Source: Nocardia sp. CY41 (lineage in GTDB: Bacteria > Actinomycetota > Actinomycetes > Mycobacteriales > Mycobacteriaceae). From it: a DNA stretch of 64,000 nucleotides. This document shows, piece after piece, positions 1-64,000 of this stretch. The position numbers were made by a program, and so were the translations under genes. Where the stretch lies: NCBI RefSeq assembly GCF_009829325.1, contig NZ_VUOS01000007.1, positions 1 to 64,000 on the forward strand, given 5' to 3'. The notes beneath the pieces were generated by a model, which was given only the letters and a program-made list of their open reading frames with translations, searched no databases and was not told where the DNA came from. Within the stretch, counting starts at the first letter, position 1. The number at the start of each line of letters is the position of its first letter.

Positions 1-187
1 CTTTCAACCCGTCGAGGCCCTCGTCCTCGTAGCGGCGTTTCCAGCGATAGAAGACGTTGCGGCTGATGCCGTAGTAGCGGCATGTCGCAGCGACATTGCC
101 GCTGACCTCCTCGGCATGCCGGAGAACTGAGGTTCACCCCGAGTAGTGGACACCGAGTTAGCAGGATCGAAGATTCTGCTGGTAAGG

Positions 188-520
188 ATGTCCACTATGC
201 CTCCTCGCAAGCGTCGGTCGTTCACGGCCGAGTACAAGGTCGAGGCTGCCCATCGGGTGATCGATTCCGATCGCTCGATCGCCGAGGTCGCGCGTGAGCT
301 CGGTATCCCCGAGACCGTGTTGAGTACCCGGGTCAAGGACGAGCGGCGTAGGATCGCCGCGGCCGAGGTCCACGGCGAGAAACCTCTGGATTCGGCTGAG
401 CGGGCGGAGTTGCTGCGATTGCGCAGGCAGTTGTCCGAACTGGAGAAGGACAACGCGTTCTTGGTAGAAGCTTCGGCGTACTTTGCCGCGATGCAGAAGA
501 ACCGACCCGGTTCGATCTGA
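188..520 (+). CDS. IS3-family transposase OrfA (element A)
   Basis: The product is 110 residues, with an HTH (FTAEYKVEAAHRVI ... SIAEVARELGIPE) at about residues 10-50 and a leucine-zipper-like C-terminus (ELLRLRRQLSELEKDNAFL). This is the standard DNA-binding subunit of IS3 elements. ATG 188 or ATG 191+6 (197) are the plausible starts; upstream in-frame codons lie inside the terminal repeat. The stop overlaps the orfB start as TGATG at 518-522, the usual arrangement for coupling or frameshifting to make OrfAB. The gene appears intact, although orfB is not. Confidence 0.82.
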   Translation: MSTMPPRKRRSFTAEYKVEAAHRVIDSDRSIAEVARELGIPETVLSTRVKDERRRIAAAEVHGEKPLDSAERAELLRLRRQLSELEKDNAFLVEASAYFAAMQKNRPGSI

Positions 521-685
521 TGGCCGAGTACGCCGGCCCCGATGACATCGCCGAGACCGCTGGCACCGACAAGCCCGAGGGGCAACGATTCTCGATCCGA
601 CGCATGGCGCGACTGCTGAAGGTGTCCACCTCGGGTTACTACGCGCATGTGAAGCGCAAGGCAGCAACGGTTTTGACGCCTCGGC

Positions 686-707
686 AGCAGCGCCGTAGCA
701 GCGCCGT
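686..707 (+). repeat. 11-bp perfect tandem duplication causing a frameshift
   Basis: AGCAGCGCCGT occurs twice back to back (686-696 and 697-707). Removing one copy restores the frame from QQRR to ADLTVQIL in element A's orfB. This is consistent with replication slippage. Confidence 0.9.
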
Positions 708-1229
708 GCCGATCTGACGGTGCAGATCCTGGACGTGCACGCCGAATCCGAGGGCACCTACGGTTCTCCGCGGATCACCGCCGAGTTGCGTGAACGCGGC
801 GAGACGGTCAATGCCAAGACCGTGGCGGCGATCATGGCCGAGATCGGGATCGAAGGCATCAGTCCACGCACCTTCAAGGTGAGAACGACCGTGGTCGATC
901 CGGCGGCGTCGTTCCCGCCGGATCTGGTGCGCCGTGACTTCGACCAGGGGCGCTTGGATGCGGTCTGGACGACCGATTTCACGTATCTGACCTGCGGTGA
1001 AGGCGACATGTACTTGTGTGCGATCCGGGACGGGCATTCCCGCCGTGTGCTCGCCCACGTCATAGCCGATCACATCGGTTCCGATGTGGTGTGCCAGGCG
1101 ATCGAGCAGGCCGTAGCAGTGCGTGGGCGTCCGGTGGCCGGGACCGTGGCCTGTCCCCGGTGAATGAGACCATCTGGAACTAGAGTCCCGTTGGCCCCGG
1201 TGAGGGGCTGGAAGGGGACACTGAGGACC

Positions 1230-1511
1230 ATGGCTGGACGGAAACGGCATTCCGCGGAAGAGATCGTGCGGAAGCTGCGTCGTGCCGACGAGTTGGCCGC
1301 CGCGGGTGCTTCGGGTGAGGAAATCGCTGCTGACCTGCGAGTATCGGCTGCCACGTTGTATAACTGGCGGCGCCAGTACGGTGGGATGGACACCGACGCC
1401 GCCAAAGAGCTCAAGGAACTGCGCGAGCAGAACGCCAGGCTCAAGCGGCTGCTGGCCGATGCCGAGCTGGAGAAGGACGCGTTGCGGGAGATCGCTCGGG
1501 GAAACTTCTAG
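1230..1511 (+). CDS. IS3-family transposase OrfA (element B)
   Basis: The product is 93 residues, starting at ATG 1230 about 9 bases after a GGGGAC stretch. An HTH (RHSAEEIVRKLRRADEL ... ADLRVSAATLYNWRRQYG) occupies residues 5-55. A coiled-coil leucine zipper (LKELREQNARLKRLLADAEL) follows, then the LEKDALREI ending typical of IS3 OrfA. It is intact. A slippery GGGAAAC stretch before the stop (1500-1506) is where frameshifting into orfB would be expected. Confidence 0.85.
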   Translation: MAGRKRHSAEEIVRKLRRADELAAAGASGEEIAADLRVSAATLYNWRRQYGGMDTDAAKELKELREQNARLKRLLADAELEKDALREIARGNF

Positions 1512-2370
1512 GCCCGGCGGCCAAGCGGCGGGCGGTGGGCATGCTTGTGCAGGTCAAGGGCATGTCGGAGCGGTTCGCTTGCAAGGTCGTCGGGGTCCAT
1601 CGGTCCACCTTCCGGCGACTGCCACTCGATCAAACCCCGGACGATCCCGACGCCGGTGCCAGGGCCTGGCTGCGCGAATACGCTCGAAAGAACCCTTGTC
1701 ACGGGTTCCGTCGGGCGTGGGCGGCGTTGCGGTTCGACGAGGGGCATCGGGTCAACCGCAAACGGGTGCATCGGTTGTGGAAGCAGGAGGGCTTGCAGGT
1801 GCGGGCGCATCACCGACGCAAACGCCTCGGGTCCTCGTCGGTGCCGACGGTCGCCGCGGATGCGGCGAAGACGGTGTGGGCGTTGGACTTCCAGTTCGAC
1901 TCCATGTCGATGGGCGGGCGGTGAAGATCGCGTCGATGGTCGATGAACACACCCGCGAGTCGCTGCTGCATCTGGTGGAACGCTCCATCACCGGCGAGAA
2001 ACTCGTCGCCGAACTCGCCCGGGTGTTCGCCACCCGGGGTGTGCCGATGGTGCTGCGGTGCGACAACGGCCCAGAAATGATATCCACAGCGCTGCAACGC
2101 TTTTGCACCAACAGGATTGGGATCACCTACATTCCGCCCGGCACGCCGTGGAACAACGGCTACATCGAGTCGTTCAACCGCCGGTTGCGCACCGAGTGCC
2201 TCAACCGCAACCACTGGACCTGGCTGCTCGAGGCCCGCGTGGTCATCGGTGACTTCAAGACCGACCATAGCCTGCGGCACCGGCATTCAGCGCTGGGGTA
2301 TCGGACACCGGCCGAGTACGCTGCAGCCTGCACCCACACCCACCATCCGGTGGGCTGTGGGATCGATTGA
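1508..2370 (+). pseudogene. IS3-family transposase OrfB (element B), one internal frameshift
   Basis: The DDE subunit frame is open from about 1508, shifted relative to orfA as usual for IS3. It shows KNPCHGFRRAWAAL, a WALDFQFDS segment (first Asp), then VLRCDNGPE (second Asp) and the IESFNRRLRTECLN segment (Glu). The reading frame changes near 1900-1906: the first part hits a stop at 1922-1924 (GGR*) while DGRAVKIASMVDEHT continues one frame over to 2370. This fits a one-base deletion. The transposase is therefore split inside its catalytic core and the element is probably dead, or the base call is wrong. Confidence 0.82.
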
Positions 2371-2911
2371 AACCGACGAAACAACCCGGGCACTACTTCC
2401 GGGTGGTCGCGTTATCGGGGACTGGCCAACCGTGCTGCACTCCGATCGCGGGGGCGAGTTCACTGCGGGATTGACGGTGCAAGCCTGCCACCGTCACGGT
2501 TGAAACGGTCGATGGGCGGCACCGGGATCTGTTGGGACAACAGCCCCGCCGAATCATTCTGGTCGACCTACAAACACGAATCGTATTACCGGCACGTCTA
2601 CGCTACGAAGGTTGAACTTGTTGCCTCGGTTGACAATTGGATCCGAAGATACAACCATGATCGGCGGCACTTCGCCCTCGGGATGCTCGACCCCGTACGC
2701 TACGAGCACTCCCTGGCAGACGCAGCCAAGGCTGCTTGAAACCCTGTCCACCATTCGAGGTGAACCTCAAACGGCCAAACGCCGATTCGCACGCCTGGCC
2801 AGGTCCTTCTCACTCCAAACTCGTTCGGCCATAAGGACCCCTCTTCATATCAGGAGCCCAAACTGTCAACAACCTCTGTCAGTTTTAGACCTAGCCGGGC
2901 CGGTGCCCGGC

Positions 2912-4148
2912 TCAGGCAGTGACGCCGAGCCGCGCCGCAAGCGCCCGCGATTCGCGCTCGTTCAGCCGACCGCCGTGCGTGACCAGTTCGGCCACCAGCC
3001 CACCAGCGACCGCTCCAACGGATGGCACCTCATCGACTCTTCGCTTACGGCGGTGCCGGTGCGCAGCGCTCCGAGCGTGCCGAGCGAATCTCGCTGTTGC
3101 GCGTATGCGCGGGACAGCTCGAGCCACAGCCGCGACCGTCGGTCCACCGATGGCACCGCATCGGGGTCTACGGCGCTTGCTGCGTCCAAGGCCCTGCTGG
3201 ACTTGCGTAGGTCGACCTGCACCGACACCGCGCTGATTTCGGTGTTCGCAACGCCGAACAAGGTCCAGGAGTGCGCCGATCCAGCGGGCAGTGCGCGCGC
3301 CATCCCCATGGCCTGATCTATGCCGCGTAGCGCGTCACCTTCGCGGCCGATGCGGGCGGCTGTGATCGCACCGTGCAGTTGGCAGGTGCCCCAGAGCGCT
3401 TGTGCGTCCTGGTCGCCGTCCAGGTACGGTTCCAGTAGTGCCACAGCACCGGACGCAAGATGGTAGGCGTCTTCCTCGCGGCCCGTCGAGCGCCAGACGT
3501 TGCCGAGTACCCAGGATGCCGACGCGAGCGTTACCGGGTCGTCGGCGACCTCGGCGGCCGACATGCACCGATCGGCAGCGAGCCACAACAGCGGCGCGTC
3601 GGGCGACCCAGGCAAGGACTTGTTCGCACAGCGCATAGGCACCCGACAGTGCAGCGGCGGCGGCGCGGCGTTCCTGTCCGTCGAGAGTGCGCAGCGCGCG
3701 GCGGCCATCGCGGATCAGTTCGGGCAGCATCGCGCCCGCGTCGGCGCGCGGTGTCGCCGAGGTGTGCCACAACCGCCAGGCGCGGTCGACCCGCGCGGCG
3801 AGTTCGGCGGGGTCGATCGGCGACGGTGCCGGGGCGAGGTCGACGCCCTCTATCGCTTCGCGGATGGCTGGCACGACGGGATGCCCGGCGCGGCGCGAGA
3901 TGCCGACCAGCAACTCATGGTCGCCAGTTATCTCGGTGAGGTCCCGCACGCCGAGCGCCTGCCCGATCCGTAGCAACATGTCCAGCCCCGGCGGGTTCTG
4001 GAGACGGCCTTTCTCGACGTCACGTAGCCAGGTCCTCGGACCGGCCGACCAGACCGGCGACAACGGCGCGGGTGCGGCCGGTGCGTGTGCGGATGTTCTG
4101 GATGCGCTCGCCGATCGCGCGTGCGGCGAGTTCGTCAGGGGTCGGCAT
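2912..4148 (-). pseudogene. XRE-family regulator with TPR-like C-terminus, multiple frameshifts
   Basis: The minus-strand gene starts at ATG 4148. Its HTH begins ERIQNIRTRTGR and AVVAGLVGRSED. The frame shifts near 4037 (WLRDVEKGRLQNPPGLDML continues one frame over), again near 3600 (before DAPLLWLAADRCMSAAEVADD), and again near 3010, ending ERESRALAARLGV at 2912. Read across the shifts, it aligns along its length with the intact regulator at 51719-52948 (LVGRSxxWLxxVExGRLQxP, LExYLDxDxxA). Regulators of this kind sit beside small genes in actinomycetes, as here. Three independent indels mark it as a decayed paralogue. Confidence 0.8.
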
Positions 4149-4425
4149 AGCGGCCTGCCTTCTTCGCGGGGTGGGTCCGCTTCGCGGGTACCCCCGGCCC
4201 GTCGGCAGGGGGGAGATGTCCTCCGCGAAGAGGTAACCCCAGGATAGGGCCGCTGGTGGGACGCCACCACGTCACGAGTAGGGGGAATCTCCCTACGTTG
4301 CAGAGTGGTTCGCGCCCACCGGCGTGGTCGATACGCGGCGCGCACGATTCACTTACGCCCCGCCGCTGGGCGATCGAGTCCCCGGCGGCGGGTGACCGCA
4401 GGTGACACAGGGACAGGGGCACCCG

Positions 4426-4731
4426 ATGCGCAACCGGCCGACCGCACTCGGATATGTAGATCAGGACGTCAGCGCTTCGCTGGCATGGGACCGGGCGCAG
4501 GTTCAGCGTCTGGCGCGCCATCTCGGCTACCTGGTGATCTGGCCCGACGTGGCATCGGTACTCCCGCTGTTCGACCAGGTACGCGCGGCCGACGTGGACG
4601 CCGTCGTGATGCCCGGCCCGGAACACCTCGGCCCGCTGGAGTTGAACCGGGTAATGGACGTGGCCGACGTGGAAACGGTGCTACCCCGCTTGTCGTTCGC
4701 GCGCTGGTCGGCAGTGCGTGCCGGGCGTTGA
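4426..4731 (+). CDS. Small protein resembling a resolvase N-terminus
   Basis: The product is 101 residues, starting at ATG 4426 with AGGGG eight bases upstream; an in-frame GTG at 4402 is less likely. It begins with a GYVDQDVS segment and has RLARHLGYLV and VDAVVMPGPEHLG. These recall the first strand and helix of serine recombinases, but the catalytic Ser and Arg cluster is not evident and there is no DNA-binding tail. It is probably not an active recombinase. It lies divergent from the decayed XRE regulator, the common position for small companion genes. Confidence 0.55.
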   Translation: MRNRPTALGYVDQDVSASLAWDRAQVQRLARHLGYLVIWPDVASVLPLFDQVRAADVDAVVMPGPEHLGPLELNRVMDVADVETVLPRLSFARWSAVRAGR

Positions 4732-4917
4732 TCGTGCTCGGGTTCGTGGTCGCGGTCGGCCTGCCGCTGGCCGTGCTGGTCTGGGCGATCGTGTGGCCCG
4801 AATCGACGGGTCGGCACGCCGAGGCCGAGCGAGAACCGGACGGCGGCGGCCCTGGTTGTGCTACTGACGATGACGGCTCGAAATCGATTGCGCCTCGAGC
4901 AGGGCGTGGAACCATGA
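4728..4917 (+). pseudogene. Frameshifted small two-helix membrane protein (tentative)
   Basis: It starts at TTG 4728, overlapping the previous stop as TTGA, or at GTG 4734. The first part encodes a hydrophobic helix (VLGFVVAVGLPLAVLVWAI). A second helix (ALVVLLTMTARNRLRLEQG) follows in a different frame and ends at TGA 4915-4917, so an indel near 4840-4850 would rejoin them. The call rests only on the two hydrophobic stretches and the tight coupling. No family is recognised. Sequence from 4918 to 5135 shows no convincing gene. Confidence 0.3.
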
Positions 4918-5135
4918 TCGCCGGCGTTGGTCCTGGTAGGGATGGCGGGGTTCGCGGGGGAGAATCGCGGCGCGGCAAGGCCATTGCGCGGCTGGGGGAC
5001 TGGACTACACGGGGCGGGGCCACGGACGGTTGTGCTGTCTGCGCTCCTGCGTGCCCTCCGATCGCTTTTCATTTCATGGCGTGCATCCGCTCTGCGTGCA
5101 CGCCCTTTTTCTGATCGAAAAGAAGAAGGAGAACC

Positions 5136-5583
5136 ATGAAAATCCGCAATTTGCTATCGTCCGGACGAGGTGCCACGGTCGCGGCAGCGATGGCAGCCGT
5201 TGCCGTCGCTCTGGTCGTCCAAGCGCCCTCGGCACAGGCGGGTGAGACGGCCGAAGCTCTGTCCTGCATAGCTCACTTCAATCACGATCCGATGCAGATC
5301 AAAGGTGGTATTGGGGTCGGTGGGTTCGTGTCATGCGACGAGAAGCCCACGCGCTTCCATGTGATCCTTTCACTGGAATACCGGGCTCGAGACGGCAAAT
5401 GGGTCAGTCGGGCTGCGGATAACAACAGTGACAGCCCGAACCCGTGGTACAACATCCTCGCCTACAACACCCACTGCGAGGACGGGGCCTGGAGCGACAC
5501 TTAGAATCGACGTGGAATCCAGCGGCGAACAGGCCAGCGACTCTGCGGAGACGCCGCCGACCATCATCAACTGCAACCAATGA
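5136..5583 (+). pseudogene. Secreted small cysteine-containing protein, C-terminal frameshift
   Basis: ATG 5136 follows a strong AAGGAG site. Residues 1-35 form a Sec signal peptide with an AQA-G cleavage site. The mature part has Cys residues in ALSCIAH, VSCDEK and THCED. The frame stops at 5504 after AWSDT. One base over, the sequence continues TLRIDVESSGEQ to INCNQ and a TGA at 5583, supplying a fourth Cys that would pair the odd one. I read this as a roughly 148-residue secreted protein with one indel near 5495-5502. The function is unknown. Confidence 0.6.
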
Positions 5584-5861
5584 GGACCGTCATGGATGTA
5601 CCGCATACGTCGAGGGGGCGCACCGTGTGGTCGGGTCGCTGGTTTCGGCTGCGTCAGCAAGTAGCCCTGCTACTGCCCGCTCCTGCGGGCTCCGGGAAGG
5701 CGTATGCGCTCAGGCGTGAGTACGGCGGGTGGGCTGGGCGGCCGGTGCGGGGCGTGCGTCGCCTGCGGTGGGTGACTCCGCCCAGGTACTACACGCGCAA
5801 GGTTCCAGCCAATGACGTGGAGGCCGCTACGGATTGGCTGTTGGAACGCCGGGGACTGTAG
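5580..5861 (+). CDS. Hypothetical small basic protein
   Basis: The product is 93 residues. ATG 5580 overlaps the restored stop of the preceding gene as ATGA, which supports coupling and an original operon. ATG 5592 is an alternative. It is rich in Arg and aromatic residues (WSGRWFRLRQQ, RRLRWVTPPRYYTRKV) and ends EAATDWLLERRGL. There is no signal peptide or known motif. The strong terminator at 5877-5910 closes this unit. Confidence 0.5.
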   Translation: MRTVMDVPHTSRGRTVWSGRWFRLRQQVALLLPAPAGSGKAYALRREYGGWAGRPVRGVRRLRWVTPPRYYTRKVPANDVEAATDWLLERRGL

Positions 5862-5876
5862 GCCCCGATAGACGCA

Positions 5877-5910
5877 AGAACCCCCTCGGATTCGACGCTG
5901 AGGGGGTTCT
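5877..5910 (+). terminator. Rho-independent terminator
   Basis: The perfect 11-bp arms AGAACCCCCTC and GAGGGGGTTCT are separated by 12 bases and followed by ATTGT. It is placed 16 bases after the stop at 5861. It could also serve the minus-strand gene ending at 6095. Confidence 0.85.
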
Positions 5911-6094
5911 ATTGTACTCGGGCTGAGAAACTTCCGCTTCGCTCGTGCCGACCTTCGCGGCACCGAACGGGGTGAGGCTTCCGCCCGTTCGAGCCTCGCC
6001 CGTCCCGAAGTACTCCTGAGCTAGAAAATTCGGGAAAGATCGCTGTCGGCGGCGGGGTCTCGGTGAACGGGTGGGGCGAGAGACAGCGCGATCC

Positions 6095-7249
6095 CTAGTG
6101 GACGACGTCGAAGAGGAATCCCTCGATCGTGACTCCTGGTGCGAAGGAGAACGCGACGCCCGTCGAGGTCGGGTTGTTCGCTTCGGTTCGACCGGCGATC
6201 CGTTCGAGCACGAAGATCAGGGAGACGCTCGACATGTTCCCGTATTCGCCGAGAACCTGCCAGCTCGTCGCCGCGGCTTCGGGCGGGAGGCCGAGCGATC
6301 GCGCGGATTCGAGCAGGATCTTCGGGCCGCCCGGGTGGATCGCCCACGCATCGATGTCGGACTGTCGCAAGTTGTTGCGTCGCAACATTTCTCCGACGAC
6401 GGGAGCGACGCCGTCGTAGATGTACCTGGGCACGTTCTCCGACAGCTCGCAGGTGATGCCGTCGTGGTTGACGCCGACCGCGATGCCGTCCTCGGTGGCC
6501 TCGAACAGGTGGGTGAATTTGTCCCGGATGACGATCGTCCCTGGTTCGGCTTGCTTCGCCTCGGGATTCGCTCCGATGACGACCGCGCCGCACCCGTCGC
6601 CGAACAAGCTGTGGGTCACCGCGTCATCGATGTCTTCGACGGGGACGGCGTGCACCGAGTTGAGCTCGATGCACAGGACCATCGCCTTCTTGCCGGGGTT
6701 GGCCCGGACGAAGTCCGAGGCGGTGCGGATTCCGTTCATCGCCGCCGCGCAGCCCATGAAGTTGACCACCAGGCGAGCGACCGAACGAGGCAGGCCGAGG
6801 TCTTCGACGACCGCGACGTCGACGCCGGGCGCGATCACGCCGGTGCTCGTGGCGAACACGAGAAGTCCGAGGTCGTCGGGGTCGATACCCGCCAGTGCGC
6901 GCCGCGCCACATCGACCGCCAGCGGAACGGCATGGCGGTAGAACAAGTGCATTCGATCTTGGATCAGCGCTGATCTGCGGCTGGGCGCGGGAAGCGGAGA
7001 ATCCAGCGGGTCGACCGCGAAGTGCCGGGTGTTGATCATGGTTTTGCGGAAGAGGCGTCTGATCCGGTTCTGCTGCTCCGGGTCGGTGAATCGCTCAGCT
7101 ATCCAGTCCGCTGCGACGGATTGGTCGAGGGCCAGACCGGGCGCACCGGTCGCAATCGCTTCGATGACGGGCACGGTCGTCGGCGCTGTCGCCGGAATCG
7201 GGTGCTCGGCGGTGCGGGTGAGAAGCGTCCGGTCGATGGCGATTGACAT
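6095..7249 (-). CDS. Type III polyketide synthase (chalcone/stilbene synthase-like)
   Basis: The product is 384 residues, from ATG 7249 with AGGAAGA about 10 bases upstream. It belongs to the thiolase-fold, self-contained polyketide synthases that extend an acyl-CoA starter with malonyl-CoA. The catalytic Cys167 lies in VNFMGCAAAMNG, His305 in AIHPGGPK and Asn338 in EYGNMSS, so the full triad is present. The length is normal. In actinobacteria such enzymes make alkylpyrones, alkylresorcinols or tetrahydroxynaphthalene. The product here cannot be read from sequence, and no methyltransferase or oxidase adjoins. A 26-bp palindrome lies 72 bases upstream. Confidence 0.92.
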   Translation of the reverse strand: MSIAIDRTLLTRTAEHPIPATAPTTVPVIEAIATGAPGLALDQSVAADWIAERFTDPEQQNRIRRLFRKTMINTRHFAVDPLDSPLPAPSRRSALIQDRMHLFYRHAVPLAVDVARRALAGIDPDDLGLLVFATSTGVIAPGVDVAVVEDLGLPRSVARLVVNFMGCAAAMNGIRTASDFVRANPGKKAMVLCIELNSVHAVPVEDIDDAVTHSLFGDGCGAVVIGANPEAKQAEPGTIVIRDKFTHLFEATEDGIAVGVNHDGITCELSENVPRYIYDGVAPVVGEMLRRNNLRQSDIDAWAIHPGGPKILLESARSLGLPPEAAATSWQVLGEYGNMSSVSLIFVLERIAGRTEANNPTSTGVAFSFAPGVTIEGFLFDVVH

Positions 7250-7320
7250 AGAATCCGTTCTTCCTAGATCGTGCGATGGGGGAACGCGCACCTCCAATCC
7301 TCGAATAGCAAATGATCAGC

Positions 7321-7346
7321 AACTAGACACCCTAGGGGGTCTAGTT
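7321..7346. promoter_or_regulatory. 26-bp near-perfect palindrome, likely operator
   Basis: The arms AACTAGAC and GTCTAGTT flank CCCTAGGG, with one symmetric mismatch in 26 bp. It lies in the divergent gap between the polyketide synthase (start 7249) and the secreted-protein gene (start 7420), so one dimeric repressor could control both. No T-run follows, so it is not a good terminator. Confidence 0.6.
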
Positions 7347-7419
7347 CCCACCCCCGGTGTCCGAAAGTTCCGGATCGCATGCCGCGGCGGCTACGATCAC
7401 GCCGACGCTCTGAGAGGAA

Positions 7420-7734
7420 ATGATGATCAAGTCGACGTCCTTCGCCGCTGCGCTGTCCGCGGCCGCTCTGCTCTTCCTGCCGGCCGCGCCCGCGCACGCT
7501 CAGTCCCCCCAATGCGCCAGGGCCATCGAGCTGATCAACGTCGCGATCGACACGAGCGGTGGCAGCCTGGACCAGGCGACGGCGACCGCGCTGTCCGGCA
7601 GGCTGAGCGGCCTGGCCGATCTGGCGCAGGGCGCGGAGCGGGATGCCATCACCGCTTACGCCGCCGCGCTGGTGGATGACAATGTTGCCGACCTCAACCC
7701 CTACACCGACGAGCTCAATCGCGTCTGCGCCTGA
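7420..7734 (+). CDS. Small secreted protein with two cysteines
   Basis: The product is 104 residues. ATG 7420 (or the adjacent ATG 7423) lies behind GAGAGGAA. Residues 1-27 are a Sec signal peptide ending AHA-Q. The mature domain is mainly helical (IELINVAIDTSGG, ATALSGRLSGLADLA, AYAAALVDDNVADL) with one Cys near each end (PQCARA and NRVCA), suggesting a single disulfide. No family is recognised. It is transcribed away from the polyketide synthase and may share its operator. Confidence 0.7.
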   Translation: MMIKSTSFAAALSAAALLFLPAAPAHAQSPQCARAIELINVAIDTSGGSLDQATATALSGRLSGLADLAQGAERDAITAYAAALVDDNVADLNPYTDELNRVCA

Positions 7735-7774
7735 CCGCGGCAACGCGCACTCCGGCGCGATGCTCGGAAACGAT

Positions 7775-7804
7775 CGTGCCGGGTGGCTGTGCCTGCCCGG
7801 CACG
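7775..7804 (+). terminator. Hairpin after the secreted-protein gene
   Basis: CGTGCCGGG (7775-7783) pairs with CCCGGCACG (7796-7804), with a 12-base loop, 41 bases after the stop. There is no T-tract, which is usual in actinobacteria. Confidence 0.55.
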
Positions 7805-8060
7805 TCGGAGTGATCGGTGCCGGTCCCGCTCGGTGGACGCTTCCGGGGTCCGCCCGGGTCAATTGCCGAGCGTCGTTTTTCTATGCGCTGCGCGACGATG
7901 ATCGAGCTGTGTGAACGAACGCATGGGATACGCGATCGCCGGTGCCCGACGTACCCTGTCTGCGACCATGTGAGCGGGTTGGTCGACGGTCGGTTGGCTG
8001 TTACGCCCGATGCCCCGACCGTCCGAAGTCCCGGTGGTCAGGTTGATTCGGCCGAGCGCA

Positions 8061-8987
8061 TCATGTACCGCTCATGTCCGGGTCGATTCGGCGTAACGCG
8101 GAGGCCAACCAATCGCTCTCACGGTGCTCGGGCGGCATCGCAGCCAGCCCGTATGTCGCCTCCGCGACTGCTTCGGTCGTGCGCCCCAGCAGAGCCAGCA
8201 CACCTCCGCGTTGTACTGCCCCGAATCCGGTGCTCCACCAATACATCGACGCGGGGGGTTCGATGCCGTCCGCCGCTTCCGTCGCTGCGTCGGCCATGGT
8301 CAGCGCGCGCTGTGCTCCGCGCCGCTCCCCATGTGCCGCCAGCAACTCCGCTCGCCGCATTCGCCCGTAGGCGCTGACGATGGGGTGTGCGTCCCGGATC
8401 GCCAGAGCGGCGTCCGATAGGGCGACCACCTCGCTGTAATTCCCGGCGCTAACAGTCACGTAGCCGAGAAAGCCCAGGCTGTGCGCAAGCCGGTCCGGGT
8501 CTCGGGACTCCTTTGCCAGGCTTACCGCCGTGCCGACGCTACGCCGCGCGGCAACATCGGCTCCGATCGCGTGCTCGGGCCATCCCCGGTACTGCGTGAC
8601 CTCCGACGCGAGAGACGTCGCCTCGGCCTTCGCTGTGCGCGCTTCGCGGGCGAATGCTTCGGTCATGGCAGCCAGGCCCCGAACTGTGGGAAGCACCGCC
8701 ACAGCCCCGGCCGCATCCTCGACGCGCCGCGTAGCCGCCAACATGACTGCCACGTCGGACAGGGCGGTGGGGTCGACACTTGCCGGCGTCCGCGCCACTG
8801 CCGTGAGTCGCTCCACGTCCGCGCCCAGCACTCTTTCGTAGGCGGCGGACACTCCGGCAGGCACCGGACGCCGGCCGGTCTCGATCAACGACAAGTAAGC
8901 CTTGCTGTAGTAACTCCGCGCGGCCATCGCGCGCAGCGAGATTCCCGCCGCCTCCCGAGCGGCACGCAGGAGCGCACCCGGTTCCAT
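8061..8987 (-). CDS. XRE-family regulator with TPR-like C-terminus
   Basis: The product is 308 residues from ATG 8987. The N-terminal Cro/C1 HTH (LLRAAREAAGISLRAMAAR ... KAYLSLIETGRRPVP) occupies residues 5-60. The rest is Ala-rich paired helices (LAHSLGFLGYVTVSAGNYSEV, AYGRMRRAELLAAHGE) typical of TPR sensor domains. Such proteins act as cytosolic DNA-binding regulators and sometimes respond to peptides or small molecules. It differs in sequence from the regulators at 2912 and 51719, so it is not a recent copy. No target site is evident. Confidence 0.82.
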   Translation of the reverse strand: MEPGALLRAAREAAGISLRAMAARSYYSKAYLSLIETGRRPVPAGVSAAYERVLGADVERLTAVARTPASVDPTALSDVAVMLAATRRVEDAAGAVAVLPTVRGLAAMTEAFAREARTAKAEATSLASEVTQYRGWPEHAIGADVAARRSVGTAVSLAKESRDPDRLAHSLGFLGYVTVSAGNYSEVVALSDAALAIRDAHPIVSAYGRMRRAELLAAHGERRGAQRALTMADAATEAADGIEPPASMYWWSTGFGAVQRGGVLALLGRTTEAVAEATYGLAAMPPEHRESDWLASALRRIDPDMSGT

Positions 8988-9243
8988 AACTCCAGCCTAA
9001 GGGCATTGATGGTGCTGTGGACGCGTTGTAAACAGCGAAATCGTATGTGCCCCAGCACTGGTATCACGCCATGCTCGCGGCCGCCGCCGAGTCGGTGCCA
9101 ACCAGTGCGTCCCAGGACTCATGACGATGTCGAATCAGTCGGCTCGGGTTGAGGGGTCGGCCGAAGTGATAGAGGTGTCCGACCCTCCGGCTGGGGACCG
9201 CTCGCCGGGATGACACCTCGCGGACGATGCCGGATCGGGGGCG

Positions 9244-9468
9244 TCAGCGATGGCGGCGTCGGTAGTCGAGGCAGGCGCGGCCGTCGGTGGGTGGGGTGGT
9301 GGACGTGATGGCTTCCGTGTAGGCGCGCAACCCTTCGGCCAATCTTCCGGCCATGTTCTCCAATTGCTCAGGGCGCAGGTGCTTTCCGAAGGCGGCGGCG
9401 TCGAGCAGCTGCCTGCGAACGGCGTTTATCTGCATCTGAGCGAACTGGATGGGCTCGAGTTCCGGCAT
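9244..9468 (-). CDS. Hypothetical small helical protein
   Basis: The product is 74 residues from ATG 9468, with GGAGC directly upstream. It is predicted helical (FAQMQINAVRRQLLDAAAFG, LENMAGRLAEGLRAY) and ends with a basic tail (YRRRHR). There is no signal peptide or known domain. Its amphipathic composition and its position divergent from the exporter promoter make it more credible than a chance frame, but support is modest. Confidence 0.45.
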   Translation of the reverse strand: MPELEPIQFAQMQINAVRRQLLDAAAFGKHLRPEQLENMAGRLAEGLRAYTEAITSTTPPTDGRACLDYRRRHR

Positions 9469-9534
9469 GCTCCGGCACCCTACCTCGAGTCGAACATATT
9501 TTCGATGCGGGCGCGGTACGGCGGCCGGACGGCG

Positions 9535-9596
9535 TGTCAGCGGACATGTCAGGCCGGTGTCAGGCCGGTATCAGCCCGGTTGGCGACAGTGCTCGT
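9535..9596 (+). promoter_or_regulatory. SARP-type promoter of the exporter operon
   Basis: TGTCAG occurs at 9535, 9547 and 9558 and TATCAG at 9569, giving steps of 12, 11 and 11 bp. The last three are heptamers separated by CCGG, the geometry known for SARP/AfsR activator sites. A -10-like GACAGT lies at 9585-9590, about nine bases after the last heptamer. The GTG start is at 9597, which implies a leaderless mRNA. The same layout recurs at 15290-15351. The candidate activator is the BTAD protein at 12048-15212. Confidence 0.75.
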
Positions 9597-10541
9597 GTGA
9601 ACAACACAGCAATTGCAGCTTCCGGGCTGCGGAAGGCATACGGGGACAGAACGATCCTCGATGGCATTGATCTGACCATCGGTGCCGGGACGATTTTCGC
9701 TCTGCTCGGTCCGAACGGGGCAGGTAAGACGACGACGGTGAACGTGCTGACCACGCTACTGAAGGTGGATGGCGGCACGGCGCGCGTGGCCGGGCACGAT
9801 ATCGCGACCGAGCCCGACGCGGTCCGCGCGGCGATCGGGGTCACCGGCCAGTTCGCGGCGGTGGACGACCTGCTGACCGGGGAAGAGAACCTGCGGTTGA
9901 TGGCGGATCTGCACCATCTGCGGGCCGACGAGAGCAAGCGGGTGATCGCCGATTTGCTGGACCGGTTCGATCTGGTCGACGCGGCGCGAAAGCAGGCGTC
10001 GTCCTATTCCGGGGGCATGCGCCGGAAACTGGATCTGGCGATGACACTGGTCACCAAACCGGAGATCATCTTCCTGGACGAGCCGACCACCGGACTGGAT
10101 CCGCGCAGCCGCCGCACCATGTGGGAAATCGTGCGGGAACTGACGGCAGGCGGTGTGACGATCTTCCTCACCACCCAATACCTCGAAGAAGCCGATCAGC
10201 TCGCCGACCGGATCGCGGTGCTCGACCAGGGCCGCATCGTCGGCGAAGGCACGCCCGACGACCTCAAGCGCCGAGTACCCGGCAGCCACATCCGGCTCCG
10301 GTTCGCGGGCATCACGGAACTGGACGCGGCGGCGCGCATCCTGGCCGCCGCCACCCGCGACGACGAGGCCCTGACCCTGCGGGTCCCGGGCGACGGCGGG
10401 ACGAAATCACTGCGGGACCTGCTGAATCGGCTCGCCGAGCACTCGGTGGACGCCGACGAGGTGTCCGTCCACACACCCGACCTCGATGATGTCTTCTTCG
10501 CCCTGACCGGTCACGCCACCACGGAGGCTGTCGCACAATGA
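9597..10541 (+). CDS. DrrA-type ABC exporter ATP-binding subunit
   Basis: The product is 314 residues from GTG 9597 (VNNTAIAASGLRKAYG). ATG/GTG codons further upstream fall inside the activator repeats. It shows Walker A GPNGAGKTT, a signature variant YSGGMRRKLDLAM, Walker B IIFLDEPTTGLDP and the switch segment LTTQYLEEADQLADRI. The C-terminal extension ends DLDDVFFALTGH, characteristic of the daunorubicin-resistance family. It energises efflux of a lipophilic compound, substrate unknown, with the permease that overlaps it by four bases. The promoter repeats point to control by the neighbouring BTAD regulator. Confidence 0.93.
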   Translation: MNNTAIAASGLRKAYGDRTILDGIDLTIGAGTIFALLGPNGAGKTTTVNVLTTLLKVDGGTARVAGHDIATEPDAVRAAIGVTGQFAAVDDLLTGEENLRLMADLHHLRADESKRVIADLLDRFDLVDAARKQASSYSGGMRRKLDLAMTLVTKPEIIFLDEPTTGLDPRSRRTMWEIVRELTAGGVTIFLTTQYLEEADQLADRIAVLDQGRIVGEGTPDDLKRRVPGSHIRLRFAGITELDAAARILAAATRDDEALTLRVPGDGGTKSLRDLLNRLAEHSVDADEVSVHTPDLDDVFFALTGHATTEAVAQ

Positions 10542-11299
10542 GCACCATTCCCGCACCGCTGGCCGATTCGTCGATCATGCTGCGGCGCAACTTCAAGCAC
10601 ATCGCCCGGACGCCGGTCACGATCTTCAACGCGGCGCTGATGCCGGTGGTGATGATGTTGATCTTCGTGTACGTCTTCGGGAACGCGTTCGATGTCGGCG
10701 AACAGTACATCGATTACGCGACGCCGGGCATGATCCTGCTGGCCATCAGCTATGGATTGTCGGGCACCGCGGTCTCGGTGAGCTCCGACATGGCGAAGGG
10801 CGTCATCAACCGGTTCAAGGTCATGAGCGTCTCCCGCGGCGCGGTGCTGACCGGCCACGTCGCCGCCACCGTAGTGACCAACGTGGTGGCCATCGCGGCC
10901 GTGCTCGGTGTGGCCTTCGCGCTGGGATTCCGATCGCCCGCGACCGCGCTGCACTGGCTCGGCGCGATCGGCGTCATGGCGGCGACCTCGTTCGCGGCCG
11001 CCTGGCTCACGGTCGCGCTGGGCATGGCCGCGAAGACTCCGGAATCCGCGGGTATGACCGTGGTGCCGCTGATCATGCTGCCGTTCGTCAGCAGCGCGAT
11101 CGTGCCCGCCGACCAGATGGGACCGGGTATCCGGCAGTTCGCGCAGTATCAGCCGTTCACGCCGATCATCGAAGCCTTGCGCGGGTTTCTCGGTGGCCAC
11201 CCGTCCGGCGGCTACACCGCCGCCGCGCTCGCCTGGTGCGCCGGATTCGCCCTCGTCGGATACCTGTGGTCGAGAGCCACGTTCGACAAGCGCGTGTAG
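10538..11299 (+). CDS. DrrB-type ABC exporter permease
   Basis: The product is 253 residues. ATG 10538 overlaps the ATPase stop as ATGA, so the two are translationally coupled. It has six hydrophobic segments (for example TIFNAALMPVVMMLIFVYVF, MILLAISYGLSGTAVSV, VTNVVAIAAVLGVAFALGF and IMLPFVSSAIVPADQM), matching ABC-2 type permeases. The segment before the last helix (FTPIIEALRGFLGG) is typical of the family. It forms the membrane channel of the exporter. Confidence 0.92.
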   Translation: MSTIPAPLADSSIMLRRNFKHIARTPVTIFNAALMPVVMMLIFVYVFGNAFDVGEQYIDYATPGMILLAISYGLSGTAVSVSSDMAKGVINRFKVMSVSRGAVLTGHVAATVVTNVVAIAAVLGVAFALGFRSPATALHWLGAIGVMAATSFAAAWLTVALGMAAKTPESAGMTVVPLIMLPFVSSAIVPADQMGPGIRQFAQYQPFTPIIEALRGFLGGHPSGGYTAAALAWCAGFALVGYLWSRATFDKRV

Positions 11300-11336
11300 T
11301 CACGCGCATCGCATCCATTTACCGAAGGAGACAGCC

Positions 11337-11981
11337 ATGCCCACATTCGAGACACCGGACCCGATCACCGTCGCCGTCGACGTGCTCTCCGGAAGCGTCA
11401 CCGTGATCGCCTCGGACCGTGCCGACACCGTCGTCGAAGTCCGGCCTGCCGATGCGGCCAAACGGGGTGACGTGCGCGCCGCCGAGCAGACCCGGGTCGA
11501 TTTCCGCGAAGGCACGCTGACCGTGCGAACGTCCAAGGACTGGCGCACCTATACCCCGTTCGGCGGTAACCCGTCCATCGAGGTGACCATCGAGGTGCCC
11601 ACCGGCTCCCGGCTGAAGGGCACCGCCGCCGTTGGCCGGTTGCTGGGCTCGGGCGAACTCGGCGAGTGTGATCTGCGGATGTCCGCCGGGGACATCACCG
11701 TCGAGCGCCCGCGCGGCTCGGTGACCGCGAAAACCGCCAAAGGCGACATCCACATCGGCGAAGCATCCCGGGGCGTGCTCCGGCTGGAAACCTCCATGGG
11801 CGAGCTGCGGGTCGGGATCAGCCCGGGCAGCGCGGCATGGCTGGAGACCAACGCCCAGCACGGCACCGTGCAGAACCAGGTGCGACCGATCGGCCGGACG
11901 GAGGACAACGAGGACGTCGTGCGGGTCTACGCGCGCAACTCCTACGGCAACATCATCATCCGGCACGCCACCGCCGCCTAG
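11337..11981 (+). CDS. DUF4097 beta-strand repeat protein
   Basis: The product is 214 residues from ATG 11337, with GAAGGAG seven bases upstream. It has repeated short beta strands with a GxIxV/GDIxI pattern (GSVTVIASD, AGDITVERPRGS, KGDIHIGEAS, YGNIIIRH), the DUF4097 fold. There is no signal peptide, so it is probably cytosolic or peripheral. It lies 37 bases after the permease in the same direction and very likely in the same transcript. DUF4097 proteins often accompany DrrAB-type transporters in actinobacteria, but their role is unknown. Confidence 0.85.
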   Translation: MPTFETPDPITVAVDVLSGSVTVIASDRADTVVEVRPADAAKRGDVRAAEQTRVDFREGTLTVRTSKDWRTYTPFGGNPSIEVTIEVPTGSRLKGTAAVGRLLGSGELGECDLRMSAGDITVERPRGSVTAKTAKGDIHIGEASRGVLRLETSMGELRVGISPGSAAWLETNAQHGTVQNQVRPIGRTEDNEDVVRVYARNSYGNIIIRHATAA

Positions 11982-12047
11982 CGCACCCAGCCGCCGGCAC
12001 ATTCCCAACGGCGTCGTGCACCGCAGTGTGGCCGGCTTCCGCCACGA

Positions 12048-15000
12048 TCAAGAAAGGAGCGTCGTCTCGACCAGTTCACGCCAGCTCGCCTGCGCACCCT
12101 CCCTCGTCGCCTCGGTGAATCGTGCCTCACCGAGGCGACGTCGTGCTGTCTGCTCGATCCGGCCCACATCCGGTTGGGCACGATCGGGCAGTCCGCGCAC
12201 TCGGGCACTCGCCGCGAGCAGACGCGCCGCCTGCTCGTCCTGGTCGTCGCGCAGCGCCAGATCCGCGACCCCGACGAGCACCTGGGCGACCAGGGGCGAA
12301 TACCCCGTGGCGGATGCCGCCCGGAAGGCCGCGGCTCGTTGTTCGCGGGCTTCGTCGAGATCGTCCGCGAGGTAGCCGAGCAGGTCGTGTGTCACCGCTT
12401 GGATGTAACTCTGCTCCGCATCACCGCCGAGCAGGGTTGTCGCGAGGTCGATCTGCCGGTACGCCTGCTCGGTGTCGCCGCTCCACCGGGCCAGCTCCGC
12501 TTTCGTCAGGGCGAGTGTGGCCAGTGCGTTCGGCCAGGCGGACCGGTCCGCGTACCGCTGCGCCTCGGCCATGGCGGCCGCGCTCGCTTCGGCATCACCG
12601 AGCAGCCAGTACAGCTGAGCCTGCCGCGCCCGGATCAGGAAGACGTCCTCGATCGCACCGACCTCGGTGACCACCCCGATCGCCTGGTCGAGATGTTCGC
12701 ACGCGCCGGCGAACGCACCGCGCATGGCGATTCGATTCGCCACCTCGGTGAGCGCGAACGAAATCCCCCAGCGCTCGCCGATCGCCCGGAACTCGGCGAG
12801 CGCCGTCTCGAGATACTCGTCCGCCTCCCGTCCCTCTTGGCCGAGCGCGATCCGTGCCTTGCCCAGTTGGAGCCGGGCCAGCGCCCGCACCCAGGGGTCG
12901 TCGTCGGTGAGCAGTGGCTCGAAGGCGGGCAGCAACGCGTCCGGACCCTCCAGCATGCGTTCCATCGCGACGACGAACCCCAGCAGGGGGTACCGGCTTT
13001 CACTGCGCCGGCTCAACCGGTATGCCTTGTGGATCCATTCCGCGACTTGCTGTTCGTCATTCGGCCCCGAGACCAGGAAATGCACGACCAGCCCGTACAC
13101 CCTGGCCCGGATCTCGTCGTCCACTTCGCCGGGCAGGTCGGCGGCCGCGGTGATCAGCTCCATGCCCTCGGCCTTGTGCCCGCTGAGCCACCAGTACCAG
13201 CCCGCGGCCGCCGCCAGCCGCGTCGCCCCGGGCGCGTCGCCGGCCGTAAGGGCGCCGCGCATCGCGACAGCGATGTTGTCGTGTTCGGCCTCGAGCGTGG
13301 CCAGCCACTCCAACTGGTCGGCGCGGCGCAGGCGCGGCTCCGCGGCGTCGGCGAGTTCGGTGAAATAGGCGAGATGCGCCCGGCGCGCCTGCTCGGATTC
13401 CCCCGCTTCCACGAGCCGGTCCAGGGCGTACTGCTTGATCGTGTCGAGCATCCGGAAGCGCGGCCCGCTGGCCCCGGCGGTGAGCAGCAGCGATTTCTCG
13501 GTCAGCGCGGTCAGCAGCTCGAGCACTTCCCACTGCTCTACCGCCGCGTTCTTTCCGTCCCCTTCGGGTCCGATCCCCACGCAGACCTGCTCGGCCGCGT
13601 CCAGGCTCGCGCCGCCGGAAAACACCGCGAGCCTGCGCAGGACCATCCGTTCCGCGTCGGTGAGCAGCTCCCAGCTCCAGTCGACGACCGCGCGCAATGT
13701 CCGGTGCTGCGGGATCGCGGTACGGCTGCCGCCGGTCAGCAAACGGAAACGATCGTCGAGGCGGTTGGCGAGCTGATCGAGGGACATGGTGCGCAGCCTG
13801 GCCGCGGCCAGTTCGATCGCCAGCGGGATTCCGTCGAGCGCCCGGCAGACGCGAGCCATGGTCGACAGTGTGCGGGCATCGGCCGCGAGATCCTTGCGCA
13901 CCGCGCCGGCCCGGTCCCGCAACAGCTGAACCGCCGGAGAGGACTCGATCTCGCCGGGACTCGCGTCCTCCGTGGGCAACGCCAGTGGCTCGACCTGCCA
14001 TAACGCCTCACCCGTGATGCCGAGCGGTTCCCTGCTCGTCGCGAGGATCCGCAGCCGCCGGCATTCCCCGAGCACCCGGTGGGCGAATGCCGCGGCGGCC
14101 TCGATCACGTGCTCGCAGTTGTCCAGGATCAGCAGGGTTTCGCGCTCGCGGATCGCGGCGACGAGGCGGTCCATCGGTTCGGCGTTCGGCGCGCCGCCGA
14201 GCAGCGCGTCCCGGAGGCCGAGCGCGGCGAGCGCCGATTGCGCCACGTCGCCAGTCGCGCCGACCGACGCCAGTTCCACCAGCCAGGCCCCGTCCGGGAG
14301 GTCGTCGAGCATGGTGCGCGCGGTTTCCAGGGCCAGCCTGGTTTTTCCCGAGCCACCGGGCCCGGTCAGCGTGGTGAGCCGATGGTCGGCGATGAGTTCG
14401 CGTACCGCGGCGATGTCGGCGTATTTGCCCACATATCTGGTCAACTCGGCCCGCAGGTTCGTCTTCGGGTCGGTCTTCTCCGCTCGCACTTCGCCGCGTA
14501 GCAGCGCGACGTGCAGAGCGGACAGTTCGGGGGAGGGATCCACGCCCAGCGTGTCGGCGAGTGCCTCCCGTGCGCGCTGGTACGCGACCAGCGCCTCGGC
14601 GCCACGACCTGCGGCGGCGAGCGCGCGCATCAGCGCGGCGACGAGCCGTTCCCGCACCGGATGCCGGGCCACCAGTTCGGTCAGCTCGGCGACCAGCTCC
14701 GTGCCCCGGCCGAGACGGATCTCCGCTTCGTACAGATCTTCCATGGCGGCCAGGCGCAGCCCCTCGAGCCGGGTGATCACCGCGTCGAACGCCGCGCTGT
14801 CGGACAGGCCGATGTCCTGCATCGGCGCCCCGCGCCACAGGTCGAGAGCTTCGCGCAGCAGTGCGGCCCGATGCGCGTCGTCACCGCCGCGGGCCTGGTC
14901 GAGAAGCTGTTCGAAACGCACGGCGTCGACGGCGCGGGGTTGCACCGCCAGCCGGTACCCGCCCGCCTGCCCGTCCAGCGACCCATCGGGCAGCACTCTT

Positions 15001-15212
15001 CGCAGGCGGGAGACCAGTGCCTGCAGGGCGTTCGCCGTGTCGGCGGGCGGCTGTTCGCCCCAAATCCGATCGACCAGCGTCATTTTCGGGACCGCGCGAT
15101 CGGGTTCGAGCGCGAGGGCGATCAACAGTGCCCGTAGCCGAGCGCCTGGCACCTCGATCGATCCGCCGTCATCCAGTCGGATCTCGAGCGGTCCAAGCAT
15201 CCCGATCAGCAC
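12048..15212 (-). CDS. AfsR/SARP-type regulator with BTAD, NB-ARC-like ATPase and TPR region
   Basis: The product is 1054 residues, with GTG 15212 (VLIGMLGPLEI) chosen because the family starts one strand before the winged helix. Residues 1-90 are an OmpR-like DNA-binding domain. Residues 95-240 are the BTAD domain. The P-loop TGPGGSGKTRL is at about 283-293, and LLILDNCEHV is a Walker B-like segment. A C-terminal half of helical TPR-like repeats follows. It is a cytosolic STAND-type activator, probably switched by nucleotide and an unknown ligand. It is convergent with the exporter operon and divergent from the ferredoxin-P450 operon. Both promoters carry 11-bp direct repeats suited to a BTAD regulator. 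Confidence 0.93.
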   Translation of the reverse strand: MLIGMLGPLEIRLDDGGSIEVPGARLRALLIALALEPDRAVPKMTLVDRIWGEQPPADTANALQALVSRLRRVLPDGSLDGQAGGYRLAVQPRAVDAVRFEQLLDQARGGDDAHRAALLREALDLWRGAPMQDIGLSDSAAFDAVITRLEGLRLAAMEDLYEAEIRLGRGTELVAELTELVARHPVRERLVAALMRALAAAGRGAEALVAYQRAREALADTLGVDPSPELSALHVALLRGEVRAEKTDPKTNLRAELTRYVGKYADIAAVRELIADHRLTTLTGPGGSGKTRLALETARTMLDDLPDGAWLVELASVGATGDVAQSALAALGLRDALLGGAPNAEPMDRLVAAIRERETLLILDNCEHVIEAAAAFAHRVLGECRRLRILATSREPLGITGEALWQVEPLALPTEDASPGEIESSPAVQLLRDRAGAVRKDLAADARTLSTMARVCRALDGIPLAIELAAARLRTMSLDQLANRLDDRFRLLTGGSRTAIPQHRTLRAVVDWSWELLTDAERMVLRRLAVFSGGASLDAAEQVCVGIGPEGDGKNAAVEQWEVLELLTALTEKSLLLTAGASGPRFRMLDTIKQYALDRLVEAGESEQARRAHLAYFTELADAAEPRLRRADQLEWLATLEAEHDNIAVAMRGALTAGDAPGATRLAAAAGWYWWLSGHKAEGMELITAAADLPGEVDDEIRARVYGLVVHFLVSGPNDEQQVAEWIHKAYRLSRRSESRYPLLGFVVAMERMLEGPDALLPAFEPLLTDDDPWVRALARLQLGKARIALGQEGREADEYLETALAEFRAIGERWGISFALTEVANRIAMRGAFAGACEHLDQAIGVVTEVGAIEDVFLIRARQAQLYWLLGDAEASAAAMAEAQRYADRSAWPNALATLALTKAELARWSGDTEQAYRQIDLATTLLGGDAEQSYIQAVTHDLLGYLADDLDEAREQRAAAFRAASATGYSPLVAQVLVGVADLALRDDQDEQAARLLAASARVRGLPDRAQPDVGRIEQTARRRLGEARFTEATREGAQASWRELVETTLLS

Positions 15213-15289
15213 CGGACCATTCTGCCGTGGACGATCGGCGGTCGGCGTCGCCACCCGTCCCCCCGGTGACAACCGCTTCGACGGGCCCG

Positions 15290-15351
15290 TGTCAGTGGAC
15301 GTGTCAGGCCGGTGTCAGTCCGGTATCAGCCTGGCCGGCGACAGTGTTCGG
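15290..15351 (+). promoter_or_regulatory. SARP-type promoter of the ferredoxin-P450 operon
   Basis: TGTCAG is at 15290, 15302 and 15313 and TATCAG at 15324 (steps 12, 11, 11). GACAGT is at 15340-15345 and the GTG at 15352. Every spacing equals that at 9535-9597. Similarity continues into the following coding sequence, so the two sites are homologous copies and not convergent motifs. Confidence 0.75.
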
Positions 15352-15477
15352 GTGAACAGTTCAGCAATCGCCTCGGACCGGCGAAAGGCGTACGCGGACA
15401 GGATGATCCTCGCGCCGCACGCGGACGCACTCGGATACGCCGCGCGTTCCCACCCGGTCGCCTGGGCGGAGGGGTAA
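15352..15477 (+). CDS. 41-codon leader ORF, remnant of the exporter ATPase 5' end
   Basis: GTG 15352 begins VNSSAIASDRRKAYADRMI, which matches the exporter ATPase start (VNNTAIAASGLRKAYGDRTI) apart from a small gap. It then diverges and ends at TAA 15475-15477. The GGAGGGG just before the stop is also the ribosome site of the ferredoxin gene at 15481, so translating this leader could be coupled to the ferredoxin. I read it as the debris carried along when the promoter was copied. Whether the peptide matters is unknown. Confidence 0.55.
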   Translation: MNSSAIASDRRKAYADRMILAPHADALGYAARSHPVAWAEG

Positions 15478-15480
15478 CCG

Positions 15481-15698
15481 ATGGAACTCAGGATGGATCG
15501 GGAGCGCTGCATCGGCGCCGGTATGTGCGTGCTGACCGCCCCCGGAGTATTCGACCAGGACACCGAGGACGGCCGGTGGTGCCGCTGGACTCAACACCCG
15601 CGCCGGAGTGGGCGGCGGCCGTCCGTGCGGCCGTCCAGGTGTGCCCGTCCGGCGCGATCACCATCGTCGAGCAATCACCACGAGAGGAAAACCGATGA
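15481..15698 (+). pseudogene. [3Fe-4S] ferredoxin, one frameshift
   Basis: ATG 15481 lies behind GGAGGGG. The first part has RCIGAGMCVLTAPGVFDQD with two cluster cysteines. The reading frame changes near 15574-15578 and continues VVPLDSTPAPEW to VQVCPSGAITIVE with the third ligand Cys-Pro, stopping at 15698. One missing base in GGCCGGTGG would restore a 72-residue ferredoxin of the kind that feeds electrons to bacterial P450s. Its stop overlaps the P450 start as ATGA. Left unrepaired, the product lacks its last cluster ligand. Confidence 0.8.
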
Positions 15699-16921
15699 GC
15701 CGACCAGTTCCGATCCCGCACGGCCTTCCCCTGGAGCGCGACGCGGGTCCGTTCGACCCGCCCCGCGAGATCACTCGGCTGCGCGAGGCTCGCCCGGTCA
15801 GTCCGATGATCTTCCCCGACGGGCACGAGGGCTGGCTCGTCACCGGCTACGACGCGGTCCGCAGGCTCATGGCCGACACCCGGTTCAGTTCCCGCCAGGA
15901 CATCGGCATCGTCCACGTGCCGTACGAGACGCCCGGCATGCCCGTCGCCACCGAGCCGTCCCCGCAGACGCCCGGCTTGTTCATCGCCATGGACCCGCCC
16001 GACCACACGCGGCTGCGGCGCAAGCTCATCGGCGCCTTCACCGTCAAGCGCATGAAGCAGCTCGAAGAGCACATCATCGACATCACCGAGCGGCAACTGG
16101 ACGAGATGGCGCGCCTGGCCCCGCCGGTCGACCTGGTCCAGGAGTTCGCCCTGCCGGTGCCCTCGCTGGTGATCTGCGAACTGCTCGGTGTTCCCTACGC
16201 GGACCGGGCCACGTTCCAGATCAACACCGCCAAGTTCTTGGTCAAGGATCAGTCGCTCGACGAGAAGATGGCCGCGTACGGCGCTATGACCACCTACCTG
16301 GCCCAACTGGTCACGGCCAAGCGCGCCGAACCCGGCGAGGACATCCTGTCCGACCTGGCTCGCCACGAAGACCTCACCATCGAGGAGCTGACCGGCATCG
16401 CCTTCCTGCTGCTGCTCGCCGGCCACGAGACCACCGCCAACATGCTCGCACTGGGCACGTTCGCGCTCTTGGAGCATCCCGAGCAATCGGCCGAACTGCG
16501 CGCCGACCCGGGGCTGATCCCCGACGCCGTCGAGGAGCTCATGCGCTACCTGTCCGTGGCCGACATCTTCTACCGCTACGCCACGGACGACATCGAACTC
16601 GGCGGTGAAACGATCGGCAAGGGGTCGACCGTCGTCGTCTCGTTGCTGGCCGCCAACCACGACCCCCAGCGCTTCGACGACCCCGACACCCTGGATATCC
16701 ATCGCAAGGCACGTGGTCATCTGTCCTTCGGCCACGGCGTCCACCAATGCCTCGGCCAGCAACTGGCCCGCATCGAGATGCGCGCCGGTTTCGCCGGACT
16801 GCTGCGCCGCTTCCCCACCCTCGAGCTCGCCATCCCCGCCGGTGAGGTGAGGCTCAGGACCGACATGAATATCTACGGCGTCCACGAATTGCCGGTCACC
16901 TGGACGGAATCCGGCGGGTAA
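15695..16921 (+). CDS. Cytochrome P450
   Basis: The product is 408 residues from ATG 15695, coupled to the ferredoxin. It is a soluble bacterial class I P450. The I-helix oxygen-binding motif is AGHETTAN, the ExxR-region is near DAVEELMRYLS, and the heme-binding loop is FGHGVHQCLGQQLAR with the thiolate Cys. The N-terminus is PHGLPLERDAGPFDPP, typical of actinomycete CYP105/CYP107-like enzymes. The substrate is unknown. Co-control with an efflux pump by a SARP promoter suggests modification of the same compound, perhaps detoxification. This is inference. Confidence 0.93.
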   Translation: MSRPVPIPHGLPLERDAGPFDPPREITRLREARPVSPMIFPDGHEGWLVTGYDAVRRLMADTRFSSRQDIGIVHVPYETPGMPVATEPSPQTPGLFIAMDPPDHTRLRRKLIGAFTVKRMKQLEEHIIDITERQLDEMARLAPPVDLVQEFALPVPSLVICELLGVPYADRATFQINTAKFLVKDQSLDEKMAAYGAMTTYLAQLVTAKRAEPGEDILSDLARHEDLTIEELTGIAFLLLLAGHETTANMLALGTFALLEHPEQSAELRADPGLIPDAVEELMRYLSVADIFYRYATDDIELGGETIGKGSTVVVSLLAANHDPQRFDDPDTLDIHRKARGHLSFGHGVHQCLGQQLARIEMRAGFAGLLRRFPTLELAIPAGEVRLRTDMNIYGVHELPVTWTESGG

Positions 16922-16926
16922 AAGCT

Positions 16927-16947
16927 CTGCCCGATGTCGTCGGGCAG
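16927..16947 (+). terminator. Terminator of the ferredoxin-P450 operon
   Basis: CTGCCCGA (16927-16934) and TCGGGCAG (16940-16947) form a perfect 8-bp stem with a TGTCG loop, six bases after the P450 stop. Confidence 0.75.
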
Positions 16948-17300
16948 GTGCCGAGTGGGTTGCGAGCCGGCGAATGGGCAGGGAGACGGGCGCCTGTGCC
17001 GGACCTGGCCGCTCGGCACTGCCGCGGCGTATTCCCGGCTATCGCCGAACGGCTGTCGCGGTGGTCGGCATATCGCTGCCGCGGTGGCGGCGGCGAAAGT
17101 CTGGGATCGTACTTTTATACTCGCCGGTAACTATTCTACCTACCAATAGCCTGTGGGTAGCTGTCTACCTATTTTCAGCGATGGGGAGCTTCTGACATCG
17201 GCCTTCGCGCATAGCCGGTGATTGCTGCTTAAGAGCGGGTTGACGGAGACGAACCGCCCCGGGCAGAATCGGCCGGGTTGGAACCGGGGGTGGAGGAGTT
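16948..17300. other. Intergenic region with an AT-rich promoter-like patch
   Basis: No gene is supported here. 17105-17180 is clearly AT-richer than its surroundings. It holds CTACC at 17136 and 17164 and the inverse GGTAG at 17156, plus CTACCTACC at 17136-17144. A regulator site and promoter for the SRPBCC gene at 17301 is plausible. Confidence 0.4.
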
Positions 17301-17759
17301 ATGCGCGTTAAAACGGATATACATTTCACCGTCGCCGCCGATCCCGGCCAGGTCTTCGATGCGGTCGCCGCGATCGAAATGCTCCCCGAATGGTCGACGT
17401 ATTCGGATGCGCGCGTGGCCACCCGAGACGAATCCGGGCGGCCGCAGCGGGTTTACGTGACCGCCGAGACGCTGCTGGGCCGGTCCGACCTGCAGGTGCT
17501 CGAATACGACTGGACCGATGACCGTGTGTCCTGGCAGGTCATGGACAGCTGTGTCGGTCTCGGCGGCGGCGGGTGGTTCGAAGTGTCCGACGATCGCGCG
17601 GGATCGCAGGTGTGGTACCACACCGAGCTGCACTCCTCCCTGCTGCTGCCGGGGCTTCTCCTCAAGCGCAGCGTCCGCCGGGAGAGCGAAACCGTCGTGC
17701 AGAACTTCATCGAATTCGCCGAAGGATTCACCGCGCCCCCGCAATCGCGCGCGGTATAG
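17301..17759 (+). CDS. SRPBCC-family (START/polyketide cyclase-like) protein
   Basis: The product is 152 residues from ATG 17301 behind GGAGGAG. The first strand DIHFTVAADPGQVFDAVAAIEMLPEW and the terminal helix VVQNFIEFAEGF fit the helix-grip fold that binds a hydrophobic ligand. It lies alone between the P450 operon and the minus-strand nuclease. Its ligand is unknown. It is not evidently part of the SARP cassette, because a terminator precedes it. Confidence 0.82.
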   Translation: MRVKTDIHFTVAADPGQVFDAVAAIEMLPEWSTYSDARVATRDESGRPQRVYVTAETLLGRSDLQVLEYDWTDDRVSWQVMDSCVGLGGGGWFEVSDDRAGSQVWYHTELHSSLLLPGLLLKRSVRRESETVVQNFIEFAEGFTAPPQSRAV

Positions 17760-17785
17760 CGGTCACCTATCGAACCGGTACGGGC

Positions 17786-19642
17786 TCACCACTGGATGTC
17801 CGCGGCCGTGTTCAACGGAGCGGCGACTTCTTCCGGCGCCAATTGCAGATCGGCGTCCCGTAGCGCTTGCGGGAAATGGAAGCGGGCGCGCTGCTCGATC
17901 TCGGTCAACGGGACTTGGAAGACGCGGAACTCGTCGAGATCGAGTGCCTCCAGCTGATCCAGGTTCTGGCTCAGCAGGAAGCCGCGGGCTTTCAGTTCGC
18001 CGTTGTCCTCGAACGCGATGACCTTCCAGAACTCGCGCGGGATCCGGACCTGCCGGAATTCCCGGTCGTCCGCGGTGAAGACCGGGCCGCCGAACGCGCT
18101 GACCTTGAGGTCGTCGACGGTGGCGTCGGCGAAGACGGCGTCTTCGAGCCGTCCCCAGAGCCCGTCGCGCATGCTCTGGTTGAAGTCGTCCATCTGCGGG
18201 GTGATGTTGGTGTAGAAGAACGAGTCCTTGTTGGCTTTCGCCGCCTCGGGCATACTGCCCCAGAGCAGATCCGCGCGGCGCGCGAGGTGGCCGCGATCGA
18301 GCCGGTTGTCGCGGTACAGCTCGTTGCCGACCTGGGCGTCCGCGTCGAGCCGCGGATCCTTGACGAAGTCGATCTTCTTCCGCGAGAGCTTCTTGATCGA
18401 GGCTCCGTCGATGTTCCAGGCCACCCAGATGGCGAAGCGGCGCGAGCGGCGCATCGCGAGGGAGAAGTGCGTGTAGTGCAGGACGTCCGCGCCGTCGAGT
18501 GCGGTCGCCACGTCGGGGCGGACCTCGGCGTCCACCTCGGGCAGCGGAATCGGCGACGCGAGGAAATGCGGATCGTATCCGGCGACGACCGCGACTTCTT
18601 CCGGGGCGGGCGGGGTCAACGTGATGCCGAGCTTCTCGAACACCGATTGCGGCAGGCAGGCCAGCGCGTGCTCGTCGGTGTCCGAGCCCGTTTCCCCGGC
18701 GAAATGCAATCCGGCCAGGACGGTGCTCGTGGTGCCGTCGGGGAGCGTGAACAACCACGCCGATCCGGAATCGCCGCCGCTGCTGATCTCGCCGTCGGAT
18801 GGCGGATGGCCGGGATCCGGTCCGATCTCGAAGCCGCCGATGCTCTTGCTGCCCACGCCGCGGTAGTCGATCTTGGCGACCACGTCGACGCGCCGCACGA
18901 TGCCGTGGGTGACCGCGGTGGTCCGGCCGCTCTTGATCACCTTGTCGCCCAGTTCGGGGTCACCGAGGCGGTCCGGGACGACGCCGAGCCCGCTGACTTC
19001 GCCACTGAAATGGCGGTTCTCGATAACGGCGACGGCGCAGTCGCCCGCCGCGCCGAGATGGGACCTGACGAGCTTGCCGAGCCGATTGCGGTCGATGCGA
19101 TTGTCGTCGCGCGGCCCCGGCTGCACGACGTCGTCGCCGAGCCTGCCCGCCGAGGTGTGCAGGACGTGCCAATTGCTCAGTACGTACGGGGTCCCGTCGT
19201 CCCGGTCGTAGACCACGCAACCGATCGTTCCGGCTGTGCCGGAGGGGTGGGCGACGCTGATTCCGGGAACGATCGGATCCAGGCGCGTCTTGCGCTCCGG
19301 CGCCGCCGCTTCGTCGACCAGCCGGAAGGCGGGCTCGAATTTGCGCTGCAGGACATCGGTCGGCACCTCGATCCCGTCGACGGTGACGGTCTCCGGAATC
19401 GTGGACGTGCCGAGCGCTTCGAGTTCCTCCGGCTCGGACACCTTCTCGTTCACGGTGAACTGCACCGCGATCTCACCGGTCGGCTTTCCGTCGACTTGCT
19501 TGTAGCCGACGCCGATCGAGGAGATATTGGGATCTTCGAGGAAATTCTCCCCTTTGCTGCGGATGAATTTGCGCAGTGCGGCGCGAAGATCGTCTTTCCG
19601 GGTAGGCGTCCGGCGGGCGGGTGAGCTCTTTTTCGCAGGCAT
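17786..19642 (-). CDS. Trypsin-like protease fused to a NUC1-type nonspecific endonuclease
   Basis: The product is 618 residues from ATG 19642. Residues 1-125 are an Arg/Lys-rich start and a short beta domain. Residues 130-345 are a chymotrypsin-fold serine protease with His159 (SNWHVL), Asp201 (GDCAVAV) and Ser292 (GGDSGSAW), a complete triad. Residues 385-600 are a DNA/RNA nonspecific endonuclease with DRGH at 449-452 and metal-ligand Asn479 in YTNITPQ. There is no Sec signal peptide. Both active sites look intact. The combination suggests a proteolytically controlled nuclease effector, but no partner gene is adjacent. The function is inferred from domains only. Confidence 0.88.
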   Translation of the reverse strand: MPAKKSSPARRTPTRKDDLRAALRKFIRSKGENFLEDPNISSIGVGYKQVDGKPTGEIAVQFTVNEKVSEPEELEALGTSTIPETVTVDGIEVPTDVLQRKFEPAFRLVDEAAAPERKTRLDPIVPGISVAHPSGTAGTIGCVVYDRDDGTPYVLSNWHVLHTSAGRLGDDVVQPGPRDDNRIDRNRLGKLVRSHLGAAGDCAVAVIENRHFSGEVSGLGVVPDRLGDPELGDKVIKSGRTTAVTHGIVRRVDVVAKIDYRGVGSKSIGGFEIGPDPGHPPSDGEISSGGDSGSAWLFTLPDGTTSTVLAGLHFAGETGSDTDEHALACLPQSVFEKLGITLTPPAPEEVAVVAGYDPHFLASPIPLPEVDAEVRPDVATALDGADVLHYTHFSLAMRRSRRFAIWVAWNIDGASIKKLSRKKIDFVKDPRLDADAQVGNELYRDNRLDRGHLARRADLLWGSMPEAAKANKDSFFYTNITPQMDDFNQSMRDGLWGRLEDAVFADATVDDLKVSAFGGPVFTADDREFRQVRIPREFWKVIAFEDNGELKARGFLLSQNLDQLEALDLDEFRVFQVPLTEIEQRARFHFPQALRDADLQLAPEEVAAPLNTAADIQW

Positions 19643-19935
19643 GGGTGACTCCGTGTTCGAGGTTCGCTGTGGTGAGACGTCGTCGTCGCACCTGCTTTCG
19701 CCATCGTCGGGTCACGGCGTCGTCCGCACACGAGTAGCGAACTACTCGAAAAAGAAGGTGTGGTAAAAGTCCGCTGTCGCCCTTACCGACGTTCGGCGAG
19801 AGCTGTCGCCGTCGCCGGAGGATGCGCCGCCGGGACGAGCACGATCAGCCAGGCGCGGTGATCGACCGGCGCCCGAAACGGCCCGCGGCGGCGTACAGCG
19901 CCTCCGCTTCGGGTGCCGCGAGGGCGATCGAGGAC

Positions 19936-20940
19936 TCAGTACGACAGGCGCGTCATGCGGATTTCGGAGATCGACATGCCGCGTCGGCGGCGGAACAAAC
20001 CGCGCAGGGTCCCGGCGTTGAGATAGCCCACCTTGGCGGCCACCGCGTCCACCGTGAGCGAAGTGGTGCGCAGCAGATGCACGGCGCGTTCCAGGCGGAT
20101 GTCGTGCACGAATTCGGTGGGGGACATACCGAGTTCGGCGTGTGTGGCCCGCTGCAGGCTGCGTTCGGTGACGCCGATGGCGCGGGCGGCCTGGGCGATC
20201 CGGAAATTGTCGCCGAGGTGCGCGCGGACCCAGCGTTCGAAGGCGGCGGTGACCGAATCGCCCCGGGCGATGATCTCGGGAACGATGAACTCGCGTTGCG
20301 GTCGTCCCGCGCCGACGGCGAGGTAGCGCATGGCGCGCTCGGCCAGCGCCGGGCTCTTCGTGGCGATCAGCGACAGGGCCAGGTCCATGTGCGACAGCGC
20401 CGCGCCCGCGGTGCTGACGCCACGGCCGCGGCACAGCGTGCGGCCCTCATCGAGGTCGACCCGCGGATAACGGCGCCGGAAGCTGGGGCCGAGCCACCAG
20501 CTCGTGGTGGCGGGGGAGCCGTCCAGCACGCCCGCCTCGGCCAGGAAGAACGTTCCGGTGCACGCGCCGGCGAGATGAGCTCCCCGGTCGCGGGCCGCGA
20601 TCAGCCGGTCCAGTACGGGACGGCTGGCCGGGGCGGAGACGAGGTCGACCAGCGCCGCGGCCTCCAGGACGTTCACCGCGGGCACGATCATCAGCTCGAA
20701 GTCGTCGCCGAGCTCGTCGAGCGGGATGGTCGGCACGGTGTTGCCGTGGCCCGACCGCACCGTGGCGCCGAACGACGCGCTGCGCACTCGCCACGGCTCC
20801 GGTGAGCCGGGGAGTTCGGCGCGCACGGCATTGGCGGTGTTGAAGGTCTCGAGCAGAGCGGCGTAACCGAAGTCGGCTACGCCGTCCACGACGAAGACGA
20901 CGACGTCCATGTCGGAAACGGTACCGAAGATGTCGTTCAC
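19936..20940 (-). CDS. GlxA-type AraC-family regulator with DJ-1/PfpI domain
   Basis: The product is 334 residues from ATG 20940; ATG 20910 (MDVVVFVVDGVADFG) is an equally good start. Residues 10-190 are a class I amidotransferase-like domain with Cys in HLAGACTGTFFLAEAG. The C-terminal third has two AraC HTHs (RIAQAARAIGVTERSLQR and VDAVAAKVGYLNAGTLRGL). Such proteins sense metabolites and activate divergent genes. The VOC protein at 21055 is divergent and a likely target. Confidence 0.9.
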   Translation of the reverse strand: MNDIFGTVSDMDVVVFVVDGVADFGYAALLETFNTANAVRAELPGSPEPWRVRSASFGATVRSGHGNTVPTIPLDELGDDFELMIVPAVNVLEAAALVDLVSAPASRPVLDRLIAARDRGAHLAGACTGTFFLAEAGVLDGSPATTSWWLGPSFRRRYPRVDLDEGRTLCRGRGVSTAGAALSHMDLALSLIATKSPALAERAMRYLAVGAGRPQREFIVPEIIARGDSVTAAFERWVRAHLGDNFRIAQAARAIGVTERSLQRATHAELGMSPTEFVHDIRLERAVHLLRTTSLTVDAVAAKVGYLNAGTLRGLFRRRRGMSISEIRMTRLSY

Positions 20941-21054
20941 GACACTCGGTTCCGGCGCGATTCTGTCCTACCGTCATCGCCAGACGGCTCGCGACCGGCA
21001 GTACCGCCCGGCGAGCCGATCGAGCCCGCCGTACCTTGTCTGCTGGGAGTTCGC

Positions 21055-21486
21055 GTGACCATGATCGAAACGACCGGAACCCACCACATCCGGTTGACGG
21101 TGACCGACATCGCTCGGTCTCGTGCCTTCTACCGAGACGTACTCGGTTTCCCGATCGCCGCCGAATCCCCCGGCAGCCCGGACGATCCGGCGGTGCGCAC
21201 CGATCCGATGCGGCTGTTCGGTGGCGTGGTGTTCCAGGCCAACGGCATGCTGCTGGGCCTGCGGCCGGTGGCCGACCCGACCGACCGATTCGATTCGGAA
21301 CGGGTGGGTCTGGACCATCTCAGCTTCACCGTTCCCGCGCGGGACGATCTGGTGGCCGCCGCCGCTCGCCTGTCCGAGGCAGGCATCGAACACGGCGAGA
21401 TCACCGAGATGGCGGATTTCGGGATCGCGATCCTGTCGTTCTCCGACCCCGACGGCATCCATCTCGAACTGACTGCGCCCCTGTGA
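21055..21486 (+). CDS. VOC-family (glyoxalase/dioxygenase fold) protein
   Basis: The product is 143 residues. GTG 21055 lies seven bases after GGGAG; ATG 21061 is an alternative. It has two beta-alpha-beta-beta-beta modules, from THHIRLTVTDIARSRAFY to LDHLSFTVPARDDL. Metal-ligand candidates are His in HHIRL and HLSF, and Glu in IHLELTAP. It could be a glyoxalase, ring-cleaving dioxygenase or resistance protein; sequence alone does not decide. It is divergent from the GlxA-type regulator. Confidence 0.85.
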   Translation: MTMIETTGTHHIRLTVTDIARSRAFYRDVLGFPIAAESPGSPDDPAVRTDPMRLFGGVVFQANGMLLGLRPVADPTDRFDSERVGLDHLSFTVPARDDLVAAAARLSEAGIEHGEITEMADFGIAILSFSDPDGIHLELTAPL

Positions 21487-21596
21487 GTTTGCGCGCGCCG
21501 ACAGCGGGCATGCCGGATCCGGAATGAACGCTGTCCTGATGAAGGCTTGGACGACCGGCCGCGCGATCGGTGCGGTCGTGCCGGGGAGGTAGGCCG

Positions 21597-22073
21597 ATGC
21601 TGGTCCAGCGTGCTCGACCGCGGAAGCTGTCCGAGAACGCGGCGTTGCCGAGTCCGAGCGCTCTGCTGTGCGCGCTGGGCGGGCAGCACGTGCAGGGCCC
21701 GGTCGGCCGGTGGGCGCGCGAGTTGACCGAACTGCACCGCCAGTGCCGCGACGACGCGCGCGACGAGGTCGAGATCCGGCGACGCCGTGCCGAGTTGGTC
21801 GACCGGATCGACACGTGGGCGACGTTGCACCTGCCGCGCGCCGCGCCGGGCGTCCGGCTGCACGACGCCAGCCTGGGCGAGGTGATCGACGGGATGGCGG
21901 CGGTCGCGGAAGAAGCGTTCTATCTGCTGATGAACGACGACCCGAGCGGCGAGCGCATGCATGCGGCCTGGACCCGGCTGGCCGAACTGGAGATCGCGTA
22001 CACCGATCTGGTGCGTGCGGTCGAGGACGGCCGCCGTCGTCTCCCGGCGAAACGGACAACGGGGACGGAATGA
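21597..22073 (+). CDS. DUF4254 protein
   Basis: The product is 158 residues from ATG 21597, with GGGGAGG ten bases upstream. It is helical with an Arg/Glu-rich core (ARELTELHRQCRDDARDEVEI, RRRAELVDRIDTWATLHLP, ASLGEVIDGMAAVAEEAFYL), matching the DUF4254 family common in Nocardia and Rhodococcus. It is cytosolic with unknown function. It stands directly upstream of the anti-sigma/sigma pair in the same direction and may share a transcript. Confidence 0.75.
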   Translation: MLVQRARPRKLSENAALPSPSALLCALGGQHVQGPVGRWARELTELHRQCRDDARDEVEIRRRRAELVDRIDTWATLHLPRAAPGVRLHDASLGEVIDGMAAVAEEAFYLLMNDDPSGERMHAAWTRLAELEIAYTDLVRAVEDGRRRLPAKRTTGTE

Positions 22074-22342
22074 TCTTCGAACGAATCGTCGGCGGCGCGG
22101 CGGGCATCCGTGCCGCGCTGCGCAGGACGTGGCCACCGAGTCGGTCGAACGCGCTGGTCATCGTCGTCGACGGTGGTCGGGCGACCCGCGGGTTCTGGCG
22201 CGGCGGGCCTGCTCGGCGCGCCGCCGCTGGTGACGACGCGCGTGTTGTGCCGTGGTCGATCGAAGCCCGTGGACGAGAGGGCGTAGGCTTGGCGCTCCGA
22301 CGGACGGCGCGACTTCTGGGAGCTGTGCATGAGCAAGGGTGA
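22070..22342 (+). CDS. Possible small protein between DUF4254 and rsbW
   Basis: The product would be 90 residues. ATG 22070 overlaps the DUF4254 stop as ATGA, and the end overlaps the rsbW start by 14 bases. It is Arg/Ala-rich (GIRAALRRTWPPSRSNAL, RATRGFWRGGPARR) with no motif. The overlaps favour a gene. The composition is equally what an out-of-frame stretch would give. Confidence 0.3.
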   Translation: MIFERIVGGAAGIRAALRRTWPPSRSNALVIVVDGGRATRGFWRGGPARRAAAGDDARVVPWSIEARGREGVGLALRRTARLLGAVHEQG

Positions 22343-22766
22343 GGGGACTCCTCCCGCGACGACGCGGACCGGCACGATCAGCGTGCGGGTGCCCGCGACG
22401 TCCGAACAGCTGGCGATGTTGCGTGCCTTGGCCGAGACGGTCATGCTCATGGCCGATTTCGGCATCGATGAGGTGACCGACATCCGGCTGGCGCTCGACG
22501 AGGTGGCCAGCGCGCTGGTGCTGGACGCGGTGGACGGGGCGGAACTGGAGTGCGCCTTCGGTTTCGAGGACGACGCGGTGGACGTGCGGGTCTCCACCGT
22601 CACTGTGTCGGACACCAGCCCGGACGAGTCCGGCTTCGGCTGGCACATCGTGGCGACGCTGACGGATTCGGTCTCGGCGTCGCGCGGCGCGCACGACTCC
22701 GCCGCGGGCGGCTACCCCACTGTCGTCGACTTCCGTTGGGTGCGCGGCGGCTCGAATAATGAGTAG
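22329..22766 (+). CDS. rsbW: RsbW-type anti-sigma factor
   Basis: The product is 145 residues from ATG 22329. It is a GHKL/HATPase-fold anti-sigma factor that should hold the following SigF-type sigma in the cytosol. SVRVPATSEQLAMLRALAETV forms the first module. The N-box region is DIRLALDEVASALV, where the Asn usual in kinases is replaced, as in mycobacterial UsfX-like proteins. DESGFGWHIVATL holds the G-box. It overlaps sigF by eight bases (TAATGAGTAG), implying coupled, stoichiometric synthesis. No anti-anti-sigma gene is next to it. Confidence 0.87.
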   Translation: MSKGEGTPPATTRTGTISVRVPATSEQLAMLRALAETVMLMADFGIDEVTDIRLALDEVASALVLDAVDGAELECAFGFEDDAVDVRVSTVTVSDTSPDESGFGWHIVATLTDSVSASRGAHDSAAGGYPTVVDFRWVRGGSNNE

Positions 22767-23568
22767 CGAGCCGAATCAGGTCGATGCCAAGCGCAAGTCG
22801 CGGGGCGACAGCTACGACAACATCGAGCCGCTCTTCGCCGCGCTGGCCGCGCTGGCTCCCGACGATCCGCGCCGCGAGGCAGTGCGCGCCGAGTTGATCG
22901 AGCGCTGTCTCCCGCTGGCCGAACACATCGCCCGCAAGTTCAGCGGGCGCGGCGAGAGCTTCGAGGACCTGCTGCAGATCGCCCGGGTGGGTATGCTCGC
23001 CGCCGTCGACCGTTTCGATCCGGGACACGGCGCGACCTTCCTCTCGTTCGCCGTGCCGACGATCATGGGCGAAGTGCGCAGGCATTTCCGCGATTACGCG
23101 TGGTCGGTGCGAGTGCCACGGCGGCTCAAGGAGATTCAGTCCACCATCGGCCCGACCGTGGAGATCCTCTCGCAACGGCTCGGCCGGATGCCGCGGGCGC
23201 GGGAGATCGCCGAGGAACTGGGCGCGGACCTCAACGAGGTGACCCAGGCGCTCATCGCCCGCAACGCCTACCAGACCTCTTCCATCGACGCCGCCTCCGA
23301 CACCGACGACGCGGAATCCGGCGGTCCCTCGCTGCTGGACTCGCTGGGCGCCGAGGACCCGGACTTCAGCACCGTGGAGAACTATCTGGCGGTGAAGCCG
23401 CTGCTGGCCGCGCTGCCCGAACGTGAGAAGCAGGTGCTGGTGATGCGCTTCTTCGACTCGATGTCCCAGGAGCAGATCGCCCAGCGGATCGGCTGTTCGC
23501 AGATGCAGGTCTCGCGGATTCTGTCGAAGACCTTGAAATCGCTGCGCGAGCAGGCCCTGCGGGACTGA
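22759..23568 (+). CDS. sigF: RNA polymerase sigma factor, SigF/SigB type
   Basis: The product is 269 residues from ATG 22759. It has regions 2 (GESFEDLLQIARVGMLAAVDRF), 3 (RVPRRLKEIQ, EIAEELGADLNEV) and 4 (LPEREKQVLVMRFFDSMSQEQIAQRIGCSQMQVSRIL), with no region 1.1. This is the general-stress/sporulation branch of group 3 sigmas. It is controlled by the overlapping rsbW. A promoter of the matching type lies upstream of the CsbD gene at 28202-28226. Confidence 0.92.
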   Translation: MSSEPNQVDAKRKSRGDSYDNIEPLFAALAALAPDDPRREAVRAELIERCLPLAEHIARKFSGRGESFEDLLQIARVGMLAAVDRFDPGHGATFLSFAVPTIMGEVRRHFRDYAWSVRVPRRLKEIQSTIGPTVEILSQRLGRMPRAREIAEELGADLNEVTQALIARNAYQTSSIDAASDTDDAESGGPSLLDSLGAEDPDFSTVENYLAVKPLLAALPEREKQVLVMRFFDSMSQEQIAQRIGCSQMQVSRILSKTLKSLREQALRD

Positions 23569-23583
23569 GCCGCGGGCCGGGGT

Positions 23584-24096
23584 TCACTCGGCGGTCAGCT
23601 CGTCGTGGTACTCGCGCATCGCCTGGACGACCGCGACCAGGACGCGGTGCGCGCCGCGTAGGTCCGCGTCGGCCAGATCGGCCATCGCGGCGCGGGTCCG
23701 TCGCCCGAGCGGTGTGAAGAAGCCGCGTGCCACGTCCATGCCGTGCTCGTCGTAGTGCAGGATGACCCGCCTGCGATCGGCCGGGTCGGCGGCGCGGCGC
23801 AGGTGGCCTGATTCGATCATGCGCTCGACCAGATAGGTCACCGCGGACGACGAGATCCCCATCAGTTTGCCGAGGCCGCCCGCGGTCAGCGGCGCACCCT
23901 CCAACTCGGCGGTCGCGACGTGCATCAGTGCGCGGAAATCGTTGGCGCGCAGGTCGTTGGTGCGCGCGAATACCTGCCCGATCTGCTCGGAGATCGCGGT
24001 GAGGGCGCGGATGTCGGCGGCGATGTCGGTTTCCAGTCCGTCACGCTCCGGCCCGTCGGCGTTCGGCTCCTCGGTCAACGGCGCATCCTTTTCCAC
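23584..24096 (-). CDS. MarR-family regulator
   Basis: The product is 170 residues from ATG 24096. It has a winged helix with APLTAGGLGKLMGISSSAVTYLVERM (recognition helix) and the wing HLRRAADPADRRRVILHY, with the DxRR motif diagnostic of MarR. It is divergent from the MMPL transporter at 24166, with a 69-base gap holding a candidate operator. It is probably a repressor of that transporter, released by a small ligand. Confidence 0.9.
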   Translation of the reverse strand: MEKDAPLTEEPNADGPERDGLETDIAADIRALTAISEQIGQVFARTNDLRANDFRALMHVATAELEGAPLTAGGLGKLMGISSSAVTYLVERMIESGHLRRAADPADRRRVILHYDEHGMDVARGFFTPLGRRTRAAMADLADADLRGAHRVLVAVVQAMREYHDELTAE

Positions 24097-24130
24097 ACGG
24101 GGGATCAGCGTAGTTCAGCAGGTGTCTCAA

Positions 24131-24146
24131 TTGCTTAATATTTCAA
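24131..24146. promoter_or_regulatory. Candidate MarR operator and promoter
   Basis: An AT-rich dyad with half-sites TTG and CAA separated by ten bases lies in the divergent marR-MMPL gap, just upstream of GTG 24166. It is the only AT-rich patch in the gap. Confidence 0.45.
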
Positions 24147-24165
24147 TTTCTGAGAGAGTTGCGGT

Positions 24166-26280
24166 GTGAGCGCTTGGGATCGCTATGCGTCGGTGGTGAC
24201 CGCCCGGACCTCGTGGGTGCTGCTGCTGGTCCTCGCCGCGGCCTCGATAGGCCTGATCGGTGCGGTGGGTGAGAACGAGTCCGCCGGGCAGGCCCCGACC
24301 GCGCTGCCGTCTTCGGCGGAGTCGGCGAGGGTCGAACAGGCGCTGGAAGAGTTCCCCGACGCGGGGACGGCCGCGGCCATCGTCGTCGTCACGCGCGCCG
24401 ATGGCGGCGACCTGACCGACGACGACCGGAACGCCACCGCCGAAGCTGTGGCCCGTGCGGCGGGCCGAGCGCCGGGGCCGGGCGACCTGATCGCGGCGCC
24501 GGACCGGAAGGCGGCGATCGGGCAGGTGCCCGTGAACGCCGATCTGAGCGGATTCGCGCTCACCGACCGCATCGGAGACATCCGCGCCGCCGCGCGCGAC
24601 GGCTTGCCCGCCGCACTCGTCCTGCAGGTCACCGGCGGCCCGGCCTTCGGGGCCGACATCGCCGACTCGTTCTCCGGCGCCAATGTCACGCTGCTCGCGG
24701 TGACCGCGGTGGTCGTCGCGGTGCTGCTGATCGCGACGTACCGGTCCCCGGTGCTGTGGCTGGTGCCGCTCGCGGTGGTCGGCGCGGCCGACCGGGTGGC
24801 CACCAGTGCCGGAACCGCGCTGGCGCGCGTGACCGAACTCAGCTTCGACGGATCCACCTCCGGCGTCACGAGCGTGCTCGTGTTCGGCGCGGGCACCAAC
24901 TACGCGCTGCTGCTGGTGTCGCGCTACCGCGACGAACTGCACCGGGAACCGGACCACCGCGCGGCGTTGCGGCAGGCGGTGCGGCGCGCCGGCCCCGCGA
25001 TCCTGGCCAGCAACGTGACGGTGGTTGCCGCGCTGCTCGTGTTGCTGCTCGCCTCGGTGCCGAGCACGCGCAGCCTGGGGGTGATGGCCGCGCTCGGCTT
25101 GCTGGTGGCGGTGGTGTTCGTCCTGCTCGCGCTGCCCGCCGCGCTCGCGTTGTGCGGGCGCAAGGTGTTCTGGCCCTTCGTGCCGCAGGCCGACGACCGT
25201 GACACGGCCGACGAGGGGATCTGGCACGCGATCGCCGCGCGGGTGGTGCGCAGGCCCGCCCTGGTGGCGGGAAGCGCGATCGCGGTGCTGGCGGTCTGCG
25301 CGACCGGCTTGTTGACGACGCAGGTCGGGCTGTCGCAGACCGAGCAGTTCCGGGTCCGCGCGGAATCGGTGGAGGGATTCGACGCTCTGGCTCAGCATTT
25401 CCCGTCCGGCGCTTCCGATCCCGCGATCATCCTCGCACGCAGCGAGGCGGCGGCGGGCGTCGAGGAGGCGTTCCGGCGCACCGAGGGTGTGGTGCTGACC
25501 TCGCGGACGGGCACCTCGCCGACCGGGCTGACCCGGTGGTCGGTGGTGATCGACGCACCGCCCTCCTCCGCGCGCGCCTTCGACACCATCGAGGCGCTGC
25601 GGGCGGCGGTCGCGCCGGTGCCGGGAGCCGACGCGATGGTGGGCGGGACCGATGCCCAGGCGCTGGACGTCCAGACCGCCGCGAGCCGGGACCGCAAGGT
25701 GGTCATCCCGCTCATCCTCGTCGTCGTGCTGGTAGTGCTGCTCGCACTGCTGCGCGCGGTGCCCGCCGCGCTGCTGCTGGTGGCGGTCACGGTGTTGAGC
25801 GCGCTGGCCGCGCTGGGGCTGGGCAGCTGGATGAGCGAGCACGTCTTCGGCTTCCCTGCGCTGGACATCAGCGTGCCGCTGTTCGCCTTCCTGTTCCTCG
25901 TCGCACTCGGCGTGGACTACACGATCTTCCTCGTCACCAGGGCTCGCGAGGAGACGCCGCGGCACGGCACCACGCACGGCATGGCGCGGGCGGTCTCGGT
26001 GACCGGCGCGGTGATCACCAGCGCGGGCATCGTGCTGGCGGCGGTGTTCTGCGTGCTCGGCGTGCTTCCGCTGATCACCCTCACCCAGGTCGGCATCGTG
26101 GTCGGCCTCGGCATCCTGCTCGACACCTTCGTGGTGCGCACGGTGGTGATCCCGGCGCTGTTCAGCCTGATCGGGCGCGGGATCTGGTGGCCGAGCGAAC
26201 TGCGGCTGGTCGAGGAGGACGGCGCTGCTCCGGGCGCGGATCAGTCGGTCGGCGACCAGCCGGGGCCGCGGAACAAGTAG
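24166..26280 (+). CDS. MMPL/RND-family membrane transporter
   Basis: The product is 704 residues from GTG 24166. It has two repeats, each with one helix, an exported loop and five helices. Examples are VLLLVLAAASIGLIGAVG, a cluster near 185-340 (VTLLAVTAVVVAVLLIATYRS, GAGTNYALLLVSRYRDEL) and a second cluster near 500-690 (LFAFLFLVALGVDYTIFLVTR). The GxxxDY-type proton-relay segment is present (VALGVDYTIF). Family members export lipids or drugs. The divergent MarR gene suggests an inducible drug or fatty-acid efflux role. Its 3' end overlaps the sterol-desaturase-like gene by 40 bases, tail to tail. Confidence 0.92.
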   Translation: MSAWDRYASVVTARTSWVLLLVLAAASIGLIGAVGENESAGQAPTALPSSAESARVEQALEEFPDAGTAAAIVVVTRADGGDLTDDDRNATAEAVARAAGRAPGPGDLIAAPDRKAAIGQVPVNADLSGFALTDRIGDIRAAARDGLPAALVLQVTGGPAFGADIADSFSGANVTLLAVTAVVVAVLLIATYRSPVLWLVPLAVVGAADRVATSAGTALARVTELSFDGSTSGVTSVLVFGAGTNYALLLVSRYRDELHREPDHRAALRQAVRRAGPAILASNVTVVAALLVLLLASVPSTRSLGVMAALGLLVAVVFVLLALPAALALCGRKVFWPFVPQADDRDTADEGIWHAIAARVVRRPALVAGSAIAVLAVCATGLLTTQVGLSQTEQFRVRAESVEGFDALAQHFPSGASDPAIILARSEAAAGVEEAFRRTEGVVLTSRTGTSPTGLTRWSVVIDAPPSSARAFDTIEALRAAVAPVPGADAMVGGTDAQALDVQTAASRDRKVVIPLILVVVLVVLLALLRAVPAALLLVAVTVLSALAALGLGSWMSEHVFGFPALDISVPLFAFLFLVALGVDYTIFLVTRAREETPRHGTTHGMARAVSVTGAVITSAGIVLAAVFCVLGVLPLITLTQVGIVVGLGILLDTFVVRTVVIPALFSLIGRGIWWPSELRLVEEDGAAPGADQSVGDQPGPRNK

Positions 26281-27068
26281 CCGCCCTTGGCGCGCCAGGA
26301 GGTCGCGCCGCGCAGGTCGCGCCAGATCGAGATCCACTCGTGGGTGGCGACCCTGGCCGGGTTGAACGTCGCGATGTTCTTGGTGAGCCCGTAGCGGACG
26401 CGTTCGGTCTCCGGCTCGAACGTGCCGAACAGCCGATCCCAGACGATCAGGATGCCGCCGTAGTTCTTGTCCAGGTAACGATCGTTGGAGCCGTGGTGCA
26501 CCCGGTGATGGGAGGGCGTGTTGAACACGAATTCCACCGGTCGCCAGAGTGTCCCCACCCGTTCGGTGTGGATGAAGAACTGGTAGAGCAGGCTTACGGA
26601 CTGCTGCAGCAGGATCATCCAGGGCGGGAAGCCTGCCAGTGCCAACGGCAGCCAGTAGGGCAGCGAGCTGAACGGGGTCCACGGTTGGCGCAGGGCCGTG
26701 GAGAGGTTGTAGAACTCGCTGGAATGGTGCACCACGTGGCTGGCCCAGAACACGCGCACGGTGTGGTGGGTGCGGTGATACCAGTAATAGGCGATCTCGT
26801 CGGCGAAGAACAGCGCGATCCAGGTGAGCGGCTGGTCGGCCGGGAGATGGACCGGCGCGGCCAGATACGCCGCGGCGTACACCGCGACGACGACGAGTTT
26901 CCAGCCGAGGTTCACCACCACATTGCCCAGCCCCATGAGCACGCTGGTGCGGGCGTCACGGAACTGGTAGCCGAGCTGGTCGTCGTCGGGCAGCAAGTGG
27001 AAGGAGGCGGCTTCCAGTGCCAGGCAGAGCACGAAAACCGGTATGGCATGGGCGATCAGGTCGAACAA
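26241..27068 (-). CDS. Sterol desaturase/fatty acid hydroxylase-family membrane enzyme
   Basis: The product is 275 residues from TTG 27068, four bases below the GntR stop. It is a di-iron membrane oxygenase with histidine clusters YYWYHRTHHTVRVFWASHVVHHSSEF and NTPSHHRVHHGSN. There are four to five hydrophobic segments, and the N-terminus anchors in the membrane. It hydroxylates or desaturates a lipid, substrate unknown. The near-contiguous GntR gene upstream in the same direction suggests an autoregulated operon. Confidence 0.9.
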   Translation of the reverse strand: MFDLIAHAIPVFVLCLALEAASFHLLPDDDQLGYQFRDARTSVLMGLGNVVVNLGWKLVVVAVYAAAYLAAPVHLPADQPLTWIALFFADEIAYYWYHRTHHTVRVFWASHVVHHSSEFYNLSTALRQPWTPFSSLPYWLPLALAGFPPWMILLQQSVSLLYQFFIHTERVGTLWRPVEFVFNTPSHHRVHHGSNDRYLDKNYGGILIVWDRLFGTFEPETERVRYGLTKNIATFNPARVATHEWISIWRDLRGATSWRAKGGYLFRGPGWSPTD

Positions 27069-27071
27069 AGG

Positions 27072-27785
27072 TCAATCTTCCGGTACTGCTTGGGCATCGA
27101 CCAGGCGGGTGAGCAGGGCATAGGCGGTGTCGTAGGCCGCGGCGGCGTCGCGGCGGGCGATGCACGCCGCCAGGGTGCGGTGCGCGCCCGGATCGATGTA
27201 CTCCTTGTTCAGGCCCAGTTCGGCGATGACCTCCATGCCGATCCCGAAATAGCCTGCGACCAGCGTGTTCAACGCCAGCCGGTAGGCGAGGTTGCCCGAG
27301 CCGTCGAGAATGGCCACCCAAAAGGCCAAGTCGGCCTCCACCACGGCGCCGAACGGCGCGGTCGCGTCCGGATAGGCCGCGGCGGCGCGCCGCACCGCCG
27401 CCAGTTGCTCGGCGTCGGCGTGCTCGGCGCACAACCGGGCCGCGTCGGCGGCGACGGACCTCCGCATCACCGCGATGTCGCGCAGAATCCGTTGCGCAGG
27501 TACCGCGCCCGAACGAGTGACCGCGGTCAGGATGTCCAAGCCCGCGTGTGAGCGCCAGTCGAGCACCCGGGTCTTGCCGCCCGGCGTGACGCGCACCAGC
27601 CCGCTCTGTTGCACCCGCTTGAGCGCCTCGCGCACGGCGTGGCGGTTCACCTGGAACATCTCGGCCAGTTCTCGCTCCGAGGGGAGCGTCGCCTCGGGGG
27701 CGATCCGTCCGCTCAGGATCGCGTCGATGATCTGGCCGAAGACGACATCGGAGACGGCGGTGCGGGCGACCGCGGCGAATTCCAT
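27072..27785 (-). CDS. GntR/FadR-family regulator
   Basis: The product is 237 residues from ATG 27785. It has a winged HTH (LPSERELAEMFQVNRHAVREALKRVQQSGLV) and an FCD all-helical ligand domain (ADLAFWVAILDGSGNLAYRLAL, with His in GAHRTLAACIARRD as a metal-ligand candidate). It heads a two-gene operon with the desaturase-like enzyme. A 17-bp palindrome 35 bases upstream is a probable autoregulatory operator. Confidence 0.9.
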   Translation of the reverse strand: MEFAAVARTAVSDVVFGQIIDAILSGRIAPEATLPSERELAEMFQVNRHAVREALKRVQQSGLVRVTPGGKTRVLDWRSHAGLDILTAVTRSGAVPAQRILRDIAVMRRSVAADAARLCAEHADAEQLAAVRRAAAAYPDATAPFGAVVEADLAFWVAILDGSGNLAYRLALNTLVAGYFGIGMEVIAELGLNKEYIDPGAHRTLAACIARRDAAAAYDTAYALLTRLVDAQAVPED

Positions 27786-27819
27786 GCGACCGAGTGTGAC
27801 GCACCGAGGTCAACAGGTC

Positions 27820-27836
27820 AACTGGTTGGACCAGTT
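27820..27836. promoter_or_regulatory. GntR/FadR-type operator
   Basis: The perfect arms AACTGGT and ACCAGTT are separated by TGG. The TGGTnnnACCA core is typical for FadR-type regulators. It lies 35 bases upstream of the GntR start. Confidence 0.65.
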
Positions 27837-27850
27837 GGTCGCAAGAAGCG

Positions 27851-27879
27851 GCGGATGACCGCTCGGTGCGGCCATCCGC
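27851..27879 (-). terminator. Weak hairpin downstream of the CsbD gene
   Basis: GCGGATG (27851-27857) pairs with CATCCGC (27873-27879) with a 15-base loop. It lies between the CsbD stop and the GntR start, both on the minus strand. It could terminate CsbD transcripts. Confidence 0.35.
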
Positions 27880-27971
27880 CCTGCTCGAGCCGTCGCTACG
27901 GCCGTGGGGGACGCTTACGTCGGGTGGCGCCCGCTTTCATGTAGTCCACGACCGCGCCCGCCGGACGGTGG

Positions 27972-28145
27972 TCAGTGCCGGAAGGCGTCCTTGACCTTCT
28001 CGCCGGCGTCCTTCAGGTCGGACTTGACCTTGTCGGTGCGGCCCTCGTCGCGCTTCCCCCGGTCGCCCGCGGCCTCGCCGAACTTCTCTTTGGCCTGTCC
28101 GGCGACCTTTTCGGCCTTGTTCTTCGCCTTGTCGACTGTGCTCAT
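27972..28145 (-). CDS. CsbD-family stress protein
   Basis: The product is 57 residues from ATG 28145, behind AGGAGG eight bases upstream; longer in-frame extensions lack this site. It is very charged and helical (KAKNKAEKVAGQAKEKFGEA, RTDKVKSDLKDAGEKVKDAF), the hydrophilic CsbD signature. Proteins of this family accumulate under general stress and are SigB-dependent in Bacillus. A matching promoter precedes this gene. Confidence 0.88.
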   Translation of the reverse strand: MSTVDKAKNKAEKVAGQAKEKFGEAAGDRGKRDEGRTDKVKSDLKDAGEKVKDAFRH

Positions 28146-28201
28146 GTCACAACCTCCTTGTGAAGAGACCGGCCGACCATCTTCAGCCGGTCTTCTACGC
28201 G

Positions 28202-28226
28202 ATAGCCCGTTATCGGGAGGCCAAAC
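28202..28226 (-). promoter_or_regulatory. SigB/SigF-type promoter of the CsbD gene
   Basis: On the minus strand GTTTGG (28226-28221) is followed after 12 bases by GGGCTAT (28208-28202), close to the GTTT-N12-14-GGGTAT class. The start codon is 56 bases downstream of the -10. It fits control by the sigF gene in this window. Confidence 0.55.
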
Positions 28227-28249
28227 GTCCCGCATTTCCGAACAAAGCA

Positions 28250-28275
28250 GAAGACCCGGCCGAAACCGGGTCTTC
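28250..28275 (-). terminator. Terminator of the exported glycine-rich protein gene
   Basis: The perfect 10-bp stem GAAGACCCGG/CCGGGTCTTC (28250-28259 and 28266-28275) has a six-base loop and is followed on the minus strand by TGCTTTGTT. Confidence 0.8.
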
Positions 28276-28348
28276 GCGAAATTCGTGCGTATCGAAAACG
28301 ACGAGTTCACGCGGTGTCTTCCACCGCGGAACCCACCGGGAAAGCGGA

Positions 28349-29158
28349 TTACGAGGCAGGAACCGTGGGCGGCGTGAGAAGGCCCTGAAGCACACCGACA
28401 CCCGCGCCGACAGCCGCGCCGACGGCGATGGCAGGGGAGGCCACGAACCCGTAACCGATGGCGGCACCGAGAGCCATGACGGCCACCGTCCCGGTCGGGA
28501 ACATCGGCAGGCCCGCGATGGCGCCGCAGACCGCGCCGATGACGGCTCCGATGGAGGCGACCGGCGAGGCCACCATACTGCCCACCGAGGCGCCGATGGC
28601 GGTGGAACCGAGGAGGTCGGCGGCGATCCGGTCGGAGCGCGAGGGCTCGAAGCCCGCCGAATCCAAGGTCTGCGCGAGACTCGCTTCCGGACCCGCGATC
28701 GCGTCGTTGAAGATCTTGCCCTGCTCGGGCGTCAGGAAGTCCGGCCTGCCGATCACCACCGAACCCACGCGCAGCGTGCCGGGCGGCGCCTCGATCGGCG
28801 CGACCCCGGGAGCCGGGGCGGCGGGGTTGGGCAGATGCAGCCGCTGCGGGACGATGGGGGCGAGCACGTTCGAGTCCGGCATCGGCCGGTTGGTGCTCAA
28901 GTCGTTGCGGCCTGCGGAGACCGGAGGCGGCGCGACCTCGGGCGGAACGATGTCGTCCACGGGATCGGCCGCCGGAGCGAGGACGCCGACGGCGGGCGTC
29001 GGGGCGAACGGGATCTGGACGGAGATCTCCGGCAGCAGCGGGTCGGCGGTGGCGGTCGCGGCGCCGACCACGGACAACGGGATGGCGCTCGCGACGACCA
29101 GAGTGGCGGCGCGGCGTAAGAAGGGGTGTGCTGGAGTTTCGGGTACCGCTATGTCCAT
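28349..29158 (-). CDS. Exported protein with glycine/alanine-rich hydrophobic C-terminus
   Basis: The product is 269 residues from ATG 29158 behind GAGGTGGG. A Sec signal peptide covers residues 1-38 (RRAATLVVASAIPLSVVGAA ... ATADP). A Pro-rich stretch follows, then TLRVGSVVIGRPDFLTPEQGKIFNDAIAG. The last about 90 residues are a run of Gly/Ala-spaced hydrophobic segments (GASVGSMVASPVASIGAVIGA, AVGAAVGAGVGVLQGLL). Such tails occur in mycolate-actinomycete envelope proteins. The function is unknown. Confidence 0.75.
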   Translation of the reverse strand: MDIAVPETPAHPFLRRAATLVVASAIPLSVVGAATATADPLLPEISVQIPFAPTPAVGVLAPAADPVDDIVPPEVAPPPVSAGRNDLSTNRPMPDSNVLAPIVPQRLHLPNPAAPAPGVAPIEAPPGTLRVGSVVIGRPDFLTPEQGKIFNDAIAGPEASLAQTLDSAGFEPSRSDRIAADLLGSTAIGASVGSMVASPVASIGAVIGAVCGAIAGLPMFPTGTVAVMALGAAIGYGFVASPAIAVGAAVGAGVGVLQGLLTPPTVPAS

Positions 29159-29439
29159 GGACTTACCCACCTCATTCTGAAGAGGACATATACCTACCTT
29201 TCTAGTTCGGTTCAAAAAGCCTTACGGATGCGCGAAACTTCGATTTCTTTTCCGATTGTGAGGAACCGCGCGCGTGCCAGTCGAATCCACGCCGCAGGGG
29301 CGAATAGTCGTGCGCCGGTGGGTAACCGATGACCACCGTCGGCGCGTCCCTATTTGCCAACGGAAATCATGGAAAACCGCTTCGAAACGGGTTGTCGCTC
29401 TGCTGGGCCGCGCTCGATCCGGATCGCGGACAGGCAAAA

Positions 29440-29466
29440 CGCCCCGGGGCACACCGCCCCGGGGCG
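29440..29466 (-). terminator. Strong terminator of metY
   Basis: CGCCCCGGGG (29440-29449) pairs with CCCCGGGGCG (29457-29466) with a seven-base loop. On the minus strand it is followed by TTTTGCC. It starts eight bases after the metY stop. Confidence 0.88.
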
Positions 29467-29473
29467 CGCAGCG

Positions 29474-30769
29474 TCAGGAAGCCGCCGCGAAACCCGCGCG
29501 CAGATCGGCGAGGATGTCGTCGATGCCTTCGATGCCGACGGCGAGCCGGACCAGGCCGGGCGTGACGCCCGCGGCCAGTTGCTCTTCCGGTGTCAGCTGC
29601 GAATGGGTGGTGGATGCCGGGTGGATCACCAGCGAGCGCACGTCGCCGATGTTGGCGACATGACTGTGCAGCCGCAGCGCCTCGACGAACCGCTTGCCCG
29701 CGTCCACGCCACCGGCCAGCTCGAAGCCGATCACCGCGCCGGTGCCCTTCGGCGCGAGGGCGCGGCCCCGCTCGTACCACGGCGAGGACGGCAGGCCCGC
29801 GTAGGACACCGAGGTGACTTCCGAACGCGTGGTGAGGAATTCGGCCACCGCCTGCGCGTTCTGCACATGCCGCTCGACCCGCAGGCTCAGCGTCTCCAGG
29901 CCCTGGCTGATCAGGAACGCGTTGAACGGCGAGACCGCAGAGCCGAGATCGCGCAGCAGTTGCACGCGCGCCTTGAGCGCGTAGGCGGGCGCGCCGAGTT
30001 CGGCGTACACGACACCGTGGTAGCTCGGGTCGGGTTCGGTGAAGCCAGGGAACCGGCCGCCGGTCCAGTCGAACTTGCCGCCGTCCACGATCACGCCCGC
30101 GATGGCCGCGCCGTGTCCGCCGAGGTACTTGGTGGCCGAGTGCACGACGATGTCGGCGCCGTGGGCCAGCGGCTGGATCAGGTACGGCGTGGCGACGGTG
30201 TTGTCCACGATCAGCGGAACACCGTGGTCGTGCGCGACGCCCGCGATCCCCGGGATGTCGAGGATGTGGTTCTGCGGGTTGGAGACCGTTTCACCGTAGA
30301 GCGCCTTGGTGTTCGGGCGGATGGCCGCCTTCCACTGCTCGAGGTCGTCGGGGTCCTCGACGAAGGAGACCTCGATGCCGAGCTTGGGCAGCGAGTAGTG
30401 GAAGAGGTTGTAGGTGCCGCCGTAGAGCCGGGGGCTGGAGACGATGTGGTCGCCGGCGCCTGCGATGTTGAGGATCGCGAAGGTCTCCGCGGCCTGCCCG
30501 GAGGCGAGCAGCAGAGCGGCGACGCCGCCTTCCAGCGCGGCGATGCGCTGCTCCACCGCGTCCTGGGTCGGGTTCATGATCCGGGTGTAGATGTTGCCGG
30601 GCTCGGCCAGACCGAACAGCGCCGCCGCGTGCGCGGTGTCGCGGAAGGTGTAGGAGGTGGTCTGGTAGATCGGCAGCGCGCGGGCGTTGGTGGTGCCGTC
30701 CGGAATCTGTCCGACGTGGATCTGCTTCGTCTCGAAGCTCCAGTCCTGGGACAGGTCGGGTTCGGTCAT
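29474..30769 (-). CDS. metY: O-acetylhomoserine (O-acetylserine) sulfhydrylase
   Basis: The product is 431 residues. It is a PLP-dependent gamma-family enzyme making homocysteine directly from O-acetylhomoserine and sulfide. The PLP lysine is in SATKYLGGHG. The N-terminal TTSYTFRDTAHAAALFGL and NIYTRIMNPTQDAVEQRI and the long insertions (FDWTGGRFPGFTEPDPSYHG) are typical of the MetY/O-acetylhomoserine group and not of MetB. It lies 47 bases below the OsmC gene stop, likely one unit. The gap is too short for a SAM riboswitch. Confidence 0.93.
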   Translation of the reverse strand: MTEPDLSQDWSFETKQIHVGQIPDGTTNARALPIYQTTSYTFRDTAHAAALFGLAEPGNIYTRIMNPTQDAVEQRIAALEGGVAALLLASGQAAETFAILNIAGAGDHIVSSPRLYGGTYNLFHYSLPKLGIEVSFVEDPDDLEQWKAAIRPNTKALYGETVSNPQNHILDIPGIAGVAHDHGVPLIVDNTVATPYLIQPLAHGADIVVHSATKYLGGHGAAIAGVIVDGGKFDWTGGRFPGFTEPDPSYHGVVYAELGAPAYALKARVQLLRDLGSAVSPFNAFLISQGLETLSLRVERHVQNAQAVAEFLTTRSEVTSVSYAGLPSSPWYERGRALAPKGTGAVIGFELAGGVDAGKRFVEALRLHSHVANIGDVRSLVIHPASTTHSQLTPEEQLAAGVTPGLVRLAVGIEGIDDILADLRAGFAAAS

Positions 30770-30816
30770 CGGGGTGGTCCTCCTTGGGCGATGGGTCGAT
30801 CGGGTTGCGACGGCGG

Positions 30817-31332
30817 CTATTCGGTGATCAGGGTGGTCTCGACCGGAGTACGCCCGGTGGTGAGATCGAGCACGGGGCAGTGCGCGTCGACGGCCTGCTG
30901 CAATTCGGCATAGCGCTGTTCGGTGTCGGGTCCGCCGATGCGAACGGTCACCCGCACCGCCTGGAAACCGGCGCGGACGTTGTCATCCAAGCCGAAGAAC
31001 CCGCGCACGTCGAGATCGCCCTCGGCGCTCACCGACAATTCGTCGACGGTGATGCCGAGGCGCTGGGCCCAGAACCGATAGGTCACCACCTGACAGGCGA
31101 TGAGCGACGCCAGGTACACCTCGACCGGGTTGGGCGCGGTGTCCGCGCCGCCGAGCGCGGGCGGCTCGTCCACGCGCACGGTGTGCCTGCCGAGGGTGAT
31201 CGCGCTGCCCACCGCCCCCTCCGGGGTGCCGGAGGCACGGAACACCACCAGTGCGTTCGCCGGGTCGTCCGCGACGGCGCGGGCCGTCGCGTCGGCGATG
31301 TCGTCGAGCGGGGCGCCCACATCAGTTGTCAT
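30817..31332 (-). CDS. OsmC-family peroxide-reducing protein
   Basis: The product is 171 residues from ATG 31332. It has the two redox cysteines of the family: one in LIACQVVTYRFWA and one in AVDAHCPVLDL. Family members reduce organic peroxides or are YhfA-like. It sits directly upstream of metY in the same direction, which links it to sulfur or thiol metabolism. Confidence 0.87.
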   Translation of the reverse strand: MTTDVGAPLDDIADATARAVADDPANALVVFRASGTPEGAVGSAITLGRHTVRVDEPPALGGADTAPNPVEVYLASLIACQVVTYRFWAQRLGITVDELSVSAEGDLDVRGFFGLDDNVRAGFQAVRVTVRIGGPDTEQRYAELQQAVDAHCPVLDLTTGRTPVETTLITE

Positions 31333-31423
31333 GTCCACTGACGCTAGGAACCCGGGCGGGCGACGGCGATAGTTACATTCGGACTGAGTGCAACGATGGC
31401 GCGCGGCTTCTCGTGCGCCGCGG

Positions 31424-32569
31424 TCAGTCCGCGGGCTCCGGCTCGCTGTCCGGTTCCGGCGGCGGCGCGGTGGCCGCATCGATCTGCTCGCCGACATATC
31501 GCAGGACGACCGCGACCATCGCGACCACGGGGACGGCCAGGAACGCGCCGACGATCCCGTACAGCGAGCCGCCCGCGGTGACCGCCAGCAGCACGATGAC
31601 CGCGTGCAGTTGCATGCTGCGGCTCTGCAACACCGGTTGCAGCACATTGCCCTCGAGCTGCTGCACGGCGATGACGATGCCGAGCACGATCAGCGCGGTC
31701 ACGAAGCCCTTGCCCACCAGAGCGACCAGCACCGCGAGCGCACCCGCGACGAACGCGCCGACCATCGGGACGAACCCGCCGAGGAAGGTGATCACCGCCA
31801 GGACCAGCGCCAGCGGAACCCCGAGGATGACCAGGCCCGCGCCGATGCACACCGCGTCGACGAGGCTGACCAGCGCCTGGGTGCGGATGAACCCGCCGAG
31901 CACGACCCAGACCCGGTTGAGCACCTCCTCGAGGTGCCTGCCGCTGCGGCTGCCGGAGACGCTGTGCAACCACGGCAGAAAACGCGGGCCGTCCTTGACG
32001 AAGAAGAAGGTCAACACGAGCACCAGGAACAGGGTGACCAGCACCGACGTCGCGGTGGTGACGCCGCTGAACACTCCGGTCGCGATCTGCTCCGAACTGG
32101 ACTGCAGCTTGGAGACGATCGCGTCCACGGCCGAATCCAATTGCTCGTCACGGATTCTCAGCGGCGGACCCTGCAACCAGTCGCGCACCTGGTTGACGCC
32201 CGCGCTGGACTTGTCGGCCAGTTCCGGGGCCTGGTCCACGACCGAGGGCACGATCAGCGCGATGATACCGGCCAGCACACCGATGAATCCGAGCACCGCG
32301 AGCGCGGCGGCCGCGGCGGGCGGCAGCCCGCGGGCGGTGAGCCAGCGCACGGGCGGCCACAGCACGGTGGCGACGACGATCGCCAGCGCCACCGGCAGGA
32401 TCACCACCCACAGCCGGGCGACCAGGAATCCGAGCACCCACGCGCCCGCCGCGATCGCGACGATGCACACCGCCCACTTGGCCAGCCAGACCAGGCCCGC
32501 ACCGATGATGTCGCCGCGATCCCGCGGTGCTGGCTTGTCCGGTCCGTGGCTTTTGCTACGTTCGCTCAC
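31424..32569 (-). CDS. AI-2E-family transporter
   Basis: The product is 381 residues from GTG 32569 (VSERSKSHG). It has seven or eight hydrophobic segments in the AI-2E pattern: AVCIVAIAAGAWVLGFLVARL, WVVILPVALAIVVATVL, a long soluble part (residues about 120-190), then VLVTLFLVLVLTFFFVKDGP and the conserved FLGGFVPMVGAFVAGALAVLVAL. The tail is acidic and Pro-rich (PPPEPDSEPEPAD). The substrate is unknown; family members include sodium/proton antiporters and a disputed quorum-signal exporter. Confidence 0.9.
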   Translation of the reverse strand: MSERSKSHGPDKPAPRDRGDIIGAGLVWLAKWAVCIVAIAAGAWVLGFLVARLWVVILPVALAIVVATVLWPPVRWLTARGLPPAAAAALAVLGFIGVLAGIIALIVPSVVDQAPELADKSSAGVNQVRDWLQGPPLRIRDEQLDSAVDAIVSKLQSSSEQIATGVFSGVTTATSVLVTLFLVLVLTFFFVKDGPRFLPWLHSVSGSRSGRHLEEVLNRVWVVLGGFIRTQALVSLVDAVCIGAGLVILGVPLALVLAVITFLGGFVPMVGAFVAGALAVLVALVGKGFVTALIVLGIVIAVQQLEGNVLQPVLQSRSMQLHAVIVLLAVTAGGSLYGIVGAFLAVPVVAMVAVVLRYVGEQIDAATAPPPEPDSEPEPAD

Positions 32570-32709
32570 GGGCCCAGTCTGGCACGAGGACGCCCGATCG
32601 ATCAGAGCTCGCGGCGGTCCGCGCGAGCGCGCGCACGCCGGGAACGCGCGCTGTTTGACCGTGCGGCCCCGGGTCATCACCTCAGCAAGTCATCGGAAGG
32701 ATGGTTGCC

Positions 32710-34170
32710 GTGCGGTGTGTGGTGTTCGGCGCGACCGGCTACATCGGCGGACGACTGGTGCCCGAACTGCTGCGCGCCGGTCACACGGTGCGCGTGCTGG
32801 CTCGCACCCCGGGCAAGCTCGCCGAGGCGCCGTGGCGCGATCGCGTCGAGGTGCTGGCCGGCGACGTGACCTCCGCCGCCGACGTGCGCGCCGCACTGAC
32901 CGGGCAGGACGTGCTGTACTACCTGGTCCACTCCTTGACGCGGGCCGACTTCGACACCGTGGACCGGGAAGCCGCCACGTTGGTCGCGGCCGAGGCGGCG
33001 GACGCCGGGCTGACCAGAATCGTCTACTTGGGCGGCATCGTCCCGGATGCCCAGCGACTGTCGCGGCACCTGGCCTCGCGCGCCGAGGTCGGCGACATCC
33101 TCGGGGCGGGCGCGGTGCCCGTGCTGGTGCTGCGGGCCGCGGTGATCATCGGTTCCGGCTCGGCCAGTTTCGAGATGCTGCGCTACCTGACCGAGCGGCT
33201 GCCGATGATGGTCACTCCGCGCTGGGTGCACAACCGAATCCAGCCGATCGCGGTGCGTGACGTGCTGTATTACCTGACCGAGGCGGCCTCGCTGCCCGAC
33301 GGCGCGGGCGGCGCCTTCGATATCGGCGGTCCGGACGTGCTGACCTATGCGCAGATGATGCGCGGCTACGCCGAAGTGGCGCAGCTGCCGCGTCGGCTGA
33401 TCGTGCCGGTGCCGGTGCTGACGCCGTGGTTGTCGGCGCAATGGGTGAATCTGGTGACGCCGGTGCCGCGTTCGATCGCCGTGCCGCTGATGGAATCGCT
33501 GATCAACGACGTGGTCTGTCACGACCACGCGATCGCCGACCTCATCCCGGACCCGCCGGGCGGACCGACCGGTTACCGCCGGGCGGTGACGCTGGCGCTG
33601 CAGAAGATTCGCGACCTGGACGTGCCGACCAGGTGGTCGGACGCCCATCCGCCGGGCGCGCCGTCGGATCCGCTGCCCACCGACCCGGAGTGGTCGGGCG
33701 GCTCGCTGTACCGGGATGTGCGGGAACGGCACACCGACGCCGACCCCGCGACGCTGTGGCGGGTGATCGAGGCGATCGGGGGTGAGCACGGCTGGTATTC
33801 GTTCCCGCTGGCCTGGTCGCTGCGCGGCTGGATAGACCGGCTGGCGGGGGGCGTCGGTCTCGGCCGCGGGCGGCGTGACCCGCACCGGTTGCACGAGGGC
33901 GAGGCGCTGGATTGGTGGCGGGTGGAGCGGTTGGAGCGGCCTCGGATGCTGCGGTTGCGCGCGGAGATGCGGGTGCCGGGCCGGGCCTGGCTGGAGCTCG
34001 CGGTCGAGCCGGACGGCCCCGGCGCCACCTATCGGCAATGCGCGTTGTTCGAGCCGCACGGGCTGGCCGGGCACCTGTACTGGAAGTCGATCGCGCCGTT
34101 CCACGCCGCTATCTTCGGCGGGATGGCGCGCAACATCACCGGCGCCGCGGAAGCGGTCCGCGCGCGCTGA
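32710..34170 (+). CDS. NAD(P)-binding SDR/NmrA-like protein with DUF2867 domain
   Basis: The product is 486 residues. GTG 32710 is preferred because GGAAGG lies eight bases upstream; ATG 32701 is in frame. The N-terminal Rossmann motif is FGATGYIGGRLV, with YYLVHSL and a RIVYLGGI segment. This is an atypical extended SDR lacking a clear YxxxK. The C-terminal 170 residues are DUF2867 (SLYRDVRERHTDADPATLWRVI, PGRAWLELAVE), a SRPBCC-like lipid-binding domain. It is probably a reductase acting on a hydrophobic ligand. Confidence 0.88.
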   Translation: MRCVVFGATGYIGGRLVPELLRAGHTVRVLARTPGKLAEAPWRDRVEVLAGDVTSAADVRAALTGQDVLYYLVHSLTRADFDTVDREAATLVAAEAADAGLTRIVYLGGIVPDAQRLSRHLASRAEVGDILGAGAVPVLVLRAAVIIGSGSASFEMLRYLTERLPMMVTPRWVHNRIQPIAVRDVLYYLTEAASLPDGAGGAFDIGGPDVLTYAQMMRGYAEVAQLPRRLIVPVPVLTPWLSAQWVNLVTPVPRSIAVPLMESLINDVVCHDHAIADLIPDPPGGPTGYRRAVTLALQKIRDLDVPTRWSDAHPPGAPSDPLPTDPEWSGGSLYRDVRERHTDADPATLWRVIEAIGGEHGWYSFPLAWSLRGWIDRLAGGVGLGRGRRDPHRLHEGEALDWWRVERLERPRMLRLRAEMRVPGRAWLELAVEPDGPGATYRQCALFEPHGLAGHLYWKSIAPFHAAIFGGMARNITGAAEAVRAR

Positions 34171-34274
34171 CGCGGTCCGGTCGCCCGCGCTTCGGCTATC
34201 CGGCTCGCATCCTCGGACGATATCGCGCGGCGAACGTTCCGCATCCGACCGGCGCCCGACTTACGCTGATCCCG

Positions 34275-35600
34275 GTGGCGGTTTCGGAGCGACGACGGCT
34301 GGGAGTCTCGGTGGGCGCGGCATTGGTCAAAGGTCAGAACGCGGCGTTGGACGTGCCGCGCGTGCTGGTGTCGGTGCGCGCCGAGGCCGCGGTGGACGTG
34401 TCGGCACTGTTGGTGACCGAGGCCGGTCGCGTGCGATCGGACGCGGACTTCGTGTTCTTCAACCAGCCCAGCGCTCCCGGTGTGTCGCTGGAACGAGGAA
34501 CGCCCGGCGCACTGTCGGTTTCGCTCGCCGACCTGCCCGCGGACATCGCGCAACTGCGGGCCGTGCTGACCCTCGACGATCCGGCCGAGACCTTCGGCCG
34601 GAGCGCGCCTCCCGTCGCCACGGTGGCCGATGCGGCCGGAAATGTGCTGTACGAGTACCGCATCGAGGGTTTGGGCAGCGAAACCGTGGTGATCGCGCTG
34701 GAGCTGTACCGCCGCCAGGGCGGATGGAAGGTGCGCGCGGTCGGGCAAGGTTATGCGGGCGGATTCGCCGCACTGGTCACCGATCACGGCGTGAGCGTGG
34801 ACGAGGAGCCGTCCCCGGCGGTCGCGTCCGTGCAACCAGCCGCGCCGGACCCGTCCGCGCGGGTGGTCCCGGACGTCTTCACCGTTCCCGGCGAGGCGAA
34901 GCTCTCCTTCGACAAGCGCGCGACGCTGGATCTGCGCAAGCGCGAGGTCGCGAAAGTCCTCATCGGCAAGGACGCTTTCGGCATCCGCGCCCGCGTCGTC
35001 CTGGTCGTCGACAAGACGGGCAGCATGCAGCGGCAGTATCGCGACCATGTGGTGCATCGCGTCGTGCAGCGCATGATCCCCGTGGCCACGCAACTCGACG
35101 ACGACGGGACTCTGGAGGCGTACCTCTACGCCGTCTCCTTCGCCAAGCTGCCCGACATCGCCGTCGAGCACGGCGACGAGTGGGCTCGCACCTATCTGCA
35201 TCTCGGCGGAACCCACGGGGGCATCGACTACGACCGGCTCGGTGGCCGCAACGACGAGCTGCCGGTCATGCGCGACATCATCGGCTCGTTGCGCCCGGAC
35301 GGCCGCCCCACCCTTGTGCTGTTCTTCACCGACGGCGGCTTCGCCAAGAAGCGCGAGATCGCGGCACTCATGCGCGAAGCCGCGCTGCTGCCTGCCTTCT
35401 GGCAGTTCGTCGGCCTCGGCCGGGCCAACTACGGTCTGCTGCGGAGCCTGGACGAGCTGTCCGGCCGTGCGGTGGACAACGCGGGGTTCTTCGCACTCGA
35501 CGACATCGATCAGGTCGACGACGCGCAGCTCTACGCCCGATTGCTCGGCGAGTTCCCCGACTGGTTGCGCGCCGCGCGGAACGCGGGCATCCTGCGCTGA
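34275..35600 (+). CDS. TerD-domain and von Willebrand A-domain protein (TerF-like)
   Basis: The product is 441 residues from GTG 34275. Residues 10-175 are a TerD domain (GVSVGAALVKGQNAALDV, SDADFVFFNQPSAPG, VVIALELYRR). Residues 235-435 are a vWA domain with the metal-ion site DKTGSM at 246-251 and LFFTDGGFAKK. TerD domains bind calcium. Proteins of this architecture belong to tellurite-resistance/chemical-stress complexes at the membrane. A second TerD protein lies 5 kb away (40372). No terZABC genes are adjacent. Confidence 0.9.
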   Translation: MAVSERRRLGVSVGAALVKGQNAALDVPRVLVSVRAEAAVDVSALLVTEAGRVRSDADFVFFNQPSAPGVSLERGTPGALSVSLADLPADIAQLRAVLTLDDPAETFGRSAPPVATVADAAGNVLYEYRIEGLGSETVVIALELYRRQGGWKVRAVGQGYAGGFAALVTDHGVSVDEEPSPAVASVQPAAPDPSARVVPDVFTVPGEAKLSFDKRATLDLRKREVAKVLIGKDAFGIRARVVLVVDKTGSMQRQYRDHVVHRVVQRMIPVATQLDDDGTLEAYLYAVSFAKLPDIAVEHGDEWARTYLHLGGTHGGIDYDRLGGRNDELPVMRDIIGSLRPDGRPTLVLFFTDGGFAKKREIAALMREAALLPAFWQFVGLGRANYGLLRSLDELSGRAVDNAGFFALDDIDQVDDAQLYARLLGEFPDWLRAARNAGILR

Positions 35601-35652
35601 CCCGCGTGTCGGGGCTCGCGCGAAGCCACCTTGCCCACGGAGAATCCCGTCT

Positions 35653-35673
35653 GTCATAGCGAAATGCTATGAC
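35653..35673. terminator. Bidirectional terminator
   Basis: The perfect stem GTCATAGC/GCTATGAC has a GAAAT loop and lies between convergent genes ending at 35600 and 35693. Confidence 0.75.
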
Positions 35674-35692
35674 GAGTGATGTCCGCTGCGGA

Positions 35693-35968
35693 TCAGCCGA
35701 TGACGGCGTTCATGATGGTGCCGGCGCTGGTGGCGATCACCCCGCCGATCATGGCTCCGGCCACCATCTTCGGCGACTCGAGCCCGCCGCCGGTCCACTT
35801 CTCCCAGGCGAAGCGGCCACCGGCGTAGATGATGCCGCAGATGCCCGACAGGAGTACGAACCACGTCAGGTAGCGGACCAGTTGGAGGAACTTGTCGGAG
35901 ATCGGCGGTGCTTCTGGAGTGGGATTGCCGATCTGCGCCAAGGTGTCGTAAGCGGCGGCCAGGATCAT
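35693..35968 (-). CDS. Small two-helix membrane protein, copy 1
   Basis: The product is 91 residues from ATG 35968. Following TLAQIGNPTPEAPPISDKF are two hydrophobic helices (VRYLTWFVLLSGICGIIYAGG and MVAGAMIGGVIATSAGTIM) joined by FAWEKWTGGGLESPK. Size and layout resemble VirB2/TrbC-like pilins, but there is no signal peptide and no conjugation gene nearby. It is highly similar to the protein at 36285-36578, from which it diverges back to back. Confidence 0.7.
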   Translation of the reverse strand: MILAAAYDTLAQIGNPTPEAPPISDKFLQLVRYLTWFVLLSGICGIIYAGGRFAWEKWTGGGLESPKMVAGAMIGGVIATSAGTIMNAVIG

Positions 35969-36284
35969 CGTCGTTCGCTCATTCTGGATTCGGGACAGGG
36001 GCAAGTGATTCGCTGAGAAGATCGTATCCGTTCGCTCGCCGCGATGCAGTCACCTCCGTGCAGCGCAGGGAAGTTCGTGTTTCCGGTGTGCTCGCCGGGG
36101 TAGCCCGATCCCGGGTCCGCCCGCCCGTGCCGCCGTGGGCGGCGGAGGTTCCGCGTAGTGCGCCCACCATGGCGCGCTCCGTGCCCGTATCCTGGTCCGT
36201 GGCCGAATTCATCGGTGGTCGAACAGCTTTCGTAAAGGCGCTGGTCGGCGGCAGAGTTGTATTCGAGCGTAGAGGGAGTAGACG
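35969..36284. other. Divergent spacer between two paralogous membrane-protein genes
   Basis: The 316 bases must hold both promoters. I see no supported gene, no strong palindrome and no clear similarity between the two halves beyond the coding starts. Confidence 0.4.
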
Positions 36285-36578
36285 GTGAGCATCATTCTGG
36301 CGTCGGTCGGCGATTCGTTCACGACGTTGGCGCAGATCGGCAATCCGACCCCGGAGGCGCCGCCCCTGGCGGACAAGCTCTTACAGTTCGTGCGGTACCT
36401 CACCTGGTTCGCGCTCGCGTCGGGCATCGTCAGCATCATCTACGCGGGCGGCAGATTCGCCTGGGAGAAGTGGAGCGGCGGCGGCTTGCAGTCGCCGAAG
36501 ATGATCGCGGGCGCGATGCTCGGCGGGGTGGTCGCCACCAGCGCGGGCACCATCATGAACACCGTTCTGGAGTTCTGA
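36285..36578 (+). CDS. Small two-helix membrane protein, copy 2
   Basis: The product is 97 residues from GTG 36285, with GAGGGAG ten bases upstream. It shares TLAQIGNPTPEAPP and the FAWEKWSGGGLQSPKM linker with the copy at 35693-35968, as well as both helices (VRYLTWFALASGIVSIIYAGG; MIAGAMLGGVVATSAGTIM). The pair is inverted and divergent, most simply a duplication. It is probably an oligomeric inner-membrane protein of unknown role. Confidence 0.72.
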   Translation: MSIILASVGDSFTTLAQIGNPTPEAPPLADKLLQFVRYLTWFALASGIVSIIYAGGRFAWEKWSGGGLQSPKMIAGAMLGGVVATSAGTIMNTVLEF

Positions 36579-36815
36579 CCGCGGCGCGATCCTCCGGCGT
36601 GTCGTCGCCGCGACCGTGTGCATGCCGTGAAACGCTCGCCGAGCTCGGGAGCCCGGAATCCCGGCCGTCGTGCCGGGCCGTCTCGGCTTCCCGGGCGACC
36701 GCTCACGGTCCTCGTCTCGAGATCGCCCCGCTGACCTGCTGTTATGCTCTGATGTCCGGTTATCCTCCGGCGCGCATCGCGCGGTGCCCGATAGGATCGG
36801 AAGCGGAGCAGGATC

Positions 36816-38228
36816 ATGGACGAGAGGACCGAGGGCGAGCTCACGATGTCGCGGCGCACGGCGCTCGGCATCGCGGCGACATCGGTGGCCGCGTTCGGCT
36901 GGGCGGCGTGCGGACGCTCCGGCGACGACAGCTCCGTCCCCCATGACGCCGTTACGATCGCCAAAGATGCCTACGTATTCGGCTATCCGCTGGTGCTGAT
37001 GGACGTCACCCGCATCGCGGCGGAGGCGTCCACGCCGGTCAACCGGTTCGAGCACGCGGACGCGTTGCCCACTCCGGCGCAGCGAGAAGTGGTGCGGCTG
37101 GACCGGGACACGTTGCGTTCGACCGCGTGGCTCGATCTGGCGAACGAGCCGATGGTGCTGAGCGTCCCCGCCATGGACCGGGGGCGGTTCTGGCTGGCGC
37201 AGGTGCTGGACGCCTGGACGAACAACGTGCACAACCCCAGTGGTCGTCGTCCGCAGGCGCAATCGGCGTCGCCGCCGTACGCCTACGCGGTGACCGGCCC
37301 GGGGTGGTCGGGGGCATTGCCCGAGGGATTGACGCCCTTGCCGATGCCCACTCCCACGGCGTGGCTGATCGTGCGAATCCAGGTCGACGGCGAGACCGAT
37401 CTGCCGGCCGTGCGCGCTATCCAGCAGCGGTTGCGACTGGTCCCGCTGAGTGCGTGGGTGGCGGGCGCCGAGCCGCCTGCGCCCGCCGCTCCACCCTGGC
37501 AGGCGGGTGTGCAGCCACCGCCGGAATGGGTGGCGGAGATGGACCCGAAGGTGTTTTTCGATCGGATGTGCGCGTTGCTGGCGGTGAACCCGCCCGCACG
37601 CGAGGACGAGCCCGCCATGCGGCGCTTCGCGACGATCGGGATCCGGCCGGGCGGCGCGGTCGAAGGTCTCTCGGAGGACGAGCTCGCGGCCGCGGTGGGC
37701 ACCGCCCAGCAGCAGATCCCGGTGTATCTGGGCGCGCGGACAGTCAACGAGAACGGCTGGCTCGTCGACCCGGACGTCGGCCGGTACGGCGTCAACTACC
37801 TGCTGCGCGCCGCCATCGCCCGGGTGGCTCTCGGCGCCAGCCTGGCCGAGAACGCCTTCTATCCGACGCTGTTCGCATCGACCGCCACCGGCGACGGCGC
37901 CGGCCGATTCCGGCTGCACTTCGCGCCGGGCGAGCTGCCGCCCGTCGACAATTTCTGGTCGCTGACCGCTTACGACGCCGACAACTACCTGGTGCCCAAT
38001 CCCGCGGAGATCTACACGGTCGGCCATCCGGATCCGGTGCTGCTCAACCCCGACGGCTCGTTGGACATCGCGTTGCAGTTCGGCGACCCCGGCCCGGCCG
38101 TGCCTGCCGGAAACTGGCTGCCGATCCCGGAGTCCGGGCAATTCTCGCTGACCCTGCGCATGTACGCGCCGAAGGCCGAGCCCATCCAGGGGCGTTGGCG
38201 TCCGCCGCCGCTGCTGCCGGTGCTGTGA
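36816..38228 (+). CDS. DUF1254/DUF1214 exported lipoprotein-like protein
   Basis: The product is 470 residues from ATG 36816 behind GGAGCAGG. A twin-arginine-like start (SRRTALGIAATSVAAFGWAA) leads to Cys in AACGRSG, a probable lipobox. DUF1254 spans residues 45-170 (DAYVFGYPLVLMDVTR, RDTLRSTAWLDLANEPMVL). DUF1214 is at the C-terminus (YGVNYLLRAAIARVALGASL, VDNFWSLTAYDADNYLV). These two domains occur together in secreted proteins of unknown function. Confidence 0.87.
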   Translation: MDERTEGELTMSRRTALGIAATSVAAFGWAACGRSGDDSSVPHDAVTIAKDAYVFGYPLVLMDVTRIAAEASTPVNRFEHADALPTPAQREVVRLDRDTLRSTAWLDLANEPMVLSVPAMDRGRFWLAQVLDAWTNNVHNPSGRRPQAQSASPPYAYAVTGPGWSGALPEGLTPLPMPTPTAWLIVRIQVDGETDLPAVRAIQQRLRLVPLSAWVAGAEPPAPAAPPWQAGVQPPPEWVAEMDPKVFFDRMCALLAVNPPAREDEPAMRRFATIGIRPGGAVEGLSEDELAAAVGTAQQQIPVYLGARTVNENGWLVDPDVGRYGVNYLLRAAIARVALGASLAENAFYPTLFASTATGDGAGRFRLHFAPGELPPVDNFWSLTAYDADNYLVPNPAEIYTVGHPDPVLLNPDGSLDIALQFGDPGPAVPAGNWLPIPESGQFSLTLRMYAPKAEPIQGRWRPPPLLPVL

Positions 38229-38279
38229 TCCCGTGCTCCGCCTCGCCGCGGCCTGCTGGTGCGGGTGCGGTGGCCGAAA

Positions 38280-38296
38280 AGTAAACGGGTTTTACT
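38280..38296. promoter_or_regulatory. 17-bp palindrome, probable TetR operator
   Basis: AGTAAA and TTTACT are separated by CGGGT. It lies 100 bases upstream of the P450-TetR operon start and is the only AT-rich dyad in the gap. Confidence 0.55.
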
Positions 38297-38395
38297 AAAC
38301 ACTGTTCACGAGGGCATGTTCTGTGGTTGCATCTCTGTTGACCGTGTTCGCACATCGTCGGCGGGTCTGCGCCCAGACCGCCGGAGGAGTTAGCC

Positions 38396-39631
38396 GTGAC
38401 CGTGACCACGCCGTCGATCCCGACGGGATTCGACTTCACCGACCCCGACCTGCTCGCCAGCCGCCTGCCCATCGAGGAGTTCGCCGAGTTGCGCCGCACC
38501 GCCCCGGTGTGGTGGTGCGCCCAGCCCGATCGGGCCAGCGGCTTCGACGACGGTGGGTATTGGGTCGTCTCCAAGCTCGCGCACATCAAGGAGATTTCGA
38601 AGAATCCCGAGGTGTTCTCCTCGCACGAGAACACCGCGATCATCCGGTTCAACGAGGAGACCACGCGCGAGCAGATCGACATGCTCGGCGACATGCTGCT
38701 GCTCAACCTCGACCCGCCCAAGCACACCAAGACCAGGCGGATCATCTCCAAGGGCTTCACTCCGCGCGCGGTGGAGAGCCTGCGCGCCGCGCTGACCGAA
38801 CGCGCCGCGCGGATCGTGCACGAGGCCAAGAAGTCCGGCAGCGGCGACTTCGTCGAACAGGTCGCCTGTGAACTGCCGCTGCAGGCGATCGCCGAGCTGC
38901 TCGGCATCCCGCAGGAGGACCGCAAGAAGATCTTCGACTGGTCCAACCAGATGATCTCCTACGACGACCCGGAATTCGAGGGCGACCATCACGCCGCCAC
39001 CGCCGAGGTGATGGGCTATGCCTGGAACATGGCCGAGCAGCGGCGCGCCTGCCCCGCCGAGGACATCGTCACCCAGCTGGTCAACGCCGACATCGACGGC
39101 GAGCACCTCGGCTCGGACGAGTTCGCGTTCTTCGTCATCCTGCTGTCGGTCGCGGGCAACGAGACCACGCGCAACTCGATCACCCACGGCATGAAGGCAT
39201 TCGTCGACCACCCCGAGCAGTGGGAGATCTACCGGCAGCAGCGCCCGCGCACCGCGCCCGACGAGATCGTCCGGTGGGCCACCCCGGTCACCGCGTTCCA
39301 GCGCACCGCGACCCAGGACACCGTGCTCGGCGGCCAGGAGATCGAGAAGGGCCAGCGGCTCGGGTTGTTCTACAGCTCGGCCAATTTCGACGAGGAAGCG
39401 TTCGAGAATCCGTTCACCTTCGACGTGCTGCGCGATCCGAACCCGCACGTGGGTTTCGGCGGCACCGGCACGCACTACTGCGTGGGCGCGAACCTGGCCC
39501 GGTTGCAGATCGATCTGATGTTCAACGCCATCGCCGACGTGATGCCCAACCTGCGGCAGGTGTCCGATCCGGTGCGGCTGCGGTCGGGCTGGCTGAACGG
39601 GATCAAGCGCTGGGAAGTCGAATACGCTTGA
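38396..39631 (+). CDS. CYP125-like cytochrome P450 (steroid C26/27-monooxygenase type)
   Basis: The product is 411 residues from GTG 38396 behind GGAGGAG. It matches the CYP125 pattern throughout: GFDFTDPDLLASRLPIEEFA, SHENTAIIRF, DFVEQVACELPLQAIAELLG, the I-helix SVAGNETTRNSITHGM, EIVRWATPVTAFQRTA, and the heme loop FGGTGTHYCVGANLARLQ. CYP125 oxidises the terminal methyl of cholesterol side chains. It is next to a TetR gene and not in a visible cholesterol cluster, so another steroid or branched lipid is possible. Confidence 0.92.
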   Translation: MTVTTPSIPTGFDFTDPDLLASRLPIEEFAELRRTAPVWWCAQPDRASGFDDGGYWVVSKLAHIKEISKNPEVFSSHENTAIIRFNEETTREQIDMLGDMLLLNLDPPKHTKTRRIISKGFTPRAVESLRAALTERAARIVHEAKKSGSGDFVEQVACELPLQAIAELLGIPQEDRKKIFDWSNQMISYDDPEFEGDHHAATAEVMGYAWNMAEQRRACPAEDIVTQLVNADIDGEHLGSDEFAFFVILLSVAGNETTRNSITHGMKAFVDHPEQWEIYRQQRPRTAPDEIVRWATPVTAFQRTATQDTVLGGQEIEKGQRLGLFYSSANFDEEAFENPFTFDVLRDPNPHVGFGGTGTHYCVGANLARLQIDLMFNAIADVMPNLRQVSDPVRLRSGWLNGIKRWEVEYA

Positions 39632-39639
39632 ATCGATCG

Positions 39640-40365
39640 GTGCAACAGTCCAGACCACGAGGCCGCGCGCCGGTGGTGACCGACACCGACATCCGGCGGG
39701 TGGCCAGCGCGCTGCTGGTGGAGCGCGGGCCCGAGGCGGTCACGCTGCGCGCCATCGCGCGGGAACTCGGTGTCACCGCGCCCGCGCTGTACCGGTACTA
39801 CGACTCGCTGGAAGACCTGCTGGAGCGGCTGCGGCTGGACTTCTGCGCCGACCTGGCCGAGGACCTGACCGCCGAGCTGGCCACGCTGCCCGACGACGGC
39901 GCCGCGCAGTTCTTCGCCATCTGCCGTGGCTTCCGGCGCTGGGCGCTGACGCACACCAGGGAGTTCACCCTGGTGTTCGCCTCGCCCGGCGCCGGGCAGG
40001 CCCGCGCGCTGCGCCGTTTCGACGAGCCCTTCGGCCGGGTGTTCCTGGCCGCGGCGGGCAGGCTGCTGGCGAACTACGACATCGTCACGCCCCCGACCGA
40101 CGTCATCCCGCCGGAGCTGCGCGACGATCTGGTGCACTTCCAGACCGAACTGCTGGCCGCGCTGTCGGAGTCGAGCCAGAAGTTCCCGGCCGAGAAGCTG
40201 GATCTCGGGGTTACCTACCTGATGATTCAGATCTGGGCACGGCTCTACGGCCACGTCACGCTCGAGGTGTTCGGGAACTACCCGATCCCGCTGGACAACC
40301 CGGAGATCCTGTTCGACGCGATGTTGGCCGACCTGGGCCGAACCGCCGGCCTGCTCGCCGAATGA
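39640..40365 (+). CDS. TetR-family regulator
   Basis: The product is 241 residues from GTG 39640. An alternative TTG 39628 overlaps the P450 stop as TTGA and would give coupling. The HTH is AVTLRAIARELGVTAPALYRYYDSLEDLLERL. The C-terminal domain (FAICRGFRRWALTHTREFTLVFASPG) is of the TetR_C_13/WHG kind. It is co-transcribed with the CYP125-like gene and is the likely ligand of the 38280-38296 palindrome. Confidence 0.9.
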   Translation: MQQSRPRGRAPVVTDTDIRRVASALLVERGPEAVTLRAIARELGVTAPALYRYYDSLEDLLERLRLDFCADLAEDLTAELATLPDDGAAQFFAICRGFRRWALTHTREFTLVFASPGAGQARALRRFDEPFGRVFLAAAGRLLANYDIVTPPTDVIPPELRDDLVHFQTELLAALSESSQKFPAEKLDLGVTYLMIQIWARLYGHVTLEVFGNYPIPLDNPEILFDAMLADLGRTAGLLAE

Positions 40366-40371
40366 GACCCG

Positions 40372-42339
40372 CTATATGCGGGCGCCCTTGGCCCGGTTGC
40401 ACGCGCGGCACAGGATCTGCAGGTTCGCCGCGCTGGTCGCACCGCCGCGGCTGAGCGGGATGATGTGGTCGAACTCCAGGTAGTGCCCGTCGCCGCATTC
40501 GACGCACCGACCGCCGTCGCGCTGCCACACCTGCGCCTTCACCTCCTGCGGGATGCTGCGGGTGTCGCGCTGGCCCGGGGTGAGGACGAGGCGTTTCGCC
40601 ACCCGCAGCGCGCCTTCCAGCGCGGCGGAGACATAGTCCGGGTCGTCGACCGCGAAGGTCGCGCCACCGCGCGCGGAGGTGGCCGCGACCACCACCGCCC
40701 TCTGTTCGGCGTGCACGGAGACCACCCGGGACCACGGCATCTCGATACCGGTGTCGGCGCCGACGAAACGCAGCTTCTTGTTGCTGCCGATCAGTCTGCC
40801 CTCGGTGAATTTCGGGCCGCGCGCGAGTTGACGCACGTGCGTCGCGGGCAGGTCCAGGTGGACTTGCTCCTCGGGGTCCAGGTGCAGGCCGGGCGTGCGG
40901 ACCACGGGCAGGTCGCCCGTGCGCAGCCGGTAGAGGGTGTTGCCGCGATGCATTCGTCTGCGCAGGTCCTCGATCAGCGGCCCGCCGAGCCCGAGCTCGG
41001 TGACCGCCTGATCGAACAATTCGAGTTCCGCGTCCCTGACCTCGCCGTCGGCGAAGGCGAAGGTGACCAGCCGCTCCACGTAGCTCAGCGCCGCGTCGCG
41101 CAACGCGGCGCGTCCGGCTTCGGCGTCGACGCGCTGATACCGCAACGACGCCCACAGCGCCGCCCACTCGGGACCGCGCGGACCGTGGCCGGTGAGCACC
41201 CGCCACGCGCGCGAGTGCCAGTGGGTGAGGTACTCCTCGATCTCCTGCGCACACCGCTGGCAGGGCGCGAACCCGCCGAAGAGCTTGCGGCGCAGCATGT
41301 TTCCGCAGCGACCGCAGTGGCGTCCGCCGGGCGGCGGCCGCAGATACCTGTCCTCGGTCCATTCCGTGCCATCCCACCAGCGCATGACCTGCGGGTTTTC
41401 CGGATCCGGGTGCCAGGCCGCGTATTCGGGGTGCGCAGGAGCAGCGAGCGGTGGGGTGCTGCGGCTGTGCCGTTCGAGGTCTACCGGACGGCCGGTCCGC
41501 GGCCGCGGCAGGGGAGAGGTGTCCGCGCGATCGAGCACTTCGGTGCGTGGCGAGGTGGGGGTGTCCGGCCGCCCCGGCAGTGCTCCGGTCTCGGCGCTGT
41601 GGTGTGCGGACACATCCTCGGTGACGTCCGACTGGTCGGTCCGGGAATCGCCGTTCCGGGAGCCCTGCCCGAACGATCCGTGTGTGAAGCGTCGCGCGCC
41701 GGGGGCGTACCGGTCGGCGGAAGCCGGTTCCGCCCCGGCCGCAGAGGTCGGAAGGCGCTCTTGCGCGGTCGAAGTCGCGATCGACCGGCGTACCCGGAAC
41801 GGGTTGGTGGGATGGCTGGTGCGGGCGGGCGCCGAGGAATCTTCCACCTGGACGCCGAACTCGGTGACCAACCCCGCCAGTCCGCCGGCCCACCCTTGGC
41901 CGACGGCGCGGAACCGCCACCGCCCGTCGCGGCGGTAGAACTCGCCGAACATCAGCGCCGCGACGGCGTCCGCGTCGTCGATTTCGAAGCTCACGAGCAC
42001 CCCGTCGACCGAGTGCACGGCCACGGTCAAGCCGTGGACAGCGCCGAAAGTGCCTTCCTCCACCGAGCCCGCGACGACGATCCGGTCGATGTCCGCTTCG
42101 GTGCGCGGAAGCGAGACGCTCAACCGCGCGGTGCCCGGCACGGGCTCCTGATCGAGCGTCACCGCCTGCGAGACGTGCCGAGGCGCGTTGTAGAACACCA
42201 GGTCCCGGTCCGATCGCACCGTTCCCGAGGCGTCCAGCAGCAAGGCGTGCGCGTCCACAGCGTGCTCCGATCGCCATGAAACAACCACGGCTAGAAGGGA
42301 TGTCGGTACTGCTGCGTTCGCGCCCTTGCTGAGTTTCAT
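40372..42339 (-). CDS. TerD - DUF2510 - zinc ribbon - TerB-like - HNH endonuclease protein
   Basis: The product is 655 residues from ATG 42339 (MKLSKGAN is the normal TerD start). Residues 1-170 are TerD (SDRDLVFYNAPRH). Residues 170-300 are a polar linker. Residues 304-336 are DUF2510 (AAWHPDPENPQVMRWWDGT). Cys342/345/360/363 form a zinc ribbon. Residues 410-465 are TerB-like (FAFADGEVRDAELELFDQAV). Residues 505-585 are a PH-like beta domain. Residues 598-655 are an HNH nuclease with Cys612/615, FDHIIPLSRGG and CRACN. This matches the Ter-associated DNA-processing theme, with the nuclease fused to the sensor. Confidence 0.88.
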   Translation of the reverse strand: MKLSKGANAAVPTSLLAVVVSWRSEHAVDAHALLLDASGTVRSDRDLVFYNAPRHVSQAVTLDQEPVPGTARLSVSLPRTEADIDRIVVAGSVEEGTFGAVHGLTVAVHSVDGVLVSFEIDDADAVAALMFGEFYRRDGRWRFRAVGQGWAGGLAGLVTEFGVQVEDSSAPARTSHPTNPFRVRRSIATSTAQERLPTSAAGAEPASADRYAPGARRFTHGSFGQGSRNGDSRTDQSDVTEDVSAHHSAETGALPGRPDTPTSPRTEVLDRADTSPLPRPRTGRPVDLERHSRSTPPLAAPAHPEYAAWHPDPENPQVMRWWDGTEWTEDRYLRPPPGGRHCGRCGNMLRRKLFGGFAPCQRCAQEIEEYLTHWHSRAWRVLTGHGPRGPEWAALWASLRYQRVDAEAGRAALRDAALSYVERLVTFAFADGEVRDAELELFDQAVTELGLGGPLIEDLRRRMHRGNTLYRLRTGDLPVVRTPGLHLDPEEQVHLDLPATHVRQLARGPKFTEGRLIGSNKKLRFVGADTGIEMPWSRVVSVHAEQRAVVVAATSARGGATFAVDDPDYVSAALEGALRVAKRLVLTPGQRDTRSIPQEVKAQVWQRDGGRCVECGDGHYLEFDHIIPLSRGGATSAANLQILCRACNRAKGARI

Positions 42340-42424
42340 GGTGCTCGAACTATGCCACGACCCTCCGACACGCCGAACGCGCGAGGGGACCTCCTTCGGC
42401 GGGGCGTGCGGCACAGTTGTCCCC

Positions 42425-42922
42425 ATGACGAACCCGAAACGCCCGGGTCGTAAGCCGCCGACCCCCAAGTTGCCGGGCGGGCGCGTGCCCGGCCCCGCCG
42501 ACGTCCTGGCCGCCGCCCAAGCGGCGGTCGAGGCGGCGCAGACGGCCGCGGGCCAAGCGCTGGAAGCCGCCCAGCTGACCGCGACGTCGGCGTTCGACAC
42601 GGCGGTGCGGTTGCCGCCCGCTTCCGCTCAACTGGTCGCGCAACTGCCCGGACTGATCGAGAACCTCACGACCGCGATCGATCGGCTCAACTCCACCATC
42701 GATCGGCTCGACCGCACCCTGGCCCTCGCCGATCCCGCCTTCGCGGCCTACGACCGGCTGCTACCCCGGCTGGAGGCGATGATCTCCCTCGGCGAGGACG
42801 TGCTCGGTCGTTTGGCCAAGGTGCCCGGCGTCGCCCTGCTCGGCAAACTGACCGGCCTGAGCGCACCGGAACCACCCGCCGAGGAACCGCCCCGGCGAAA
42901 GCCCACCAGACGGCGCAAATGA
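42425..42922 (+). CDS. Hypothetical Ala-rich coiled-coil protein
   Basis: The product is 165 residues from ATG 42425, divergent from the TerD-HNH gene. It has basic ends (KRPGRKPPTPK; RRKPTRRRK). An alanine-rich helix (AAQAAVEAAQTAAGQALEAA) leads to a heptad region (LIENLTTAIDRLNSTIDRLDRTL). There are no membrane helices. The basic tails and central coiled coil resemble nucleoid- or granule-associated proteins. No family is recognised. Confidence 0.7.
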   Translation: MTNPKRPGRKPPTPKLPGGRVPGPADVLAAAQAAVEAAQTAAGQALEAAQLTATSAFDTAVRLPPASAQLVAQLPGLIENLTTAIDRLNSTIDRLDRTLALADPAFAAYDRLLPRLEAMISLGEDVLGRLAKVPGVALLGKLTGLSAPEPPAEEPPRRKPTRRRK

Positions 42923-42941
42923 GCAGGACCGGCGCTCGGGT

Positions 42942-45179
<2,238 letters not shown>

Positions 45180-45259
45180 GGTGCCCGAAACCCTACGCCG
45201 CGCCGGTCGGAGCAAACTGTTGTCGTCTGCCTTCAGTTTGGTTCGGGGGGTGGTGCACA

Positions 45260-46324
45260 ATGTGGGACATGTCTGTTGCGCAACCGGTCGATGTGGATCC
45301 CGCGGTCGTCGACTTCGCCGTCGTCGGAAAGTGGATGGATGAGCAGGGTCTGTCCGGGGGTGAGTTCGAGGACGTGATCGCGCTGGGCGGTGGAACGCAG
45401 AACATCATGCTGCGCTTCACGCGCGGCGGCCGGACGTACGTGCTGCGCCGCGGCCCGAAGCATCTGCGCGCCAAGAGCAACGACGTGATCCGGCGGGAGG
45501 CGCGACTGCTCGGCGCGCTGGGCGGCACCGAGGTCCGCGCGCCCCGGGTGATCGCCGCCTGCGCCGACGAGTCGGTGCTCGGCGCGGTCTTCTATCTGAT
45601 GGAGCCGATCCACGGTTTCAACCCGCAGAACGAACTGCCCGAACTGCACGCGGGCGATCCGGAGATTCGCAGGCAGATGGGTCTGTCCGCGGTCGAGGCC
45701 ATCGCGCGGCTCGGCGCATTGGACTACCAGGCGCTCGGCTTGGCCGACTACGGCAAGCCGGAAGGTTTCCTGGAGCGTCAGGTGCCGCGCTGGCTGGGTG
45801 AACTGGAGTCGTATTCGACCAACGAGGGCTACCCCGGCCCGGAGATCCCCGGTGTCGCGGCGGTGGGCGAGTGGCTGGACCGCAACCGCCCCGCCCAGTG
45901 GACGCCGGGCATCCTGCACGGCGACTGCCATCTGGCGAACATCATGTTCTCCTTCGACGGCCCGCAGGTCGCGGCGATGGTCGACTGGGAGATGTCCACC
46001 ATCGGCGACCCGCTGCTCGACCTCGGCTGGCAGATCGCCACCCGCCCTGAGCCCGGCACCACCGGCGCTGCGCTGGTGGGCAAGCTCGGCGCGGTCGGCG
46101 GGCTGCCGACCGCCGAGGAGATGATCGCGCACTACGGGCAGTTCTCCGATCGCGACCTGAGCGCGATGTCCTGGTACACCGTGCTGGCCTGCTTCAAGCT
46201 CGGCATCGTGCTGGAGGGCACGCATGCCCGCGCGTTCGCGGGCAAGCATCCCAAGCAGGTCGGCGACTTCCTGCACGCCATCACGCTGGAACTCTTCGAC
46301 CGGGCGCAGCGGCTGATGGAGTGA
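45260..46324 (+). CDS. APH-family phosphotransferase, ACAD10/11-like
   Basis: The product is 354 residues from ATG 45260; ATG 45269 is also possible. It has a kinase-like fold with IALGGGTQNIMLRFTRGG, the Lys/Arg strand YVLRRGPKHLRAKS, the catalytic loop LHGDCHLANIMF and the metal Asp in VDWEMSTIGDPLLDLGW. The ACAD10-like group acts on hydroxyacyl-CoA or related lipids and not on aminoglycosides. It stands alone, divergent from pabAB. Confidence 0.88.
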   Translation: MWDMSVAQPVDVDPAVVDFAVVGKWMDEQGLSGGEFEDVIALGGGTQNIMLRFTRGGRTYVLRRGPKHLRAKSNDVIRREARLLGALGGTEVRAPRVIAACADESVLGAVFYLMEPIHGFNPQNELPELHAGDPEIRRQMGLSAVEAIARLGALDYQALGLADYGKPEGFLERQVPRWLGELESYSTNEGYPGPEIPGVAAVGEWLDRNRPAQWTPGILHGDCHLANIMFSFDGPQVAAMVDWEMSTIGDPLLDLGWQIATRPEPGTTGAALVGKLGAVGGLPTAEEMIAHYGQFSDRDLSAMSWYTVLACFKLGIVLEGTHARAFAGKHPKQVGDFLHAITLELFDRAQRLME

Positions 46325-46347
46325 ACTGTCGGGATGTGCCCGATAGT
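46325..46347 (+). terminator. Hairpin terminator
   Basis: ACTGTCGGG (46325-46333) pairs with CCCGATAGT (46339-46347) allowing one G-T pair, immediately after the stop. Confidence 0.65.
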
Positions 46348-46397
46348 TGACCGAATATCGGTGGAAGGCGCTGTCCGGCCACGCCTAGGTTGAGCGC

Positions 46398-46896
46398 ATG
46401 CCGATCGTTCCCGATGTCAAGGACTGGACCTGGGTGCTGAGCCGCCCCTGTCCCGAATGCGGTTTCGACGCCGCCGCGACCACCTACGAAGCCGTGCCCG
46501 CCCTGATCCGGGAGACGGCCGTCCGCTTCGCCGCGGTGCTCCGCCGCCCCGGCGTGCGCGTCCGGCCGGACCAATCGACCTGGTCGGCTCTGGAATACGG
46601 GGCGCACGTGCGCGACGTGTGCCGTATGTCCGACACTCGCCTCGGCCTGATGCTGGCCGGTGACCCCGAGGGCGAGCCGCCGCGCTTCCAGAATTGGGAT
46701 CAGGACGCGACCGCCGAAGCCGACCGCTACAACGAGCAGGATCCGGCCCGGGTGGCCCAGGAGTTCGCCGAGGCCGCGGAGCGGGCGGCGCGGTCTGCGC
46801 GGTGCGCGCAGTGACGGGGCGGAGTTCACCGTGGAGTCGTTCGCCCGGTACATCCTGCACGATCTGGTGCACCACGTGCACGACGTGCGTGGCTGA
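46398..46896 (+). pseudogene. DinB-like protein, one frameshift
   Basis: ATG 46398. It opens with DWTWVLSRPCPECGFDA, typical of actinobacterial DinB-type proteins, and WSALEYGAHVRDVCRM with a helix-bundle His. The frame ends at 46814 after a run of Ala/Arg codons. One frame over the sequence continues DGAEFTVESFARYILHDLVHHVHDVRG to 46896, supplying the remaining metal-binding histidines. An indel near 46790-46812, in a GCG-repeat tract, is inferred. It could be an error in a low-complexity stretch. Confidence 0.75.
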
Positions 46897-46910
46897 AACA
46901 CTCGCGGAAC

Positions 46911-46979
46911 TGTAACGCGTTCGGCATAAAGGTCACGCTCTACCGACGAATTTTCCTACCAGCACTAGAACGCGTTACA
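46911..46979. promoter_or_regulatory. Long-spaced perfect inverted repeat upstream of the alcohol dehydrogenase
   Basis: TGTAACGCGTTC (46911-46922) and its exact reverse complement GAACGCGTTACA (46968-46979) are separated by 45 bases. Each arm contains the palindrome AACGCGTT, so this is two operator copies in inverted order. They bracket the likely promoter of the gene starting at 47041. The regulator is not in the window. Confidence 0.7.
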
Positions 46980-47040
46980 TTTTTCTCGTACTGTGGGTGC
47001 AGTCACATATAAGCACGTGCATGCGAGAGGGTCGACAGGA

Positions 47041-48171
47041 ATGAAGACGAAGGGCGCGATCCTGTGGGGGATCGACCAGCCGTGGTCGGTGGAGGAGATC
47101 GAGGTCGGTGACCCGGTCGCGGGCGAGGTGCAGATCCGGATGGAGACCGCCGGCATGTGCCACTCCGACCACCACATCGTGACCGGCGCGACCCCGATGC
47201 CGTCCTTCCCCGTCATGGGCGGGCACGAGGGCGCGGGCGTCATCACCAAGCTCGGCCCGAACTGCCCGGCCGACCTACAGGTCGGCGACCACGTGATCCT
47301 GTCGTTCATCCCCGCCTGCGGCCGCTGTCCGGCCTGCGTGGCAGGACACATGGCGCTGTGCGACCTGGGCGCGGGCCTGCTGATGGGCCAGGCGATCAGC
47401 GACGGCACCTACCGCATCCAGGCCCGCGGCGAGAACGTCATCCCGATGTGCCTGCTGGGCACCTTCGCGCCGTACATGACGGTGCACCACACCTCCGTGG
47501 TGAAGATCGATCCGAGCATCCCGTTCGAGGTGGCCTGCCTGGTCGGCTGCGGCGTCCCCACCGGCTTCGGCTCCTCCACCCACGTGGCCCAGGTGGCCCC
47601 CGGCGAGACCGTGGTGATCGCGGGCATCGGCGGCGTCGGCATGAGCGCGTTGCAGGGCGCGGTGCTGTCGGGCGCCTCGAAAGTGGTGGCGATCGACCCG
47701 AACCCGTGGAAGCGCGAGCAGGCGCAGAAGTTCGGCGCCACGCACACCTACGAGAGCATGGCCGCCGCGATCATGCCGCTGATGGAGGCCACCGAGGGCC
47801 GGATGGCCGAGAAGGTCATCCTGACCATGGGCGAGATGCACGGCGAGTACATCGAGGAGGGCCTGATCCTCACCTCGAAGGCGGGCACCCTGGTGGTCAC
47901 CTCGATGGGCCGGATGGACGAGAACGACGTCAAACTGAACAGCTTCCTGCTGTCGATGCTGCAGAAGACGGTCAAGGGCTGCATCTTCGGCGGCGGCAAC
48001 GCCCGTCAGGACGCACCGCGCCTGCTGTCGCTGTACAAGGCGGGTCAGCTGAACCTGGACGACATGGTCACCCGCAGCTACTCCCTCGAGGAGATCAACC
48101 AGGGCTACCAGGACATGCTGGACGGCAAGAACATCCGCGGGATCATCAAGTACACCGAAGCCGACTGGTAG
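47041..48171 (+). CDS. NDMA-dependent (mycofactocin-type) zinc alcohol dehydrogenase
   Basis: The product is 376 residues from ATG 47041, with AGGA just upstream. It is an MDR-superfamily enzyme with catalytic zinc ligands in GMCHSDHH and GHEGAG. Structural zinc cysteines are in CGRCPACVAGHMALC, and the Rossmann motif is IAGIGGVGMSALQG. The DLGAGLLMGQAISDGTYR segment is characteristic of the NDMA-dependent methanol dehydrogenase/MNO group. These hold NAD tightly and pass electrons to mycofactocin. No mft genes are in the window. Confidence 0.92.
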   Translation: MKTKGAILWGIDQPWSVEEIEVGDPVAGEVQIRMETAGMCHSDHHIVTGATPMPSFPVMGGHEGAGVITKLGPNCPADLQVGDHVILSFIPACGRCPACVAGHMALCDLGAGLLMGQAISDGTYRIQARGENVIPMCLLGTFAPYMTVHHTSVVKIDPSIPFEVACLVGCGVPTGFGSSTHVAQVAPGETVVIAGIGGVGMSALQGAVLSGASKVVAIDPNPWKREQAQKFGATHTYESMAAAIMPLMEATEGRMAEKVILTMGEMHGEYIEEGLILTSKAGTLVVTSMGRMDENDVKLNSFLLSMLQKTVKGCIFGGGNARQDAPRLLSLYKAGQLNLDDMVTRSYSLEEINQGYQDMLDGKNIRGIIKYTEADW

Positions 48172-48177
48172 AGCGCC

Positions 48178-48525
48178 TCACCGCCGCTCGGCGAGCGCGG
48201 TGGCGATCCGTGCGATCAGCTCGTACGGCACCGGTTCGCCGAGCCGGAAACGCAGGGTTCCCTTGCCCGCCCGGTACGGCTCGAGTTCGCGTTCCAGCGC
48301 GGGATCGCCGTCCGGGATCGGGTAGAGGCTGACGTGCTGCTTCCAGCCCGCGAAGTGCACGACGTTGCGGCCGTGCAGGCGGAAGGTGGGGATGTCGTAG
48401 CTGATCGCCTCGGTGGCATCCGGCAGGGCGGCCCGGATCGCGCGCCGAATCGCGTCCAGGATCTCCCGCACGTCCGCGGGGAAGGCGGCGAGGTAGGCGT
48501 CGACGGTGGCCGGTCGGTCTGCCAC
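48178..48525 (-). CDS. DUF1801/YdhG-type protein
   Basis: The product is 115 residues. GTG 48525 (VADRPATVDAYLAAFP) is preferred because GAGGGA lies seven bases upstream; ATG 48543 is in frame. It is frataxin-like in fold (EILDAIRRAIRAALPDATEAISYDIPTFRLHG ... VSLYPIPDG). The family has been linked to iron delivery. It is convergent with the alcohol dehydrogenase, six bases apart. Confidence 0.85.
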   Translation of the reverse strand: MADRPATVDAYLAAFPADVREILDAIRRAIRAALPDATEAISYDIPTFRLHGRNVVHFAGWKQHVSLYPIPDGDPALERELEPYRAGKGTLRFRLGEPVPYELIARIATALAERR

Positions 48526-48621
48526 GAGGTCCCTCGATTCCACGGTCGGTGACTGTCGGCCCGGGCTTCGCCAGTGTAGGCAGGAGGGGGAATCGTGCGA
48601 GGTCCGGCGCGCCGCCGGAGC

Positions 48622-49815
48622 TCAGATCCGGCAGCGCAGCAGGGCTGAACGCAGGTTCCGGCTGCGGACGTCGTCGAGGACCGCGAGGCCCAGCCGGTTC
48701 ATCGTGTAACCGAAGCCCAGACCCGTTGCCGGATCGGCGAACCCGAACGAGCCGCCGAGTCCCGTGGTGCCGTAGGCGCGCTGGTCGGAGCCGAAGCGGA
48801 AGGTTCCGCGCGATTTGCGGAAGCCGAGGTGATAGCGGCTCTTGGTGTGCAGCACCAGGTCTTCGGCGGGGACGTCGTCGGCGGTCACGGCCGCGGCGAG
48901 CCGGTCGAGCAGTGCGTCGTCGATCGGGAGCGCGCCGGTGCGACCGGCGGCCGCGCCGTAGACCTTCGCCAGCGCGCGAGCGTTGCCCACTCCGTTGGAC
49001 CCCGGCAGCTCCACTTCGAGGAACTCGCGCCGGGTCGCCCGTGCCGGAGCCCCGCAGCGCGGGTTGGTCAGCGCGGCGTAGGACAATCCGCGTTTGGCGT
49101 AGATCTCCGCACCGATCCGCAGCGGCAGATCGCGCTCGTAGCGCACGACGTCCAGACCGCGGGTGGCCGACATCGCGGCGATGCGGTCCATGCTCTGCTC
49201 GGCCGGCAGGCCGATGAAGAAGTCCACTCCGAGCGGAGCGGCGATGTCCTCGGCGAAGATCCGGCCGAGCGTGCGGCGGTCCGGATCGACGCGGCGCAGC
49301 AGCTCGCCCTGGTACAGACCGAGAGTGATCGCGTGATAGCCGTGCCTGGTCCCGGGCCGCCAAGCCGGTTTCTGCGCGGCGAGAATGGGTGCGAGGCCGT
49401 CCAGGTCGGCGATCTGGGACAGGCGGACGATCTCGCTCAGGCCGGACAGCCCGGCCTGGTGGTCGATCAGCTGGCGCACGGTGATCGCGTCCTTGCCGTG
49501 GGCGGCGAATTCCGGCCAGTACTTCGCCACCGGCTGCTCGTACTCGAGCAGACCCTTGGCTACCGCCGTGGCCACGGTGAACGCCGCCATGCCTTTGGTC
49601 GAGGAGAACACCGGCACGATCGTGTCCTGCTCCCACGGCAGCGTGCGCCGGCGATCGCGGAAGCCGGCCCACAGATCCACCACGGGGCGGTCCCCGGCGT
49701 AGACCGCGACGGCGGCGCCGATCTCGCCGTGGTGCTCGAAGTTGCGGCGGAAGGCGTCGGCGACCGGTTCGAAACCGGATGCTACGTCGCCGTGAACAGT
49801 GGGCTTTTCACTCAT
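48622..49815 (-). CDS. Beta-lactamase-family serine hydrolase (EstB-like)
   Basis: The product is 397 residues from ATG 49815. It has the class C/esterase fold with the nucleophile motif SSTK at residues 71-74 and the second element GYHAITLG. A late GGSFGFADPATGLGFGYTMNRLG takes the place of the KTG box. There is no signal peptide, so it is a cytosolic esterase or lipase and not a resistance enzyme. It is divergent from a second serine hydrolase at 49858. Confidence 0.9.
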   Translation of the reverse strand: MSEKPTVHGDVASGFEPVADAFRRNFEHHGEIGAAVAVYAGDRPVVDLWAGFRDRRRTLPWEQDTIVPVFSSTKGMAAFTVATAVAKGLLEYEQPVAKYWPEFAAHGKDAITVRQLIDHQAGLSGLSEIVRLSQIADLDGLAPILAAQKPAWRPGTRHGYHAITLGLYQGELLRRVDPDRRTLGRIFAEDIAAPLGVDFFIGLPAEQSMDRIAAMSATRGLDVVRYERDLPLRIGAEIYAKRGLSYAALTNPRCGAPARATRREFLEVELPGSNGVGNARALAKVYGAAAGRTGALPIDDALLDRLAAAVTADDVPAEDLVLHTKSRYHLGFRKSRGTFRFGSDQRAYGTTGLGGSFGFADPATGLGFGYTMNRLGLAVLDDVRSRNLRSALLRCRI

Positions 49816-49857
49816 GGCGAGTCGATCGTAGCCACCCGGTTCTCGTAGGCTCGAGGG

Positions 49858-50691
49858 GTGCGTTCACTCGAGCAGATTCGGGAATGGCCGGTCCGGCACG
49901 CGGCGGCCGCGGTGGTCACCGCCGGCGGCGACGTCGCGAGCGAAGGGGATGCCGAGCGGGTGTTCCCGCTCGCGTCGGTGACCAAGCCTCTCGTCGCGTA
50001 CGCCGTGCTCGTCGCAGTGGAGGAGGGCGCGGTCGAACTCGATCAGCCCGCGGGCCCGCCCGGCGCCACGGTGCGGCATCTGCTGGCGCACGCGTCCGGG
50101 CTCGCGTTCGACACCACAGACGTCCAGGCTTCACCCGCGGCCCGGCGGATCTACTCCAGCGCGGGTTTCGAAGCGCTCGCCGAATTCCTCACCGCGCAGA
50201 CCGGGATCGCGTTCGACGAGTACCTGCGCGATGCGGTGTTCGAGCCGCTGGGCATGACCGCTTCGGTGCTGGCCGGCCCGGCGGGGCACGCGGCGCGGTC
50301 CACCGCGGCGGATCTGGCCCGCTTCGCCGCCGAATTGCTGAATCCCGAGTTGATCTCGGCGCAGACGCACGCCGAGGCCACCTCCGTGCAGTTCCCGGGC
50401 CTGAACGGCGTGCTGCCCGGCTTCGGTTCGCAGCGTCCCAACGACTGGGGACTGGGCTTCGAGATTCGCGACGGCAAGTCACCGCACTGGACCGGTGGCA
50501 CGAATTCGCCACAAACCTATGGACATTTCGGCCAATCCGGGACATTTTTATGGGTTGACCCGAGAACGGGGTTGGCGTGTCTCGCCTTGAGCGACGAGAA
50601 TTTCGGCGACTGGGCGCGGGCGGCCTGGCCACCGCTGAGCGACGCCGTGATCGCGGAGGCGACAGCCGCGCGCAACACGGTCGTGAAGTAA
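49858..50691 (+). CDS. Beta-lactamase-family serine hydrolase, short
   Basis: The product is 277 residues from GTG 49858. The nucleophile motif is SVTK at residues 40-43, YSSAGF takes the Y-x-N position, and HFGQSGTFLWVDP is the third box. The length is shorter than the 397-residue neighbour, and identity appears limited to motifs. Cytosolic. The substrate is unknown. Confidence 0.9.
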   Translation: MRSLEQIREWPVRHAAAAVVTAGGDVASEGDAERVFPLASVTKPLVAYAVLVAVEEGAVELDQPAGPPGATVRHLLAHASGLAFDTTDVQASPAARRIYSSAGFEALAEFLTAQTGIAFDEYLRDAVFEPLGMTASVLAGPAGHAARSTAADLARFAAELLNPELISAQTHAEATSVQFPGLNGVLPGFGSQRPNDWGLGFEIRDGKSPHWTGGTNSPQTYGHFGQSGTFLWVDPRTGLACLALSDENFGDWARAAWPPLSDAVIAEATAARNTVVK

Positions 50692-50734
50692 CACGTGTAA
50701 CTTCGGGCACTCCAGTACACTCAGGCAACGCCAG

Positions 50735-50770
50735 TTCGACGAATCGTTGGGGAAGACGTTCCTCGTCGAA
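50735..50770 (+). promoter_or_regulatory. 5' leader hairpin before the DUF3145 gene
   Basis: TTCGACGA (50735-50742) pairs perfectly with TCGTCGAA (50763-50770) around a 20-base loop. The stem ends just before the GGAGG ribosome site at 50774. It could affect translation or be an operator. Confidence 0.4.
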
Positions 50771-50786
50771 GCTGGAGGTGTTGGTG

Positions 50787-51320
50787 GTGCGCGCATCGAG
50801 TCAGTTCGCGGACGCGACGGCGGGTGTGGTCTACATCCACTCGTCGCCTGCCGCGCTGTGCCCGCATGTCGAGTGGGCACTCACCTCGGCCCTCGGTGCC
50901 CCGGCGAAACTGCGCTGGACCGCCCAACCGGCCGACGGTCAACTGCGCGCCACCAGTGAGTGGATCGGCCCGGTCGGCACCGCCTCGAAGATCGCTCAAT
51001 CGTTGCGCTCCTGGCCGGTTCTGCGCTTCGAGGTGACCGAGGATCCCAGCGACGGCGTGGACGGCGAGCGCTACAGCTTCGTCCCCGGCCTCGGTCTGTG
51101 GCACGGCTCCACGAGCGCCAACGGTGACGTCATGATCGGCGAGATGCGCCTGCGCGCCATGCTGCAAGCGACCCGCGAACTCGGCAAGTACTCCGCCTAC
51201 GACCTGGCCGCCGAAATCGACCGCGCCTTGGGCACGGCCTGGGACGAGGACCTCGAGATCTACCGCTACGGAACGGAATCCGGAGCCGAGGTCACCTGGC
51301 TGCGCCGGGACGTGGGGTAG
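50787..51320 (+). CDS. DUF3145 protein
   Basis: The product is 177 residues. GTG 50787 (VRASSQFADATAGVVYIHSSP) is chosen from the family start, with GGAGG ten bases upstream. It is conserved in mycolate actinobacteria with CPHVEWALTSALGAP and GLGLWHGSTSANGDVMIGEMRLR. Cytosolic, function unknown. It stands alone behind a leader hairpin. Confidence 0.9.
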   Translation: MRASSQFADATAGVVYIHSSPAALCPHVEWALTSALGAPAKLRWTAQPADGQLRATSEWIGPVGTASKIAQSLRSWPVLRFEVTEDPSDGVDGERYSFVPGLGLWHGSTSANGDVMIGEMRLRAMLQATRELGKYSAYDLAAEIDRALGTAWDEDLEIYRYGTESGAEVTWLRRDVG

Positions 51321-51338
51321 GGGCTCGCGGCTCCGGTA

Positions 51339-51353
51339 GCCAATGGAATTGGC
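51339..51353 (+). terminator. Hairpin after the DUF3145 gene
   Basis: GCCAAT (51339-51344) pairs with ATTGGC (51348-51353) with a GGA loop; partly complementary flanks extend the stem. Confidence 0.5.
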
Positions 51354-51421
51354 GGCTGCCCGGGATCCGCCGACAGACGTAGGGTCGTCACACGGTCGGG
51401 GCCGAGAGCGAGGAGTCGACC

Positions 51422-51655
51422 ATGAAGCATGCCGGTATGCGCATCATCACCGCCGCGACGATTTCCCTGACGGCCGCGACCGCCGTCCCCGCGGCGGCAG
51501 CCGCCGAAATCACCGCCGAACCAGTCGCGGTGGTAGAAGTGCCCCCGGGCATCGTCGACGCGGTCCGAGGCGCGATCGCGAGTGTCCTGTTCTTCGGCAT
51601 CGTCGGCCTGTGCGTGGCGCGAATTCTTCCGCCCGACCAATGCCATCTGTTCTGA
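51422..51655 (+). CDS. Small exported or membrane protein
   Basis: The product is 77 residues from ATG 51422. The N-terminal signal-like helix (MRIITAATISLTAATAVPAAAAAE) is followed by a second hydrophobic helix (GAIASVLFFGIVGLCVARIL) and a short Cys-containing tail. No family is recognised. A hairpin upstream separates it from DUF3145. Confidence 0.6.
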   Translation: MKHAGMRIITAATISLTAATAVPAAAAAEITAEPVAVVEVPPGIVDAVRGAIASVLFFGIVGLCVARILPPDQCHLF

Positions 51656-51718
51656 GAGGGCAAAGCCGGCAAGGGCAGTAGGGCACGTCGTTCCTTCGTG
51701 TGGAGAGTGTGGATCCAC

Positions 51719-52948
51719 TCAGTGCGCAGCGACGCCGACTCGGTCGCACAAAGCTCGAACGTCGTCACGCATCCCGGAGGGCGGTCGTTTCCGGAGCCCG
51801 TGCAGCATGTCGCGCGCGTAGCCGTTGTATCGGATCGTCTCGGGTGCTGTGCGTGCGGACTTGTCGAGCATCGCGAAGGCGGCGACGAATTCGTCACGCT
51901 GGTAGTGGGCGCGCGCGACCTCGATGAAGTGGCGGCTTCGGCGTGGGACCGAAGTTATCCGGTCGGCGTCCAACGCCTGGGCCGCGCGTAGCCCTTCACC
52001 TGTTCGTCGCAATTCGACTCCGAGTGTCGTAGCGTGCGCTTGCATCACCGGGATCGAGAAGGATGTCTGGACGTGCCGGTAGGTGGGACCGAGCCGCTGT
52101 GCGATCCGGTCGGCCGACTCCCAATATGCCCATGCTTCGCCATAACGGCCCCGGCGTGCATGGACGTAGGCGATCTCGGCCTGAAGAGCTCCTGCTATAC
52201 CGTGCCAGTCGGCCGGTGTGTTCTCCCGATCCAGGTAGGGTTCCAGCTGTGCGATGGCGGTGCGCGCCAAGGCGATTCCTTCTTCCCAGCGGCCGGAGTC
52301 CCGCAGCGCCTGAACCATCGACCACGCGCCGCTCGCGATCAGGTACGGGTCGTCGGCCTCGTAACCTTCGTGCAGAGCGCGATCGGCGACGAGCCAGACG
52401 AGTTCCGGAGCGGGCTGGTACGCCACGAAGAAATCCGCGAGCTGGTACACCCCGGCCAGAACACGCCGAGCCGCCCGGCGACCATCGCCGCGAAGGCGCG
52501 CGGCATTCTGTGCGTCCCTGATCAGTCCGGGCAGTAGCGCACCGAGTTGCGTCCTGTGGTCGGGACTCGCATGGCGCACATGCCAGGCCTGTGCGAGCCG
52601 CAGACCCAAGTGTTCGGTGTCCACCGAGTCCTCCGCAGTCGCCAGACGATAGTCCGTCAGCGCAGATTGCACATCGGTCAAGGCCGCGTGGCGTTCCCCC
52701 GCGAATACCGCCACCGGAACCGCGTGCCCGTCTCCGGTCAACTCGGCCAGATCGTCCAGTTCCAGTGCGCGGGCGATCCGCAGCAACATCGGCAGGCGCG
52801 GACTCTGCAACCGACCGTTCTCCACGGCCTTCAACCACTCGGCGGATCGGCCGACCAAGCCCGCGAGAACTGGGCGTGACATTCCTGCCCGCTCGCGGTG
52901 CCGTCGAATCCGAGCGCCCACCGGGACGTCGTCATCCGGGCTGTACAC
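51719..52948 (-). CDS. XRE-family regulator with TPR-like C-terminus
   Basis: The product is 409 residues from GTG 52948, with AGAGGGG nine bases upstream; longer in-frame starts lack a ribosome site. The HTH (RIRRHRERAGMSRPVLAGLVGRSAEWLKAVENGRL) is followed by about 300 residues of helical repeats (GVYQLADFFVAYQPAPELVW, YLIASGAWSMVQALRDSGRWEE). This is the intact paralogue of the decayed gene at 2912-4148. Two small genes diverge from it (53171, 53542), a standing pattern for this regulator class. Confidence 0.87.
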   Translation of the reverse strand: MYSPDDDVPVGARIRRHRERAGMSRPVLAGLVGRSAEWLKAVENGRLQSPRLPMLLRIARALELDDLAELTGDGHAVPVAVFAGERHAALTDVQSALTDYRLATAEDSVDTEHLGLRLAQAWHVRHASPDHRTQLGALLPGLIRDAQNAARLRGDGRRAARRVLAGVYQLADFFVAYQPAPELVWLVADRALHEGYEADDPYLIASGAWSMVQALRDSGRWEEGIALARTAIAQLEPYLDRENTPADWHGIAGALQAEIAYVHARRGRYGEAWAYWESADRIAQRLGPTYRHVQTSFSIPVMQAHATTLGVELRRTGEGLRAAQALDADRITSVPRRSRHFIEVARAHYQRDEFVAAFAMLDKSARTAPETIRYNGYARDMLHGLRKRPPSGMRDDVRALCDRVGVAAH

Positions 52949-53170
52949 GGCTGTGCCCCTCTCGCCGCTGTTCGATAGATCAAGCGTAGCCCGATGATCT
53001 CCGCCGCAGCGGGAAGAATCGACGTCGGCCGGAGTGTATCGGGTACGAACCCTACCCGGCGAGGCCCCGAGCACTGCCTAGCGTGCTCCGCAGCCCATCG
53101 CCAGGTCGACGCCGCTTCACGTGTCCCGGCGACTGGTGCTTGCCCACAAGTCGAGCAGGGGAGCGCAGGG

Positions 53171-53545
53171 ATGAACGTGGAGAAGCGTTGTGGGACAGAC
53201 CTGTTGGGGCCGAGTGCGTTGGGTTTCATCCGGCGTGCAGTCTCTGGCGGGAACGAGGAGCGTGACAAGTGGACGATTCAGGAAATCGCCGCCACACGTG
53301 CGTATTTCGTGGCAGAGCTCGTTGTGTGCGACACGGCGGCGAGGACAGCGGCACTACTGGCGGTCGAGCATATCCGGGTGGTGGATGCGGCCGCGGTGAT
53401 CGTTCCGGGGCTGGTGCATGTGGAGCCGTTCGTCCGTGCGGTGACGGAACTATGCGACCTGATCACCCCTGAGCAGACGTATCCGCGTGGGTATCGGTGG
53501 CCGTCGCTGCTGCCCATGGACCACCCGTACCGGAGGCTGCCGTGA
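53171..53545 (+). CDS. Hypothetical protein beside the XRE regulator
   Basis: The product is 124 residues from ATG 53171. It is soluble with mixed structure (EEIAATRAYFVAELVV-type helix, HIRVVDAAAVIVPGLVHVEPF) and ends DHPYRRLP. There is no known domain. The stop overlaps the next gene's GTG as GTGA, so the two are coupled. It is likely controlled by the divergent XRE regulator. Confidence 0.6.
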   Translation: MNVEKRCGTDLLGPSALGFIRRAVSGGNEERDKWTIQEIAATRAYFVAELVVCDTAARTAALLAVEHIRVVDAAAVIVPGLVHVEPFVRAVTELCDLITPEQTYPRGYRWPSLLPMDHPYRRLP

Positions 53546-53877
53546 CCGGATGGCAGTGGCTGGTGGTCGCGGTCGGCGCGGTCGTGCTCGCTTCGCTGAT
53601 CGGCGTCGTGCTGCGGCCGGTTCGGGTGCCGGAGGGGCGCAGCGTCGGCGAGATCACCCGGCGAGTAGAGCAGGAGCGCGGCGATATGGACACAGCTCTG
53701 TGGCCGATGGGTTTTCCGCATGACCCACCGGACTACGCGATGGGTGTGGGTGAGGCGCAGATGACCATGCAGCGGCATCGCGCCTGTCGCGTGGGGGAGT
53801 GTCCGCGTAAGACGGCGGCGTGGCGGGTGCTGGTGGAGGCCGGGCGGATCAAGCCGGATGCCGGGCGGCAACGGTGA
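53542..53877 (+). CDS. Small protein with N-terminal membrane anchor
   Basis: The product is 111 residues from GTG 53542. Residues 4-27 form a membrane helix (WLVVAVGAVVLASLIGVVL). The cytosolic or exported part has RHRACRVGECPRKTAAWRVLVEAGRIKPD with two cysteines. The ACRVGECPRKTAA... segment is shared by many short Nocardia proteins next to XRE genes. The function is unknown. Confidence 0.6.
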   Translation: MTGWQWLVVAVGAVVLASLIGVVLRPVRVPEGRSVGEITRRVEQERGDMDTALWPMGFPHDPPDYAMGVGEAQMTMQRHRACRVGECPRKTAAWRVLVEAGRIKPDAGRQR

Positions 53878-53888
53878 TCGCCGGGGGC

Positions 53889-54731
53889 TCACCCGCCCAG
53901 GTGGCCGAGTACCGCGAACATCGTCACCGAGAGGTGGTAGTCGCCTTTCGCGATGCCCGCCTCCATGGTGGCGAGGAGGTCGCGCCCTTCCTCCTCGGTG
54001 ATCGCACCGCCGGTGCTCGCGGACGCGATCATCTGCATGAACAGGGGACGGGCGGTTTCCGGATTCCAGATCACCGCTTCCGATCCCATGTCGTCGATGG
54101 TGCAGCCCGCCGCGGTGAGCAGGCCGCGCAGGAGGCGGCCGGATGCGGGGTTGGGGGTGGTCGCCAGCATCGCCTTCGTCAAGCGGGCGACCACCTCGGG
54201 GTCGCCGGGGTGGGTGATAACGGTGTGCCAGTCGCTGTCGATGAGCAGCACGCGACCGCCCGGTCGCAGGACTCGGGTGATCTCGGCGGTGGCGGCCGCC
54301 GGGTCGTCGAGGTGCTGGTAGACCCGCTCGCAGCGCACGGCGTCGAAGTAATCGTCCGGGAAGGGCAACTGATAGGCGGTGCCTTCGACGAAGCGGGCCC
54401 GGCAGTCCGCGCTCTCCGCGCGCCCACGAGCGATGGCGATCATCGCGGGGTTCGGGTCGACGCCCACCGCGTCGCCATCGGGGCCGACCCGGCCGGCCAG
54501 CTCGATCACCTCGGTACCCGTGCCCGCTCCGATATCCAGTGCGCGCTCGCCCGGCTGGACGTTCAGGACTTCGTGCCCCCAAGCCCGCATACGCCGAATC
54601 CCCGGCAGTGCTGCTTGCAGATCGAGGATGCCGACGAGCGCGGCCATCGGGTCGTCGGTGCCGGGCCGCGACGCATCCGGAATCGCGTTTTCGTGAAAGG
54701 ACGGGATGGACGGCGCGGACTCGCTCGGCAT
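53889..54731 (-). CDS. SAM-dependent methyltransferase
   Basis: The product is 280 residues from ATG 54731. It is a class I methyltransferase with motif I ALDIGAGTGTEVIELA, acidic motif II in AVGVDPNP and the motif III region VLRPGGRVLLIDSDW. UbiE/Coq5-like spacing suggests a small-molecule substrate. It is convergent with the small genes at 53542, eleven bases apart. Confidence 0.9.
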   Translation of the reverse strand: MPSESAPSIPSFHENAIPDASRPGTDDPMAALVGILDLQAALPGIRRMRAWGHEVLNVQPGERALDIGAGTGTEVIELAGRVGPDGDAVGVDPNPAMIAIARGRAESADCRARFVEGTAYQLPFPDDYFDAVRCERVYQHLDDPAAATAEITRVLRPGGRVLLIDSDWHTVITHPGDPEVVARLTKAMLATTPNPASGRLLRGLLTAAGCTIDDMGSEAVIWNPETARPLFMQMIASASTGGAITEEEGRDLLATMEAGIAKGDYHLSVTMFAVLGHLGG

Positions 54732-55087
54732 ATCACGACAGTAACCGCGCACCGCTACTGACGACAGCGCCCCGGTCCTGGTCGACTTCGGTTACGCGGC
54801 GGCCGGCGATCGTCGTCGACCTCGACGACAGGCTGCGCGAAGCCGCCGAACGCGGCCGGCTCGGCGAGGTCGACGGCCTCCAGATCACCCTCGACGCAGC
54901 GAACCAGAAGCTCATCCAGATGCGGAAGATCCGCTCGTAGGCCCGCCAAGTCGACCTCCCAGCACCCGCGCTGCCATAGATCACCGTCCGGCGCGCGCTC
55001 GACACGGTCCGGCCCACGGATTCGACCAACGTCATGACCGAAATCCGCTAGCAGTGCCCGGCGCCCCGGACGCAAGAATGAAACGTT
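54732..55087. other. Region without a confidently called gene
   Basis: A plus-strand frame ends at 54940 with DLDDRLREAAERGRLGEVDG and DAANQKLIQMRKIRS, which looks protein-like but has no start or family. The opposite strand is also open over 54755-55075. Either could be a gene remnant. The promoter for the lipoprotein gene must lie near its end. Confidence 0.3.
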
Positions 55088-56107
55088 ATGCGCTCAACCA
55101 CCCTGACCGTCATAGTGACGATGGCGGCAGTCCTGCTGACAGGATGCTCTATACCGACACGAGGCCCCGACCAAGCCGAGCGTGACAACTGGTCACGCGT
55201 GATCGAAACTGCCATCCAGGCTCTTCCCGGGGTGATCGATGCGTCACATCTGTTCGATTACGAGGGCAAGTCCCGCACGTACCATTCCAGGCTCGAAGTG
55301 CAGCTCGAGGATGGCGCCACACCGGACGAGGCCGCGTCTGTGGTGCGTGCCATGGGCGTCCAGCAGCTTCCGCCGCACTACCAAGGCGACCAGACCGAGG
55401 TCTACATCGACCGAAGGACGGACTCTTATTATGCGAATTGGCGGTTCGGTCGGGACGTGAGCAGGGAAGCCGACACGGCACACACCTGGGTGAGAGTCTC
55501 GGCCCCCGGCGCACAGGTGGGCTGGAGGTCAATCGGCATCGACACGATGAGGAACGATATCGGCGTTGCCGCGGGCTCCGAGGCCGAACCCCACCGTGCC
55601 ACCGCGGCGATGCGCCGAATCATCCAGGACTTCCCTGAACTGGCATTCAGCTACTGGACGGTGTCCACCGTTCATGAGGAGAGCGGGTTCAAGAATCACT
55701 CGAGCCTGGAACCCGGGTGGCTCAACACGGACCGCCCATTCCGCTTCCCGTACAACCGACCCCGCTTCCCGTCCAACGGTGAACTCGAGATGTGGGAGTG
55801 GTTCCTGACCGATCAACCCACCCCGTTCTTCGTCGAGATTTCCGTATACGACCCGCCCGGCAGAGCGGGCCGCACCCTGGACGTCGCGATATACCCTCCT
55901 GTCGGTCAGCAATTCACCGCCGCGCAGGCAACACAACTCGCCGAACGGCATCTTCCCTACTTGGCCCAGCCCGGTGCCGTGGTCGACTACACGATCGAAA
56001 CGCGCAACGGCCCGGTTTTCAAGGTCTTCGTCGGCGGTTGCCAGAAACCCTGGCGCGATGTCTTACCGGAGTCGCAGCCCTACGCGCGTCAGTACGAACG
56101 CTGCTAG
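55088..56107 (+). CDS. Lipoprotein of unknown function
   Basis: The product is 339 residues from ATG 55088. It has a type II signal peptide with lipobox LLTGC (Cys20). The mature part has IETAIQALPGVIDASHLFDYEGKS and repeated ferredoxin-like beta-alpha units, resembling other short Nocardia lipoproteins. The C-terminus has paired cysteines (VGGCQKP and YERC). It is anchored on the outer face of the plasma membrane. It has no clear operon partner. Confidence 0.75.
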   Translation: MRSTTLTVIVTMAAVLLTGCSIPTRGPDQAERDNWSRVIETAIQALPGVIDASHLFDYEGKSRTYHSRLEVQLEDGATPDEAASVVRAMGVQQLPPHYQGDQTEVYIDRRTDSYYANWRFGRDVSREADTAHTWVRVSAPGAQVGWRSIGIDTMRNDIGVAAGSEAEPHRATAAMRRIIQDFPELAFSYWTVSTVHEESGFKNHSSLEPGWLNTDRPFRFPYNRPRFPSNGELEMWEWFLTDQPTPFFVEISVYDPPGRAGRTLDVAIYPPVGQQFTAAQATQLAERHLPYLAQPGAVVDYTIETRNGPVFKVFVGGCQKPWRDVLPESQPYARQYERC

Positions 56108-56281
56108 GCCGTGTCTCAGTAGCGGTTTGTGTGTCGTCACCGGCTGGCTGAACACACTCGATTCGGCATCAGCGAGGATTCGGAGGCCGTACCGGAGGAA
56201 CTCGCGAGTGGCGATCCGCTGGTCCCAGGCTACCTGCCGTCGGATTTGTCAGCCGGTGCGATTGGTCGGGAGAAATCGTAG

Positions 56282-56563
56282 TCAGCTCGTCCAGCTGTAG
56301 GCATCGGTGATCGAGCGGCCCGGTAGCGCGCTGGGGAGCAGCGGTAGCGCGGTGTCGCGCAGCGCTGTCAGTGCCGGTGACGTCCAGTGCGCCGGAGCGC
56401 CGACCCGGCGTGAGAGCCGGGCGATCGTCTGGGTGCGCGGCTTGCGGAGGCGGTCGTATCGCGCCAGTCCCGCCTCTACTCCGAGGGTGTCCACGGTCGT
56501 GGCCAGGATCTGCCGAGTTTCGGTAGCGGAATATTCGCCGGGGATCGCGGCGGCGCCGCCAGG
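56282..56563 (-). pseudogene. C-terminal remnant of an FAD-dependent monooxygenase
   Basis: About 93 codons are open on the minus strand. They read YSATETRQILATTVDTLGV, LARYDRLRKPRTQTIARLSRR and TALRDTALPLLPSALPGRS, ending YSWTS. The YxxxRxPRTxxIxxxSRRxG pattern is the end of flavin monooxygenases (PHBH-fold). The FAD-binding N-terminus is missing and an in-frame stop lies at 56564-56566. The flanks 56108-56281 and 56567-56735 show no gene, so the rest was lost by deletion. Confidence 0.65.
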
Positions 56564-56735
56564 TCACGCGATCGTGGGTAGACCCGCGTGCCGTGTGGGA
56601 AGCCGCCCTGACACCGTTTGTCGCGGATTTCGACGGGTAACACCTGGTCGGCTCGCGGTTTCGATGATTGGTTCGGCGCGGAGAGTTTCCTGTCTCGGCA
56701 GCGTCGACCGGCCCGACTGCAGAGGGAGCGTCCAG

Positions 56736-57554
56736 ATGACCGATTCCGGCTCCGCGGATCTCAAGCGGCGGCATCGCGCGATGTGGGCACTGGGCGACTA
56801 CTCGTCCATCGCCACCGAAGTCATCCCGGAACTGGGCCTGCGCCTGGTCGAGGCCGCCCGCATCGGCCCTGGTCAGCGGGTGCTGGATGTCGCGGCCGGA
56901 TCCGGCAACGCCGCCATCCCGGCCGCGGAGGCCGGCGCGGAGGTCGTGGCGAGCGATCTCACGCCGGAGTTGTTCGAAGCAGGCAGGCGAATCGCCGCCG
57001 CGCGGGGCGTCCAGTTGCAGTGGCAGGAAGCCGACGCCGAGGCGTTGCCCTACGCCGACGCCGAATTCGACGCCGTGATCTCCTGTGTCGGCGTCATGTT
57101 CGCACCCTTCCACCAAGCGGCCGCGGACGAACTGGTGCGTGTGGCCAAACCGGGCGGCACGATCGGGCTGATCAACTGGACGCCCACCGGCTTCATCGGG
57201 CAGATGTTCGCCACGATGAAACCGTTCGCTCCGCCGCCTCCGCCCGGCGCGCAGCCGCCCCCACTGTGGGGCGACGAGGCGCACGTGCGGTCGCTGTTGG
57301 GCGATCGCGTCGCCGATCTGGAGTTACGCCGCGAGAACGCGGTCATCGACCGTTTCGCCGACGGCGCCGAGTTCCGGGACTTCTTCAAGTCCTACTACGG
57401 ACCGACGGTCGCGGTGTACAAGGCCAATGCGGAGGAACCCGACCGGATCGCGCAATTGGACGAGGCACTCGCCGAACTCGCCACCCGGTACGACCGCGGT
57501 AACGGGCGGATGGAGTGGGAGTACCTGTTGGTTACCGCACGCCGGTCGGGCTGA
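56736..57554 (+). CDS. SAM-dependent methyltransferase
   Basis: The product is 272 residues from ATG 56736 behind AGAGGGAG. Motif I is VLDVAAGSGNAAIPAAE, then VVASDLTPELF, ADAEALPYADAEFDAVISC and VRVAKPGGTIGLINW. The C-terminal part (PPPPPGAQPPPLWGDEAHV) is proline-rich, as in methyltransferases of natural-product or antibiotic-resistance loci. It is next to the monooxygenase remnant, which may once have shared a pathway. Confidence 0.9.
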   Translation: MTDSGSADLKRRHRAMWALGDYSSIATEVIPELGLRLVEAARIGPGQRVLDVAAGSGNAAIPAAEAGAEVVASDLTPELFEAGRRIAAARGVQLQWQEADAEALPYADAEFDAVISCVGVMFAPFHQAAADELVRVAKPGGTIGLINWTPTGFIGQMFATMKPFAPPPPPGAQPPPLWGDEAHVRSLLGDRVADLELRRENAVIDRFADGAEFRDFFKSYYGPTVAVYKANAEEPDRIAQLDEALAELATRYDRGNGRMEWEYLLVTARRSG

Positions 57555-57614
57555 TCGGTCGGGCCCGGCGCTATTCGTGCGCCGTTCGCTTCGGAACGCA
57601 GAAACCGCCGCCGT

Positions 57615-58337
57615 TCAGACGCCGGGGCGGGCCGGACGATGGCGCGTCGGATCGAACTGTTCGAAGTAGGACTCGCCCACGGCGAACATTCCGCGTTGCG
57701 GCAGCCAGAACTCACCCAATCTCGCTTGTTCGGCGAGTGGTCCCGGAGGGCCGATGTCGATTCCGTCGATCCGGGCAGTGCTCTTCTCGACGGTCCACAG
57801 CATCCGCGGATTGGCCAAGAACCATTGCCCGTTCGGGGAAGTACCGCTGAGCTGGACCCGCCCGACGCCGAGCGCCGGACCCGCCACCCGCGACATGAGC
57901 GACAAAACGGCAGGACGTCGCCACAAAGCGGCAGGCATCATCCGGCTCATACTCGTCATCGCCTTCGTCGCCGCCGATCGGCCCAGTTCGAGATCCCACA
58001 CGATCTTGTCGCCGACCCGCACCGTGAATGCGGACGGTCCCGTCCAGTCGACCGAAATGTTTTCGACCCGTGCGTCTTCGAGCGCTGATCCGAAGTAGCG
58101 GGCGCAGCTGGTCGCCGGGGAGACACTGCTGTAGATCACCCATTCGGCGTCGGGGTCGCGATGCCACACCGCGTCGTATCCGGCACCGACCGAGCTGGCA
58201 GGGAAATGCCGCAGTGCCAGGTAGTGGCCGCTGGCGAAGGGCAATCCCATCACCCCGTAGCCGGAAAATCGTTCCTCGTCCGTACCCGGGGGGAGCGCTT
58301 TGTCCATTGCGGCGATCGAGCGCGGGCTGTCGGTCAT
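57615..58337 (-). CDS. Conserved hypothetical protein
   Basis: The product is 240 residues from ATG 58337, behind GAGGAGG (58344-58350 region). It has DERFSG-like and beta-rich segments (LPFASGHYLALRHFPASSVG, AEWVIYSSVSPATSC, NISVDWTGPSAFTVRVGDKI) and a helix MTSMSRMMPAALWRRPAVL. It looks like a lipocalin/acetoacetate-decarboxylase-type beta protein, but I do not recognise the family. No signal peptide. Confidence 0.7.
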   Translation of the reverse strand: MTDSPRSIAAMDKALPPGTDEERFSGYGVMGLPFASGHYLALRHFPASSVGAGYDAVWHRDPDAEWVIYSSVSPATSCARYFGSALEDARVENISVDWTGPSAFTVRVGDKIVWDLELGRSAATKAMTSMSRMMPAALWRRPAVLSLMSRVAGPALGVGRVQLSGTSPNGQWFLANPRMLWTVEKSTARIDGIDIGPPGPLAEQARLGEFWLPQRGMFAVGESYFEQFDPTRHRPARPGV

Positions 58338-58374
58338 CGCAGCCTCCTCGAGGAGTGGGCTCGTGCCGATTATT

Positions 58375-58950
58375 TTACGTCCGCCGCAGAGTTTCGTGTC
58401 TGCCGCAGCGGCCGGGCCGCTGGTCGTGGTCGCCGGTGGGAACCCAGTACCGCCGTGCCGGACCGAGCGGGGTGTCCACGATCCGCTCGAGGACGCCGCC
58501 GCGGTGCTCGATGGTTTTCGCGGAGGCGACGTTGTCGGCCGCGCAGACGATCAGCACCCGGTCCATGCCCAGCTTCTCCGCTTCGCCGAGCATCCGGCTC
58601 AGGGCCCAGGTGGCCAGGCCGCGTCGGCGCGCGGACGGTCGGATGCCGTAGCCGATGTGACCGGCCCACCGCACGAAGTCGTCGAACCCGTGCCGCAGAG
58701 CGATCCCGCCCAGCACCCGGTCGTCCTCCACGATCCATCGGTAGGTGCACCGCGCCCGGCCGGTCTCGGCCCACGCCTGACTCGATTCGTCGGCCAGCCG
58801 GGCCACCCAGGCCGCGAAACCGGTCGGCGAACGCACTTCGTCGTACGGCCGCAGTCCGAAGCCGTCCTCGTGCGGGCCGGGACCCCACTCGTCGTGTGCC
58901 TCGAGCCAGGCCGTATGCAGACGTGTCGTCGGAGCGATCAACGTGGGCAT
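58375..58950 (-). CDS. GNAT-family N-acetyltransferase
   Basis: The product is 191 residues from ATG 58950. Acetyl-CoA binding is by IGYGIRPSARRRGLATWALSRML (the R/Q-x-x-G-x-G/A motif). VLIVCAADNVASAKTIEHRGG and RRYWV complete the fold. It resembles ribosomal-protein-type acetyltransferases. The substrate is unknown. It runs with the preceding hypothetical gene, 37 bases apart. Confidence 0.88.
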   Translation of the reverse strand: MPTLIAPTTRLHTAWLEAHDEWGPGPHEDGFGLRPYDEVRSPTGFAAWVARLADESSQAWAETGRARCTYRWIVEDDRVLGGIALRHGFDDFVRWAGHIGYGIRPSARRRGLATWALSRMLGEAEKLGMDRVLIVCAADNVASAKTIEHRGGVLERIVDTPLGPARRYWVPTGDHDQRPGRCGRHETLRRT

Positions 58951-58993
58951 ATCGCGACGATACCGAGCCGACTGCCCCTGATCACGGCAACAG

Positions 58994-59551
58994 ATGCGCG
59001 GAACGAGCCGCTGGAAACGCCGCCGCCCGGCGCGCCTGTCCCGACTGGTCGCCGGCCTTTGGAAGTATCCGATCGTGCCGGATTGGGTGGAGGTGATCCT
59101 CGATCGTGAGTCGCTGCACGCCGGCGACGACGCGGTTTCGCACGGTCAGCGCTGGATGTTCCCGGCCGTCTCCACGATCTACGACTTGGTGATCTGGATC
59201 GCTGGGCGATATGTGCCGAGGCTGCCAGGGGTGCACCACTGGGAGTTGTTCGTGGATTCGGACAACACCCACGAGGGCTGGATTCCGAGAGGAAGCACGG
59301 GTTGGCCGCACCGGGGTTGCCCCCTCGGCGTCCTGTACACGCATACCCACGATGTGGGGCCTGTCGAGGAGCTGAAAGACAAAGTCTCGCTGTACCTTCC
59401 AGGACATTGGCAACTGGGCGGGCTCGCCCGCTCCGCGCGCCTCGAAGTGACGGCTGGGCATACCTACGGGAATCCCGCCGAACCGCTGGAAATCGGCACG
59501 ATCTACGCCGACTCGTCCTTCGAGGGCGGCAGGCCCATCCGGGTGGACTGA
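58994..59551 (+). CDS. Hypothetical protein
   Basis: The product is 185 residues from ATG 58994. It has a basic N-terminus (RWKRRRPARLSRL), WVEVILDRESLHAGDDAVSH and a C-terminal beta region (YLPGHWQLGGLARSARLEV, GNPAEPLEIGTIYADSS). I do not recognise the family. The composition and length support a real gene. Confidence 0.6.
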   Translation: MRGTSRWKRRRPARLSRLVAGLWKYPIVPDWVEVILDRESLHAGDDAVSHGQRWMFPAVSTIYDLVIWIAGRYVPRLPGVHHWELFVDSDNTHEGWIPRGSTGWPHRGCPLGVLYTHTHDVGPVEELKDKVSLYLPGHWQLGGLARSARLEVTAGHTYGNPAEPLEIGTIYADSSFEGGRPIRVD

Positions 59552-59638
59552 GAGTGCTGTCGGAAGGTGGCGGCGGACCGGCCGCGCTGCGGAGCACCGG
59601 GAATCGCGCTGTCGGCTTCCGGCCGCCATCGGTCCTCC

Positions 59639-60073
59639 TCAGCGTGGGGTCAGCACCAAGACCGGGATCTCGCGAGTGGTTTTGCGCTGGTACTCGGCGT
59701 AGGGCGGGTATACGGCGACGGCGCGCTCCCACCACAGCGCCTTCTCCGCACCGAAGACTTCGCGAGCGGTGTAGTCGTTGCAAACGGTGGCGTCCTGCAA
59801 TTCGACATGGGGGTCGGCGAGGATGTTGTAGTACCAGACCGGGTGGGTGGGTGCTCCGGCCAGTGACGCGACCGCGGCGTATTCGCCGTTGTGCTCGATC
59901 CGCATCAAGGGTGTCTTGCGGAGCTTGCCGGTCTTTCTGCCGATGGTGGTCAGGAGAACCACGGGCATGCCCATGACCGTCGTGCCTTCCGTACCACCGG
60001 ACCTCATGATCAGTTCGGCCTGGTCGGCGGCCCATCCCGCGGTGCCGCGTCGGTATTCTCCGTGCAATGGCAT
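59639..60073 (-). CDS. Deazaflavin (F420)-dependent nitroreductase-family protein
   Basis: The product is 144 residues from ATG 60073. It is a DDN-type split beta-barrel: [47 protein letters not shown] is the F420-binding signature. Such enzymes reduce quinones, nitro compounds or aflatoxins with F420H2. It lies ten bases below the SnoaL-like gene, likely one operon. Confidence 0.9.
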
Positions 60074-60083
60074 GGCTCGGCCC

Positions 60084-60536
60084 TTACCGGTCGAGCGGGG
60101 TGGGGTCGGTGTCCGCACTGCGCAGCGGTGACACTCCGACGGGAGTGTTCTGCGCCGCCGCCAACCACCACCGGCCATCACGTTCGACCAGCACGTACAT
60201 CGCCATCTCGGAGAACCCGTCGGGATCGGTCGCTTGCCTGCGAATTTGGGTCACCACCACATCGGGCGTGGGCGCCATGGCGGCGACCACCTCGAATCGT
60301 GAGGGAGGGGCCACCTCGGCCGCCATCAGGCGGTGATGCAGCGCGTTCAGCTCGGCCCAACCGGTCACGCTGGCCCCGAAAGGGCTCCCCCACAGGACAT
60401 CGGCCGCGAAGGCGGAGTCGTACCCGTCGGCGTCGCCCGCGGCGCCGGCTCGCTGTAATCCCGCGGCGAATTCGGTCGCCACCCGGCGGGCTGTGCCCAC
60501 GCGCTCGGAGTCGCCCACTGTGGGTCGAGTAGACAT
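60084..60536 (-). CDS. SnoaL-like/NTF2-fold protein
   Basis: The product is 150 residues from ATG 60536. It has an NTF2-like cone fold with [32 protein letters not shown] and [21 protein letters not shown]. It may be an isomerase/hydroxylase or a ligand-binding protein. It is the first gene of a unit with the F420-type enzyme and divergent from a TetR gene. Confidence 0.85.
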
Positions 60537-60567
60537 TTTCGGTCCTATCGTAGAGTTCGGGCTAATT

Positions 60568-60615
60568 CGAGTACAACGTACTCGATATAGCCCCCGCAAT
60601 TCAAGTACGATGTAC
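60568..60615. promoter_or_regulatory. Two TetR-type operators between tetR and the SnoaL-F420 operon
   Basis: CGAGTAC and GTACTCG are separated by AAC (60568-60584). A second, weaker copy has GTAC repeats around GAT (60605-60615). The spacing and position in the divergent gap fit repression of both directions by the adjacent TetR. Confidence 0.65.
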
Positions 60616-60633
60616 GCGAGAAAGAGGAGGTCC

Positions 60634-61416
60634 ATGTCGAGCCAGGACAACACGACGATCTGGATGCGCCCGGAGGAGTTGGAACGCTCGGGGCGTGGGC
60701 GTCGTCCTGGTTACAGCCGTGTCCAGATCACGCAGGCGGCGGTGCGGGTCGCCGACGGGGAGGGTATGGACGCGGTGACCATGCGGCGAATCGCCACGGA
60801 ACTCGGCACCGGGGCGATGTCGCTGTACCGGTACGTCGCCGGTAGAGAAGACTTGATCGACCTCATGATCGATGCGGTGGTGGGCGAGATCGCCCTCCCC
60901 GCCCAGCCGAGTGGCGACTGGCGCACGGACTTGTCGCTCGTCGCCGAGCAGATACGCGCGGTGGGCCTACGTCATCCCTGGCAGATCGCTCTGGCCAACC
61001 GGCGTCCGACTCTGGGGCCGCACTCTTTGCGCGTGCAGGAGTTCGCCATGTCCGCACTCGACGGTTTCGGGCTGGACATCGACGAAATCGCCAGTTTGGT
61101 CGGGATGTTGAGCGACTACACCCACAGCGCCGTCCATCGGGAGATCGGCTGGCTGGAACAGGCGCGGCGCACCGGCATGGACATGGCCCAATGGATGAGC
61201 GGCTACGTCGGACCGTACGTCGCCCAGGTCGTCGCCTCCGGGCAGTACCCGATGTTCACCCGCTCGATCCAGCAGGCGCGCGTGCCGCATCTGCTACCGG
61301 AGGAACGATTCCGGTACGGGCTATCCCATGTACTCAACGGCATCGCCGCCGGTCTCCCCGCCGACAGCAGGCAAGGCCACCCGCCCAACGGGCCGATACC
61401 CGATTGCGCAGACTGA
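60634..61416 (+). CDS. TetR-family regulator
   Basis: The product is 260 residues from ATG 60634 behind AGGAGG. The HTH is MDAVTMRRIATELGTGAMSLYRYVAGREDLIDLM. The C-terminal domain is of the TetR_C_1 (TetR/tetracycline-repressor-like) type (WRTDLSLVAEQIRAVGLRHPW). It is divergent from the SnoaL-F420 operon. Operators lie in the gap. Confidence 0.92.
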   Translation: MSSQDNTTIWMRPEELERSGRGRRPGYSRVQITQAAVRVADGEGMDAVTMRRIATELGTGAMSLYRYVAGREDLIDLMIDAVVGEIALPAQPSGDWRTDLSLVAEQIRAVGLRHPWQIALANRRPTLGPHSLRVQEFAMSALDGFGLDIDEIASLVGMLSDYTHSAVHREIGWLEQARRTGMDMAQWMSGYVGPYVAQVVASGQYPMFTRSIQQARVPHLLPEERFRYGLSHVLNGIAAGLPADSRQGHPPNGPIPDCAD

Positions 61417-61672
61417 CCGCCATGCGACCCTCTCCCTGCACCGGCGGCGGGCGCGATCAGCTTTCGCGAGGTCCACGTAGGACGTGGCCACCTGCTCCGA
61501 ACCGCTGTAGCGGACAGTGGTCCGGGGCCCATCCCCAATCCGTTGTGGATGACGGTCGATGCCTCGATCCGCACGTCGTTGATCACGCGACGAAAAAATC
61601 GTGATGAACCAGGGCCAGGGGAGTGCAACCCTGATCGGTGTGGCAGGTACGGCGCGTCTACCCGATCTTCTG

Positions 61673-61747
61673 TGGTGGGCGCAGAGGGGATCGAACCCCC
61701 GACCGCTGGTGTGTAAAACCAGTGCTCTACCGCTGAGCTATACGCCC
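61673..61747 (-). tRNA. tRNA-Val (anticodon TAC)
   Basis: Read on the minus strand: a seven-base acceptor stem GGGCGTA/TGCGCCC, D-arm GCTCAGCGGTAGAGC, anticodon arm CTGGT-TTTACAC-ACCAG, and T-arm with GTTCGATC. The loop gives anticodon TAC (Val, UAC). The discriminator A is followed by an encoded CCA (61675-61673). Confidence 0.95.
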
Positions 61748-61764
61748 GTGCCGTTACCGGCGGC

Positions 61765-62229
61765 TTATGAATCTAGCGCGGCGAGCGCTTTCTCCCAAGC
61801 CGCCTGGTCACGGGGTTCTCCGGGGCCGTTCATCTCGGCGAAGCGGATGTAGCCCTCGCGGTCGACGACGAACGTGCCGCGATTGGGGTAGCCGGACTTC
61901 TCGTTGAAGACGCCGTAGGCCTGGGCCACCGCGCCGTGCGGCCAGAAGTCCGACAGCAGCGGGAAGGTGTAGCCCTGTTCGGCGGCCCAGATCTTGTGCG
62001 TGGGCGGCGGGCCGACCGAGATCGCGAGGATCTCCGCGTTGTCGTTCTGGAACTTGGGCAGCTCGTCGCGGACCTTGCACAGCTCGCCCTGGCAGATGCC
62101 GGTGAAGGCGAGCGGGTAGAACACGATCAGGACGTTCTTCTTCCCCCGGTAGTCCGACAGCGAGACTTCCTGGTTGTTCTGGTCCTTCAACGTGAAATCC
62201 GGCGCGACAGTGCCAACCTCGAGCGGCAT
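61765..62229 (-). CDS. ahpE: AhpE-type one-cysteine peroxiredoxin
   Basis: The product is 154 residues from ATG 62229. It is a thioredoxin-fold peroxiredoxin with the peroxidatic Cys46 in FYPLAFTGICQGELC and the following TxxC context. It detoxifies peroxides and peroxynitrite with mycothiol/mycoredoxin-type reductants, as known for mycobacterial AhpE. It is next to tRNA-Val and the DUF3052 gene, as in mycobacteria. Confidence 0.92.
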   Translation of the reverse strand: MPLEVGTVAPDFTLKDQNNQEVSLSDYRGKKNVLIVFYPLAFTGICQGELCKVRDELPKFQNDNAEILAISVGPPPTHKIWAAEQGYTFPLLSDFWPHGAVAQAYGVFNEKSGYPNRGTFVVDREGYIRFAEMNGPGEPRDQAAWEKALAALDS

Positions 62230-62306
62230 AGCGAATCCTCCATCGTGTCGGGTCTCCACCGGGCGGGCGTGCGACACCACCCTGGTGGAAACCATAGCGC
62301 GGTGAC

Positions 62307-62729
62307 TCAGCGCTGCTTCGAGGGCGCCTTGGGCTGCACGAGCCTGCTACCGGTCCACGAACCGAGGCTGATCGCCGAGGTCTGGGTCAGACCCGCGGTC
62401 GGCGCCGACTCGGCGATCTCGCTCGGCTCGACGTGGCCGGGCTGTCCGGTCTTGGGGGTGAGTACCCAGACGAAGCCATCGTCGGCGAGCGGGCCGATGG
62501 CGTCCATCAGGGCGTCGACCAGATCACCGTCCCCGTCCCGCCACCACAGCAGCACGACGTCGATCACCTCGTCGGAGTCCTCGTCGACGAGTTCACCGCC
62601 GATCGCTTCCTCGACATCGGCCCTCAGGTCGTCGTCGACGTCCTCGTCCCAGCCCAATTCCTGGACAACCAAGCCGTGTGAGATGCCAAGCTTCTGAGCG
62701 TAGTTCTGCGCGTCCGCCGCGGCGACCAC
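62307..62729 (-). CDS. DUF3052 protein
   Basis: The product is 140 residues from GTG 62729 (VVAAADAQNYAQKLGI), with GAGGAGG nine bases upstream; a longer start at 62777 lacks such a site. The acidic core DEDVDDDLRADVEEAIGGELV, DVVLLWWRDGDGDLVDAL and DGFVWVLTPKTGQPGHV are diagnostic of the family. Cytosolic, function unknown. It is syntenic with ahpE and aceE across mycolate actinobacteria. Confidence 0.92.
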   Translation of the reverse strand: MVAAADAQNYAQKLGISHGLVVQELGWDEDVDDDLRADVEEAIGGELVDEDSDEVIDVVLLWWRDGDGDLVDALMDAIGPLADDGFVWVLTPKTGQPGHVEPSEIAESAPTAGLTQTSAISLGSWTGSRLVQPKAPSKQR

Positions 62730-62855
62730 GGTGGCGTCCTCCTCAACTCCCGACAGTAGATAGTTGCAAGCGAACATGGTTATGGGCTTCAGCGCAAGCC
62801 GATCCGGCGAAATAGCTACCGAATGTCGCGTTGCGATGGTGTGTCAAGGGCTTTC

Positions 62856-63413
62856 TCAGCGTTTCGGACACGAGTCGCGTACGGCGTTGCGCGCGTCGTT
62901 GACCCGCTTGCTGGCGTCGTTGAGCGCCGCGACCGGGGCGGTGTAGGTCATCTTGCGCGTCTCGGCGGCCAGCGAGCGGGCCGCGTTCACGTATTCGGTG
63001 AACAAGCCGGCCAGGTCCCCGGGCAGCGCCTCCTTGGCGGAGTTCACGCCGCTCTCCACCTTGTTCGCGGCGTCATCGAGGGTCTGCGCCGCCGAGTCGC
63101 GCTTGGCGACGTAGTCCGGGGCGTTCGAGTCGTGCGCGTCGACGAATTCGTTGTACTTGCTTACGCCTGCTCCGGTGATGGTGGGGAACTGACCGCAATT
63201 GTCGGAGATCGCCTTGGCCTGGGCCGCGGCGCGCCGGGAAGAGGTCGCGGCCGCCGACGAGGACGCCGCCTCGGTCTTGTACGCCGCCAGATCGCTCGCG
63301 TTCGGACCCGCCACGCCGTCCACCCGGTTGGCGCACCCCGCGACGACCAGTCCGACAGCGACGGCGCCGGTGGCGCACACCATTCCGAACCCGCGTGGGT
63401 TCAGCAGCTTCAT
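62856..63413 (-). CDS. Exported lipoprotein, coiled-coil
   Basis: The product is 185 residues from ATG 63413. A lipobox follows the signal peptide (GLVVAGCANR). The mature part is a long helix (AAQAKAISDNCGQFPTITGA, RDSAAQTLDDAANKVESGVNS, KRVNDARNAVRDSCP) with two cysteines. It occupies the place of Rv2240c in the conserved block and is divergent from aceE. The function is unknown; attachment at the outer plasma-membrane face is inferred. Confidence 0.8.
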   Translation of the reverse strand: MKLLNPRGFGMVCATGAVAVGLVVAGCANRVDGVAGPNASDLAAYKTEAASSSAAATSSRRAAAQAKAISDNCGQFPTITGAGVSKYNEFVDAHDSNAPDYVAKRDSAAQTLDDAANKVESGVNSAKEALPGDLAGLFTEYVNAARSLAAETRKMTYTAPVAALNDASKRVNDARNAVRDSCPKR

Positions 63414-63625
63414 CGTCCTCCCGCTCCTCAGGGCTGCCACGCTCAATGCTCACCTTGCCTGTCGAACGGTACTGGATTTCCGGCTGACATGATGATTTGG
63501 GACGCGCCATCGGCAAGGATGGATGGTGCGCCCGAACCTTTCGTAAACGGGCGGTCCGCCAACCAGCGAACCCGCCCGGGGATACCGACGCCATCAGCAT
63601 GTCCACCCCTGTACGAGGAGCAGAT

Positions 63626-64000
63626 TTGACCGACCTGATCCACTCTTCCGCACCGGCGAAATCCGCCGGTACCAGCTCCGCTCCCGCGCCCGCCGCGAGC
63701 CGCGATCCGAACGGGTCGCAGGCGCCGCAGCCGGCCGGACGGGTGCGGGTGATCCGCGAAGGGGTGGCGTCCTACCTACCGGACATCGACCCGGAGGAAA
63801 CCAGCGAATGGCTCGAGTCGTTCGATGAGATGCTCGACCGGGAGGGTCCCGGCCGTGCGCGTTACCTCATGCTCCGTCTGCTGGAGCGGGCCGGTGAACG
63901 TCGGGTCGCCATCCCGTCTTTGACCTCCACCGACTACGTCAACACCATCCCCACCGAGAACGAGCCGTGGTTCCCCGGCGACGAGGAGGTGGAGCGGCGC
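63626..64000 (+). CDS. aceE: Pyruvate dehydrogenase E1 component (partial, 5' end)
   Basis: TTG 63626 lies five bases after GAGGAG. The 125 codons seen begin [17 protein letters not shown] and run through [38 protein letters not shown] and [26 protein letters not shown], the N-terminus of the homodimeric E1. It decarboxylates pyruvate with thiamine diphosphate in the pyruvate dehydrogenase complex. The gene continues beyond base 64000. The Pro/Ala-rich start is typical of actinobacteria. Confidence 0.93.

What the first reader, a model, noticed from the sequence alone, without database searches (positions are those of the whole stretch)
9535..15351. Two promoters with identical SARP architecture around one BTAD regulator
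Four TGTCAG-type repeats with steps 12, 11, 11, a GACAGT -10 and a leaderless GTG occur upstream of the exporter and of the ferredoxin-P450 genes, with every distance equal. SARP activators bind heptamer repeats at an 11-bp period close to the -10. The AfsR-like protein encoded between the two sites is the natural activator. The cassette couples efflux with oxidation, a plausible self-contained response to a lipophilic compound.
Basis: partly seen in the sequence, partly recalled or inferred. Interest (0 to 1): 0.78.

Follow-up and report, generated by a model that had tools for sequence, protein, structure and literature searches.

The report
Promoters copied with their start codons
In this Nocardia-type genome the same four-repeat promoter, with the same start codon and a related run of first codons, stands before an exporter gene and before an oxidation operon (the second likely a truncated copy of the first), and the SARP-family regulator encoded between them is predicted to switch on both, along with matching promoters elsewhere in the genus.

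Summary
In detail: at both sites four YRTCAG repeats (steps 12, 11, 11), a GACAGT and a GTG stand at equal distances; the perfect four-repeat pattern occurs three times in the 7.86-Mb genome, its reversed control never. With GTG as +1 the inner repeats lie at -40/-30 and -29/-19, the published AfsR register. Two corrections. Site 2 matches because it is most likely a truncated copy of the exporter promoter plus about 20 codons; its GTG opens a 41-codon ORF, not ferredoxin. And the cassette is not self-contained: a third array precedes an unlinked hydrolase/small-protein pair. Across 148 genomes of the genus, arrays track the BTAD gene (121 of 124 with it, 2 of 24 without, both before exporter relics); the small target gene is in 17 of 24 BTAD-bearing and 0 of 24 BTAD-less genomes. 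In relatives, DrrA-like first codons precede GtrA-like, DUF4097, ferredoxin, hydrolase and small proteins. Best reading: a large SARP activates a genus-wide regulon of start-codon-bearing promoters that grew by copying. Binding, transcription starts and inducer are untested.

The parts
9535..9574 (+). Site 1: four YRTCAG repeats (9535, 9547, 9558, 9569), predicted SARP operator
   Evidence: conserved before the exporter in relatives
9585..9590 (+). Predicted -10 (GACAGT) of site 1, at -12/-7 if the GTG is +1
   Evidence: A-11, G-8 and T-7 invariant in 71 arrays selected on repeats alone
9597..10541 (+). DrrA-type ABC exporter ATPase, predicted leaderless GTG start
   Evidence: TIGR01188 331.3 bits against cut-off 312.45; geometry
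10538..11299 (+). ABC-2 type permease
   Evidence: PF01061 78.8 bits against cut-off 26.9
11337..11981 (+). DUF4097 protein; in many relatives it lies instead behind the second array
   Evidence: PF13349
12048..15212 (-). Large SARP-type regulator (winged helix, BTAD, ATPase region), predicted activator
   Evidence: PF00486, PF03704, PF13401 above cut-off; AfsR structure 8hvr matches residues 3-240, E 2.9e-32
15290..15329 (+). Site 2: four repeats (15290, 15302, 15313, 15324), likely duplicate of site 1
15340..15345 (+). Predicted -10 (GACAGT) of site 2
15352..15477 (+). 41-codon ORF, likely remnant of a copied DrrA start
15481..15698 (+). Ferredoxin gene; its reading frame changes inside the gene in this assembly
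   Evidence: PF13370 25.5 bits against cut-off 24.5 on the 5' part; frames read
15695..16921 (+). Cytochrome P450
   Evidence: PF00067 105.6 bits against cut-off 22.8

Best explanation
The two sites share one SARP-type promoter and gene start, site 2 most likely being a truncated copy of site 1, and the large SARP encoded between them (12048-15212) likely binds the repeats and activates both the exporter operon and the ferredoxin-P450 operon. Shown: the architecture; the similarity of the two sites through about 20 exporter codons; conservation of the arrays across the genus; co-occurrence of arrays and target genes with the BTAD gene. Inferred from AfsR (PMC10936776): SARP protomers on the repeats at -40/-30 and -29/-19 bridge to RNA polymerase and sigma region 4 and so compensate for the poor -10 and missing -35; the two outer repeats may load more protomers. 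Inferred from geometry: transcription starts at or within a base or two of the start codon, so the exporter mRNA is leaderless. Because promoter and start codon form one compact piece, copying about 130 bp would wire a new gene into the regulon. At site 2 the copied GTG survives as a 41-codon ORF before ferredoxin; in relatives it is fused in frame to the new gene or lost. The regulon (exporter, DUF4097, ferredoxin-P450, hydrolase, small protein; in relatives also GtrA-like and serine hydrolase) suggests a response to a lipophilic or antibiotic-like compound; the signal is unknown.
For: Register identical to the AfsR box and same TCAG position as in the afsS -35 region. SARP-domain match to AfsR 8hvr E 2.9e-32; DNA-contact residues W74, P79, S91, R92, R94 kept and K95 is R (read from the alignment). 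Promoter before the exporter in 49 of 50 loci with a BTAD homologue (>=55% identity) beside it and in 2 of 30 others. Second array in 36 of 36 Nocardia-type loci that have a DUF4097 or ferredoxin/P450 block behind the BTAD gene and enough flank, two of them inverted together with the block. Genus profile: arrays in 121 of 124 BTAD-bearing and 2 of 24 BTAD-less genomes, both before exporter remnants. Small target gene in 17 of 24 BTAD-bearing and 0 of 24 BTAD-less genomes. Hydrolase genes >=70% identical: array in 13 of 14 fetched from BTAD-bearing and 0 of 3 from BTAD-less genomes. DrrA-like codons fused to GtrA-like proteins (30-31 codons, 70-74% identity) in L122 and L173.
Against: No binding, expression or 5'-end data. 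Related genomes are not independent, so the Fisher values overstate the evidence. AfsR contact residues S46, Q48, R87 and T88 differ here, and the base at -38 contacted by R92 in AfsR is G or A here, not T, so sequence recognition must differ. The exact pattern is rare outside the genus (16 of 293 other class-level genomes). L049 has a BTAD homologue but neither array by the search used, although a P450 (56% identity) lies behind its BTAD gene; L047 has an array without a BTAD gene in view. One hydrolase in G112 and one in G094 lack an array although the genome has the regulator. Three of the 13 hydrolase arrays were read by eye as TGACAG variants.
Confidence: 0.8

Rival explanations
1. The arrays are bound by another regulator (a paralogous large SARP or a PhoP-like factor), and the BTAD gene is only a passenger of the cassette.
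For: Several genomes carry further large SARPs of about 40% identity; the AfsR site is also recognised by PhoP (PMC10972967, passage).
Against: Unlinked targets and arrays disappear together with this particular BTAD gene: small gene 0 of 24, hydrolase arrays 0 of 5 fetched in BTAD-less genomes, although BTAD-less genomes G034, G038, G041, G064, G067 and G097 still have weaker large-SARP matches at E 1e-108 to 1e-157.
Confidence: 0.1
2. The 41-codon ORF at site 2 is a functional leader peptide that controls ferredoxin-P450 translation, not a remnant.
For: It ends 3 nt before the ferredoxin ATG and overlaps its ribosome-binding site; separate ORFs of 23-44 codons exist at the same place in L004-L007.
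Against: Length and sequence after the first codons vary; in 15 of 34 loci with a + strand second array the position has no start codon, and in 12 the ORF is fused to the next gene.
Confidence: 0.1
3. The arrays are operators for repression, not activation.
For: Four repeats close to the -10 could also occlude polymerase; the sign of regulation is not testable by sequence.
Against: SARPs are described as activators and the register equals that of the AfsR activation complex; the -10 is poor and no -35 is needed only if an activator is present.
Confidence: 0.06
4. The two arrays arose independently by convergence on the same operator and not by duplication.
For: Operators can converge, and upstream of the first repeat there is no clear similarity.
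Against: Similarity continues through about 60 bp of exporter coding sequence, and relatives have in-frame fusions of DrrA codons to other genes. For the unlinked hydrolase arrays convergence stays possible, since only some of their starts look DrrA-like (for example L202, L167).
Confidence: 0.04

Closest known systems
AfsR and the afsS promoter of Streptomyces coelicolor (PMC10936776; passages and section 7 read)
   Same: Large SARP with an ATPase region; operator of 11-bp direct repeats at -40/-30 and -29/-19; TCAG at -37/-34; poor -10 of the form NANNGT
   Different: Here four repeats with one 12-bp step, a predicted leaderless start, a target set of exporter, P450 and hydrolase genes, and NCBIfam AfsR score 142.5 against cut-off 1430
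PimR (SARP-LAL) and the pimM operator of Streptomyces natalensis (PMC5930380; passages read)
   Same: Direct heptamer repeats with 4-bp spacers bound cooperatively
   Different: Three repeats of CGGCAAG plus a doublet in nature, not overlapping the -35; an engineered fourth repeat did not help much there, while four are the natural number here
DnrI, ActII-ORF4 and other cluster-situated SARPs (PMC10972967; passages read)
   Same: Two or three heptameric repeats near the -10 of target genes
   Different: Those sites serve antibiotic clusters; here a genus-wide set of small operons with no biosynthetic cluster in view
NocP of Nocardia sp. (mentioned in PMC10972967, passage)
   Same: A SARP in the same genus
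   Different: Described there as regulating biosynthesis of one thiopeptide (nocathiacin I); not this protein or promoter as far as the passage shows

Membership tests
SARP family (large, AfsR-like) | N-terminal winged-helix DNA-binding domain followed by BTAD | tested here: met
   PF00486 32.0 bits (cut-off 26.2) and PF03704 124.6 bits (cut-off 22.1); AfsR 8hvr residues 3-240, E 2.9e-32
SARP family (large, AfsR-like) | ATPase (NOD) region after the SARP domain | tested here: met
   PF13401 27.8 bits against cut-off 27, a narrow pass; alignment to full AfsR over residues 3-596
SARP family (large, AfsR-like) | C-terminal TPR region | tested here: inconclusive
   No TPR family among the Pfam matches at E 0.001; no structure was predicted
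SARP family (large, AfsR-like) | Direct repeats at 11-bp period next to the -10 of target genes | tested here: met
   one step of 12 bp
SARP family (large, AfsR-like) | Binding of the repeats and transcription activation | not testable with these tools
   needs footprinting and transcription assays
AfsR (NF053617 equivalog) | Score above the curated cut-off | tested here: not met
   142.5 bits against 1430
DrrA subfamily exporter ATPase (TIGR01188) | Score above the curated cut-off | tested here: met
   331.3 bits against 312.45; substrate unknown
DrrB family permease (TIGR01247, TIGR00025) | Score above the curated cut-off | tested here: not met
   35.4 against 223.05 and 66.7 against 146.9; an ABC-2 permease by Pfam
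Leaderless genes | Transcription start at the start codon | not testable with these tools
   only the geometry (GACAGT at -12/-7 from the GTG) supports it

The most novel reading that the evidence does not exclude
A SARP promoter that carries its own start codon behaves as a transplantable on-switch: copies of about 130 bp (operator, -10, start codon, first codons) have repeatedly landed before unrelated Nocardia genes, building a genus-wide regulon and leaving DrrA-derived peptides fused to the new proteins, so that the growth of a regulatory network can be read from N-terminal scars.
Probability: 0.6. Interest if true: 0.78.

Novelty: new variant of a known kind. Interest (0 to 1): 0.64.

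Why it matters
SARPs are known mainly as activators inside Streptomyces antibiotic clusters. Here one large SARP appears to run a genus-wide set of export, oxidation and hydrolysis genes through four-repeat, start-codon-bearing promoters, which gives a clean system for asking what large SARPs sense. It is also a readable case of how a bacterial regulon grows: a leaderless promoter can be copied with its start codon and would work in front of almost any gene, and the first codons left behind identify the donor. The same scars mean that N-termini of some Nocardia proteins can look foreign to their families.

Tried and rejected
Considered and rejected: chance origin of the arrays (three perfect hits, no reversed-pattern hits; no reversed-pattern hit in any of 148 genus genomes, or 296 class-level genomes). 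Considered and rejected: the site-2 GTG as ferredoxin start (ferredoxin starts at 15481; one search shows where the family begins in fused relatives). Considered and rejected: arrays confined to the cassette (C59 array). Exceptions followed up: G094, first scored BTAD-less by my E < 1e-200 criterion (chosen after seeing the gap), has an 80%-identical SARP-domain piece at a contig end and was moved to the BTAD-bearing group; the other 24 BTAD-less genomes were not each checked for such splits. G088 has three TGACAG-variant matches. G092 and G144 had no match, but variant repeats were read by eye before their hydrolase. G022 and G097 carry arrays before exporter remnants. Class-wide search: 19 of 296 genomes matched, 3 of them of this genus; of 18 listed matches outside the genus I examined 11 loci, of which 8 stand before DrrA or DUF4097 relatives and 3 before nothing recognised. 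Led nowhere: literature searches for this array or regulon (listings, plus passages of three papers) gave nothing on it. The small target protein has 1,392 relatives at E <= 1e-5, the named ones among the 120 listed mostly 'hypothetical protein', no NCBIfam family on 135 residues and no Pfam family on an 85-residue piece of a relative. Structure prediction was not run, because solved AfsR structures were matched by sequence.

Sampling told. One search counts all 80 loci (9 with under 4.5 kb of right flank). examines 49 sequences with a BTAD of >=55% identity (48 loci and the window): 34 with a + strand second array, 12 without, 3 with too little flank. For some searches I chose 60 regions from the listed rows (that list was cut off), skipping many rows that were visibly the second array of one cassette. 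In one search the query proteins for hydrolase, small, GtrA-like and serine-hydrolase genes came from these loci or their relatives. The 24 BTAD-bearing genomes were picked by me, not at random. The 20 hydrolase regions were chosen by me: after reclassification 5 are from BTAD-less genomes (0 arrays) and 15 from BTAD-bearing ones (10 arrays by search, 3 more by eye, 2 none); other hydrolase genes of both groups were not fetched.
Full report
What is there. Site 1 (9535-9574) and site 2 (15290-15329) each hold four YRTCAG repeats with steps 12, 11, 11, followed after 10 nt by GACAGT and then by a GTG at 9597 and 15352. Between them lie a DrrA-type ATPase, an ABC-2 permease and a DUF4097 protein on the + strand and a 1054-aa BTAD regulator on the - strand; after site 2 come a ferredoxin and a P450. 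In the 7.86-Mb assembly the four-repeat pattern has three perfect matches, these two and one on another contig (C59:54932); the reversed pattern has none. The third array precedes a predicted leaderless alpha/beta hydrolase (275 aa), with a protein of an unnamed actinobacterial family (135 aa as read) next on the same strand.

Why the two sites are identical. Similarity begins at about the first repeat and continues past the GTG through about 60 bp of the exporter's coding sequence. Leaving out the first 9 coding nt, the downstream match scores 41, above the maximum of 29 in 9,790 windows of the same 64 kb. At protein level VNNTAIAASGLRKAYGDRTIL (DrrA) matches VNSSAIAS-DRRKAYADRMIL (site 2). 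Site 2 is therefore most simply a truncated copy of the exporter promoter and gene start; the direction of copying is inferred from the truncation. Its GTG opens a 41-codon ORF that stops at 15477; ferredoxin starts at 15481 with its own GGAGG.

Fit to SARP promoters. Taking the GTG as +1, the two promoter-proximal 11-mers occupy -40/-30 and -29/-19. PMC10936776 (passages and section 7 read) places the AfsR box of afsS at -40 to -19, centred at -29.5, with a poor -35 TTCAGC at -38/-33 and a -10 CACTGT; TCAG thus stands at -37/-34 in both. Among 71 arrays from 81 sequences (80 loci and the window) selected on the repeats alone, A-11, G-8 and T-7 are invariant although not selected for. The regulator's residues 3-240 align to the AfsR SARP structure (8hvr, E 2.9e-32). 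Read from that alignment, AfsR contact residues W74, P79, S91, R92 and R94 are kept and K95 is R; S46, Q48, R87 and T88 differ, and the base at -38 is G or A here, not T. The 12 residues compared fall into seven similar versions among 49 sequences of >=55% identity. The protein works like a SARP but is not an AfsR orthologue by NCBIfam.

Conservation and neighbourhood. A scan of named genome contigs returned 80 loci. The promoter (at least two repeats plus -10) stands before the exporter in 49 of 50 loci with a BTAD homologue of >=55% identity beside it and in 2 of 30 others; one of the two, L016, ends at the exporter gene, the other is L047 (Streptomyces). Behind the BTAD gene, 34 of 49 sequences (window included) have a + strand array, 12 have none and 3 have too little flank. 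Of the 12, L035 and L038 carry the target block inverted with its array; L003, L009 and L029 lack the block; 7 are other genera, among them L049, which has a P450 there without an array. So 36 of 36 Nocardia-type loci with the block and enough flank have an array.

Co-occurrence. In 148 genomes of the genus the pattern of three repeats plus -10 occurs in 123 and its reversed control in none. A BTAD orthologue (best E < 1e-200, a cut-off chosen at the visible gap) is in 123, or 124 after a piece was found at a contig end in G094. Arrays: 121 of 124 with the gene, 2 of 24 without. Of the three misses G088 has TGACAG-variant matches; G092 and G144 have variants by eye before their hydrolase. The two array-only genomes, G022 and G097, carry the array before remnants of the exporter's 5' end. 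Fisher's test gives 6e-21, uncorrected for relatedness. Apart from the cassette: the small target gene is in 17 of 24 BTAD-bearing and 0 of 24 BTAD-less genomes; hydrolase genes of >=70% identity have an array in 13 of 14 fetched from BTAD-bearing genomes (three of the 13 by eye) and in 0 of 3 from BTAD-less ones (p 0.006). In G005 and G083 the hydrolase lies about 2 kb from the BTAD gene itself.

Copying with the start codon. Of 63 arrays in 61 regions (60 chosen, one from this genome), the first recognised coding match downstream was the small protein 23 times, hydrolase 14, DrrA 9, DUF4097 9, serine hydrolase 3, ferredoxin 3, GtrA-like 1, none 1 (at a contig end). Two of the nine DrrA matches are only 30-31 codons long and run on into a GtrA-like membrane protein (L122, L173), which also occurs with shorter DrrA-like starts (L136 and six loci). 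Among the 34 + strand second arrays, the ORF at +1 runs into DUF4097 in 8 (L014, L015, L018-L021, L030, L048), into ferredoxin in 4 (L022, L024, L041, L078), is separate in 7 (window, L004-L007 with 23-44 codons, L037 and L044), and has no start codon in 15. L161 and L172 have the small protein beginning VNSTAI, and a hydrolase in G094 begins ATGAACAACACAGCGATTGCC, like DrrA (L202). This is what repeated copying of a promoter that contains its start codon would leave.

Mechanism, with status. Shown: anatomy, similarity of the two gene starts, conservation, co-occurrence. Inferred from AfsR: binding of SARP protomers to the repeats, contact with sigma region 4 and polymerase, activation from a poor -10. 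Inferred from geometry: leaderless transcripts. Unknown: the inducing signal, the exporter's substrate and the role of the two outer repeats; the natural SARP sites named in the passages read have two or three heptamers (PMC10972967, PMC5930380). The gene set (efflux, P450 oxidation, hydrolysis) makes a response to a lipophilic or antibiotic-like compound plausible, no more.

Spread beyond the genus. The relaxed pattern matched 19 of 296 class-level genomes, 3 of this genus. Eight of the 11 outside loci examined (18 listed) stand before DrrA or DUF4097 relatives, and exporter loci of Haloactinopolyspora, Catenulispora and Streptomyces (L054, L056) show repeats at the same steps by eye. The switch therefore looks older than the genus, with the regulon expanded in Nocardia.

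Literature. Searches combining SARP with leaderless, Nocardia, BTAD, efflux, regulon or AfsR listed no description of this array or regulon; only open-licence papers are held.

Noticed in passing
15481-15698: The ferredoxin reading frame changes within the gene in this assembly (true break or sequence error); relatives such as L041 have an uninterrupted gene.
   Followed up: partly
17786-19642 (-): 618-aa protein with a C-terminal DNA/RNA non-specific endonuclease domain (PF01223) and a long N-terminal part without a Pfam match.
   Followed up: no
8061-8987 (-): NsdA-family regulator (NF053720, 97.7 bits against cut-off 75) just upstream of the cassette.
   Followed up: no
L069, L072-L077, upstream of the exporter match: Microbacterium relatives have CGACAG-like repeats at about 11-bp period before the exporter, with a distant BTAD homologue (about 37-39% identity) nearby: perhaps the same switch with another recognition sequence.
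   Followed up: no
L025, L033, L036, L040, L043 near 7900 (-); L039 near 6230 (-): A third, divergent three-repeat array faces the exporter array and precedes a GtrA-like membrane protein that begins V-N-[ST]-T-A.
   Followed up: partly
G000:C59:55927-56181 (within L087): Small protein next to the hydrolase belongs to a large actinobacterial family (1,392 relatives at E <= 1e-5) without an NCBIfam model; its presence follows the BTAD gene in the genomes tested.
   Followed up: partly
L203 (G022) and L200 (G097): Arrays before decayed 5' ends of the exporter gene in genomes without the BTAD gene: apparent relics of a lost cassette.
   Followed up: yes
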